Virus record (IMG/VR): IMGVR_UViG_3300046684_000163
Coordinates: 1-35,680 of that record
DNA length: 35,680 bases
Origin: a virus
Reading direction: 5' to 3' (one strand)
The translations under genes and the position numbers were made by a program. The notes beneath the pieces were generated by a model. It saw only the letters and a program-made list of their open reading frames with translations. It did not search any database and was not told the DNA's origin. Each line of letters begins with the position of its first letter. Within the stretch, counting starts at the first letter, position 1. Positions 1 to 35,680 of the stretch are shown in pieces.

Positions 1-127
1 GCCGGCGACCGCTGCTGCCGAAACCGGCAAGTCCAGCGCTTCATTGATCGCCGTGGCCAGCGCCGCCGCCGCCGCCGTGGCGCTGGCCAGCTCCGGCACA
101 ATCGCACGCACCCGCTTGCCGGCCACG
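1..127. repeat. Left copy of 127-bp terminal repeat (circular junction)
   Basis: These bases are identical to 35554-35680. A coding frame (tail sheath) continues through the repeat, so this is an assembly overlap of a circular molecule, not a long terminal repeat with its own function. An exact 127-base overlap is a common k-mer length in short-read assembly, which fits. Unique genome length is then 35,553 bp. Confidence 0.93.
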
Positions 128-486
128 TACAGATTGAGCAAGCCGGCTTGGGTGGCGGCGCCCGTTACGGTAACGGTGGCAGCAGCCGCTGTGCCGGTGG
201 CCACTTTCAACGGCAGGCACCAGACCTCACCCGCGACGTCGATATCGCGGTGCAGCTTGTGCATGGCGGCCAGCATCGAGCCGGCACCGCCAATGGCGAT
301 GGCTTGGCTGGTGCGCGACACCAACACCAGGCGGCCGATGTCTTCGTCGACCGCATCGTCATTGACCTGGCCGACAATCAGCCGGCGCAGGGTCGACGTG
401 GCGGTGTTGGCCATCGTGTTATCCACTTCCGCATAAAACAGCGGGACGCGGATGTCAGCCGGGATATTGCTAAAGCCGATGCTCAT
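1..486 (-). CDS. Contractile tail sheath protein, N-terminal part (cut by window edge)
   Basis: This is the first third of a Mu gpL-type sheath protein; the rest is at 34543-35680. The protein polymerises around the tail tube and contracts to drive DNA delivery. The start is the ATG at 486, whose A-T overlap the stop of the upstream DUF2635 gene (ATGA). The N-terminus reads MSIGFSNIPADIRVPLFYAE, a pattern I recognise from Mu-family sheaths. Joined over the circle the gene is 1,497 nt (498 aa), close to the roughly 495 aa of Mu gpL. It marks the phage as a myovirus. Confidence 0.93.
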   Translation of the reverse strand, partial: MSIGFSNIPADIRVPLFYAEVDNTMANTATSTLRRLIVGQVNDDAVDEDIGRLVLVSRTSQAIAIGGAGSMLAAMHKLHRDIDVAGEVWCLPLKVATGTAAAATVTVTGAATQAGLLNLYVAGKRVRAIVPELASATAAAAALATAINEALDLPVSAAAVAG

Positions 487-695
487 TGATCACCCCCAGC
501 AGTCACGGCCGGCGCGCTCTTGGGGGCCACCTTGGCCTTTGGACGGTCTACCTCGACCGCATCACCCGCAGTCAACCGGCGTTGCCAGTACACGGTGTGC
601 GGGACGTCGGCCCCTTCGGCGGGCAGCAAGGCGCCACCGTTGGCCGGGTCAGGGCACGCCCGACCGTCGACCGGCTTCAAATAGAGTCGTTTCAC
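483..695 (-). CDS. DUF2635 family tail protein (Mu gp38-like)
   Basis: A 70-aa protein starting MKRLYLKPVDG and rich in Pro/Ala/Lys at its C-terminus. Small proteins of this type sit directly before the sheath gene in Mu-like tails (Mu gp38, DUF2635); their exact role is not established. The start is GTG at 695, inside the stop of the preceding tail-terminator gene (GTGA overlap), and its own stop overlaps the sheath ATG. Translational coupling on both sides is therefore likely. Assignment rests on position, size and N-terminal pattern. Confidence 0.75.
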   Translation of the reverse strand: MKRLYLKPVDGRACPDPANGGALLPAEGADVPHTVYWQRRLTAGDAVEVDRPKAKVAPKSAPAVTAGGDQ

Positions 696-1300
696 GGTTG
701 CAGATCCTCGCGGGTTTGAATTTCGATACGGCCGTCAGGGCCGGTCGGGGAAAGGTTGTGATCGACCATCGGGTCGATAAAGTCGACATCCATGTCCACC
801 CCTTGCAGCGGCGCCAGGCCATCCAGCACTTGCTCTTGCCAGGTTTCGGCGGGGAGCAGGGGTTCGCCGGGCCTGACGGTGTTTCGACCCAACTGGAATT
901 CCGTATAAAAACGGAAGCGGTAGACCGCCTTCGAACGGTTGATCAGCATCAAATCGCTGCTGTCGTATTGCAGCGGGTCGCCGTCGTCGCCCGGCCCAAA
1001 CCCCACCAGGGCGCGCCACAGCTCGGCCCGCAGGTCGTGCAGCGCATCCGCCGCCGCTTGGCCACGTTCGTCTGCGTTGAACACCTCGACGCACACGTCG
1101 ACGGTTTCGCGGATCACTTGCTGAATCGCGTTCTGCACCGGCGACGGGTCGGCGTCATCGCCCAACACGACGACATAAGCCGCCGGCAAGTCGGCCTTGG
1201 AAACGTCCTTGGTCGGGTCCCAGTCCAGACCACCGAACACGCGGCGACTGAACGCCGGGCATTGCGCGCGCATCTGGCGAATCAGCGGGGTTAATCGCAT
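692..1300 (-). CDS. Tail terminator / tail completion protein (Mu gp37-like)
   Basis: A 202-aa protein placed between the head-tail connector genes and the sheath, where Mu-like phages encode the gp37 tail terminator that caps the tail tube and sheath and joins it to the head. It has a mixed alpha/beta character, with a stretch (VETFDVCVEVFNADERG-like) typical of terminator proteins that measure and seal the tube. ATG at 1300; the stop overlaps the next gene by four bases. Family assignment comes mostly from gene order and size. Confidence 0.7.
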   Translation of the reverse strand: MRLTPLIRQMRAQCPAFSRRVFGGLDWDPTKDVSKADLPAAYVVVLGDDADPSPVQNAIQQVIRETVDVCVEVFNADERGQAAADALHDLRAELWRALVGFGPGDDGDPLQYDSSDLMLINRSKAVYRFRFYTEFQLGRNTVRPGEPLLPAETWQEQVLDGLAPLQGVDMDVDFIDPMVDHNLSPTGPDGRIEIQTREDLQP

Positions 1301-1317
1301 GGCTAAATTCCAGGCAT

Positions 1318-1339
1318 AAAAAAGCCCCGGGGTCGGGGC
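1318..1339 (-). terminator. Hairpin terminator inside the late operon
   Basis: On the minus strand, GCCCCG and CGGGGC arms with an ACCC loop are followed by six T. It lies between the tail-completion gene ending at 1358 and the gene starting at 1300. An intrinsic terminator inside a late operon would reduce tail-gene transcription unless polymerase is Q-modified. Confidence 0.6.
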
Positions 1340-1357
1340 GGTGTGGATCGGTGACGG

Positions 1358-1879
1358 TCACTGCAAAGCGCTTTCGAAGGTCTGTGTCAGAATTTTCTGC
1401 GCTTCCGAATTCGAATCTTCCAGAGCGTCCGTCATGTAGTTTTTACGTGGCGCAATGCGCCAGCCGCCAGCCTTGCGCGCCGAGACTAAATCGGCCCGAG
1501 CGCCGCGCGCGCGACGGTTGCTTTTGCCACGGCCGGCGCCGGGGGCCAAGGCCTTGACCGCACTCCCTTGCTTGACGCCGTAGTGCAGGAAGGCCGGGTA
1601 ATAGGCGGTCATGGCGCTGGTTTTGCTCGGCGCCACCTTGACCATAAAACCCGAGCGGGAAACCTTGTAGCTAATCGAATTCAGCAGCTCGGCGGTACGG
1701 TTAGCCGGATAGCCATCCTGGCCGCGCGACAGCGCCACGTTCATTTGCGCCTTTTGCTGGACCAGCTGGCCCACCTTGCGCATACCGGCGCGGATCTTGC
1801 GTTTATCGAAGGCTTCGCGTTCGAACTTGTCGAAGCCTTCGACGTGCAAATAACCCTCAATCGCAACCGAATTACTCAT
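1358..1879 (-). CDS. HK97 gp10-like neck / tail-completion protein
   Basis: A 173-aa basic protein with an N-terminal helical part (GMRKVGQLVQQKAQMNVALS) and the SRSGFMVKV / AYYPAFLHYGVKQG stretch typical of the HK97 gp10 family (PF04883), which joins the head connector to the tail. It follows the head-closure gene directly (start ATG 1879, upstream stop 1885). The lysine/arginine-rich segment near residue 120 (GRGKSNRRARGARADL) may be an exposed loop. Function is inferred from family and order. Confidence 0.78.
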   Translation of the reverse strand: MSNSVAIEGYLHVEGFDKFEREAFDKRKIRAGMRKVGQLVQQKAQMNVALSRGQDGYPANRTAELLNSISYKVSRSGFMVKVAPSKTSAMTAYYPAFLHYGVKQGSAVKALAPGAGRGKSNRRARGARADLVSARKAGGWRIAPRKNYMTDALEDSNSEAQKILTQTFESALQ

Positions 1880-1884
1880 ACAGG

Positions 1885-2274
1885 TTAGTCCCCATAAGGA
1901 TCACCGCCGGGCATCGAGGACGCGCTTTCCGGGTTGCCGGTGATTTCCTCGACCTCTAACAGCGTGTCGATGCCGGCTTCGTTCACATCCCCCACGCGAA
2001 CCACGCGAAACAGCCGCGAACCGAACACCACTTCATGCCGGTCATCCAGGCCGCGCATGCGCGCAAAGATGATTCGATGGGTGATCTTATTGTTGGTCTG
2101 AATCCCGCTGTTCACCAGCAGCGTGCCCAGGGGCTCCAGGGCGGCCCAGCGCTTGCCGACCTCGACGTAATCCGATACCAGCTCGGCGTCATCCTTGGGC
2201 TTGTCGTTACGGGTGCGGAGCGTAATGCGCTTATCCCGCGCGCCCGCACCTGGGCTGATCACAGCGTCACCCAC
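1885..2274 (-). CDS. Head closure / head-tail adaptor protein
   Basis: A 129-aa protein of the phage head-tail joining type (PF05521, SPP1 gp16-like), mainly beta. It carries the pattern KRWAALEPLGTLLVNSGIQ and the ITHRIIFARMRGLDDRHEVV core, ending in LFRVVRVGDVNEAGIDTLLE. Such proteins close the connector after packaging. The start is GTG at 2274, overlapping the end of the upstream connector gene by 16 bases. An internal GTG a few codons in (GTG ATC AGC) is an alternative start. Confidence 0.82.
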   Translation of the reverse strand: MGDAVISPGAGARDKRITLRTRNDKPKDDAELVSDYVEVGKRWAALEPLGTLLVNSGIQTNNKITHRIIFARMRGLDDRHEVVFGSRLFRVVRVGDVNEAGIDTLLEVEEITGNPESASSMPGGDPYGD

Positions 2275-2642
2275 AGGTAAGGCCCGGTGATGGCTTTGAA
2301 GGCCAACGGCACTTCCTTCACACCAGAACTCAATGCGTCCGTGACCGCCTCCCGGTTACGCCGCCAGTGCGCCACCATCAGCAGCATGGCCAGGCGCAGA
2401 TCCTCGTCCACCGCCACAGCGTTTTCAGGCGCATCAGACGGCAGCAGGAACTGGAGAAAATCGGGATCGTCGCGCTGGGCCTCTGTCGCGGCTTCCGGCA
2501 ACACCACCTCGAACAGCTTGCGCCCGGTCACGTTCGCGACCAATCGCCAGGCCGCGCGACCGTAGCTCAACAGCAGGCGGTCTTCCTCGGTCTGATCGAC
2601 CTCAATCCGGCAATGCTCTTTGATTTGCAACAGTGTGAGCAT
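2259..2642 (-). CDS. Head-tail connector protein, gp6-like
   Basis: A 127-aa helical protein of the HK97 gp6 / phage_gp6 type (PF05135). It begins MLTLLQIKEHCRIEVDQTEE, the usual LxxxKxHLRI...DEDxLI opening, and binds beneath the portal as the adaptor ring. I chose the ATG at 2642 because the reading frame upstream of it encodes low-complexity sequence without family character. It follows the capsid gene (stop at 2680). Confidence 0.85.
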   Translation of the reverse strand: MLTLLQIKEHCRIEVDQTEEDRLLLSYGRAAWRLVANVTGRKLFEVVLPEAATEAQRDDPDFLQFLLPSDAPENAVAVDEDLRLAMLLMVAHWRRNREAVTDALSSGVKEVPLAFKAITGPYLWVTL

Positions 2643-2679
2643 CAGCGTACAGGGGCCGATTGCTCGGCCCCGCTCCGTG

Positions 2680-3915
2680 TTAGGCCGCCGGTTTGCCTTG
2701 CAGCGCTTTGATGGCCGCGATGTCCTGCAGGACGATGCCGAAACGCAGGAAGGCCAGGAAGCCCACTTGGCCAAACTCGGCGTAACGCTCCACCAGACGT
2801 TTCAGCGTCAGGCTGCGCACGGCGCGCAAGATCAGCTCGTTGAAGTCACCGGCATACATAAATTTCTTGCCGGCGGCGATATCCGCAATTGCCTGATCGA
2901 TCACGTACTGAGTCTTCAGGATGGTCGCCGGACGGTCGGCATCGATGCCAGGCAGCCACAGCGGCCGGTTATTACCGTCGACCATTTCTTCCAGCATCTG
3001 GCTGGTTTTGTCATTGAATGCCAGGCGGAATTTCGGCGCCGCACGATACGCCGGATCGACCGAGTGAATCAGGCTGTTAACTTCCTGCCAGGTGAATTTA
3101 GCGGCGTTGGCCGTCGACGCTCCCACGCCCACCGATGCTTCCAGACCTTTGGGCTGGGCGGGCGCCTCGGCCGTCTCCGCAGCACCGGTCCCCTGCACGA
3201 TCAGGCGGTTACGGGTACGGCCGCAACGCTTGCTGATACGCCCGGTCAGGAAAGCTTCCATGTCGATTCCCGAATCCTGCAACAACTGCTCAGAGACGCG
3301 AATGATCTTCGAACTGATGGTGTAAGAGCCCAGGGTGCCCATGCCAAATTCGACGTCTTTGTCAGTGGCTTGCTTGTTCTCGCCGATCAGTTCGCCTTCT
3401 TCTTCGCCGCCGTTGCTGACCGCCCAGGCAATCGGCGCGCCGTTGTCGGTATTGAGCAACTGGCAAACGGCCGCGATGCCGCCGTAGGTGCTCAGCGCCT
3501 CGATCACACGCGCTTGCAGGGTGGTCGGCACGGTGAATCCGCCCGCCTCGTTGGGATTGGTGCCCTGGGCGCGCATGGCAAACACAGCCGAACGCTGCTC
3601 GGCCGTCAGGCCCTCGGTGCCGTTACGCAAAAACGCGTCAAAGGCCGCGCGCTGCTCGGCCTCTGCGCCGGTCAGATCACTGAGCGGGGTTTGTGGGTTT
3701 TGGTTGCGGGCGCGCTGCTCGACAAAAGTCTGATCGTTGTCGCGCAGTTCTTCTTCGCGCTCGATCTTTTCTTTGAGGCCGGCCAGCTCGGTACGCATGG
3801 CTTCCCACTTGCTGCGCGTCTCACCAGTCCACGCGTCATCACCGGTGCTTTCATGCAGGCTGCGCATTTCCGCCGAGCGGGTGGCATACAGCGCTTTCAG
3901 TTCTTTCAGAGTCAT
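2680..3915 (-). CDS. Major capsid protein, HK97 fold
   Basis: A 411-aa major head protein (PF05065). About the first 100 residues are charged and helical (LKALYATRSAEM, ELAGLKEKIEREEELRD), matching the scaffolding delta-domain that the phage protease removes. The mature shell domain would begin near the GTNPNEAGGFTVPTTLQARV stretch, whose G-G-x-x-V-P pattern is characteristic. E-loop and P-domain candidates follow. No separate scaffold gene is seen, as expected when the delta-domain serves that role. Gene order protease then capsid is typical. Confidence 0.95.
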   Translation of the reverse strand: MTLKELKALYATRSAEMRSLHESTGDDAWTGETRSKWEAMRTELAGLKEKIEREEELRDNDQTFVEQRARNQNPQTPLSDLTGAEAEQRAAFDAFLRNGTEGLTAEQRSAVFAMRAQGTNPNEAGGFTVPTTLQARVIEALSTYGGIAAVCQLLNTDNGAPIAWAVSNGGEEEGELIGENKQATDKDVEFGMGTLGSYTISSKIIRVSEQLLQDSGIDMEAFLTGRISKRCGRTRNRLIVQGTGAAETAEAPAQPKGLEASVGVGASTANAAKFTWQEVNSLIHSVDPAYRAAPKFRLAFNDKTSQMLEEMVDGNNRPLWLPGIDADRPATILKTQYVIDQAIADIAAGKKFMYAGDFNELILRAVRSLTLKRLVERYAEFGQVGFLAFLRFGIVLQDIAAIKALQGKPAA

Positions 3916-3931
3916 ACAGGTTCCCCAGGGG

Positions 3932-4549
3932 TTAAAGGTCCATCAGGTTCAACAGGCGCTCGCGGGCGGCGCGGTCGAATTCGCCGCGGGCTTCAAGGCC
4001 TTCTTTTTGTGCCTGCTTCCAGGCGTCTAGCGAGCGCTGTGCAGCGCTTGAATCGGGATAGGCCGGAAAGGACACCGGCCCGACGTCGCGCAATTCGGCG
4101 ACCTTGTAGATGGTGCGAATGACCACGCCGTCTTCTTCGTGCCAGGTGTCACCACCAGGGGCCACGCGCATGGCAAAGCTGCTGCCGGACATGTCGCCGC
4201 GCGCAATCGGCGCGACGACCAGGTCACGAATGGTCAGGGTGTCCGGTGTGTCGATTTCGTAGGCCAGCCCGCGCGCATCGGTCGTCAGGCGCAGCGTGCC
4301 GCTGGTGGTGCGCCCTAGCAGATAGTTGGGGTCGTGGTTGAACAGCCCCCGCGTGTCTTGGGTCAGCACCTCGTCGAAGGCGCCCGGGGCAATGATTTCG
4401 ACGAAGTAGCCGCCCAGCAGGTCGCTGCGCATGTTGAACACGGCGGCATAACCGGCGATCTTTGGCGGGCCGGATTGCCCCTCAGAAAGCGGGACAGCGC
4501 GAAGCTCGCACTGCTGCGCGGGCAGCATGCGTTGTTCGATTTCACTCAT
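3932..4549 (-). CDS. Prohead protease (HK97 gp4 / S78 family)
   Basis: A 205-aa serine protease (PF04586, U35/S78) that cleaves the capsid delta-domain during head maturation. The GYAAVFNMRSDLLGG and APGAFDEVL motifs near residues 33-60 are typical. The predicted catalytic His is in LFNHDPNYLLGR (about residue 72) and the Ser lies in DMSGSSFAMRV (about 121-124). The C-terminal charged tail may be a capsid-targeting segment. It lies between the portal gene (stop 4554) and the capsid gene. Confidence 0.94.
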   Translation of the reverse strand: MSEIEQRMLPAQQCELRAVPLSEGQSGPPKIAGYAAVFNMRSDLLGGYFVEIIAPGAFDEVLTQDTRGLFNHDPNYLLGRTTSGTLRLTTDARGLAYEIDTPDTLTIRDLVVAPIARGDMSGSSFAMRVAPGGDTWHEEDGVVIRTIYKVAELRDVGPVSFPAYPDSSAAQRSLDAWKQAQKEGLEARGEFDRAARERLLNLMDL

Positions 4550-4553
4550 GGGG

Positions 4554-5786
4554 TTATTCCTGTTTCGTGACGGGTAACGGCAAGCCGTCTGCGCCGAGAA
4601 GTCGAGCGTTGACGTTGATCAACATCGAATCCAGGCCGGTGATCGGGTTCATGTCTTCAAACACCCGCACTTCATTGCGGGTCATCCAACCATCGAGAAT
4701 CGCGCGGCTGTAGAACTCGGCGCGTTCGGTCGGGGTGCCGCGCAACAGGCCGGCCAAATTGAACTTGACGTAGTAGCCGGCCAGACGCTCGGCGCGGGTG
4801 AAAACCTTGCGGTTAATCTCCTGCTCCCAGTTCACAATCCACGGCATGATCGAGTGCCGCACGAACTGAATGGCCTGCTCGCTGATGTTGGAAAAGGTGG
4901 CCTTTTCCAGGTCGTTGATCATGTGCGCCGGCACGTTGAACATGCCGGCGATTTCGCTTCGGGTCAGCTTGCGCGTCTCCAGAAACTGGGCATCTTCCGG
5001 GGCAATGGTCAGCGCCTTGTAATCCAGATCCGCCGGCAGTAGCAGCGTCTTGTTTTCCGACTGACTCAACTTGCTAACCGCGCCGTTCCAAGCCTTTTTT
5101 AAGCGCTCCCAACCATCCGTTTTGACCTCACCCTTTAGCGTGACGATGCCTGTAGGCCGGCCGCCGCCTTCGAAAAACTCTTTGCCGTAACGCACAGCGG
5201 CCAGGCCTAGGCCGATGGTTTCGGCGTTTTGCCGAATCGGACTGATGCCCAACTTGCCGTTCGAGCCGATGGCTCGCACATGCACCATGTCCTCGGGCGC
5301 CACGGCCAGCGGCTGGTCGTCATCATCTAGGGTGCCGTAGATCCAGCGCCCACCATTGCGCAGCAGTTGCGTGTGTTGCGGCATGCACAGCTCGATGCCT
5401 TGCAACTCGCCGCGTCGACCGCGCACCAGGCGGCTGTAGCCATTGCCCCAGCCGAGCGTGTGCGCCTGTTTGGTTTCGCGCCACTTGTACGACGTTTGCC
5501 ACATGTTCGGCTCGTCGTGCAGCAGGTAGTGCGCCGGGTGGTCGGTGCCGGGAACGATCTTGCCGTCGACCTTGCGCAGCACGTTAATCGGCAGCTGGGC
5601 CAAGGTGCTGGACAGCACGTAGATGCAGGCGTAAACCGCCGTCAGCTTCTGCGCGGTTTCAGGGCTGACGTGGATACCATTGCCCCCGCTCAGCAACTCG
5701 CCCAACTCCTGACTGCTCAGCGACACCGCCGGGTTTTCCAAACTGCGCCGTTCGTGACGGCCGGAAAAAATCACGGTCGCCCCCAT
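4554..5786 (-). CDS. Portal protein (HK97 family)
   Basis: A 410-aa portal subunit (PF04860) that forms the dodecameric DNA channel at one head vertex. Family features are the HPAHYLLHDEPN segment, the YKWRETKQAHTLGWGNGYSR helix-strand, and SPIRQNAETIGLGLAAVRYG. The start is ATG 5786 (MGATVIFSG), overlapping the preceding small membrane-protein gene by 16 nt; the longer upstream reading frame is that other gene in a different frame. One copy of the dispersed 13-mer (4567-4579) lies in its last codons and forces a rare TTA leucine codon. Confidence 0.94.
   Translation of the reverse strand: MGATVIFSGRHERRSLENPAVSLSSQELGELLSGGNGIHVSPETAQKLTAVYACIYVLSSTLAQLPINVLRKVDGKIVPGTDHPAHYLLHDEPNMWQTSYKWRETKQAHTLGWGNGYSRLVRGRRGELQGIELCMPQHTQLLRNGGRWIYGTLDDDDQPLAVAPEDMVHVRAIGSNGKLGISPIRQNAETIGLGLAAVRYGKEFFEGGGRPTGIVTLKGEVKTDGWERLKKAWNGAVSKLSQSENKTLLLPADLDYKALTIAPEDAQFLETRKLTRSEIAGMFNVPAHMINDLEKATFSNISEQAIQFVRHSIMPWIVNWEQEINRKVFTRAERLAGYYVKFNLAGLLRGTPTERAEFYSRAILDGWMTRNEVRVFEDMNPITGLDSMLINVNARLLGADGLPLPVTKQE
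4567..4579 (-). repeat. Dispersed 13-mer CGTTACCCGTCAC, copy 1
   Basis: Exact copy on the minus strand within the last codons of the portal gene, read as L-P-V-T with a TTA codon that is rare in GC-rich genomes. Confidence 0.85.
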
Positions 5787-5917
5787 AGCCAGGCGCCGAC
5801 CATCAGCAGCACGCCGCCGCCAATCAGCGCCACACCAAGGCCAAACTGGACGTACAGCCCAGCCACCAACAGGCAATAGCCGGCCGCCCCGAGTGAATCG
5901 GGAATGTATTTTTTCAT
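5771..5917 (-). CDS. Small membrane protein between terminase and portal
   Basis: A 48-aa ORF starting MKKYIPDSLGAAGY. It has one or two hydrophobic segments (YCLLVAGLYVQFGLGVALI, then GGGVLLMVGAWLW) with a positively charged N-terminus. It fits exactly between the TerL stop-proximal end (5922) and the portal start, which it overlaps by 16 nt. Small membrane proteins in this slot are common in HK97-type siphovirus and myovirus genomes, but the function is unknown. The tight packing and overlap support it being translated. Confidence 0.7.
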   Translation of the reverse strand: MKKYIPDSLGAAGYCLLVAGLYVQFGLGVALIGGGVLLMVGAWLWGRP

Positions 5918-5921
5918 AGAG

Positions 5922-7655
5922 TTACATCACCAGAATGTCGTCGTCGGTAAGGGTGTCGAGCAAGCTGCCCTCGACCTGATCGGCCAGCATTGCGCGGCTC
6001 ATGGCCATCAGCACGGCGACCATGCCGTCGATCTTGCGCAGATTGCCTTTGCCTTCGTCTTCTTTCATCGGGGTCAGACAGCCCCGGTATTCCCGCGTTG
6101 TCACGTTGCCCGCCATCCACGACAGCACGCCGTTCTCTGGATGGTTGAAGCGACGCGACACCAGGGCCGCTTCCATTTCGCGCATCGGCATGTTCATCGT
6201 CTGGATGCCGCCGCCGACCTCGACCACCTCGGCGCCGTCCGCTTGCAGTTGGTGCGCCAGTTGCGTGGCGCGCCATTTGTCGTAAGCGATTTCCTGAATG
6301 TCGAACATTTCGGCCAGGTCCTTGATGTCGTCGCGCACCACATCAAAGTCAGTTTCTTCGCCGTCCGTGGTCAACAGCTCGCCCGTGTTCACCCAACCCT
6401 CATAGGCATCCTTAAATGTCACCGCGCGCTCTATCGCACCTTCCGGCAGGTAGGACCGGCAGAACACCGTCCACACGTCGCGGCCGCGCTCGTCCTTGTC
6501 CTTGAACACCAGGGCCACGGCGGTGATGTCCGACTTGCTCGCCAGGTCGACACCGACCCAGCATTTGCGCCCCCGGAATTGCTCCAGGGTTAACGCCGGG
6601 TTGCCGCAGGCCGCCCAGTCCGACATGTTCAGCCACGCCGTGCGCGAGCTAACCCACACATTCAAATGCTTGGTTTTGAATTTGTTCAGCTGTGACGGGT
6701 AACGCTTGGCGTTGGTCTGCATGCGCAACAGGTATTCGTCGCCGACCGACACCCCAAAGTTTGGGTTAGCCTTGCGCAGCACCTTCGGGTCTTGCCAGTC
6801 GTCGCCGTCGTCGATGGTGTAGATGATGCCGAACAGCTCTTCGTTCTCGATCCCGCCTTCGCCCAGGGCGTGCAGCAGCATGTCTTTGACCTGGCCGCGC
6901 AGCACGTAGCACGGGCCCGCCAGGTTATAACCGGCCGTGGTGATCACGAACATCAGCGGATGTTCGCGGGCACCCATGCCGGTGATCATGGTGTCGTACA
7001 GCGACGACGACGCATGTTCGTGGTACTCGTCGACAATCGCGCAGCTCGGCGAACTGCCATCGCCCGGGTCACCAATCAGCGGTTCGAAGCGGCTGCCGTC
7101 TTCGGGAAGCGACAGGTTCATCACCATCAGTTCGGCGCCGCAATCCTCGATCAGTAGCGGCGTGTTCTTGAGCATCAGCCGCGCCGGGCGGAACACCTCC
7201 ATGGCCTGATCTTCGGTGGTGGCGCCGCAATACACTTCGGCCCCAAACTCGCCGTCCATGGTGAACATGAACAGACCCAGGCCGGCGGCGATCACGCTTT
7301 TGCCGTTCTTCCTGGGGATCTCGCAATAGACCTCACGAAACCGGCGCAGCCCGGTGCGCTTAGACCGCCAGCCGAAAATGCAGCAGAAAATAAACTTCTG
7401 CCACGGCTCCAGGGTGATCAGCAGCTTTTTGCCAGCCCACTTGCCTTTGGTGTGCGGCAGCAACTGGATGAAGTCGCACACCCGCTCAGCTTCGGCCTTG
7501 TCGAACTTCCAGGCGTAACCCTTTTTCGTGGACTTCGCCAGGTCGCCCAGGTGACGCCGGCAGGCCGCGCGCACCCACTTGCACGCCTCGATCTTGCCGG
7601 CCACCACGTCGCGGGCGTACTTGTTCGCCGCGTTGACGTTCGGTGAACTGGCCAT
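5922..7655 (-). CDS. Terminase large subunit
   Basis: A 577-aa DNA-packaging motor and nuclease of the HK97 type (Terminase_1, PF03354). The ATPase has a Walker A-like loop PRKNGKS (residues 114-120) and Walker B CAIVDE (about 205-210), followed by an ITTAGYN coupling motif (about 239). The C-terminal RNase H-like nuclease starts at WVGVDLASKSD (Asp about 370), with a further acidic site around EIAYDKW. It works with TerS encoded just upstream and docks on the portal encoded just downstream. It is full length. A dispersed 13-mer lies at 6692. Confidence 0.97.
   Translation of the reverse strand: MASSPNVNAANKYARDVVAGKIEACKWVRAACRRHLGDLAKSTKKGYAWKFDKAEAERVCDFIQLLPHTKGKWAGKKLLITLEPWQKFIFCCIFGWRSKRTGLRRFREVYCEIPRKNGKSVIAAGLGLFMFTMDGEFGAEVYCGATTEDQAMEVFRPARLMLKNTPLLIEDCGAELMVMNLSLPEDGSRFEPLIGDPGDGSSPSCAIVDEYHEHASSSLYDTMITGMGAREHPLMFVITTAGYNLAGPCYVLRGQVKDMLLHALGEGGIENEELFGIIYTIDDGDDWQDPKVLRKANPNFGVSVGDEYLLRMQTNAKRYPSQLNKFKTKHLNVWVSSRTAWLNMSDWAACGNPALTLEQFRGRKCWVGVDLASKSDITAVALVFKDKDERGRDVWTVFCRSYLPEGAIERAVTFKDAYEGWVNTGELLTTDGEETDFDVVRDDIKDLAEMFDIQEIAYDKWRATQLAHQLQADGAEVVEVGGGIQTMNMPMREMEAALVSRRFNHPENGVLSWMAGNVTTREYRGCLTPMKEDEGKGNLRKIDGMVAVLMAMSRAMLADQVEGSLLDTLTDDDILVM
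6692..6704 (-). repeat. Dispersed 13-mer CGTTACCCGTCAC, copy 2
   Basis: Exact minus-strand copy inside the terminase gene, here read in a different frame (R-Y-P-S), so the DNA sequence and not a shared peptide is conserved between copies. Confidence 0.85.
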
Positions 7656-7664
7656 AGAGGGTGG

Positions 7665-8138
7665 TTATCCGGCTTTGCCTCCCCGCAGTGCGGTAAAGGG
7701 GTTGTTAGGTTTCTCGGCGCCGCCGGGCTTCAAGCGTGCCCGGGCCGCCGGGTCAAGCCCGAGGGCACTGCCGAAGGTTGCCATCTGGCGCATGGTTTCG
7801 TTCGCCACGGTGCAAGCCGGGTTTTTGATTTCCTGCTTGGCGCCCATGACGATGATTCCGTGTTTAGTGATGTCGGCCTGGGCTTCGCGCCAACGCTGAT
7901 AGGCCATGCAAAAGGCTTCCAGATTGTGCAGATCCGTGACCGTCAGAATCTTGGCCTCGATCAGCCAGGGCGCGACCTGCTGCCAGGCAGCGACGGCGAT
8001 GGGGCCGAACCACTCCGGCGGTTCCGGCACCACGACCAGGGCGTCGGGTGACGGCGCTTTGGTATTGAGCTTTCGCTTACCCGGGTTGCCTTGAACCAGC
8101 TTCAAGGCCGTGGGTTTGGGGGGGCGGCCTCGTGCCAT
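7665..8138 (-). CDS. Terminase small subunit, P27 family
   Basis: A 157-aa DNA-recognition subunit of the packaging machine. The start MARGRPPKPTALKLVQGNPG is the hallmark of the P27 family (PF05119). The middle (IAVAAWQQVAPWLIEAKILT...YQRWREAQADI) is the helical oligomerisation region, and the C-terminus GLDPAARARLK is also conserved. It precedes TerL by 9 bp. With an adjacent HNH nuclease it suggests cos-type packaging of the HK97 kind. Confidence 0.95.
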   Translation of the reverse strand: MARGRPPKPTALKLVQGNPGKRKLNTKAPSPDALVVVPEPPEWFGPIAVAAWQQVAPWLIEAKILTVTDLHNLEAFCMAYQRWREAQADITKHGIIVMGAKQEIKNPACTVANETMRQMATFGSALGLDPAARARLKPGGAEKPNNPFTALRGGKAG

Positions 8139-8287
8139 ACGTCAAAACCCTCTCCGAAGTTTCCAAAAGTACGAATTTTTTAATTTCGCGGTCGCGCGTA
8201 AAAGGCTGGGCGAGCGGTGGAGAAGACGTAAACCCCCAGAGATTTACCCCACCCCCCCCTTCAGCGCGCTTTTTTGGTGCATTTTCG
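8139..8287. other. Intergenic region beside terminase; candidate cos region
   Basis: About 150 bases between the HNH gene and TerS, the longest non-coding gap in the packaging cluster. It contains an AT-rich stretch near 8173-8183 and a C-run near 8249-8257. In HK97-like phages cos lies next to TerS and the HNH gene. No cleavage site can be read from the sequence alone. Confidence 0.35.
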
Positions 8288-8680
8288 CTACCTGATCCCT
8301 ACACGTTCGCCGAAGTGGCCGAGGCGCGCCTCGACCGCTTCCCTTTGCGTTTTGGCCTTGTGACAGTCGCTGTTTAGCGCCTGCAAATTGCAGAAATCGT
8401 CAGTTCCACCCCGTGATTTAGGTATTACGTGGTCAACTTCTGATGCTGCAAGGTGACGACCTTTGCAGTCGTCGCACTGGCACAGGTAGCGGTCACGCTT
8501 AAGGACGGCGGCGGCCTTCTTGCGCCATGCCCAGTCATACCCGCGCTGTTCGGCGGTTCCTCGTTCAGGCTTGGCCCAGCCGCTGGCCAGGTGTAAGTGC
8601 TTGTCGCAGAACCCGCTATTGTCCTGGGTCTTGCCTGGACACATCGGCGCTCGACACGGGCGCTTGGCCTTGGGCGGCAT
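8288..8680 (-). CDS. HNH endonuclease (packaging-associated)
   Basis: A 130-aa protein with the HNH signature LAASEVDHVIPKSRGG TDDFCNLQALNSDCHKAKT: conserved D-H, N and H residues, plus two CxxC pairs (CQCDDC and an N-terminal CRAPMC...C) that probably bind zinc. In HK97-type phages an HNH protein next to the terminase stimulates TerL cleavage at cos. I chose ATG 8680 (MPPKAKRP) because AAGGAG lies about 9 bases before it. The start overlaps the 3' end of the Rz1 gene in another frame. Confidence 0.9.
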   Translation of the reverse strand: MPPKAKRPCRAPMCPGKTQDNSGFCDKHLHLASGWAKPERGTAEQRGYDWAWRKKAAAVLKRDRYLCQCDDCKGRHLAASEVDHVIPKSRGGTDDFCNLQALNSDCHKAKTQREAVEARLGHFGERVGIR

Positions 8681-8936
8681 TGGTCGCAGCTCCTTGCTTC
8701 TGGATGCAGTCGAGTACTTGAGTGGCACAACGGACTAAAGCGTCTTCGGTTTCGTCGAGCGCCCGAGTCCAGTCCTCATTGGGCAGCAGCGGCGGCCGAC
8801 CCGGCAGGCGACACGGCACCAGGCTGCACGACAGCGCCGGCCCGCCAAGCGACGGGGTCGGTGGTTTCGGGTCGTGCGTACCGCAGGCCGAGAGCAGCAG
8901 GGATAAGCTCAGCCAAATAAGCGTTGGTCTTTTCAT
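8616..8936 (-). CDS. Rz1-like outer-membrane spanin lipoprotein
   Basis: A 106-aa lipoprotein with signal peptide MKRPTLIWLSLSLLLSAC and lipobox LLSAC (Cys about residue 18), followed by a proline-rich stretch (PKPPTPSLGGP). This is the usual make-up of Rz1, the outer-membrane half of the two-component spanin. It starts inside the Rz gene in another frame, overlapping it by 161 nt, and its 3' end overlaps the HNH gene. It is longer than lambda Rz1 (60 aa) and has a C-terminal extension with two cysteines. Confidence 0.85.
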   Translation of the reverse strand: MKRPTLIWLSLSLLLSACGTHDPKPPTPSLGGPALSCSLVPCRLPGRPPLLPNEDWTRALDETEDALVRCATQVLDCIQKQGAATNAAQGQAPVSSADVSRQDPGQ

Positions 8937-9207
8937 CGGTGCGCTTCAGCTCGGCCAGGTTTCGATTGAGCTGGGCGGTCTGACCATCCAGCACGGTATT
9001 GATAGAGCGGGTTTGGCGGTCGATCTTGTCGAGCGCTTCACGCAACACCGCCTGACCGTCTAACGCTGTCGCCAGGGCGATCAGTTCGCGGGCCTGACCT
9101 TCGTTCGCCTCGGTCAGCCGCACATTGTCCTGCGACACATGATCGGCGAACCATAACGAACACACCGACACCAGGGCAGCCAAACCCCATGGCAGCAAGG
9201 CGTTCAT
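8776..9207 (-). CDS. Rz-like inner-membrane spanin
   Basis: A 143-aa protein with one N-terminal membrane anchor (LLPWGLAALVSVCSLWFADH) and a periplasmic coiled-coil region (LIALATALDGQAVLREALDK). It pairs with Rz1 to fuse inner and outer membrane at the end of lysis. The start overlaps the stop of the upstream muralytic gene by four bases (ATGA). The C-terminus is alanine-rich and overlaps the Rz1 signal-peptide region in another frame. Confidence 0.87.
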   Translation of the reverse strand: MNALLPWGLAALVSVCSLWFADHVSQDNVRLTEANEGQARELIALATALDGQAVLREALDKIDRQTRSINTVLDGQTAQLNRNLAELKRTDEKTNAYLAELIPAALGLRYARPETTDPVAWRAGAVVQPGAVSPAGSAAAAAQ

Positions 9208-9626
9208 GTCAACGCCCTGCGCACACCCTCATCAATCACTGACGATGGGTACTGATAGTTAGCGTTTTCGTGTTCGATGATGGCCGACACAAAGGCCCGC
9301 AGGACGGGCGGACTGGAGACGTCGATGTCAGCCCCGGGCTTGGCGCCGGGGATCTTCGATTCGACCGAGCGCACATAAGCCGCCGTGTCGTTCTCCTGGC
9401 TCGGAGCCCAGCGACCAATGATCGCCTGGACCGTTTTCAACCCGTGCTTTCGCTGGTAGGTCCGCAGCGTCTTACCCAGGGCACGAATGCCGTTTTCCGG
9501 CGTGTCGAATCGAGCAAACCGCGCCTCGATAGCCGGGTCAGGTTTGAGCTGACCTTGCCACGAGTTCGAAGCGCTGTAGTCGATATTCCCGGGGTTGTTG
9601 TTGCGAATGCCGCGCGGCGTACTCAT
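9204..9626 (-). CDS. Putative peptidoglycan-degrading enzyme (endolysin candidate)
   Basis: A 140-aa protein opening MSTPRGIRNNNPGNIDYS. The RGIRNNNPGNI motif is shared by a family of phage lytic enzymes and virion-associated muramidase-like proteins (often called structural protein P5-like). It lies between the holin and Rz, the slot of the endolysin, and no other lysozyme candidate is present. No signal peptide is visible, so release would depend on the holin. The bond cleaved cannot be read from the sequence. Confidence 0.78.
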   Translation of the reverse strand: MSTPRGIRNNNPGNIDYSASNSWQGQLKPDPAIEARFARFDTPENGIRALGKTLRTYQRKHGLKTVQAIIGRWAPSQENDTAAYVRSVESKIPGAKPGADIDVSSPPVLRAFVSAIIEHENANYQYPSSVIDEGVRRALT

Positions 9627-9946
9627 ACCGAATCCACCTTACGTTCTGCCCAACGCTTGCCGAGCTGCCGAAGCTGCTCAACGCCCAAAATGCCGACAAA
9701 GCCCGACGTGGCGAACGCCCAGCCGATGCTAAAGCCGAACTCTTTCACGGTCAGGCCGACCACCATGACGATGACCGAACCAATCGACGCCTCTAATAGC
9801 TTTCGCCAGACGCTGGCTTCTTTGGCGTCGTACTGAATGCGCAACCAGGCTAGGAGGAACGCGATAGCCATGGCTAAGCCGTTCTCTTTCAGGGCCAGGA
9901 ACACCAGCCCCCAAAAGGTGGGGTCTTTATCAAGCATTTTTCGCAT
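9623..9946 (-). CDS. Holin (lambda S-like)
   Basis: A 107-aa membrane protein with hydrophobic segments around ENGLAMAIAFLLAWLRIQY, ASIGSVIVMVVGLTVKEFGF and IGWAFATSGFVGILGV, consistent with a three-segment class I holin. The N-terminus MRKMLDKD offers two start Met (1 and 4), reminiscent of the dual start of lambda S, which makes holin and antiholin. GGAGG lies 8 bases before the first ATG. It is the first gene of the late operon and overlaps the endolysin start. Confidence 0.88.
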   Translation of the reverse strand: MRKMLDKDPTFWGLVFLALKENGLAMAIAFLLAWLRIQYDAKEASVWRKLLEASIGSVIVMVVGLTVKEFGFSIGWAFATSGFVGILGVEQLRQLGKRWAERKVDSV

Positions 9947-9978
9947 CTCGATATCCTCCCGGCGCTGGGAGCGGGCAT

Positions 9979-10009
9979 AAAAAAACCCCCGACCTGTGAG
10001 GGCCGAGGG
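9979..10009 (-). terminator. Leader terminator just downstream of the late promoter
   Basis: Minus-strand hairpin with CCCTCGGCC and GGTCGGGGG arms, a 6-base loop and seven T. It lies about 50 bases after the predicted late transcription start and 33 bases before the holin ATG. A lambda tR'-like stop that Q would override is the natural reading. Confidence 0.75.
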
Positions 10010-10065
10010 CTAAGGGAATGACTGTGCAGTGCCACCGTGGCCGCAACATCACCACGATGAAGCAA

Positions 10066-10094
10066 ACGATAGGGAAAAGTGCCAGGGCTGTCAA
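10066..10094 (-). promoter_or_regulatory. Predicted late promoter (pR'-like)
   Basis: On the minus strand a consensus -35 TTGACA (10089-10094) is separated by 17 bp from TATCGT (10066-10071). Transcription would start near 10059 and run through the leader terminator into holin and all head and tail genes. Q encoded at 12904-13326 is the likely antiterminator. An imperfect operator-like sequence lies upstream at 10111-10127. Confidence 0.75.
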
Positions 10095-10156
10095 CACGAA
10101 AAGTTGAAATTTTGACAATTCGTGTAAAACCAGCGCACCTGATCAACCCGCTTTCG

Positions 10157-10169
10157 CGTTACCCGTCAC
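10157..10169 (+). repeat. Dispersed 13-mer CGTTACCCGTCAC, copy 3
   Basis: Exact copy covering the stop codon of the 122-aa gene, the first of three copies within 600 bp (10157, 10522, 10740). Confidence 0.85.
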
Positions 10170-10534
10170 AGCGTCGCGGTGGGTATTAACAACTTCCAGG
10201 CGGTCGGGGTATGCAGGCACGCCAGTTCACCTTTAAAGGCTCCACCGCAGCCCGTGGGCAGGGTTTTGCCGCATTGCTTGCATGGGTAGCGCTGGGCGTC
10301 GGCAATCTGCCCTTTAAGCCGGGCGCTGTCTTCCCGCACTAGAGTACATATGTACTCTTCGACGTCGTAAGGCCCATCGAGCCCGCCGCGAATGGTCCGC
10401 GCTTCGTCCAGCATGGCGCGCTCGGCCGGGCTCAACTTGGCGGTGACCTCCTTAATATCCAACTCTTTCAGGCGCGCACGGCGCTTCTGCTGCCGCTGGG
10501 TGCCGGCCTTTTTCGCCCTAGCGTTACCCGTCAC
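10166..10534 (-). CDS. Hypothetical protein with CxxC motif
   Basis: A 122-aa protein I do not recognise. The N-terminal third is very basic (KRRARLKELDIKEVTAKL). The middle (LSPAERAMLDEARTIRG) resembles short helical DNA-binding proteins, and the C-terminus has PCKQCGK, GCGG and ACLH, which could bind a metal. The start is GTG at 10534, overlapping the stop of the next upstream gene by four bases and lying inside a copy of the dispersed 13-mer. Role unknown; it belongs to a three-gene overlapping set (11162 to 10166). Confidence 0.65.
   Translation of the reverse strand: MTGNARAKKAGTQRQQKRRARLKELDIKEVTAKLSPAERAMLDEARTIRGGLDGPYDVEEYICTLVREDSARLKGQIADAQRYPCKQCGKTLPTGCGGAFKGELACLHTPTAWKLLIPTATL
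10522..10534 (+). repeat. Dispersed 13-mer CGTTACCCGTCAC, copy 4
   Basis: Exact copy that includes the GTG start codon of the 122-aa gene (start reads GTG ACG GGT AAC on the minus strand). Confidence 0.85.
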
Positions 10535-10896
10535 GACTCACCCCCGACCATTTCAGCGCGGGTCATATGGCCCAGGTAACAGCAACTCAACAGTACGGCT
10601 GTACCGACTACGCCGGCCGACTTCTTTGCGGCCTCGATCCTGGGCAACGTCACCGCCATATCGTCATAGCCAACATAGACGGACGCCTGACTACTCCCGA
10701 AGGCAAAAGCAAAGGAGTAGTAGTGAAACTTCGACTCGGCGTTACCCGTCACGGCCTCGCTTTCAAGCCCGCGAATCTTGCGGCGAACCTCATTTATCAG
10801 AGCCGTTCGATACTGCCCTGTACTCTGAAAAGTGATCGAATAACTATCATCGCGAATCAGGTGTAACAGCTCGGTCAGCGCCTTAACTTCGCTCAT
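10531..10896 (-). CDS. Hypothetical protein
   Basis: A 121-aa protein without a recognised family. It has a helical N-terminus (EVKALTELLHLIRDD), a central beta-like stretch (KFHYYSFAFAFGSSQASVYV) and a hydrophobic segment near the C-terminus (SAGVVGTAVLLSCCYLGHM) that may touch the membrane. The start ATG 10896 overlaps the stop of the upstream gene by four bases, and its stop overlaps the next GTG start. It is probably co-translated with its neighbours; no function is inferred. Confidence 0.6.
   Translation of the reverse strand: MSEVKALTELLHLIRDDSYSITFQSTGQYRTALINEVRRKIRGLESEAVTGNAESKFHYYSFAFAFGSSQASVYVGYDDMAVTLPRIEAAKKSAGVVGTAVLLSCCYLGHMTRAEMVGGES
10740..10752 (+). repeat. Dispersed 13-mer CGTTACCCGTCAC, copy 5
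   Basis: Exact copy inside the 121-aa hypothetical gene, where it is read on the minus strand as V-T-G-N. Confidence 0.85.
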
Positions 10897-11162
10897 GCTT
10901 GAACCCTCCCTGTGATGCGCTCGCGCCAGGTCAACCGACGCGACTCAGTGACTGTCGACTTCCTCAACACCAGCAGCAAATGACGCAACTGGGTGTATTG
11001 CTCCAGGCGCATCGGACCGGCCTCGATGCACTGGCGCACCTCGGGACGATTGATTTCCGAATCCAGGTTTCGGGCGACATCAACGAAGTATTCCGGCCGG
11101 AAATTCTCGCTCCATTGGTCGTGCCACAGCTCAAGGGTCATGTTCGTTTCAGGGCGTTTCAT
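10893..11162 (-). CDS. Hypothetical small protein downstream of integrase
   Basis: An 89-aa protein, charged and mostly helical, with no recognised motif. Position just after the integrase in the same direction makes an excisionase or recombination-directionality factor conceivable, but no winged-helix pattern is visible, so this is a guess. Start ATG 11162 is preceded by a purine-rich AAGGAGG element about 9 bases upstream; an internal Met (MTLELWHD) is a second possibility. Confidence 0.6.
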   Translation of the reverse strand: MKRPETNMTLELWHDQWSENFRPEYFVDVARNLDSEINRPEVRQCIEAGPMRLEQYTQLRHLLLVLRKSTVTESRRLTWRERITGRVQA

Positions 11163-11192
11163 GGGAATAACTTCCTCCTTAGGGATGAATGA

Positions 11193-12494
11193 TTAAACAG
11201 CGCTGCACGCCTGATGATTCAAGGCGTCCAGGCCTTTCGGCATTTCGGCCTGTCTCGCTTCTGTCTCGGCCTGATAGCCGGTCAATTGGTCGAAGCCTCG
11301 GTCGTTCAGCCAGGTGTTCCAGCACTCCAGTGCGTCGCGCTTCTGCTGCTTTAAGGTGGTGTGGATGTAGGTCGCACTGATGCCGGGCAGTTGGTGGTTC
11401 AACAGAAACTCACCGACTTGAAACTCGACGCCGAGGTCAGCCCAACAGGTGCGCGCCACCTTTCTCAGGTCGTGACTGGTCCACTCGCCAGACCCTAAAG
11501 GTTTGAACAGTTGGTCGGCTTGTTTGGGATTGATTGGCTGGCCGTTACGCGCGGGGAACAGGTACGCCCCGACATAGCTGGCGGCTTTTTGCTGGTCACG
11601 ATAAGCGCGCAGGAAGTGGCAGATTTGATTGGTTAAAGGGACGACCAACTCTTGCCGGGTTTTCGCCTCAGCCGCTGGAATGAACCACTCCCCGTCTTCA
11701 AGGTTGATGTTTTTCCACTTGGCCAGGCGGGTTTCACCGATGCGCGTGCCATGGGCCAGCATCATCACCGCCAGGGCCACCGAGGCCGGCAGTTCGTCTT
11801 TGAGGCTGATCAGATGGGCCAACACACCGCGCAGTTGATCCGGGCGAATCGCCCCGGGTTTGGCTTCGATACTGGCGGCAATGAAGTCGGGGAAGGTGAA
11901 GCCGGCCAGCGGGTTGACGCTGATCAATTTCAGTTTGGTGGCTTGTTTGAAGGCGCCCATCAGCACGCCGAACACCTGACGCACGTAGGCCAGTGAGTAG
12001 CCTTCCTGTAGCGGCCAGATCAACTTTTCATCCAGGCGCGACTGATTCATGTCGGCCAACTGCTCACCGGCCAAGCGCGGCCGTAAGTGGCACTTGATCA
12101 CCGAACGAATGGCGTCTTTACGTTTGGTCGACTTGTTGCGGTCGCGCTTGTTGCGGTCCAGATACCACGTCAGCAGCTCGCCCACGGTCTGCCAGCCATC
12201 GACGGCTACTGATGCGGATGGATCAATGGCCAGGCGCTGGAGGACCTTGGGCAGCGCTTCCATAAAGGCCGAGGTGTCCAGGGCGGGCCAGTTGGCGATT
12301 TTGCTGTACGGGTTAGGGTTGCCCTTGTGGTAGGTGACCACGTACCAACTGCCCGACTTGCGCGAGGCGTGGTAACGAAACAGGACGGGGCGGCGGGTGT
12401 CGCGCAGTTGTTTGACGGTGGGGTCAGCGGCGTGGCGCTTGATGGCGGCGTCTGACAGCGCAACGCTGACAGTGCCTGTATCGGCTTGAGGCAT
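11193..12494 (-). CDS. int: Tyrosine recombinase / phage integrase
   Basis: A 433-aa site-specific recombinase. The catalytic set is visible: Arg251 in HGTRIGETR, a Lys candidate near 279, His341-x-x-Arg344 in HDLRK, His367 in LLNHQ and Tyr376 in ATYIH. The core-binding helical domain covers about residues 100-200. The N-terminus (VKQLRDTRRPVLFRYHASRK) resembles the arm-binding part of P4-type integrases. AAGGAG lies 8 bases before ATG 12494. In a genome that also carries a replicon and par genes it could integrate the phage or resolve multimers; the sequence does not say which. Confidence 0.93.
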   Translation of the reverse strand: MPQADTGTVSVALSDAAIKRHAADPTVKQLRDTRRPVLFRYHASRKSGSWYVVTYHKGNPNPYSKIANWPALDTSAFMEALPKVLQRLAIDPSASVAVDGWQTVGELLTWYLDRNKRDRNKSTKRKDAIRSVIKCHLRPRLAGEQLADMNQSRLDEKLIWPLQEGYSLAYVRQVFGVLMGAFKQATKLKLISVNPLAGFTFPDFIAASIEAKPGAIRPDQLRGVLAHLISLKDELPASVALAVMMLAHGTRIGETRLAKWKNINLEDGEWFIPAAEAKTRQELVVPLTNQICHFLRAYRDQQKAASYVGAYLFPARNGQPINPKQADQLFKPLGSGEWTSHDLRKVARTCWADLGVEFQVGEFLLNHQLPGISATYIHTTLKQQKRDALECWNTWLNDRGFDQLTGYQAETEARQAEMPKGLDALNHQACSAV

Positions 12495-12515
12495 TGGCCT
12501 GGCTCCTTGGGTAAG

Positions 12516-12549
12516 GCGACCAGGCCCGCGTGTTAGGTGGCCTGGTCGC
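12516..12549. repeat. 11-bp inverted repeat upstream of integrase
   Basis: GCGACCAGGCC and its reverse complement are separated by 12 bases, just before the integrase ribosome-binding site. No T-run follows on either strand, so an operator, recombinase arm site or mRNA hairpin is more likely than a terminator. Confidence 0.6.
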
Positions 12550-12617
12550 GGATCAGGCGCAGGGCTCCCCTACCCATCCAGTTGACGGGCACACAGCGGG
12601 GACGGACTGCGCGCGGA

Positions 12618-12656
12618 TTCATTCGTTAATTCGTTATTTAGTTAATTCGTGATAAG
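12618..12656. repeat. TTCGTTAA-type repeat block A
   Basis: About four copies of ATTCGTTA/TAGTTAAT spaced roughly 8 bases apart, between the 81-aa gene (stop 12662) and the integrase start. The same octamers flank parA and precede four accessory genes. Confidence 0.75.
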
Positions 12657-12661
12657 TCGAA

Positions 12662-12907
12662 TCAGTCGCGCCAGGTGCGCGGCGGCGTGATCTTGTTGCG
12701 CAGCTCGATGGCCTTGCGCACGATTTGGTAATGCTCAGCGGTCTTTTCGGCAGTCGGCCCCGGCATCGCCAGGTAGTCGGTCAGGACCAACACGAAGGCG
12801 CGTAGCTCTTTGGTGTGCTCGATCAGTTCCAGGGCCGGTTTAAAGTCTTCTTGGCCAACGTACGGGCCGAAGTAGTCCTCTACCTTTTGCAGGGCTTGGG
12901 GGGTCAT
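12662..12907 (-). CDS. Hypothetical protein after Q
   Basis: An 81-aa helical protein starting MTPQALQKVEDYFGPYVGQE. No recognised domain. It starts within the stop of the Q gene (ATGA), so translation is probably coupled and it may be part of the early delayed operon (14631 to 12662). A block of 8-bp repeats follows its stop. Confidence 0.65.
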   Translation of the reverse strand: MTPQALQKVEDYFGPYVGQEDFKPALELIEHTKELRAFVLVLTDYLAMPGPTAEKTAEHYQIVRKAIELRNKITPPRTWRD

Positions 12908-13326
12908 GGGGTTAACCTCAGTTGGGTAGCAAGGGTTTCGCGCGCCTCGGCCAGGCGGCGCATGTAGGTGCGGCGACTGATGCCCAGGGCGTGGGCTTTC
13001 TGATACTGGTCAAGGCCGGCCGGGTCGTAGTCGACAATTTTCCGGCGGTCGGCCACTTGGTAATCGGCGGCGCCGTACTCCAGACGCAGCACATCGGCGC
13101 GCATCGGGTCGGTGGTGAACATCGACAACACCACCGCTTCAATGGCCCATTCAATGCCGTCGACCGGCATGCCGCCGCCTGGGCCGCCGCTGCCAAAAAA
13201 CAGTTCGCCTTTGTTGTCGATCAGCTTGGCCAGCATCGAGCGACCACCGGACACCGCCCCACCGGGCAGACTCCAGCGCGCCCAAAGCTCTAGGCCCGCA
13301 TCGAGGTCGGTCTTACGTCTGGCCAT
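12904..13326 (-). CDS. Q-like late antitermination protein
   Basis: A 140-aa protein resembling the Phage_antitermQ family (PF06530, as in phages 933W and 82). The LELWARW opening (about residues 11-17) corresponds to the family's LERWGAW, followed by a Ser/Gly-rich segment and a C-terminal helix-turn-helix (YQKAHALGISRRTYMRRLAE). It would bind near the late promoter (10066-10094) and modify RNA polymerase to read through the leader terminator at 9979-10009. Position at the end of the early operon is that of lambda Q. Confidence 0.75.
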   Translation of the reverse strand: MARRKTDLDAGLELWARWSLPGGAVSGGRSMLAKLIDNKGELFFGSGGPGGGMPVDGIEWAIEAVVLSMFTTDPMRADVLRLEYGAADYQVADRRKIVDYDPAGLDQYQKAHALGISRRTYMRRLAEARETLATQLRLTP

Positions 13327-13337
13327 AGGGCGGCGCC

Positions 13338-13793
13338 TTACGCGTCGGCCAGCGCGTCAATCACTGCCGCGCACAGCGGAGCGATGTCGCGAAGGCGCGG
13401 CAACACCAGCTCAGACAAGGCGTCGAGCGGGGCCAGGACGTGGCGGAAACTGTCGCCCTTGGCGGTGACATTAAAATCCCCTGGGCGATTGACCACGCGA
13501 TCAGACGGCGTGCCGTACACATGCCAGATGGCGCCGCCCTGGGCGCGCACCACGGCGGCTTCCTCTTCGGTCAGGCAATGCACGATCACCAGGCCGCCGG
13601 CCGGGTTTTTGACGCGTGGATCTTGGGCGGTGTCCAGGGCGTCGCGCAAAATCATCGAGCGCCGAAGCGGCCGGTTAACCCCTGGACTGGTGACCGCAAA
13701 CGCGGCCAGTGACTCTTTTCCCGACTCAATCAGTCGATCCGCAATCGCGATACGCTCGGCGTCAGTGCCGCCAGACAGTGCAATCAATAACAA
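13338..13793 (-). CDS. Degenerate P-loop (dNMP kinase-like) protein
   Basis: A 151-aa protein whose start LLIALSGGTDAERIAIADRL resembles the phosphate-binding loop region of nucleotide kinases. The usual GxxxxGK[ST] is broken: the lysine is missing. Later segments (VIVHCLTEEEAAVVRAQGGA followed by IWHVYGTPS) look like the strand and lid of T4-type deoxynucleotide kinases. It is probably an inactive or repurposed relative; catalytic activity seems unlikely. Start TTG at 13793, chosen because GAGGGG lies about 6 bases upstream. Confidence 0.6.
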   Translation of the reverse strand: MLLIALSGGTDAERIAIADRLIESGKESLAAFAVTSPGVNRPLRRSMILRDALDTAQDPRVKNPAGGLVIVHCLTEEEAAVVRAQGGAIWHVYGTPSDRVVNRPGDFNVTAKGDSFRHVLAPLDALSELVLPRLRDIAPLCAAVIDALADA

Positions 13794-13814
13794 GGTGTTC
13801 CCCTCGGCCTGCCG

Positions 13815-14381
13815 TCAGCGGCGGGCGCGTTCAATTTTGGTATTGCGCACAGTCTTCAAAAATTCATGCAAAGCGGTCGGGCTGGGGGCCGTGTTCGCCT
13901 TACGGGCCAGCTCTATGGCCAGCTCCATTTCTTCAATCGTCACGTTCGTGGCGCACCATCGACGGAACAAATCTTGGGTATACGGGTCTTTCCCTAGCAG
14001 CGGCGGCATGCTCAGCTCGATTTCGAACCAGCGGCGCCACTGCTCGGCGATCTTCGGCAGCTCCAACGGCGGCAGGAAATCGGCGAAGGTGGCCAGCGTG
14101 ATGCGTAACGGCGCGCCGGGTTCGTCGGCCTGCTCTTGGGACAGCCAGCCGTCTTGGCTCAAGTAGTCGAGCAGCACGGCGACGTCATGCGGGCCGGCCT
14201 GCAGGGCGTCCACCCAGTCGCTGACCGGCAGCTCGATCACCCCGGCCTCACGCGACGGACTGGCGGCGAACAGCTCCAGCAGCTTGATCAGGCGGGCGAA
14301 GCCGGCCACGCCAAAGCGCTGCTCGACCTTGAGAACGATCGGCAGCGCGGAGAAGTTGGACGGCAGATTAAGCGACGGCAT
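13815..14381 (-). CDS. Winged-helix replication-type protein
   Basis: A 188-aa protein in the position of a lambda O-like replication gene, directly after cro. Residues about 10-60 (VLKVEQRFGVAGFARLIKLL followed by a Pro/Val-rich strand and WVDALQAG) look like the winged-helix domain found at the N-terminus of phage replication initiators, with LLDYLSQDGWL continuing the wing. No helicase-loader gene follows. Whether it drives lytic replication or helps RepA is not visible. The start overlaps the cro end by 14 bases. Confidence 0.55.
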   Translation of the reverse strand: MPSLNLPSNFSALPIVLKVEQRFGVAGFARLIKLLELFAASPSREAGVIELPVSDWVDALQAGPHDVAVLLDYLSQDGWLSQEQADEPGAPLRITLATFADFLPPLELPKIAEQWRRWFEIELSMPPLLGKDPYTQDLFRRWCATNVTIEEMELAIELARKANTAPSPTALHEFLKTVRNTKIERARR

Positions 14382-14631
14382 GTTGGCCGCCGGCTTTGAA
14401 CAGCTTGATGGCGAACGGCGTGTAGATGCCGTTCCAATCCACGGCGCCTTTGGACTTCAACACGATGTTCGCGCCGGCGGTGAAGGACGGGATGCGTTCT
14501 TGGCGATACCACGACGACACGGTGCGTGGCTTTTCGCCCAGTAGACTGGCCACGGCGTGCAGACCCGCTAGGCTCAGCTTGCCCGCAGGCTCTACGCCAC
14601 CGATGTTTTCAATCCACTTGTTCAGTTCCAC
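14368..14631 (-). CDS. Cro-like regulator
   Basis: An 87-aa protein with a helix-turn-helix around LAGLHAVASLLGEKPRTVSS (residues about 21-40) and WYRQERIPSF as recognition-helix continuation. It is transcribed divergently from the CI-like gene, the classic cro slot, and would repress early and repressor promoters through the operators between them. The start is GTG at 14631 (AAGGAC about 9 bases upstream). Its promoter -35 TTGAGA (14686-14691), 18-bp spacer and TAGACT (14662-14667) abut operator 1. Confidence 0.75.
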   Translation of the reverse strand: MELNKWIENIGGVEPAGKLSLAGLHAVASLLGEKPRTVSSWYRQERIPSFTAGANIVLKSKGAVDWNGIYTPFAIKLFKAGGQHAVA

Positions 14632-14645
14632 GAATAGACGTCCTT

Positions 14646-14662
14646 TTACACGAATGGTGTAA
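14646..14662. promoter_or_regulatory. Operator O1, perfect TTACAC-N5-GTGTAA
   Basis: A 17-bp inverted repeat with centre GAATG, lying on the predicted start point of the early (cro) promoter and 15 bases before the cro GTG. Arms are perfectly complementary. Confidence 0.8.
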
Positions 14663-14691
14663 GTCTATTTCGACTGCCTCCCATTTCTCAA
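14662..14691 (-). promoter_or_regulatory. Predicted early promoter for cro operon (pR-like)
   Basis: TTGAGA (14686-14691), 18-bp spacer, TAGACT (14662-14667) on the minus strand. Operator O1 touches the -10 element, so repressor bound there would block initiation. Confidence 0.6.
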
Positions 14692-14708
14692 GCTTTTTTT
14701 GGCGGTAT

Positions 14709-14725
14709 CTACACTTAAAGTGTAT
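14709..14725. promoter_or_regulatory. Operator O2, CTACAC-N5-GTGTAT
   Basis: Same 17-bp architecture and N5 centre (TTAAA) as O1, 63 bp away, six helical turns. It lies upstream of a GATAAT/TAATAT -10 candidate near 14743-14750 for the repressor gene, so it could mediate autoregulation. Confidence 0.75.
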
Positions 14726-14800
14726 ATTTCCTCAAGTTAAAGATAATATTCAACAATTGCCAAGGCGTGAAACCTCACGGCGCCCTATGAGAGATTGCGC

Positions 14801-15466
14801 ATGTCTGAACTAATAGAGATTGTTGCCCTGCGACTGAAACAGTGTCGCCAGGCGTCGGGCTGGACCCTTGAAGAGACGGCCCGCCGGCTGTCCGCTTTAT
14901 CGGGCACACCCATGACTTTCTCCCGATTTTCCAACTGGGAACTGGGGCTGCGCATGCCGCCGCCGGATCAAATCGTCTTGCTCGCCAAGCTGTTTGGCAA
15001 GACCCCGGCCTGGCTCCAGGGCTACACCGATAACGACAGTTTGAGCGCGGCCTCGGCCAACTACGTGACCGCCAATCCGCCGAACATCCAGACTAAAAGC
15101 GGGCTGCTCGCCCTGCCACAGGCCACGGACAACACCGCATTCAGTCATGACTACATCGAAAGCCGAGGGATGAATCGGAACAAACTGCTGTGCATCAAAC
15201 AGATAGACGCGAGCATGGCGCCGACCATTGCCGAGGGTGACGAACTGCTGCTCGATGGCGACCAAACCACCGTGCGCGGCGCCGACCTGTTTGGCATTGT
15301 CGTCGCCCAAACCATCTGGGTGCGCTGGATATGCCCGGAACTCGACGGCACCTTTACCCTCAAGGCCGGAGACGCCCAGCAGTACCCCGATAGCAAATTG
15401 TCCCGCGAAGCTCTGGACGAACTGGATATCGTCGGGCGAGTCGTGCGTATTTCGCACGATAGGTAA
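14801..15466 (+). CDS. CI-like repressor with defective protease site
   Basis: A 221-aa prophage repressor. Residues about 10-75 form an XRE-type HTH (LKQCRQASGWTLEETARRLS ... FSNWELGLRMPPPDQIVLLA). The C-terminus is a LexA/CI-type domain (Peptidase S24) with the nucleophile Ser138 in IDASMAPT. At the +37 position, where LexA has its catalytic Lys, the sequence TIWVRWI has Arg175. No Ala-Gly or Cys-Gly cleavage dyad is visible in the linker. RecA-driven self-cleavage is therefore doubtful. ATG 14801 is chosen over an upstream TTG because GAGAG lies 7 bases before it. Confidence 0.88.
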   Translation: MSELIEIVALRLKQCRQASGWTLEETARRLSALSGTPMTFSRFSNWELGLRMPPPDQIVLLAKLFGKTPAWLQGYTDNDSLSAASANYVTANPPNIQTKSGLLALPQATDNTAFSHDYIESRGMNRNKLLCIKQIDASMAPTIAEGDELLLDGDQTTVRGADLFGIVVAQTIWVRWICPELDGTFTLKAGDAQQYPDSKLSREALDELDIVGRVVRISHDR

Positions 15467-15482
15467 TAAAAAAGTTAAACCC

Positions 15483-15506
15483 AGCCCTTAGTCCAAGGGC
15501 TTTTTT
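15483..15506 (+). terminator. Terminator after the repressor gene
   Basis: GCCCTT / AAGGGC stem with a 5-base loop and six T on the plus strand, 16 bases after the repressor stop. It separates the repressor transcript from the next plus-strand gene. Confidence 0.8.
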
Positions 15507-15517
15507 ATTGCTCGAAT

Positions 15518-15534
15518 TTACACTTTACGTGTAA
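15518..15534. promoter_or_regulatory. Operator O3, perfect TTACAC-N5-GTGTAA
   Basis: Third copy of the repressor-type operator (centre TTTAC). It lies in the spacer of a promoter candidate (TTGCTC 15508-15513, 18 bp, TAACAT 15532-15537), so the gene at 15572 is probably controlled by the repressor or Cro. Confidence 0.75.
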
Positions 15535-15571
15535 CATGCCACGCAAATCAGGAAAGACAGGTTATTACCCC

Positions 15572-15820
15572 ATGCAAGGCAGCGAAGTGATTTCCCAAAT
15601 TAAACAACCTCCGACCCAATCGGGCGGCGCACTGCTCATTCAACAGCGTCGCGTGGTCGCCGTAAAAGAAGTGTCGTCACTGGCAGGCACCATGCAAAAC
15701 GCCGCCCTGTATTGCATTGACCAGGGCCACGTCACCACCGAAGCCATGGAACAGATGGCCGATTTGCTTGGCCTGCTGCGCCGTCAACTGGACGCGCTGC
15801 AACTCGACCTCTCCAACTAA
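15572..15820 (+). CDS. Hypothetical protein under operator O3
   Basis: An 82-aa helical protein (if started at ATG 15572, MQGSEVISQIKQPPTQSGGA); the upstream ATG at 15536 would add 12 residues but sits inside the promoter/operator and lacks a ribosome-binding site. The C-terminal half (EAMEQMADLLGLLRRQLDAL) is amphipathic and may dimerise. Not recognised. It follows the repressor terminator and precedes the LuxR-type gene, so it belongs to the lysogeny or plasmid-maintenance side. Confidence 0.65.
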   Translation: MQGSEVISQIKQPPTQSGGALLIQQRRVVAVKEVSSLAGTMQNAALYCIDQGHVTTEAMEQMADLLGLLRRQLDALQLDLSN

Positions 15821-15853
15821 AGCCCCCTCCCCCCTCGCAAGGAAGCGTTTCCC

Positions 15854-16270
15854 ATGAATGCCTGTGTCCAGATCCACGGCGACGAAGTCATCGGTTATCC
15901 CGGCCAGAACCTGACGAACAACGAACTGTTTGTGCTGGTCAAAACCGCCGAAGGCTTCCCCACGCCGGTCATCGCCCAGGAACTGCACATCGACGATGCA
16001 GGCATGCGCATGGTGGAACGCAACATCCTCAGCAAGCTCGGCGCCAAGAACAAAGCGCACATGATTACGCGCGGCTTTACCCTGGGCGTCTTGGTCCCGC
16101 AGGCGCTGTGCCTGATGCTCTGCGTCATCGCCGCGCTGGAAGTCGACACCGACTTCAACCGTCCGCGCTCCCAGCGTCGTAGCCGCACCCTCACCGAGCA
16201 TTCGCGCACCGTGCGCACCTCGGTGGCCTCGGCCGGCGGCCCGCCTTCGCGCTACATGGCCCACGCCTAA
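15854..16270 (+). CDS. LuxR-type HTH protein
   Basis: A 138-aa protein with a GerE/LuxR-like helix-turn-helix at about residues 18-75 (LTNNELFVLVKTAEGFPTPV, IAQELHIDDAGMRMVERNIL, SKLGAKNKAHMI). The usual LT..E..VL...A.G....IA..L.I...TV..H....KLG pattern is clear, though TV..H is replaced by GMRMVE. There is no receiver or autoinducer domain. The C-terminus is Arg/Ser-rich. AAGGA lies before the ATG. It is the last plus-strand gene before par and may regulate maintenance genes; target unknown. Confidence 0.8.
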   Translation: MNACVQIHGDEVIGYPGQNLTNNELFVLVKTAEGFPTPVIAQELHIDDAGMRMVERNILSKLGAKNKAHMITRGFTLGVLVPQALCLMLCVIAALEVDTDFNRPRSQRRSRTLTEHSRTVRTSVASAGGPPSRYMAHA

Positions 16271-16376
16271 TTCTTTCGTTATTTCGTTAAATCTTTAATT
16301 CTTTATTTTATTGATCCTCTGCCCGGGGAGGCCTATACTCGCCCGAGCTTTAACGAATTAACGAATTAACGAACTG
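16271..16376. repeat. Repeat blocks B and C flanking the par promoter
   Basis: Block B (16275-16310) carries TTCGTTAT/TTCGTTAA-type octamers in forward orientation; block C (16350-16373) carries TTAACGAA in the opposite orientation, three times at 9-8 base spacing. The par promoter lies between them. This is the typical layout of an operator-centromere bound by a ribbon-helix-helix partition protein. Confidence 0.78.
16311..16339 (+). promoter_or_regulatory. Predicted parAB promoter
   Basis: TTGATC (16311-16316), 17-bp spacer, TATACT (16334-16339). It lies between the two octamer repeat blocks, so ParB binding would shut it down. Confidence 0.7.
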
Positions 16377-16389
16377 AATGGAGGTTCGC

Positions 16390-17031
16390 ATGGGCAAGCG
16401 CATCGGCGTCTTTTCTCAGAAGGGCGGTGTCGGCAAGACAACTATCTGTGAGGCGCTTGGGGTGACCTATACCCTCGGCGGTTGGGATGTATTGCTGGCC
16501 GACTTGGATATCGACCAATCATCTAGCTACGAATGGCTGCTTGACCGTCTACAAAATGCAAAGCTATCCCCGATCAATGTCCAGGCTTTCGGCACAGCAG
16601 CCAGCGCCCTCAAGGCGTCAGAGAAATACGACCTGACCATCTTCGACGGCCGCCCGCTCGCCTCGACCATGACCGCCGAGCTGGCCAAGGTCTGCGACCT
16701 GATTATTCTCCCGACTGGCATGGCTAAGACTGATATGCGCCCGACCGTACGCCTGGCTAACACACTAGTCGACAAGCACGGCGTAGACCCGGCGCGCATT
16801 GCCCTGGTACTGAACCACGTAGGCGACAGCGGCAAAGAGCTGGTCGAGTGCCGAAATTTTTTAATGCAAACCGACTACACCCTGCTGCCCTCACTCTATG
16901 AGCAGGACTGCTATCGCCGCGCCCAGGATTCCGGTAAGGCGATAGTAGAAACACAATTCGCCGGGCCGCGCGAACAAGCGGACAGCTTGGTATCCGCGAT
17001 TGACAGCCTGCTAACTAAGCTGTCTAAATAA
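16390..17031 (+). CDS. parA: ParA-type partition ATPase
   Basis: A 213-aa deviant Walker ATPase. Walker A QKGGVGKTT covers residues 10-18, including the signature lysine (KGGVGKT), Walker A' is LLADLDIDQSS, and Walker B is LTIFDGRPL. It lacks the N-terminal HTH of P1-type ParA, so it is the short (type Ib, ParF-like) form that works with a small ribbon-helix-helix partner. ATG 16390 is chosen over ATG 16378 because GGAGG lies 6 bases upstream of it. It ensures inheritance of the circular prophage. Confidence 0.93.
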   Translation: MGKRIGVFSQKGGVGKTTICEALGVTYTLGGWDVLLADLDIDQSSSYEWLLDRLQNAKLSPINVQAFGTAASALKASEKYDLTIFDGRPLASTMTAELAKVCDLIILPTGMAKTDMRPTVRLANTLVDKHGVDPARIALVLNHVGDSGKELVECRNFLMQTDYTLLPSLYEQDCYRRAQDSGKAIVETQFAGPREQADSLVSAIDSLLTKLSK

Positions 17032-17056
17032 TTAAAGAATTGAAGAATTAACGAAC
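17028..17056. repeat. TTCGTTAA-type repeat block D
   Basis: Octamers of the AGAATTAA/TTAACGAA kind between parA and parB, overlapping the parA stop and ending just before the parB ribosome-binding site. Confidence 0.65.
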
Positions 17057-17067
17057 TGGAGCATCCC

Positions 17068-17355
17068 ATGGTCGCCATCGTAAAAAAGCCATCCGCCGCC
17101 GGCAAAGGTGCCCCGCCTAAACGTGGCGAACTTTCGCCCGTACTGGGCAACGCCACCGAGAAGACCGACCCGCATAAGCGCGTGCCATTGAACTTCAAGC
17201 CCGAAAGCCGCTTCAAGGATGCACTCGACGACTTTGCACACCAGCACAAATTATCCTCCACGCGCGTCATGATTGCCGCCGTACTTGAGTACATGGAGCG
17301 TCACGGCAAAGACGTCACAGACCTTAAAGACCTGATCGAGCCGCGCACGAAGTAG
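17068..17355 (+). CDS. parB: ParB-like ribbon-helix-helix partition protein
   Basis: A 95-aa protein with a disordered basic N-terminus (VKKPSAAGKGAPPKRGELS) and a C-terminal strand-helix-helix: strand KRVPLNFKP, helix ESRFKDALDDFAHQHK, helix STRVMIAAVLEYMERHG. This matches ParG-like centromere-binding proteins, which stimulate ParA through the flexible N-terminus and repress the operon. GGAG lies 7 bases before the ATG. The octamer repeats around parA are its probable binding sites. The family match is by architecture only. Confidence 0.82.
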   Translation: MVAIVKKPSAAGKGAPPKRGELSPVLGNATEKTDPHKRVPLNFKPESRFKDALDDFAHQHKLSSTRVMIAAVLEYMERHGKDVTDLKDLIEPRTK

Positions 17356-17373
17356 CCGTCAGCACAAACATGC

Positions 17374-17399
17374 AGCCCCGCACCTGGCGGGGCTTTTTT
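17374..17399 (+). terminator. Terminator of the parAB operon
   Basis: AGCCCCGC / GCGGGGCT stem, 5-base loop ACCTG, six T. It starts 18 bases after the parB stop. Confidence 0.88.
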
Positions 17400-17405
17400 G
17401 TGGGC

Positions 17406-17437
17406 AAAAAAAACCGCCCTAACCGAAGTTAGAGCGG
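17406..17437 (-). terminator. Strong UUCG-loop terminator for the small minus-strand ORF
   Basis: Ten-base-pair stem (CCGCTCTAAC / GTTAGGGCGG on the minus strand) closed by a TTCG tetraloop and followed by eight T. It ends the transcript of the 31-codon ORF at 17455-17550, 18 bases after its stop. Confidence 0.85.
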
Positions 17438-17454
17438 CTTTCCCAGTCACGCGA

Positions 17455-17550
17455 TTACAAATCTTTCCAGCTATCGCGGATGAAGTCGCTGATGAAATCA
17501 ATCACCAGCCGGCTCACCAACCATTTCAGTGCATTCAGCATAGGCTTCAT
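17455..17550 (-). CDS. 31-aa amphipathic peptide, possible type I toxin
   Basis: A short ORF beginning MKPMLNALKWLVSRLVIDF and ending RDSWKDL, directly followed by the UUCG terminator. The middle (LKWLVSRLVIDFISDF) forms one hydrophobic or amphipathic helix with charged ends, the make-up of small membrane peptides such as type I toxins. A dedicated terminator argues that it is transcribed. Its ribosome-binding site is weak (GAGA about 10 bases before ATG). No antitoxin RNA could be confirmed. Location beside parAB would suit a plasmid-addiction module. Confidence 0.5.
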   Translation of the reverse strand: MKPMLNALKWLVSRLVIDFISDFIRDSWKDL

Positions 17551-17615
17551 ACTTTAGGTCTCTGAATCGACCTTACCCCCGGCGCTTTTCCGGAACACAT
17601 GACGCCTTCGGAACG

Positions 17616-17634
17616 TGTCAACGCTTCCAGTGAG
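17616..17634. repeat. 19-bp direct repeat, copy 1
   Basis: TGTCAACGCTTCCAGTGAG, repeated exactly 356 bases downstream at 17972. The copy contains TTGACA on the minus strand and could serve as a -35 element for the 31-codon ORF, though no good -10 follows. Confidence 0.8.
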
Positions 17635-17933
17635 GTTCAGTCGGGTTAAAGGGCCTCGGGTTTCATCCGCGCGGATTACTAGGCCCGCGCCCTTGGTCCA
17701 GAATTCGTTAAGCAACCCGACCCACATCACATTTCACATTAACTGGTCGCCATGCTACGCGAAAACCCGGGCTTTGAAAGGCAGTAATAGGATCACAGGC
17801 GTGAAATTTGTTGCACCGCTGCGCACTCGCAGTAGTGCGCATACTGCCGCGCGCATGTGCGGAAATTGTGGACACCTTGCGCGAAGCCCCGTAACCACTG
17901 GGCGCGCCACCCGCGCGCAATTGCGCAAATGCG
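17635..17933. other. Non-coding stretch between the 19-bp repeats
   Basis: No convincing gene. It is rich in TGCGCA/GCGCGC-type short palindromes (for example near 17819-17846 and 17910-17940). One long plus-strand frame through it lacks family features and is likely chance. It could hold a structured RNA or a site for a replication or recombination protein. Confidence 0.4.
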
Positions 17934-17962
17934 TTGCGCGTCAATAGTGGTCTATGTAAGAT
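17934..17962 (+). promoter_or_regulatory. Promoter for a short plus-strand RNA
   Basis: TTGCGC (17934-17939), 17-bp spacer, TAAGAT (17957-17962). Start near 17969, two bases before an ATG, so the transcript would be nearly leaderless. Confidence 0.5.
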
Positions 17963-17970
17963 ACTTAACT

Positions 17971-18042
17971 ATGTCAACGCTTCCAGTGAGACTGGTAGAA
18001 AGGCCACTAACCGGACTGCCAACGAAAAAGCCGCCCTACTAA
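17971..18042 (+). CDS. 23-codon ORF on a short transcript
   Basis: A short ORF starting MSTLPVR, whose first codons lie in the second 19-bp repeat and whose TAA stop lies in the loop of the following terminator. With the promoter at 17934 it makes a unit of about 85 bases. It may be a small peptide or simply a small RNA with an incidental frame; the first 19-bp repeat copy would start the same peptide with GTG. Confidence 0.35.
   Translation: MSTLPVRLVERPLTGLPTKKPPY
17972..17990. repeat. 19-bp direct repeat, copy 2
   Basis: Exact repeat of 17616-17634; flanking sequences differ, so the duplicated unit is only about 19 bp. Confidence 0.8.
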
Positions 18043-18054
18043 GGCGGCTTTTTT
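18025..18054 (+). terminator. Bidirectional terminator
   Basis: AAAAAGCCGCC and GGCGGCTTTTT arms with a 7-base loop. T-runs on both strands let it end the short plus-strand RNA and the minus-strand accessory operon that stops at 18082. Confidence 0.85.
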
Positions 18055-18072
18055 GTGCCTGTCGTTTGTGCC

Positions 18073-18085
18073 CGTTACCCGTCAC
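18073..18085 (+). repeat. Dispersed 13-mer CGTTACCCGTCAC, copy 6
   Basis: Exact copy overlapping the stop codon of the last gene of the minus-strand accessory operon. Confidence 0.85.
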
Positions 18086-18330
18086 AGCTCGACGCTAAAC
18101 GTCCGCAGCCCAATGCCATCGGCAAAGCGCCCGACCGCCGTCAGACTGGCCCAGGTGCGCACCTTCTCGCGCTTGGAGCGTACCGGCACCCAGCGCGCGC
18201 CGCTGCCACCCAGGCGGATCGACAGGCCCCAGGCCGGCCCGCCATCGACCTTGGCCACCAGGCATTCGCGCACCGCGTGCTGGCTGACCAGGGCGCGCAG
18301 CACGTCTTCCTGAATCGCCTCGCCGATCAT
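18082..18330 (-). CDS. Small plasmid-type protein, possibly partition-associated
   Basis: An 82-aa protein from ATG 18330 (MIGEAIQEDVLRALVSQHAV), starting within the stop of the upstream gene (ATGA). The C-terminal stretch KVRTWASLTAVGRFADGIGL followed by RTFSVEL resembles small proteins annotated as ParC-like partition-associated in Pseudomonas plasmids and integrative elements, but I cannot confirm this. The long upstream extension of the frame is a shadow of the preceding gene. Confidence 0.6.
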   Translation of the reverse strand: MIGEAIQEDVLRALVSQHAVRECLVAKVDGGPAWGLSIRLGGSGARWVPVRSKREKVRTWASLTAVGRFADGIGLRTFSVEL

Positions 18331-18584
18331 GGCTCGCCCCGGGGCCGGCTGAAGGTCAGGCCAAAATCCCCGACATAACCAACGTCGCCGCCGAGGCTCT
18401 GCCCATCGTCCAGGGTCACGCAGACCGTGTGCGAGCCACGCGCCGCCGGCAGCTTGTGCGGCGTACTCAGCTCGAACAGCCCGGGCATGGTTTCGTTGAG
18501 GATCGCCGGGAAGCACTCACGGTGTTCGCCACCGTCCGCGCCGATCAACAGCACGTCGACCAGGCCGCGATAGGGCAGGCTCAT
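18327..18584 (-). CDS. Hypothetical protein
   Basis: An 85-aa protein starting MSLPYRGLVDVLLIGADGGE, beta-rich with a repeating G-D-x-G character toward the end (GQSLGGDVGYVGDFGLTF). Not recognised. It overlaps both neighbours by four bases (ATGA at each end), forming a coupled three-gene set from 18856 to 18082. Confidence 0.6.
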   Translation of the reverse strand: MSLPYRGLVDVLLIGADGGEHRECFPAILNETMPGLFELSTPHKLPAARGSHTVCVTLDDGQSLGGDVGYVGDFGLTFSRPRGEP

Positions 18585-18856
18585 TGTTCGTAGCCGGCCA
18601 GATAACCTGGCTCGGCCTGGTCCATCAGCAGCCCGCGCAGGGTCCAGGCCAAACGACCTTCCTCATCGCGCAGGCGGTCGTCAAGCGTCTCGGCCGAGAC
18701 CGGGGCCACGTCGTCCAAGGTGTACGCCGCGACACCGGCCAGCGCGTTACCCAGGGCCAGCGCCTGGGCTTCGTCTTCGGCGGCAAAGATATCGTCGTCT
18801 CCGACCCAAAAGGCCATCAGCGGTTTGGTCAGGTCGCGCAGGGCAGGGGTGGACAT
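18581..18856 (-). CDS. Hypothetical acidic protein
   Basis: A 91-aa acidic protein (MAFWVGDDDIFAAEDEAQAL). Net charge is strongly negative; it could bind a basic partner or mimic DNA, but that is speculation. AAGGAAC lies about 7 bases before ATG 18856, a ribosome-binding pattern shared with the genes starting at 19257 and 19560. It is the first gene of the coupled trio. Confidence 0.6.
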   Translation of the reverse strand: MSTPALRDLTKPLMAFWVGDDDIFAAEDEAQALALGNALAGVAAYTLDDVAPVSAETLDDRLRDEEGRLAWTLRGLLMDQAEPGYLAGYEQ

Positions 18857-18956
18857 GGGCGGCGTTCCTTTTCGAGTGAGTGGCGGTCACTGCGTAAAAC
18901 CAGTGACGTGGGTTCTGGTCGCCCAGTCTAGGGGGTAGTGGTAAACAGCGCCACAG

Positions 18957-18988
18957 AAAAAGGCCCCCGCACCGGGCGTTGGTGGGGG
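18957..18988 (-). terminator. Intergenic terminator in the accessory operon
   Basis: Minus-strand hairpin CCCCCACC / GGTGCGGGGG (two bulged bases) followed by CCTTTTT. It lies in the 176-base gap between genes ending at 19033 and starting at 18856; nothing else was seen in that gap. Confidence 0.55.
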
Positions 18989-19032
18989 GGTCGATTGAAC
19001 ATAAACGCCGTTATTCGTAACGCCCGGATCAC

Positions 19033-19257
19033 CTACGCGGCGGCGGTTGCGCGGTCCGCCTGCCGGGCCGACCAGTCGCGGGTCGCTCGCCGCCAGCCGC
19101 TTTTCGGGTCGCTCAGCAGTTGCAGCCCGAACAGCATCGCGCCAGGGGTGTTCAGTTGCGCGGATCGCGTGTGCTGGAACGGGTGCTGGAAGTCGCATTC
19201 GATCCAGTCGCCAAGGCTCAGGCCGGGCACTTGCTCTTGCGGTCGTTCAGTCGACAT
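19033..19257 (-). CDS. Hypothetical protein
   Basis: A 74-aa protein starting MSTERPQEQVPGLSLGDWIE. A W-x-x-x-T-R-D-W motif occurs near the C-terminus. No family recognised. A longer minus-strand frame across the same bases (18887-19198) has arginine/proline-rich content typical of a shadow frame, and lacks the AAGGAAC ribosome-binding site that precedes this ATG. Confidence 0.6.
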   Translation of the reverse strand: MSTERPQEQVPGLSLGDWIECDFQHPFQHTRSAQLNTPGAMLFGLQLLSDPKSGWRRATRDWSARQADRATAAA

Positions 19258-19272
19258 AAAATTGGGTTCCTT

Positions 19273-19560
19273 TCAGTTGTCTTTCGCGTCCTGGGCGGCG
19301 CGGTAGTCGGCATAGACTTCGGCGCGCTCGTTGAGCGCATCGGCCAAATCACCCTCGGCGGAAAACGCCGGCAGATTCAGCAGCAATCCACGCACAAAGG
19401 CGTCGGCCAGATTCTGGCGTGTCTCGCGGGCCGCTTCCTTGTCCGGTCGCGCGGTGTCTGGATGCTGCGCCACGGTATCGGCGCGTGCCCATTCGGCCAG
19501 CGTCTCAACCAGATAGGCGGGCAGCTCCAGGGGGATCGAGTCGTGTTGAAAGTCGGTCAT
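19273..19560 (-). CDS. Hypothetical protein
   Basis: A 95-aa helical acidic protein from ATG 19560 (MTDFQHDSIPLELPAYLVET). GGAAC lies before this ATG; the frame extends six codons further upstream without a ribosome-binding site. The body (LAEWARADTVAQHPDTARPD ... NLADAFVRGLLLNL) suggests a helical bundle. Not recognised. Confidence 0.6.
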   Translation of the reverse strand: MTDFQHDSIPLELPAYLVETLAEWARADTVAQHPDTARPDKEAARETRQNLADAFVRGLLLNLPAFSAEGDLADALNERAEVYADYRAAQDAKDN

Positions 19561-19610
19561 GGCGGGGGTTCCTTTCATCTGTGCGAATTGTTTACAGGTC
19601 CGGTACCGGC

Positions 19611-19826
19611 TCAGTGCAGCACCCGGGGCGGATCAACGCCCAGCTGCTGCGCCATGGCCTCGGCACGGTCGCGCAAGGCTTCGATCAATTGCCGGGTGCT
19701 GGCTTCTTTCTCGGCCAGCGCGGGGTCGCCGTTCTCGCGAATCCGCGCCAAGCCGGTTTCGGCGTCGGCCAACTGGGCGCGGATACGCGCCAGGTGCTGC
19801 CGGGCCTCGGTCAGGGTATCGGTCAT
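19611..19826 (-). CDS. Coiled-coil protein
   Basis: A 71-aa protein that is almost entirely heptad-like (LTEARQHLARIRAQLADAET ... EKEASTRQLIEALRDRAEAM). It probably forms a dimeric coiled coil. GGAA precedes ATG 19826. A 12-bp palindrome (19847-19858) lies upstream of the start. Function unknown. Confidence 0.62.
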   Translation of the reverse strand: MTDTLTEARQHLARIRAQLADAETGLARIRENGDPALAEKEASTRQLIEALRDRAEAMAQQLGVDPPRVLH

Positions 19827-19846
19827 GCTGGGATTCCTTTCAGAGT

Positions 19847-19858
19847 GTTACGCGTAAC
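19847..19858. repeat. Palindrome GTTACGCGTAAC, symmetric variant of the 13-mer
   Basis: A perfect 12-bp palindrome between HicB and the 71-aa gene; the same palindrome recurs at 30480-30491. It is the fully symmetric form of the GTNAC-NN-GTNAC pattern seen in the dispersed 13-mers. Confidence 0.6.
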
Positions 19859-19864
19859 GGCTAA

Positions 19865-20287
19865 CTAAGCCGCTTCCAAGACCAGCGACAGGCGCCGCCC
19901 CAACAGGCCCAGCGCGCGCTCGACCTGTTCGATTTTCGAGGCGTGGACAAAGTCCACCAGGCGGTCCGAGGTCTGACGCGTGCAACCCATGCGCCGGGCC
20001 AGCTCGGCACGGCTCACGCCTTCGTCGAGCATGGCGTTCCACAACATGATCTTGGCCACGGTCAGCGCCGGCAGGTGCAGGACCAACGCCGGATCGCTCG
20101 GGGCCGAGGCCGCCGGGATCTTGCGGCGCTGCTCGACGTACAGCGACAGCGCCGATTCCAGGCCGTTCAGGGCCTCGGCAAAGGCTTCGCCCAGGGTGTC
20201 GCCGGACGCATTCATTTCCGGAATGTCCGGGCACGACAACCACACACCGGTCGGCTCGGGGTGCAGCTCTAGCGGGTATTGATACAT
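19865..20287 (-). CDS. hicB: HicB-type antitoxin
   Basis: A 140-aa antitoxin. Residues about 1-60 are the partial RNase H-like HicB domain (YPLELHPEPTGVWLSCPDIP, ASGDTLGEAFAEALNGLESA). The C-terminus (VSRAELARRMGCTRQTSDRL) is a helix-turn-helix that binds the operon operator. It neutralises HicA encoded just upstream. GAGG precedes ATG 20287. In a plasmid-form prophage the pair would favour retention by killing or arresting cured cells, or defend against other phages. Confidence 0.93.
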   Translation of the reverse strand: MYQYPLELHPEPTGVWLSCPDIPEMNASGDTLGEAFAEALNGLESALSLYVEQRRKIPAASAPSDPALVLHLPALTVAKIMLWNAMLDEGVSRAELARRMGCTRQTSDRLVDFVHASKIEQVERALGLLGRRLSLVLEAA

Positions 20288-20320
20288 GGCGCCTCACCTC
20301 TGAAGGGGTACAGCCAAGCC

Positions 20321-20503
20321 TCAATCCTTGAGGCCCAACTGCTTGATGATGGTCTTGCGCAACCCTTCGTGCATTTCCTTGCTGCCGTGGTCCGCAAAGA
20401 CGGTTGATTTGCCATTCAAGTACACCTTGAAGTGACTGCCCTTGGCGCTCTTGAACTCCACGCCTTGGGCCACCAACCACCGCCGAAACTCGCTGCACTT
20501 CAT
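20321..20503 (-). CDS. hicA: HicA-type mRNA interferase toxin
   Basis: A 60-aa toxin from ATG 20503 (MKCSEFRRWLVAQGVEFKSA). The HicA signature G-S-H-F-K-V with the catalytic His is present at residues about 23-28, and the last part FADHGSKEMHEGLRKTIIKQ is typical. It cleaves mRNA independently of or on ribosomes. The frame extends 14 codons upstream to 20545, but that region is promoter/operator DNA. It is transcribed before hicB. Confidence 0.93.
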   Translation of the reverse strand: MKCSEFRRWLVAQGVEFKSAKGSHFKVYLNGKSTVFADHGSKEMHEGLRKTIIKQLGLKD

Positions 20504-20533
20504 TGCTGTCGTCCTTGCCGTTTCGGTAGAGCC

Positions 20534-20574
20534 ATTATGCAGCACTTGTGCTGCATACGCAACACTTATGCTGC
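20534..20574 (-). promoter_or_regulatory. hicAB promoter with tandem operators
   Basis: Minus-strand TTGCGT (20557-20562), 17-bp spacer, CATAAT (20534-20539). A perfect inverted repeat ATGCAGCAC-TT-GTGCTGCAT (20537-20556) fills the spacer, and an imperfect second copy GCAACAC-TT-ATGCTGC (20559-20574) lies 20 bp away, two helical turns. These are the expected HicB sites for autorepression. Confidence 0.82.
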
Positions 20575-20579
20575 TCTAA

Positions 20580-21485
20580 TCATTCGCCCGGTTGCGCCCG
20601 GTAATCGGTCGGCAGGCCCGCGCGGCGCAGGCGCTCGGTCAACGTTCGGTTGGCCGCGAACGCCTTGTTGCGTTCCGCCTCCAGCAACGCTTGTTCCTTT
20701 TCAAGCGTTTCAATCTGCTTGTGCAAACTGGCGCGATCATCGGCCATCGACGGCGCAGCGGAAAGACGCTCCATGTACTCCGGCGCGCTCGTCGCGCGAT
20801 AGTCCCGGTGGGGAATAGGGTTCCAATACCACTCTTGTTTATTATCCGAGACACGCTCGCTCAGACCCGCCACACCGAGACGGGCCTGGAGTACTTCGAC
20901 CGCGCAGACCAGTTCGGCATGCTGGGCGTTCCGGAGGCGCAGCAAGCCAAGCGCTGTGGCCGCCCGGGCAAAGTCACTGGGCAGCGTTTCCCACACCGGC
21001 AACAGGCTCGCGTCCGTGACCTCAAGCGTTGCAAAGTCGCCACTCTCTTGGCCTTGCACACCCTTGGCCGGCACCGAGGCGACCGCGCCCATTTCGGCGG
21101 CGATTTCGTGCAGGGCACTTTTCAACCGCTGATTTTCCGTCTTCGCTTGCTCCAGTTGGTCGCGCAGGAACGCCGCCGGCCGGTAGGTGCTGCGCTTTGG
21201 CTCGGCCAAATAGCGGCCGTTGTCGCCCTCCGGCCACAGCTTTTTCAGCAGCGCGTCAAACCCAGGCTTTTTTGTCGTCTCCCAATTCGCTTGGCGGTGG
21301 TCAAGGTCTTCATGGGCTAGCAAGCCCAGGCTCAACACGCAACGCTCAAGACTGGTCAGGCTGATGGGCTTCACGCCGGCTTGTTTCTTTTTCAGCCGGT
21401 GCCGGCGCGCACGCTCGGCGCCGCTTAGCGGCTCTTCGCAGGCGGCCACAAGGTCCATGGTTCCGGGGTCGTTGGGATCGATCAT
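20580..21485 (-). CDS. Coiled-coil hypothetical protein
   Basis: A 301-aa protein from ATG 21485 (MIDPNDPGTMDLVAACEEPL), GGAGAG about 10 bases upstream. The region after about residue 30 (LSGAERARRHRLKKKQAGVK) is strongly basic. Two coiled-coil regions follow: AFLRDQLEQAKTENQRLKSA and HKQIETLEKEQALLEAERNK at the C-terminus. Overall make-up (basic patch plus coiled coils) recalls KfrA-like or other plasmid DNA-binding organisers, but I do not recognise the family. It is the largest accessory gene. Confidence 0.65.
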   Translation of the reverse strand: MIDPNDPGTMDLVAACEEPLSGAERARRHRLKKKQAGVKPISLTSLERCVLSLGLLAHEDLDHRQANWETTKKPGFDALLKKLWPEGDNGRYLAEPKRSTYRPAAFLRDQLEQAKTENQRLKSALHEIAAEMGAVASVPAKGVQGQESGDFATLEVTDASLLPVWETLPSDFARAATALGLLRLRNAQHAELVCAVEVLQARLGVAGLSERVSDNKQEWYWNPIPHRDYRATSAPEYMERLSAAPSMADDRASLHKQIETLEKEQALLEAERNKAFAANRTLTERLRRAGLPTDYRAQPGE

Positions 21486-21532
21486 TGCCGCACACTCTCC
21501 GAGAGCCCCGGCCATGGCCGGGGCGACTGTCC

Positions 21533-21736
21533 TTAAAGGCCGATTTCATCCATCAGGGTATCGAGGGCTTCGTCGCCTTCGCGCACCTGATATGCCGACA
21601 GCAACGCGGCGCGCGTCATGTTCTCAGCGACAGGCAGCACAGCGCCGCCCATCAAGCGGACGGCCTCAATCAGGCGGGGGGTTGGCAGTTGGTTGGCCAC
21701 TTGTTGCATGCGGGCCGAGCGTTGCGCGGTAGTCAT
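21533..21736 (-). CDS. Hypothetical protein behind an SD-sequestering hairpin
   Basis: A 67-aa helical protein (MTTAQRSARMQQVANQLPTP). Not recognised. Its ribosome-binding GGAG lies in the right arm of a 9-bp stem that closes the hairpin 21740-21787, only a few bases from the ATG, and repeat block E lies just upstream. Translation may therefore depend on opening of the hairpin. Confidence 0.6.
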   Translation of the reverse strand: MTTAQRSARMQQVANQLPTPRLIEAVRLMGGAVLPVAENMTRAALLSAYQVREGDEALDTLMDEIGL

Positions 21737-21739
21737 CGG

Positions 21740-21787
21740 GTCTGCTCCGGTGGTGGCCTTGGGTGTGTCCCCGGCCTTGGAGCAGAC
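21740..21787 (-). promoter_or_regulatory. 5' hairpin masking a ribosome-binding site
   Basis: Arms GTCTGCTCC and GGAGCAGAC pair on the transcript, hiding GGAG. Between the arms are two direct copies of CCAAGGCC 18 bases apart. The hairpin at 22615-22666 before another gene has the same pair of CCAAGGCC copies with the same 18-base spacing. Confidence 0.55.
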
Positions 21788-21796
21788 TTTAGAATC

Positions 21797-21839
21797 CTTT
21801 CGTTAATTCGTCAATTCGTTATTTCGTTATTTCGTTATC
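21797..21839. repeat. TTCGTTAA-type repeat block E
   Basis: Five tandem octamers (TTCGTTAA, TTCGTCAA, TTCGTTAT, TTCGTTAT, TTCGTTAT) covering the end of the 138-aa gene and the region before the 67-aa gene. Confidence 0.78.
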
Positions 21840-22235
21840 TGAATGACTGGGCGCCTCGGCCAGGCCGGCGTAGATACTCAGCAGCCTCCACACGGCATAA
21901 GGCACTTCCCCCTCGCCGCCGGCCCACTTGCGAATCTTGCGACCATCGACACCGACCAGCATGCCGGCCTGGCTGGCGGTCAAATCCGCCACCCGCATCA
22001 GCTCGCGAAACTCGGCCACGCTCGGCGCCTGCCAACCCGGGGCGTAAGCATCGAACAGCCCAGGGCGATCCAAGGCCAATTCCTGGCGCACTTGATCGGC
22101 CGTCATCGAGCGCGGCGAGTCGCCGAGCATTTCCAGTTGCACCGCATCGAGGCGCAGCGCCGCGCGCATCGCCTCCCACAAATCCGGCGCCTCTATTTTT
22201 GTACGTGACCCGTCACGCAGTAACAACGCAAACAT
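21819..22235 (-). CDS. HTH-containing hypothetical protein
   Basis: A 138-aa protein. The C-terminal half contains a helix-turn-helix pattern (DLTASQAGMLVGVDGRKIRK then WAGGEGEVPYAVWRLLSIYA) in the style of XRE-type or phage DNA-binding proteins. The N-terminal half (LLLRDGSRTKIEAPDLWEAM) is unassigned. GGAGG lies about 7 bases before ATG 22235. Its last codons are made of the octamer repeats of block E. A regulator of the accessory operon is a reasonable guess. Confidence 0.62.
   Translation of the reverse strand: MFALLLRDGSRTKIEAPDLWEAMRAALRLDAVQLEMLGDSPRSMTADQVRQELALDRPGLFDAYAPGWQAPSVAEFRELMRVADLTASQAGMLVGVDGRKIRKWAGGEGEVPYAVWRLLSIYAGLAEAPSHSDNEITK
22205..22216. repeat. GTGACCCGTCAC, variant of the dispersed motif
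   Basis: Same length and spacing as the 13-mer core but with both arms perfectly complementary (GTGAC-CC-GTCAC). Found in the 5' part of the 138-aa gene. Confidence 0.45.
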
Positions 22236-22256
22236 CCATCAGCCTCCAATGCTAAA

Positions 22257-22275
22257 CCGCCGGCAAGGCCGGCGG
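22257..22275 (-). terminator. GC-rich intergenic hairpin
   Basis: Eight-base-pair stem CCGCCGGC / GCCGGCGG with a 3-base loop, followed on the minus strand by TTT, 22 bases before the ATG of the 138-aa gene. It may be a weak terminator or attenuator. Confidence 0.4.
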
Positions 22276-22283
22276 GTTGTCGT

Positions 22284-22311
22284 CATTTCGTTAAATCGTT
22301 AAATCGTTATC
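22284..22311. repeat. TTCGTTAA-type repeat block F
   Basis: Three tandem octamers (TTCGTTAA, ATCGTTAA, ATCGTTAT) covering the 3' end of the 104-aa gene. Confidence 0.72.
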
Positions 22312-22613
22312 GGCTCAGGGCACAGTCGAACCTTGACCGACACCCCGGCATTCCAGCAAGTCCAGCCAGACGGCGAAGCCAGCAAGCCGACCCGACCGTA
22401 ATCCTCGCACAGATAGTAGCCTTGAGCCTCTAGCCAAATGCCAATGTCTATCAACTGCGAACGGTCCACCTCGGCACGCTTGCGAAACGCCGGCACCGCC
22501 AGTACCAGGCAATCGCGCTGCGATCCCCCGGCGATACGTGCATTCAGTTGGATCGCGTAACGCTCAAAAAAGGCCGCTTTCAAAGCGACCACATGCGGTG
22601 CTTGCTTGGTCAT
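22299..22613 (-). CDS. Hypothetical protein
   Basis: A 104-aa protein starting MTKQAPHVVALKAAFFERYA. It has a mixed alpha/beta look with several Cys (DCLVLAVPAF, YYLCEDYGRVGLL, GWTCWNAG). Not recognised. It is the first gene of the minus-strand accessory block and is preceded by hairpin 22615-22666 and repeat block G. Confidence 0.6.
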   Translation of the reverse strand: MTKQAPHVVALKAAFFERYAIQLNARIAGGSQRDCLVLAVPAFRKRAEVDRSQLIDIGIWLEAQGYYLCEDYGRVGLLASPSGWTCWNAGVSVKVRLCPEPITI

Positions 22614-22614
22614 C

Positions 22615-22666
22615 GGTTCAACCCCGGATAGCGGCCTTGGCGTAATGCCCGGCCTTGGGATGAACC
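22615..22666 (-). promoter_or_regulatory. 5' hairpin before the 104-aa gene
   Basis: GGTTCA and TGAACC arms, extended by CCC/GGG, ending one base before the ATG. Encloses two CCAAGGCC copies 18 bases apart, as in the hairpin at 21740-21787. Confidence 0.5.
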
Positions 22667-22676
22667 TTATGGGGCT

Positions 22677-22712
22677 TTCGTTATTTCGTCAATTCGTTAA
22701 TTCGTTATTTAC
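22677..22712. repeat. TTCGTTAA-type repeat block G
   Basis: Four tandem octamers (TTCGTTAT, TTCGTCAA, TTCGTTAA, TTCGTTAT) upstream of the first gene of the accessory block. Confidence 0.78.
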
Positions 22713-22719
22713 GAATTCA

Positions 22720-23373
22720 AACCTGCACCAGGCCGCTGCCGGCAGATCTGCACGACCTAAGCGCCCAGGGCGAACGCTAGGCGCGAACCTGGTCAAGGGT
22801 GGTCACGCCCTGGACCTTGCCGGGAATCGCCCCAGGCAGGCGCGGCTTAGCCCGCAGGCCTACAAATGTCGTAAGCGAACCCCCTACACTGATTGCTGGA
22901 GCGCTTGCGCGACGGATAGGGCGTAGCCGGCGCGTGAAGGAGCGAAGGGACGTCGACCAGGGCTGATGTCGGGCGCGGTGTTGGCACGGCCCACAGCGAC
23001 TGGAAGGCGCCTCACTGACGGAACGGCGGCGGTACCGACGCCGAGCTGTGTCCTTGCCCCGCGCCTCCAGGCGCGAAGTGGGCAGTCATTTTATTTCGTC
23101 AGCCCGTCATGCACACCTGGCACGGTTCATGAGCTTTAACGGCTCTTTCTTTTAAGCCTTGCGGTACCACTACACACCATAACTTGCAGATTTATAAAAG
23201 CAGGAAGGATGCCTGCGCGCGGCCGTGGACTTTTTGCTGGGTTCGGGTGCATCTCGGGAGGGGAAAAGGGTGCAGCGAGAGGGGATTTGCAGCGCCTGGC
23301 CGCCCGCTGGGGGCTTTCCTGGGCGCCAGGCGTGCGAATGCACCGCCTTGGGCGGTGCGCGGGATGGCGGGGC
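22720..23373. other. Long non-coding region downstream of repA; candidate replication origin
   Basis: No supported gene in about 650 bases. It holds GC-rich runs, an AT-richer patch near 23085-23200 and a hairpin GCACCGCC-TTG-GGCGGTGC at 23340-23358. IncFII/IncI-type replicons have their CIS element and origin just downstream of repA, which is this position. No clear DnaA box (TTATNCACA) was found, so the origin assignment is positional only. Confidence 0.4.
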
Positions 23374-24255
23374 TTAGGGGCTGGGGTAGCGGATGTTGAA
23401 CAGCTTGATTCGCTGCGACACCGACAGCGACTGGTTGTCCGGCTCGGCCATGAAGGCGGTCCAGGCGGCCGCTCGGGCGCGCTCGTTATCTTGGGCGGCC
23501 TGGGCCTGGGTCAGCGCTTCCTGGCGGCGCCGGGCGGCCTGGGCCTTGACGTGGGATTGCTTGCGCACTTCGCGTTCGGCGGCGTTATTGATCAGGGCGT
23601 CCGCGCGTTTCTTGCCGAAGGTTTCCAGCAGTTGCTTGCGCTTGGCTTTCTTCTGCGTGCGGGCCTCGGCGAGCTGGTAGCCCAGGCCGAGGTGAATGAA
23701 GAAGCGCGGGCGAATGTTGATCGTCACGCGGGTGATCCAGTAACGACCGTTGTGGCAGATCCGGCGCATCTTGCGGCGCACATAGCCGGACGCCTCCAAG
23801 GCGGCCATCAGGCGCGAGACGGTCCACTCTTGCAGGCTGGTGTCTTCGGCCAGGCCGCGCTGGCGGTTGAGGTGAAAGTCGCCGGTCTTGTTGTCGATGT
23901 AGCCCAGTACCAGGGTGGCAATGTCCATGCGCGCCAGGATTGGCTCGATGATTTCGGCCAGCGAATCCCAGCGTTTTTGGTTGGTGCGGTAGCCGCTGGT
24001 TTGGTAGACGTCGAATTCGCGCAGCCACTTGCACTGGCGGTCTTTGGCTTCTTCCCGCACGCGCTCGGCGGCTGTGCCGAGGAAGGTCCGGCGCTGGCTG
24101 TCGGTCAGGGCGCGCGGCCGGCGCTGCTGCGCCGAACGATCGACACGCTTGAGGCGTTTGGCGGGGGCTTTGGTCTGGACAGCGGACAGGCCGCTATAGA
24201 CGGCAGATTCGGGCGAACCTGGGAGGTAGTGGACGGTAGCCTTGGCGCGCTTCAC
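23374..24255 (-). CDS. repA: Plasmid replication initiator, RepA of IncFII/IncI-like type
   Basis: A 293-aa basic protein, close in length to R1 RepA (285 aa). It has a DNA-binding-like central part (SLQEWTVSRLMAALEASGYV then RRKMRRICHNGRYWITRVTI) and a long basic C-terminal helix region (QKKAKRKQLLETFGKKRADA, EREVRKQSHVKAQAARRRQE), like IncFII RepA. The start is the GTG at 24255, inside the stop of a 37-codon leader ORF (GTGA overlap). A longer frame from TTG 24369 overlaps the leader and is less likely. It initiates replication at the origin, probably downstream. Confidence 0.82.
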   Translation of the reverse strand: MKRAKATVHYLPGSPESAVYSGLSAVQTKAPAKRLKRVDRSAQQRRPRALTDSQRRTFLGTAAERVREEAKDRQCKWLREFDVYQTSGYRTNQKRWDSLAEIIEPILARMDIATLVLGYIDNKTGDFHLNRQRGLAEDTSLQEWTVSRLMAALEASGYVRRKMRRICHNGRYWITRVTINIRPRFFIHLGLGYQLAEARTQKKAKRKQLLETFGKKRADALINNAAEREVRKQSHVKAQAARRRQEALTQAQAAQDNERARAAAWTAFMAEPDNQSLSVSQRIKLFNIRYPSP

Positions 24256-24365
24256 GGGCGACCACCGACAGCCAAGGCCAGGCGCAGAACGCGGGCCAGG
24301 GGCTGCAAATCTATCAGCCCCTGCAAAAAGCCGGGGCGGCCTTCTACTGAGGCTTCGCCGATCAT
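24252..24365 (-). CDS. RepA leader peptide (Tap/RepY-like)
   Basis: A 37-codon ORF (MIGEASVEGRPGFLQGLIDL...) ending in a TGA that overlaps the repA GTG. In IncFII (tap) and IncI (repY) plasmids, translation of such a leader is needed to translate repA. AGGGAA lies 9 bases before the ATG, in the arm of a small hairpin (CCCTA-TAGGG, 24375-24389). No peptide homology is expected for these leaders; the arrangement is the evidence. Confidence 0.72.
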   Translation of the reverse strand: MIGEASVEGRPGFLQGLIDLQPLARVLRLALAVGGRP

Positions 24366-24390
24366 CCAAAACTTCCCTAATGGCTAGGGC

Positions 24391-24419
24391 TTGCTTATGC
24401 GGTGATCAGCTAATAGACT
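24391..24419 (+). promoter_or_regulatory. Predicted promoter of the antisense RNA
   Basis: TTGCTT (24391-24396), 17-bp spacer, TAGACT (24414-24419) on the plus strand, directed against the repA mRNA leader. Confidence 0.5.
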
Positions 24420-24425
24420 TCTACC

Positions 24426-24500
24426 TGCCCGGTGGGAAGCCAATTTTTTGTGCTGATCGCCAGAAACCCCCGTCCCGCCAAGGTCGGGGGTTTTCTTTTT
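24426..24500 (+). ncRNA. Predicted antisense RNA controlling repA (CopA/Inc-like)
   Basis: About 75 bases, ending in a terminator hairpin: 9-bp stem AAACCCCCG/CGGGGGTTT (24464-24472 with 24485-24493), inner CC/GG pairs, and a loop of exactly CGCCAA (24476-24481), followed by TTCTTTTTT. The mRNA strand thus shows a UUGGCG loop. That hexamer is the known pairing loop of IncI-alpha/IncB/IncL/M replicons. A complementary CGCCAA occurs on the mRNA at 24247-24242, just inside repA. Binding of this RNA would block leader and repA translation. Confidence 0.65.
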
Positions 24501-24586
24501 TAAGCCTGCCGAAAACTTTCTAATTCTTCTTGCTGCTGTGCCCCGAGGGGCTGACGGCGCTCAGAATAACGCGCCGATCTTTGGTC

Positions 24587-24603
24587 GTCCACAATTAGTG
24601 TAA
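24587..24603. promoter_or_regulatory. Weak repressor-operator-like site with adjacent palindrome
   Basis: GTCCAC-N5-GTGTAA matches one arm of the operator consensus fully and the other at 4 of 6 positions. It overlaps a perfect 14-bp palindrome GTGTAAATTTACAC (24598-24611). It lies upstream of the rep leader transcript and could link immunity to copy control. Confidence 0.35.
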
Positions 24604-24605
24604 AT

Positions 24606-24788
24606 TTACACAACCTTTAGCGAAACAACGGCCTGCCGCAACGTCTCCAGTTGCAGCGATTCCCCAGGGTGCGCCGTGTCGTCGTTGGCTTTTTGAATGC
24701 ACAACCACGCAACGTACTGATTAATCGCGTCGATAGTAGACGCTTGGTCACTTTTGATCAAAGGGTTTACAGAGGGGGTATTCGGCAT
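24606..24788 (-). CDS. Hypothetical small protein upstream of the rep region
   Basis: A 60-aa protein from ATG 24788 (MPNTPSVNPLIKSDQASTID), with AGGAAGGAAC just upstream; the frame extends ten codons further without a good site. One helical segment (AINQYVAWLCIQKAND) and a second at the C-terminus (SLQLETLRQAVVSLKVV). Its stop lies in the 14-bp palindrome. Not recognised; small regulators precede rep genes in several plasmids. Confidence 0.6.
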   Translation of the reverse strand: MPNTPSVNPLIKSDQASTIDAINQYVAWLCIQKANDDTAHPGESLQLETLRQAVVSLKVV

Positions 24789-24822
24789 GAGGGGTTCCTT
24801 CCTACAGCAGTCGTTCAAGTGC

Positions 24823-24844
24823 GGCGATTCTATCTAGAATCGCC
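24823..24844. repeat. 22-bp perfect palindrome
   Basis: GGCGATTCTA, a 2-base centre TC, then the exact reverse complement TAGAATCGCC. It lies 35 bases upstream of the 60-aa gene start, a good place for an operator. Confidence 0.75.
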
Positions 24845-25019
24845 CACTACTGGATAGATAAACAGTGGTGGCCTGTCGCCATTTCAGCAGCGGGGGCACT
24901 CTACCCGAGCCCGAGCAGAACGCCGCCACTTGTCTGACCGGTGACCCTGCCAGACCTCATTTAACTTAACGGGCGCGCCTCACCTTTCAAGGCCCGGCGA
25001 AAATTAAAGACCCAACAGC

Positions 25020-25045
25020 AAAACGCCCCGTCAGTGCGGGGCGTT
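25020..25045 (-). terminator. Terminator of the late operon
   Basis: AACGCCCCG / CGGGGCGTT stem with a 6-base loop, followed by TTTT on the minus strand. It starts inside the stop codon of the tail-fibre chaperone gene. The region 24845-25019 upstream contains no gene that I can support. Confidence 0.85.
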
Positions 25046-25634
25046 AGGGCGTAGCCAGGGGGCTGGAGGGCGCGGGCCATTCAATGGTTTGTGGGAATCC
25101 GCCTTGCTGCTCGATCCGGTTTAACGCAACGCGGTAGCGCTTCCAGCTCAGCAGGGCGGCCTCTTCGGCCGGCGTGGCCTCGCCCAGGTCTTGCGCATCC
25201 TGCAACGGGGCGATACGCAGCGCGGCGATGCTCAAGCGGCTGTCACGCTCCTTCAGAACATCGGCGATGGTCTCGGCCGCTTGGGCCGCCAGCTGGGCCG
25301 CTTGATCAAGCTGCCAGGCGCCATTCAGCCAGGCATGAAAAGGCCCGGGCCACGGCAACACCGTCATGCCTTCGGGCAGCTCACCCAGCACGTCGAGCGC
25401 CTGCACCGCCCCCGTGGCGGTGCTGTAGACCGCTCCGCGACAGTCGCGCACTTGCACCGGTTCGCCGGCCAGCAGCGTCCACACGAAGCCGTCGGCCGGC
25501 GCCGCGAGTTCATAGCCCAGGTCGATGGCGCCCTCTGGCGGCTGGAAGCCGATCCCCGGCGTCTCACCCAACAGGCAAGGGGATAGGGCGCCGGCCAGAT
25601 CGGCGATGTAAACCGTTTTGTAATTCACGTTCAT
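25044..25634 (-). CDS. Tail fibre assembly chaperone
   Basis: A 196-aa protein of the Caudo_TAP type (PF02413). The N-terminal half is variable; the C-terminal half ends with the typical DSRLSIAALRIAPLQDAQDL ... EEAALLSWKRYRVALNRI pattern, where L-x-x-W-K-x-Y-R-V is the family hallmark. It folds or attaches the fibre encoded directly upstream. It is the last gene of the late operon. Confidence 0.93.
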   Translation of the reverse strand: MNVNYKTVYIADLAGALSPCLLGETPGIGFQPPEGAIDLGYELAAPADGFVWTLLAGEPVQVRDCRGAVYSTATGAVQALDVLGELPEGMTVLPWPGPFHAWLNGAWQLDQAAQLAAQAAETIADVLKERDSRLSIAALRIAPLQDAQDLGEATPAEEAALLSWKRYRVALNRIEQQGGFPQTIEWPAPSSPLATP

Positions 25635-25641
25635 AGATACC

Positions 25642-26778
25642 TCAGATCATTTTCAGTCGGACGGGCCAGGCGATGTGTTTCGGGACCGTCTCAGCGCCGC
25701 CAGCGGCGCCAGTGCTGCCACCAGTCGGGGTGGCATAGGTGATGCTCCCGCCGCCCATCGCCTGCGTGCCGTAGCCTGTGGAGGATTGATAGTGGGCGTG
25801 ACTCTTGAAATCATCGAGCCGATAGCTGCCCGCCACACGGCCCGGATCGATCCCGGCAGACTCGTCAAGGGGTCGAAAGAATTTACCGCGCGGGTCTGGA
25901 GTACGGAACGTGGTCGCACCATCGCCCGAGGTCCACCCACCCTCCATGCCGCCGCGCGCGGCTTCGGTGGTGAGCATGCCCGAGGCTTGCGCGTGGTCCC
26001 ACACCCACGGCCATTCCGCGCGGAGGTAGACGTTGTTGCTGCCTGCCCAGCCGCCAGGCTGGAACGCCATAATGGTTTCAAACACCGGGCGCCCCAGGGG
26101 GGTCGCATCAAAGCGCGCAATAGGAAACCAGTTACCCGCGCCATCGCTGCGCAGATGCCAAAAATCCCCCGCCCCCATCAGCACAAAAAACGCATAACCC
26201 GCCGCGCGCAGGTGGGTGTGAAACTTGATCTTGTCAGTCCCCGCCGCCGTGACGGTCAAGCGATTGCCGCCGTTATCGACGCGGCGAATAATTACGTCAC
26301 GCACACCCAGCGCGCCATCCGAGGCGGGCAGCGTGATGTTCGTCGCGGCGGCCGTGCTATCGACCAGCACCAGCCCCAAGTCATTGGCCGTCAGCACCTT
26401 GGAAGCGGCGGTCGAAATCACCACGGCCGCCGCTTTCTTCGCAATGGCCTGATGCACGCGCAACGGCGACATGGACTTTTTCGAGTCGGTGCCATCTTCA
26501 GCCTCGGTCTGAGTCGCTTGCTTGACCAGGCCCAACACGGTCGCCGTCGCCTCGGGCGTCGCCTTGGCCTGCAAGGCGCTGATGGCCTGCAACAATTGGC
26601 CATTGTTGTGTTCGTCCGGGGTCAGCTCGGCGGCCTGGATAACGGCCAACAGCTCATCCGTAACACTGTTACCCCAGCTCGAGGGGATCAACGAGCCGAC
26701 CACGCCGGACGTGGTGTTTTCATCAATAAACTTACCGCCGACCAACCCGACGTTAGGCGTGCTTTTTGGATAATCCAT
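25642..26778 (-). CDS. Tail fibre / receptor-binding protein
   Basis: A 378-aa fibre. The N-terminus (residues about 1-110: PKSTPNVGLVGGKFIDENTT, ELLAVIQAAELTPD) is the conserved baseplate-attachment part of Pseudomonas-type fibres. The C-terminus shows a collar-like motif (TTFRTPDPRGKFFRPLDESA then GVDPGR-like and SHAHYQSSTGYG), with histidines that often bind a metal in trimeric tips. It decides host range. It directly follows gp48. Confidence 0.9.
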   Translation of the reverse strand: MDYPKSTPNVGLVGGKFIDENTTSGVVGSLIPSSWGNSVTDELLAVIQAAELTPDEHNNGQLLQAISALQAKATPEATATVLGLVKQATQTEAEDGTDSKKSMSPLRVHQAIAKKAAAVVISTAASKVLTANDLGLVLVDSTAAATNITLPASDGALGVRDVIIRRVDNGGNRLTVTAAGTDKIKFHTHLRAAGYAFFVLMGAGDFWHLRSDGAGNWFPIARFDATPLGRPVFETIMAFQPGGWAGSNNVYLRAEWPWVWDHAQASGMLTTEAARGGMEGGWTSGDGATTFRTPDPRGKFFRPLDESAGIDPGRVAGSYRLDDFKSHAHYQSSTGYGTQAMGGGSITYATPTGGSTGAAGGAETVPKHIAWPVRLKMI

Positions 26779-27384
26779 TTATTCAGCGTCCCCATAATTA
26801 ATAAATTCTAAAGCGTGCGCCGGGGCTGCCCGGCGGATCACGCACTCCAGCGCGCCGCTCGGGTTGACCCCGAAACGCTCCCCCCAAAAGCTCGCGCCAA
26901 AGCGCCGGCCCAGGCGCCGACGCGGCCCGGTGTTGAGCGTCCACATGAACTGGGCCGACCAGGTGCCGAAGTGATCGCGGCCAAACCGTGAGCGGCCAAA
27001 TCGGGGCGCTCGATGCTCGGTAATGCTGGCCTCGGGATACCCTTGCGTGATGGCCACCCCGATAAAGAAGGCCCGGCTTTGCCCGCCGACCTCAACCAGG
27101 CGGCGGCGCACGGCCAACTGGCGATCCTCAAACGCTGGATTCGCACCGAGGCACGGGTCGGGCAGATTCATCACCCGCTCCCAGTCCGGCACCAGCTCGC
27201 GCACCGTCTCGGGGAACATCTCGGCATACAGATCGGACAAGCGCAGGTCTTCGCGGGCCAGCTCCTGGGCGGCGCCTTGCAGCACTTCGCGCAGCTCCGG
27301 CAGCAGTTCAACGTCCCAGGCCGGCCCCGGCGGCAGCAGCGCCACCAGCTGCGCGTAGTAGTCGCTCGCGGTTCTTATCTCCAC
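26779..27384 (-). CDS. Baseplate protein, Mu gp48-like (DUF2313)
   Basis: A 201-aa protein starting MEIRTASDYYAQLVALLPPG. The YxxxLxxLLPPGxAW opening is the DUF2313 (PF10076) signature found in Mu gp48 and lambdoid YmfQ. It connects the baseplate wedge to the fibre. The C-terminus is rich in F-G-R repeats (RFGRSRFGRDHFG, RFGASFWGERFG). The start is GTG 27384, overlapping the gp47 gene end. Confidence 0.9.
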   Translation of the reverse strand: MEIRTASDYYAQLVALLPPGPAWDVELLPELREVLQGAAQELAREDLRLSDLYAEMFPETVRELVPDWERVMNLPDPCLGANPAFEDRQLAVRRRLVEVGGQSRAFFIGVAITQGYPEASITEHRAPRFGRSRFGRDHFGTWSAQFMWTLNTGPRRRLGRRFGASFWGERFGVNPSGALECVIRRAAPAHALEFINYGDAE

Positions 27385-28415
27385 AGGATGCCCCCAAAGG
27401 TCAGCAACTCATTGGCGCCCGGCACGACGTCCGCCAGTGGCGCGAACAACTGGTGATCCTTTTCGCCGGTCGCGGCGCTGATGGCTTCACGGATATGCGT
27501 CAGCAGCAGCGTGACGCCCAGGTCGGATTCGCGGTTATGCAGATCCATCAGGGCGGCTTCCACAGCGGCCCGGGTGGCGCCACTGTCCGGGGTCAGCTGG
27601 ATTTGATACGGCAACGGCTTTTCGACCGGGGCCAATACCGCCAGCTCGGCCGTCACTGGGCGTTCGTTCTCGATGTAAGCGAAGGCCTGAGCCAGCGCTT
27701 CCAGTGTCGGGATTGGATCGATGTCACCATCCCGGGCGATAAACACCGCCACCGTGCCCGGCCCCATCCAGTGCCGGCGGACCCAGGCCCGCGTCACCCC
27801 GGGCACCTCCAGCGCCCAGGTTTGATAGTCGGAGGTGCTGCCGCCATGGGCGACGACCTTATATGAGCGTTCCACCCGCGCGCGCAGCGTCTCTAGGCCT
27901 TCCTCTTCGGTGCCAGCGGTTAAGCCTGGCGCCTGGACGGTGAAGGTGTCGGAGACGCCCAGGACCGGCGACACCGTGCGCAGCGTGGTGCCGGCCGGCG
28001 TGTTACCGAGCTGGCCCGGGGTGACTGCTTCCAGCACCGCCACCCCCGACGCACCAGTCAGCGTGACGGGTAACGACACACGAAAGCGCTGGCCATCCTC
28101 GCGCCGCAACAGCGTGCCGGCATCGAGCAAGGCGCCGGCCGTACCGACAAAACCCACCGGACCTTTGGCGGCCACCGCCGGCAACTGGTCGCGCTTGAGA
28201 CGGACACGCGCCATGCGCCGCAACGTTTCCTCGTCGGCCGTGTCCGGCAGAATCTGCTGAGCAATGTAGGCCTGATGCCCGTAGCGGCCGAAAGAGGCGG
28301 CGCCGAGTACACGAGACAGCACCTCGGCGTCGGAGCGCAGCAAGGCGCTGGTGCCCGCCAGGTCGCCTTGGGCGCGGGTGATCAACGTCGGCAGCGTGGG
28401 AGTATTAAACGTCAT
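27375..28415 (-). CDS. Baseplate wedge protein, Mu gp47 / gpJ-like
   Basis: A 346-aa baseplate protein (PF04865 family), equivalent to T4 gp6-type wedge subunits. Typical segments: LITRAQGDLAGTSALLRSDA near the N-terminus, GPVGFVGTAGALLDAGTLLR in the middle, and EEEGLETLRARVERSYKVVA, GGSTSDYQTWALEVPGVTRA. One dispersed 13-mer (28063-28075) lies in it and again uses a TTA codon. Confidence 0.94.
   Translation of the reverse strand: MTFNTPTLPTLITRAQGDLAGTSALLRSDAEVLSRVLGAASFGRYGHQAYIAQQILPDTADEETLRRMARVRLKRDQLPAVAAKGPVGFVGTAGALLDAGTLLRREDGQRFRVSLPVTLTGASGVAVLEAVTPGQLGNTPAGTTLRTVSPVLGVSDTFTVQAPGLTAGTEEEGLETLRARVERSYKVVAHGGSTSDYQTWALEVPGVTRAWVRRHWMGPGTVAVFIARDGDIDPIPTLEALAQAFAYIENERPVTAELAVLAPVEKPLPYQIQLTPDSGATRAAVEAALMDLHNRESDLGVTLLLTHIREAISAATGEKDHQLFAPLADVVPGANELLTFGGILWR
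28063..28075 (-). repeat. Dispersed 13-mer CGTTACCCGTCAC, copy 7
   Basis: Exact minus-strand copy within the gp47-like gene, encoding S-L-P-V-T with a rare TTA leucine codon. Confidence 0.85.
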
Positions 28416-28806
28416 GGATCACCTGCCAGAGGTCGTCGAGGAAAAGTTCGAGCGTGGCGCCATCCCGGAAGGTCAGCACGACACGCATGTTCAGGCGGTC
28501 GGGGCCGCGCTCGGTGGTGATCGCCACGGCGGTGACGCGGCCGTCGTCGAGCATCCATTGCAGCGACTCACGGGCATAGGTCTGCGCGTCGCGTTCGGTC
28601 TGTGCAGTCAGCGAGCGGCGGCGCAGCAAGTACAGTTTTGAGCCGATACGGTCGTTGGTGACGCTCGGGTAACTGTCGCCCCACCAGCCGTACCGCTCGC
28701 CGTCATCCAGCGGGTCATCCGGCCCGGCCCGGCGCCAGGTCAACAGGCTGACCACGGCCGCACGGCGCCAGGCGCTTTCGGTCAGGTCTTCATTGATCAG
28801 GGCCAT
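28405..28806 (-). CDS. Baseplate protein, Mu gp46 / gpW-like
   Basis: A 133-aa protein (gp46/gp25-lysozyme-like baseplate family). The middle carries LDDGERYGWWGDSYPSVTND and GSKLYLLRRRSLTAQTERDA, characteristic of Mu gp46. It links the spike hub to the wedge. ATG 28806 is chosen; a TTG six bases upstream is possible. It overlaps both neighbouring genes by a few bases. Confidence 0.9.
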   Translation of the reverse strand: MALINEDLTESAWRRAAVVSLLTWRRAGPDDPLDDGERYGWWGDSYPSVTNDRIGSKLYLLRRRSLTAQTERDAQTYARESLQWMLDDGRVTAVAITTERGPDRLNMRVVLTFRDGATLELFLDDLWQVIHDV

Positions 28807-28808
28807 GG

Positions 28809-29309
28809 TCAAGGCGCCACCGGCGGGGTGGTCAGATTGCCGGCCGGCGTCTTGTCGTGCTGGTGCTCAACCTGGCTAATGCCGGCGGCCACCTGATCGC
28901 CTTGCGAGACGATCTTGCCGGTGGTGCGGATCTCCGGCGTGTCGAACTCGACCGCCTCGGTCGCCTTGACCTTGAGGATCACGGTTTCGATTTCAATCAC
29001 CCGGCCACGCTTAAAATGGATCTTGTCACCTTCGTCCGTGTACAGCGCCACCTCGCCCGGCGCGGTGTTCTGCAAACGAAAACGGCGGTCGGCGGCACAG
29101 ACGATCACCCCATGGGAACGATCACCACCGAAGAACGCCGCCAGCACCTCGGCGCCGGGCAACGGGTTGGACGTAAAGCCGTAGGGTTCGAAATGCTCCA
29201 TGCCGTCTTTGACTTCGTTGGCCAGCAACTTGACTTGCATCCCTTGCACCTTGCTGGCCGCATTCACCAGCACCACGACGCCGCGTGACAGCAGATTTTT
29301 CAGGTTCAT
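28809..29309 (-). CDS. Baseplate spike protein, Mu gp45 / gpV-like
   Basis: A 166-aa membrane-piercing spike. The N-terminal OB-fold region (GVVVLVNAASKVQGMQVKLL, HFEPYGFTSNPLPGAEVLAA) is followed by a beta-helix part. The C-terminus has HQHDKTPAGN, the HxH pattern that binds iron at the spike tip in P2 gpV and Mu gp45. It acts at the tail tip during infection. Confidence 0.93.
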   Translation of the reverse strand: MNLKNLLSRGVVVLVNAASKVQGMQVKLLANEVKDGMEHFEPYGFTSNPLPGAEVLAAFFGGDRSHGVIVCAADRRFRLQNTAPGEVALYTDEGDKIHFKRGRVIEIETVILKVKATEAVEFDTPEIRTTGKIVSQGDQVAAGISQVEHQHDKTPAGNLTTPPVAP

Positions 29310-30419
29310 TTATTCGGGTTTCCAGTCAGCAGGGATCAAGTATTCGAAGTTGTCCGCCTTGCCGCCCTTCTTCAGCTTGCGGGTGCTGTGCGGGTCTTTC
29401 GGTTCAGGTAGAAAGGCCTCCGGTGGGCCTACGGTGATGTGCGACAGCGTGCCGCCCTCGTCGAGGGTGTATTCGATTTCACTGATCAACATGTCGCGGT
29501 CCAGCCCCAGCAAGGCATCCACCACCCGCACAATGGTGTTGACCTTCCACAGCGCGCCGTTCGACTGCCGCCAGCCCTGCACGGTGTATTGCACCATCAA
29601 GGCCTTGCCGATGCGGTTGCCGCGCTCCCAGTTGGCCCGCGCCTCGGCCAGCTCGGTGGTCATCTGCCCGCTCTCCTGAATCAACAGCACGCGCTTGCGC
29701 GGCGACCGTGGGTCAATGACGCTGGCCTGCACCTCGGACGCCTCGGCGCCGTCTTCCTCGTCCTTGCGCTTGCGCTGGCCAACCACGCGGTATTCCGAAA
29801 ACACCCCGGAAAAGTCCGCGCTCATCGAGCCACTGAGGATGTTTTCGCCCAGCTCCAGGCGGTCGAAGGTGCGCCCGCCACTGCCGGGCTCGATGATCAC
29901 CAGGCGCCCGCGCTCGTCGTCCGTGGACAACAGGCGCGACAGGGTCAACAAGCGGTCGATGGATTCGAATACCGTTTCGCCGGGCTCGATGGTGTGTTCG
30001 GAGATTTGCGACGTCTCGGCCACCTGGCTGACCACCTGAATCCCGTAGGGCTCGGCCAGCTCCTGGACGATGGCCTGCATGCTCTGCCCGCTCCATTGCC
30101 CGGGTTGATTGATCGCCGCACTGTCGACCAGATCCGCCGTGCGCGAACGGCCACTGATGCCCCGGGTAATCTGATTGGCGTCATAGCTGATCGGCGTGGC
30201 AAACACATACCCGGTCAACACCAAGTCAGGGCCGATGCGCACCTCGGCCCGCGCGCCTTGCTGAATCGGTATCTGCGTTTCCTGGCCGGGCCACGACCAG
30301 GTGATGTCGAGGCTAAAGTCTCGACTCTGGCGCTCAATGCCGGCGCTGATGCTGACTTTCTTCCAGCCGCCATAATCCAGGCCGTTGACGCTCAGCGTCA
30401 CAGCGTTGTCGTCGTGCAT
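29310..30419 (-). CDS. Baseplate hub protein, Mu gp44 / gpP-like
   Basis: A 369-aa hub protein (T4 gp27-like). The N-terminus VTLSVNGLDYGGWKKVSISA, the GISGRSRTADLVDSAAINQP segment and the central AEPYGIQVVSQVAETSQISE are typical. It sits between the spike and the tape-measure end of the tube. It directly abuts gp45 (stop at 29310, next gene ends at 29309). Confidence 0.93.
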   Translation of the reverse strand: MHDDNAVTLSVNGLDYGGWKKVSISAGIERQSRDFSLDITWSWPGQETQIPIQQGARAEVRIGPDLVLTGYVFATPISYDANQITRGISGRSRTADLVDSAAINQPGQWSGQSMQAIVQELAEPYGIQVVSQVAETSQISEHTIEPGETVFESIDRLLTLSRLLSTDDERGRLVIIEPGSGGRTFDRLELGENILSGSMSADFSGVFSEYRVVGQRKRKDEEDGAEASEVQASVIDPRSPRKRVLLIQESGQMTTELAEARANWERGNRIGKALMVQYTVQGWRQSNGALWKVNTIVRVVDALLGLDRDMLISEIEYTLDEGGTLSHITVGPPEAFLPEPKDPHSTRKLKKGGKADNFEYLIPADWKPE

Positions 30420-30422
30420 GGC

Positions 30423-31664
30423 TTACTCCTGGGCGACTTGCAGCGACAGCGGGGGCAAGAAGCCCGGGTGGGCCACGCTGTTACGCGTAACGATTTCATC
30501 CGCCCGGGTGGCATCCCCGAACTGCTGATACGCCAGCACCAGCGCTGGCAGGCTTTGTTTCGGCGTGACCGTCACCATCAACACGCTGGCCCGGGCCACG
30601 GCGGTCAGATGCTCCTTGACCAATTTGCGCACGCTCTGGAGCCGCTCGAAGTGTTCGAAGGGCGCCACTAGCGCCGCCTCCCACAACACCGCCACCAGCG
30701 CGTCACGCAGCGCCAGAACTTCGTCAGCGGTCGGCACCTCGGCGCGCTGGATCGGTGAGGCCGCTTGCTGCGCCACGGTCGGCACCGCCGGCAAGACCGC
30801 CGGGGGCAATACGACCGGCATGGCCGACACCACCCGCACGGCGTAGACGATCAGCACTTCGCGCACCAGATCCCGGGTCGCTTGGACCGCCGCCACCGTC
30901 GCCACACCGCCCGCCGCCGGGGGCAAGACGGCAATGGCCTGGGCGCTTTCACACTGACTACTGGCTTCACGCTTGGACGAACTGAAGCGGTCGAAGTCCG
31001 CGCTCATGCTGGAAAACTGCGCGCTCAACATCGAGGACAGGTTGTCCGGGAAATTCATCACCATGTCCGCCAGCGACGCCACCGAGCTGACCAGGCCGGT
31101 GACCTGGCTAATCTCCCGCTGAATCGCCATCTGCACCCCGGCCAGGCCGTTTTGCAGCGCGGTGATACTCATCTTGGCTTTGTTGACCAGGGCCATCGCC
31201 GACTTGTAACGGGCAATGATCGAATCGAGCAGGCTTTCGTTCTCGACTTCCAGCTGTCGCGCCGTGTTCGGCACGCCGGCCGGATAGCCCTTTTCGCCCG
31301 CTTCGACAAACGTCAGGTCAAACACCACCATGCCGCCATCAGGGCGCGCGTGACTGACCGCGCAGTCGGTCGCGGTGACGGTCATCCGCCCGAACCACGG
31401 GTGAATCAAGATCCCTTCGCCGGGGGTATTCAGCGCATGCAGCAGGTTGTCACGCTGAAAAAAGCAGTCGTCGCCAATGACAAAACCGGCCTGCTGAATG
31501 ATCCTGGTTATCTCGCCCAGGTCTTCCACCATCGGCTTGTTGCGCTGCGGGTATTCGTGCACCTGAGTCCGGCGCCCTACCGGCGTCGTGTCCGTGTCGA
31601 CCCAAAAGGGCACGCCACGAAACGACGCCGGCTGTAGCTCGTCGCGCCACGTCTTCGCAACCAT
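30423..31664 (-). CDS. DNA circularisation / tail-associated protein, Mu gpN-like
   Basis: A 413-aa protein with the DNA_circ_N domain (PF07157) at the N-terminus: TWRDELQPASFRGVPFWVDT and VHEYPQRNKPMVEDLG. In Mu, gpN is a tail protein also linked to circularisation of incoming DNA. The middle is helical; the C-terminus is Ala/Val-rich. The palindromic 13-mer variant at 30480-30491 lies near its 3' end. Confidence 0.93.
   Translation of the reverse strand: MVAKTWRDELQPASFRGVPFWVDTDTTPVGRRTQVHEYPQRNKPMVEDLGEITRIIQQAGFVIGDDCFFQRDNLLHALNTPGEGILIHPWFGRMTVTATDCAVSHARPDGGMVVFDLTFVEAGEKGYPAGVPNTARQLEVENESLLDSIIARYKSAMALVNKAKMSITALQNGLAGVQMAIQREISQVTGLVSSVASLADMVMNFPDNLSSMLSAQFSSMSADFDRFSSSKREASSQCESAQAIAVLPPAAGGVATVAAVQATRDLVREVLIVYAVRVVSAMPVVLPPAVLPAVPTVAQQAASPIQRAEVPTADEVLALRDALVAVLWEAALVAPFEHFERLQSVRKLVKEHLTAVARASVLMVTVTPKQSLPALVLAYQQFGDATRADEIVTRNSVAHPGFLPPLSLQVAQE
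30480..30491. repeat. Palindrome GTTACGCGTAAC, second copy
   Basis: Exact repeat of 19847-19858, within the gpN-like gene. Confidence 0.6.
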
Positions 31665-31675
31665 GGGAGTTCCTA

Positions 31676-33709
31676 TTATTTCGATAAGCTGCGGACGCCG
31701 ACCTGCGCCTTAACTTGCAAGCCGGGTTGGTTGGTTTGGCTTGATTCCATCTTTAATCCGGGCGGGGCGTTCACGAAACTCATCACCAGGGCGCCATCGA
31801 GGTTGGTGCGCTGATTGGCAGCTGCCTGCTGATTAAGCGAGCCAGGCGCCCGTAGCAGCGATTTAGGATCGAGGCCGCCGCCCTGGGTTTGATTGCGCTG
31901 CGCCTGCAAGACCTTGGCGTTCTGCGCGGCGCCCGCCTGCACAAAGCTGCCATCCCCCCCACCGGGGCCGACATTGGCGGCGCGTTGCTGCTCGGTCCAG
32001 TTTTGGACCTTGTTCGTCGCGGTCGCGATCACCCCGGGGCCGCCTTCACCGGCGCCGAAGTAATTTAGGATCGGCTCCAGAAACGGGCGGACGCTGTCCC
32101 AGATCCCCTTAAAAAAGGCCGTGATCGGCGACCAGTGCTTAACGATCAGCCCCAGCGGCGACCAATCGAACACAGTGACCAGGAAGTTAAAAAACGGCGT
32201 CGACAAGGCCTTGATCAGCTCCCACAGTGCCGCAAAAAACACTTTCAAGGGTTCCCAGTTTTCGATGGCTTGGCCCAGCGGCGACCATTCGAACGCCGCT
32301 TTCATCCAGTCCCACACGCGCATGGCCGGCGCCTCGATCTTCGCCCAGATGGCTTCGAAGTACGGCGCGACCGTCGCCCAGTTGGCCATCAACAGCCCCG
32401 CCACAATGGCAATGCCGCGCACCACCAGACCGATAGGGCTCATGGTGGCCACCGCGTTCATCACTCCGAGTGCCACTGTCGACGCTACCGTAGCAATACG
32501 CAGCACACCGAAGCCCACCGCAGCACCAATCAAGCCCTTGATCAACCAAGGGTTAGCCGCCGCCAGGTCGGACACGCCACTGATCAGCGGGCCGATTTGC
32601 GCCAGGAAGTCATTAAACGGCGGCAGCAAGGCCGTGCCGACCGCGATACCCAAATCCGTGACACGGTTCTGCGTCAGCTGCACCGCGTTCGCCGTCGTGG
32701 CCGCGCGCGACGCATATTCAGCTTCCATCGAGCCGGCAAACTTGCCGTTTTTCCCGACCATCGCAAAGTTCTTTTGCAACGTGTCGAGGTTGGTCAGCAG
32801 TGGCGCGATGGCCCCCACCGATTCCTTGCCGAACAGCTGCGTCAGCACGGCGGCCTGCTTACTTTTCTCGACATGCGCGAGCGACTTCAGCACCTTGTTA
32901 ATGGTGCCCTCAGAATCGGTCGACATGCCTTTCGCGATGGCCGCCGAATCCAGACGCAACGCCTTAAACGCCTCCTGCTGCGACTTGGTGGCCGCTGTAC
33001 CGGCCGTCAGGGTCAGGGCGAAGTTTTTCATGCCCGTCGCCGCCACGTCCTCGGCGATACCGACACCGGCCAGGGACGCGCCCATGGCGGCAATCTGCCC
33101 GGCGTTGAGGCCGGCGATTTCCCCCAAGGGACCGATGGCCGTGACGATCTTGGAGATTTGCCCCGTGTTGGCCGCGCCGGTATTACCCAGCAAGTTGATC
33201 TTGTCAGCCAGCGCAACAACCTCTGTCTGGTTCAACTTAAACGCCGTTCGCCACTTGGCCATCATCGACCCGGATTCCTCGGCCGTGGTGTCGAACGCAA
33301 TGCCCATTTTCACCGCGTCCTTGGCGAACGCTCCCAACTCTTCCCGCGCAATACCCGACTGCCCCCCCGCCGCATAAATCGACGCGATGCCTTCGGCCGA
33401 CATGGGCAACTCTTTGGACAAGTTCCGCACGTCCTGGCCCATTTCCTTAAACTGGTCCGAGGATTCGAAGTTAACCACCTTCTTCACGTCGGCCATGGCG
33501 CTTTCAAAACCAATAGCGGCCTTGACCCCCATCACAAACGGCGCCGCCAATGCGCCGCCCTGGAGCGCTTCCATAAAGCTGATTTTTCCCAGCCCCGAAC
33601 TATTAAGTTGTTTGCGCAACCCCATGGCGTTCTTGCGGATACCACCCAACATCGGCGACAGTTTATCAACGCCGGTAATAAGCGCCTTTAACTGAAACTT
33701 ATCGGCCAT
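31676..33709 (-). CDS. Tail tape-measure protein
   Basis: A 677-aa protein (TP901/PhageMin_Tail type, PF10145). The N-terminus MADKFQLKALITGVDKLSPM, the ELPMSAEGIASIYAAGGQSG region and two hydrophobic segments near residues 380-450 (LIKGLIGAAVGFGVLRIATV, IVAGLLMANWATVAPYF) are typical. Using 0.15 nm per residue, it would set a tail of roughly 100 nm. The start overlaps the stop of the frameshift gene (TAATG). Confidence 0.95.
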   Translation of the reverse strand: MADKFQLKALITGVDKLSPMLGGIRKNAMGLRKQLNSSGLGKISFMEALQGGALAAPFVMGVKAAIGFESAMADVKKVVNFESSDQFKEMGQDVRNLSKELPMSAEGIASIYAAGGQSGIAREELGAFAKDAVKMGIAFDTTAEESGSMMAKWRTAFKLNQTEVVALADKINLLGNTGAANTGQISKIVTAIGPLGEIAGLNAGQIAAMGASLAGVGIAEDVAATGMKNFALTLTAGTAATKSQQEAFKALRLDSAAIAKGMSTDSEGTINKVLKSLAHVEKSKQAAVLTQLFGKESVGAIAPLLTNLDTLQKNFAMVGKNGKFAGSMEAEYASRAATTANAVQLTQNRVTDLGIAVGTALLPPFNDFLAQIGPLISGVSDLAAANPWLIKGLIGAAVGFGVLRIATVASTVALGVMNAVATMSPIGLVVRGIAIVAGLLMANWATVAPYFEAIWAKIEAPAMRVWDWMKAAFEWSPLGQAIENWEPLKVFFAALWELIKALSTPFFNFLVTVFDWSPLGLIVKHWSPITAFFKGIWDSVRPFLEPILNYFGAGEGGPGVIATATNKVQNWTEQQRAANVGPGGGDGSFVQAGAAQNAKVLQAQRNQTQGGGLDPKSLLRAPGSLNQQAAANQRTNLDGALVMSFVNAPPGLKMESSQTNQPGLQVKAQVGVRSLSK

Positions 33710-34139
33710 TATTCCACCCGCTGTTCTTGCACGATCCTGTAAGCGTGGTCATAACTTTCAAATACCACGTCAAGAGTCCGACCCATGATTAGTTCAGGGT
33801 CGGTTTTCCAGAAGTACGCCAGGTCATAGGCGACCGCGATCAGGTCTTCGGCGCTTCCGTACTGCTCGGCATGAAAAAACCAACCACCTGCCAGGCCAGC
33901 GTGTTCAAGTCGGACAAGTCCAACTGATTGACCGAACTGGCCGGGATAGCCGCGCAAATCGCCAGGTACTTACACGCGGCCTCCATGTCCAGCACCGGCA
34001 ACATGGTTTCGCCCAGGTTGTACGGCAGCACCTTTAACGCGCGAATTTCGGCAACCGTTGGGCGGCGGATTTCCAGCACGCTGACTTCTTCGCCGTGCGC
34101 TTGGATCGGTGTCGCAAGTTTGAATTCTGTCTTTTCCAT
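33709..34139 (-). CDS. Tail assembly chaperone frameshift fusion (gpG-T type)
   Basis: Read from ATG 34139 in the first frame to 33873, then -1 into the frame ending at 33709. This gives 89 + 54 = 143 aa. The second part (HAEQYGSAEDLIAVAYDLAY ... RVE) has no good start of its own, and begins exactly where the slippery site allows it. Such a fusion binds tape measure and tube while the tail assembles and is absent from the virion. Confidence 0.8.
33840..34139 (-). CDS. Tail assembly chaperone, unshifted product (Mu gp41-like)
   Basis: A 99-aa protein from ATG 34139 (MEKTEFKLATPIQAHGEEVS), starting inside the stop of the tube gene (TAATG). The AEIRALKVLPYN and LDMEAACKYLAICAAIPASS stretches are typical of the short chaperone (gpG equivalent). 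It ends ...FFMPSSTEAPKT a few codons after the slippery site, as in most phages with this frameshift. Confidence 0.88.
   Translation of the reverse strand: MEKTEFKLATPIQAHGEEVSVLEIRRPTVAEIRALKVLPYNLGETMLPVLDMEAACKYLAICAAIPASSVNQLDLSDLNTLAWQVVGFFMPSSTEAPKT
33873..33879 (-). other. Programmed -1 frameshift site
   Basis: Minus-strand heptamer T TTT TTC, in frame as GGT TTT TTC, the canonical X-XXY-YYZ slippery type. Slipping back one base yields TTT TTT CAT and joins the two chaperone frames precisely. Confidence 0.82.
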
Positions 34140-34486
34140 TACTGCCAATTCCCGTCAATGCCTTCGAACTTGAGGCTGAGTTTTGCGTCGTCGCCGTTAA
34201 CCGTGGCGTCGTCGACCAAGTAGGCGCCGCTCAATACATAGCTGCTACCGTCTTTAAATTCAGCGGTTACCGTCATGTTGGTGCCTTCGGTGATTTTGGA
34301 AAGATCCAACCCCGGCGTCTTGATGGCATCCACTTTCACAAAGGGGATAACGTCTTCCTCTTTGTAATAGCCTTTGACGATGGTTTCCCGTTTAACTTTG
34401 GAAATTGGAACTTCTACGCCGCCCGTAATCACCAACTGATCACCGTCGACTTTGATGTAACACGTGCCCGCAACTTTCTGGCCCAT
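34139..34486 (-). CDS. Tail tube protein, Mu gpM-like
   Basis: A 115-aa protein (PF10618). The N-terminus MGQKVAGTCYIKVDGDQLVI and C-terminal DDAKLSLKFEGIDGNWQ match Mu-like tubes. It polymerises inside the sheath into the channel for DNA. A hairpin terminator precedes its ATG. Confidence 0.92.
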   Translation of the reverse strand: MGQKVAGTCYIKVDGDQLVITGGVEVPISKVKRETIVKGYYKEEDVIPFVKVDAIKTPGLDLSKITEGTNMTVTAEFKDGSSYVLSGAYLVDDATVNGDDAKLSLKFEGIDGNWQ

Positions 34487-34500
34487 AACTATTTCTCATG

Positions 34501-34524
34501 AAAAAGCCCGCACTTGGCGGGCTT
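34501..34524 (-). terminator. Hairpin between sheath and tube genes
   Basis: AAGCCCGC / GCGGGCTT stem, 5-base loop, then TTTTT on the minus strand, 15 bases before the tube ATG. It may set the ratio between sheath and downstream transcripts, or act as a processing site. Confidence 0.7.
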
Positions 34525-34542
34525 AGTTGTTACTGGATCGGC

Positions 34543-35680
34543 TTACGCCGCGTCGGGGTACTGCAAACGGAATTGATACAGCAGCGCAAACACGCGCAAC
34601 TGATTCACCAGGTCCGGCGGGAACAGCACGTTGAGGCGGTTCGGGTTGGCCGCATCGCGCTCAACGATCAGGTTGGCCTTAAACAGCTCCATGTTCTCAA
34701 CGATGCCGGCGCGCTCCAGCTCGCCATAAGCGGCGATCAGCTCGCCGCGAATCACCAGCGGCGTGACGATGGCCTGGCCGGGGCCAAAGTTGGTGCCGTC
34801 ATTGGCCAGTTTGTGCCGGCCATACTTGCTGGTAATGCGCGATTGCAGGACGCGCAGCACGTGGGCCGACTGGTGCAGCGGCTCGCTGTCCATGTACGAG
34901 TTGTCAGTCTGGCCAAAGGCGTTTTTCTGGTAGGTCGTCACGGCCCGCTGAATCCGCATCGCACTGCCGGAATAGTTGAACGTGGCAATCCCACTGCCCA
35001 GCAAGGCTTGTGACTCGTCGAGTAGGAAACGATCACTCGACGGCGCCGGGTCGATCCCGAGCAAGGCACCGCTTTGCGTCGGCCGCGCCGGGTCGGCACT
35101 GATGAACACCGCCGTGCGCGCACCGAACTGCGCCGCCACTTCCCACACCGGCTGGGGAATGCTGGTTTCCATGCCGCCGATGCTGACGTGCGGATCGTTA
35201 CGCAAACGCCCGGCCGCCACCAACTGGCCCAGGGTGCCGCGCTTGGCGCTGTAGACGTGGCCGTAAATCTGCTTAGCCCACGACCAACGACCCGCGCTGT
35301 CGTTCATCACGTCGCGCCAGTCGTCCAGCGTGGACGCATCCGTCCAGGGCTGGGTGATGAACTCGAATGGTTCGTCGCCCAGGGCGGCCAAGGCGACGGC
35401 CATGTCCGGCGTACCGGCACCGGCCCCCATGGCGCCGACCGTCACCGTCAGACCGGCCGGGGTCATTTCGCCATTGACGCGACCCAGGCGATTCAGCGAC
35501 AGCGTAATGTCGTTACCGAGTTCGCCCTTGAACTTGCAGGTCAGCGTCACCACGCCGGCGACCGCTGCTGCCGAAACCGGCAAGTCCAGCGCTTCATTGA
35601 TCGCCGTGGCCAGCGCCGCCGCCGCCGCCGTGGCGCTGGCCAGCTCCGGCACAATCGCACGCACCCGCTTGCCGGCCACG
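34543..35680 (-). CDS. Contractile tail sheath protein, C-terminal part (continues at 1-486)
   Basis: The last two thirds of the Mu gpL-type sheath; the frame runs off the window end and continues into 486-1 after removal of the 127-base overlap. Family motifs include TQPWTDASTLDDWRDVMNDS and YGHVYSAKRGTLGQLVAAGR, and the conserved C-terminal section VITPLVIRGELIAAYGELER ... FPPDLVNQLRVFALLYQFRL. The whole protein is 498 aa. Confidence 0.95.
   Translation of the reverse strand, partial: VAGKRVRAIVPELASATAAAAALATAINEALDLPVSAAAVAGVVTLTCKFKGELGNDITLSLNRLGRVNGEMTPAGLTVTVGAMGAGAGTPDMAVALAALGDEPFEFITQPWTDASTLDDWRDVMNDSAGRWSWAKQIYGHVYSAKRGTLGQLVAAGRLRNDPHVSIGGMETSIPQPVWEVAAQFGARTAVFISADPARPTQSGALLGIDPAPSSDRFLLDESQALLGSGIATFNYSGSAMRIQRAVTTYQKNAFGQTDNSYMDSEPLHQSAHVLRVLQSRITSKYGRHKLANDGTNFGPGQAIVTPLVIRGELIAAYGELERAGIVENMELFKANLIVERDAANPNRLNVLFPPDLVNQLRVFALLYQFRLQYPDAA
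35554..35680. repeat. Right copy of 127-bp terminal repeat
   Basis: Exact duplicate of window positions 1-127. Joining the two copies restores one uninterrupted tail-sheath gene of 498 codons, close to the length of Mu gpL. Confidence 0.93.

Follow-up and report, generated by a model that had tools for sequence, protein, structure and literature searches.

Control regions of the REx-C type (RepJ, RepA-PFP, RepA-RA2 and RepA-Pa; Bardaji 2017, PMC5304414) have a first stem-loop that is also the terminator of an antisense RNA, an antisense promoter in the third structure and a leader gene overlapping rep. They have been swapped between unrelated rep genes, and leader-less versions exist. All these characters recur at the locus described here. 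The same study reports that repJ is necessary for replication, and its experiments with chimeras led the authors to argue that no pseudoknot forms with sequences close to rep. The IncI-alpha, IncB, IncK and IncL/M replicons resemble this locus in the size of the antisense RNA, in a UUGGCG target loop and in a leader coupled to the initiator. In the inc-alpha region of repABC (p42d; PMC3155836), binding of the antisense RNA replaces a large stem-loop, in which the Shine-Dalgarno (SD) sequence is free, by an inhibitory structure, much as we propose below.

The whole stretch of DNA analysed (the window) is virus record IMGVR_UViG_3300046684_000163 (35,680 nt). Bases 1-127 and 35554-35680 are identical, an exact end overlap of 127 nt, so the record very likely represents a circular genome, about 35.55 kb in size, of a tailed phage. 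It encodes the major capsid protein, portal, protease, both terminase subunits, sheath, baseplate and tail fibre, together with a minor (tape-measure-like) tail protein; the sheath gene (34543-35679) probably crosses the junction of the circle. Most structural genes are common to the window and a 35,695-base contig of a Pseudomonas genome (G051:C24), at 72-97% identity, the tail fibre match being weaker, and the complete P. aeruginosa plasmid pPAC1.3b carries a related Rep and virion genes together. Three further genes bear on the lifestyle of the virus:

11193-12494: tyrosine recombinase
16378-17031: ParA-like ATPase
23374-24255, minus strand: rep (repA), 293 aa, GTG start, a distant relative of the RepJ family of Pseudomonas plasmids

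Virion, replication and partition genes are found on one circular molecule, the combination by which a phage-plasmid is recognized. The virus is probably a phage-plasmid, living in Pseudomonas as a circular plasmid, because a circular tailed-phage genome carries both ParA and a RepJ-related initiator; plasmid replication is predicted here from gene content. That the replicon very likely sits on a circular phage genome was a point absent from the initial annotation. Rep matched RepJ of pPsv48C (tblastn E=9e-17, 31.9% identity over 75%), and its identity to the RepJ family is about 30-33%. No family was found for it in Pfam (E≤0.001), NCBIfam or PHROG, and by the Pfam result it is not a RepA of the IncFII/IncL/M type. 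Searches of a phage database yielded no relatives and searches of solved structures no convincing resemblance; the AlphaFold model (mean pLDDT 55) was too poor for use. The stretch on the 3′ side of rep (22614-23374), several hundred nucleotides of which contain no obvious gene, is 71-80% identical to close relatives and is a candidate origin of replication.

The region upstream of rep contains the following features:

24229-24266, minus strand: rep ribosome-binding region GGUGG, which folds locally with codons 5-8 into a hairpin, consistent with coupling
24252-24365, minus strand: leader peptide ORF of 37 codons, the TGA of which overlaps the rep start (GTGA)
24375-24389, minus strand: hairpin CCCUA/UAGGG with the leader SD AGGGA (24378-24374)
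24391-24419, plus strand: antisense promoter TTGCTT-17-TAGACT
24427-24500, plus strand: predicted antisense RNA of about 73 nt, its start taken from the -10 box and its end from the terminator
24464-24501, plus strand: intrinsic terminator of the antisense RNA, with a T run and CGCCAA (24476-24481) in the loop
24464-24493, minus strand: mRNA hairpin SL-I, presumably targeted by the antisense RNA; its loop contains UUGGCG (24481-24476)
24563-24591, minus strand: candidate sense promoter TGGACG-17-TATTCT
24598-24611, minus strand: perfect palindrome GTGTAAATTTACAC, a short distance upstream of the sense promoter candidate

An RNA-controlled replicon had been recognized here in the initial annotation, from the 37-codon ORF with its TGA over the rep GTG, the opposite-strand promoter and the terminator hairpin with a CGCCAA loop. 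All these elements are indeed present at the positions given, the terminator with its T run, and the general interpretation, an RNA-controlled replicon with a predicted antisense RNA and a leader translationally coupled to Rep, is supported.

Sixteen distinct close leaders have in common a near-invariant core that begins at SL-I and extends to the leader start; more distant leaders were also recovered (L028/L032, L071, L073, L074 and L167/L169/L171). The antisense promoter is invariant among the close relatives and conforms to TTGCNN-17-TARACT in all eight lineages compared. SL-I, which doubles as the antisense terminator, is conserved across lineages; its UUGGCG loop does not vary among close relatives and is also retained by L028 and L074. 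UUGGCG forms a hexaloop only with CC/GG closure, RNAfold favouring CCU/GGG around UGGC. The recurrence of the promoter hexamers, the 17-nt spacer, SL-I and the NTGA overlap in divergent relatives is beyond chance. The candidate sense promoter, a weak match to the consensus, is kept in close relatives. The GTGTA/TACAC arms of the palindrome also recur in close relatives, and therefore suggest a repressor operator, which would constitute a second layer of control. A 60-aa ORF upstream of the control region (24606-24788, minus strand) is conserved in L023, L028, L073, L074 and L167.

The NTGA stop-start overlap was kept in every lineage with a leader ORF. Leaders range from 27 to 41 codons and differ in sequence, the overlap being constant nonetheless, and in L037 it is retained with a diverged leader C-terminus. 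The pN/pS ratio among close leaders is about 0.6, so the act of translating the leader probably matters more than the peptide itself. The rep SD region was mostly paired in all 17 leaders folded.

Beyond SL-I, the mRNA can form helices that share a strand:

24452-24458, minus strand: P2 5′ arm GAUCAGC, within the span of the predicted antisense RNA
24403-24410, minus strand: middle strand GCUGAUCA, able to pair either with the P2 5′ arm or with the leader start (P3)
24357-24364, minus strand: P3 3′ arm UGAUCGGC, overlapping the leader start codon
24303-24314, minus strand: 3′ arm AUAGAUUU of a possible helix P4 (partner 24421-24410), weakly supported

P2 joins the stretch immediately after SL-I to one that precedes the leader start and is flanked by the -10 and -35 boxes of the antisense promoter. 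Its arms differ between lineages (GATCAGC/GCTGATC in the window, GATCGGCG/CGCCGGTC in L028, GATCGACCG/CGGTCGGTC in L073). In an alignment based on sequence only, 82% of the P2 cells were paired, versus 27-50% when the arms were slid, and covariation was 0.302 versus 0.211 for shuffled alignments, with none of 500 shuffles as high. RNAalifold recovered SL-I, P2 and the SD hairpin unprompted. P3 pairs the same middle strand with the leader SD or start codon, as in L167 (AUCAUGUUU/AAACAUGAU, over the start codon) and L073 (GUCCCCUU/AAGGGGAC, over the SD). Comparison of duplex energies with those of dinucleotide shuffles in the eight lineages gave combined values of P=3e-8 for P2 and P=4e-5 for P3, both optimistic because the lineages share ancestry. 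Control pairings with leader codons (codons 9-15 for the first) gave P=0.89 (P2 control) and P=0.92 (P3 control). P3 was individually significant in only three of the eight lineages, and the cognate strands were not always the best partners across lineages. On the evidence of these alignments, P2 is a covarying helix conserved across eight lineages, and P3 would compete with it for the same strand.

The predicted antisense RNA spans SL-I and the P2 5′ arm, but between its 5′ end and the leader start there remain about 60 nt. A switch is the simplest reading, and one we consider reasonably probable: pairing of the antisense RNA over the P2 5′ arm would allow P3 to form, stopping translation of the leader and hence of the coupled Rep. 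In this model, the region would control the copy number of a plasmid-type replicon carried by a circular temperate phage of Pseudomonas, and the rep mRNA would present SL-I first, followed by two competing structures. With no antisense RNA, GAUCAGC would pair with GCUGAUC upstream of the leader start, leaving the leader translatable, and ribosomes ending at the TGA/GTG overlap would unfold the start of rep and begin translation again there. The antisense RNA would recognize the UUGGCG loop of SL-I and extend over the P2 5′ arm; the freed GCUGAUCA could then pair with UGAUCGGC at the leader start, and the loss of leader translation would switch off Rep synthesis and lower copy number. When the part covered by the antisense RNA was blocked during folding, start-site accessibility dropped in about half of the leaders and was unchanged in the window, because the minimum-energy fold of the window already contains P3; the switch model therefore requires co-transcriptional folding. 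The component parts, their conservation, the covariation of P2, the geometry of NTGA coupling and the occurrence of the module before unrelated Reps are supported computationally. We infer antisense transcription, loop recognition and copy-number control from sequence, and put forward the direction of the switch as a proposal.

Simple control of the R1/ColE2-like kind, in which the antisense duplex or its processing by RNase III would block leader translation directly, with no P2/P3 switch, is in our view unlikely. Leader coupling and an antisense RNA would suffice for it, kissing would account for conservation of the loop, and direct control of the first start codon would fit the leader-less L023 and L177; nevertheless, an antisense RNA with the predicted 5′ end would leave the leader SD and AUG uncovered, and the covariation of P2 and the complementarity of P3 would need another explanation. 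Transcription attenuation of the pT181 or repABC kind, with antisense binding causing a terminator to form ahead of either the leader ORF or rep, has a precedent of similar geometry in the repABC antisense RNA, which swaps a large stem-loop for a terminator (PMC3155836). However, a scan of the mRNA strand from SL-I to rep found no terminator-like site; in the window, AAGUUUUGG comes after the CCCUA/UAGGG hairpin, and no U run follows this hairpin in L028, L071, L073 or L167. We regard attenuation as very unlikely.

The initial annotation had suggested an activating pseudoknot of the IncI-alpha/IncB/IncL/M type, formed by the UUGGCG loop and a CGCCAA past the rep start and blocked by the antisense RNA, while allowing that the mechanism may differ. 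The distal partner in question is:

24242-24247, minus strand: CGCCAA in rep codons 3-5, judged fortuitous

Both hexamers do exist where that annotation placed them, with perfect 6-bp complementarity on the minus strand (24481-24476 and 24247-24242), and the UUGGCG loop and leader coupling resemble those of the I-complex and IncM. A functional pairing, however, did not withstand comparison with relatives, a test that the initial annotation had itself set for both hexamers: the loop in the antisense target is conserved, whereas the distal CGCCAA is found in only four of the 16 distinct close relatives (the window, L002, L004 and L037) and in no distant lineage. Where present, it consists of ordinary codons reading KRAK, other relatives having KRVT or a different sequence. 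L028 and L074 have the UUGGCG loop without CGCCAA; the loops of L071, L073 and L167 (CGGCAA, UGGCAG and CUGGCA) have no full complement downstream and no covarying partner; and the unrelated Rep of L023 and L177 begins at the leader start position, so there is no equivalent distal site. When all 6-nt sites that could pair with the loop were listed for each lineage across the leader, none was conserved beyond chance numbers. The minus strand of the window has 24 copies of CGCCAA (about 0.16 expected per 240 nt), and the distal copy is no more than chance. Most close relatives have at -15 a GU-rich UGYYGG that can pair weakly; it also belongs to leader codons, and GU-rich sites of this sort are expected by chance. 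The initial annotation had itself remarked, correctly, on the odd placement of the distal hexamer, which would fall inside the ribosome footprint. With the distal hexamer unconserved and no covariation in lineages with other loops, the pseudoknot is highly improbable. A UUGGCG loop with a nearby CGCCAA is thus not by itself proof of a pseudoknot, a tempting misreading corrected here.

The module harbouring the proposed P2/P3 switch is not tied to one initiator. In L023 and L177, it is followed directly by an unrelated Rep whose start occupies the position of the leader start, and the module therefore precedes at least two types of Rep (window-type and L023/L177-type) without detectable mutual similarity. 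L177, which was outside the training set, scored 86.4 bits with our covariance model R1. This plasmid (pHN2, 82 kb) has a lysis i-spanin gene adjoining the module and its unrelated Rep, and may be another phage-plasmid. Strong matches to model R1 were found in two of 399 Pseudomonas genomes, other matches lying near 30 bits; a search of the same 399 genomes with the pattern TTGGCG...AAGCAAGCCC located the module only in G001 and G051, the other 12 matches appearing unrelated. By eye, the layout of a Halomonas plasmid (L179) is the same, though its R1 score is weak, and no module landmarks were seen upstream of the Rep relatives L072 and L151. In L014, L017, L018 and L019, the same module precedes a Rep that is less closely related (for L014, about 50% identity to that of the window), evidence that the rep gene has diverged or been exchanged. 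A weak R1 match in the structural gene region of the window (9979-10081, plus strand, 16.9 bits) is probably due to chance. The module is not an Rfam family, with no match at the gathering score; the sub-threshold match to the Pseudomonas rnk leader (RF01772 rnk_pseudo; plus strand, 24381-24501, 30.2 bits versus a gathering score of 55) spans the antisense promoter and terminator and probably reflects similarity of a promoter plus terminator.

The full combined reading is tentative, and we are almost evenly divided on it: a portable non-Rfam module, shared by diverse phage-plasmids of Pseudomonas and probably by a plasmid of Halomonas, would close the leader or Rep start by an antisense-flipped P2/P3 switch and would have been swapped between unrelated initiators, its UUGGCG loop being convergent with that of the I-complex and forming no pseudoknot. 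If this is true, a module of about 140 nt would help to decide which phage-plasmids can coexist in one cell, could be predicted from sequence and can precede unrelated initiators. The literature searches made for this analysis turned up no publication in which antisense RNA controls the replication of Pseudomonas phage-plasmids.

Extrachromosomal mycobacterial prophages, with RepA or RNA-based origins, are likewise low-copy plasmids with partition genes, but their RNA-based origins use an initiator RNA, and leader-coupled antisense control of RepA is not described in the available part of that source (PMC7157519). The repABC inc-alpha region differs in forming a terminator, rather than the start-site closure proposed here, and is unrelated in genes and sequence. 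Relative to IncI-alpha, IncB, IncK and IncL/M, the window lacks a conserved distal CGCCAA, has an initiator unrelated by searches and forms other long-range helices. With REx-C, it has in common the stem-loops with an antisense terminator in the first, the leader overlapping rep and the association with several non-homologous rep families (window-type and L023/L177). By contrast, blastn of the window leader against the conserved REx-C core of 175-194 nt gave only chance-level matches (72,556 plasmids, E≤10), REx-C leaders score only about 20 bits with the covariance model, mostly from SL-I, and the available sections on REx-C (PMC5304414) do not describe P2/P3 competition, the window module being carried instead by phage genomes. 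The window module resembles REx-C of Pseudomonas in architecture, not in sequence. We take it to be a genuine copy-control region of the antisense-RNA type, a kind already known in general, belonging to a new sequence family on phage-plasmids, with a helix supported by covariation and, in our proposal, a start-site switch rather than a pseudoknot.
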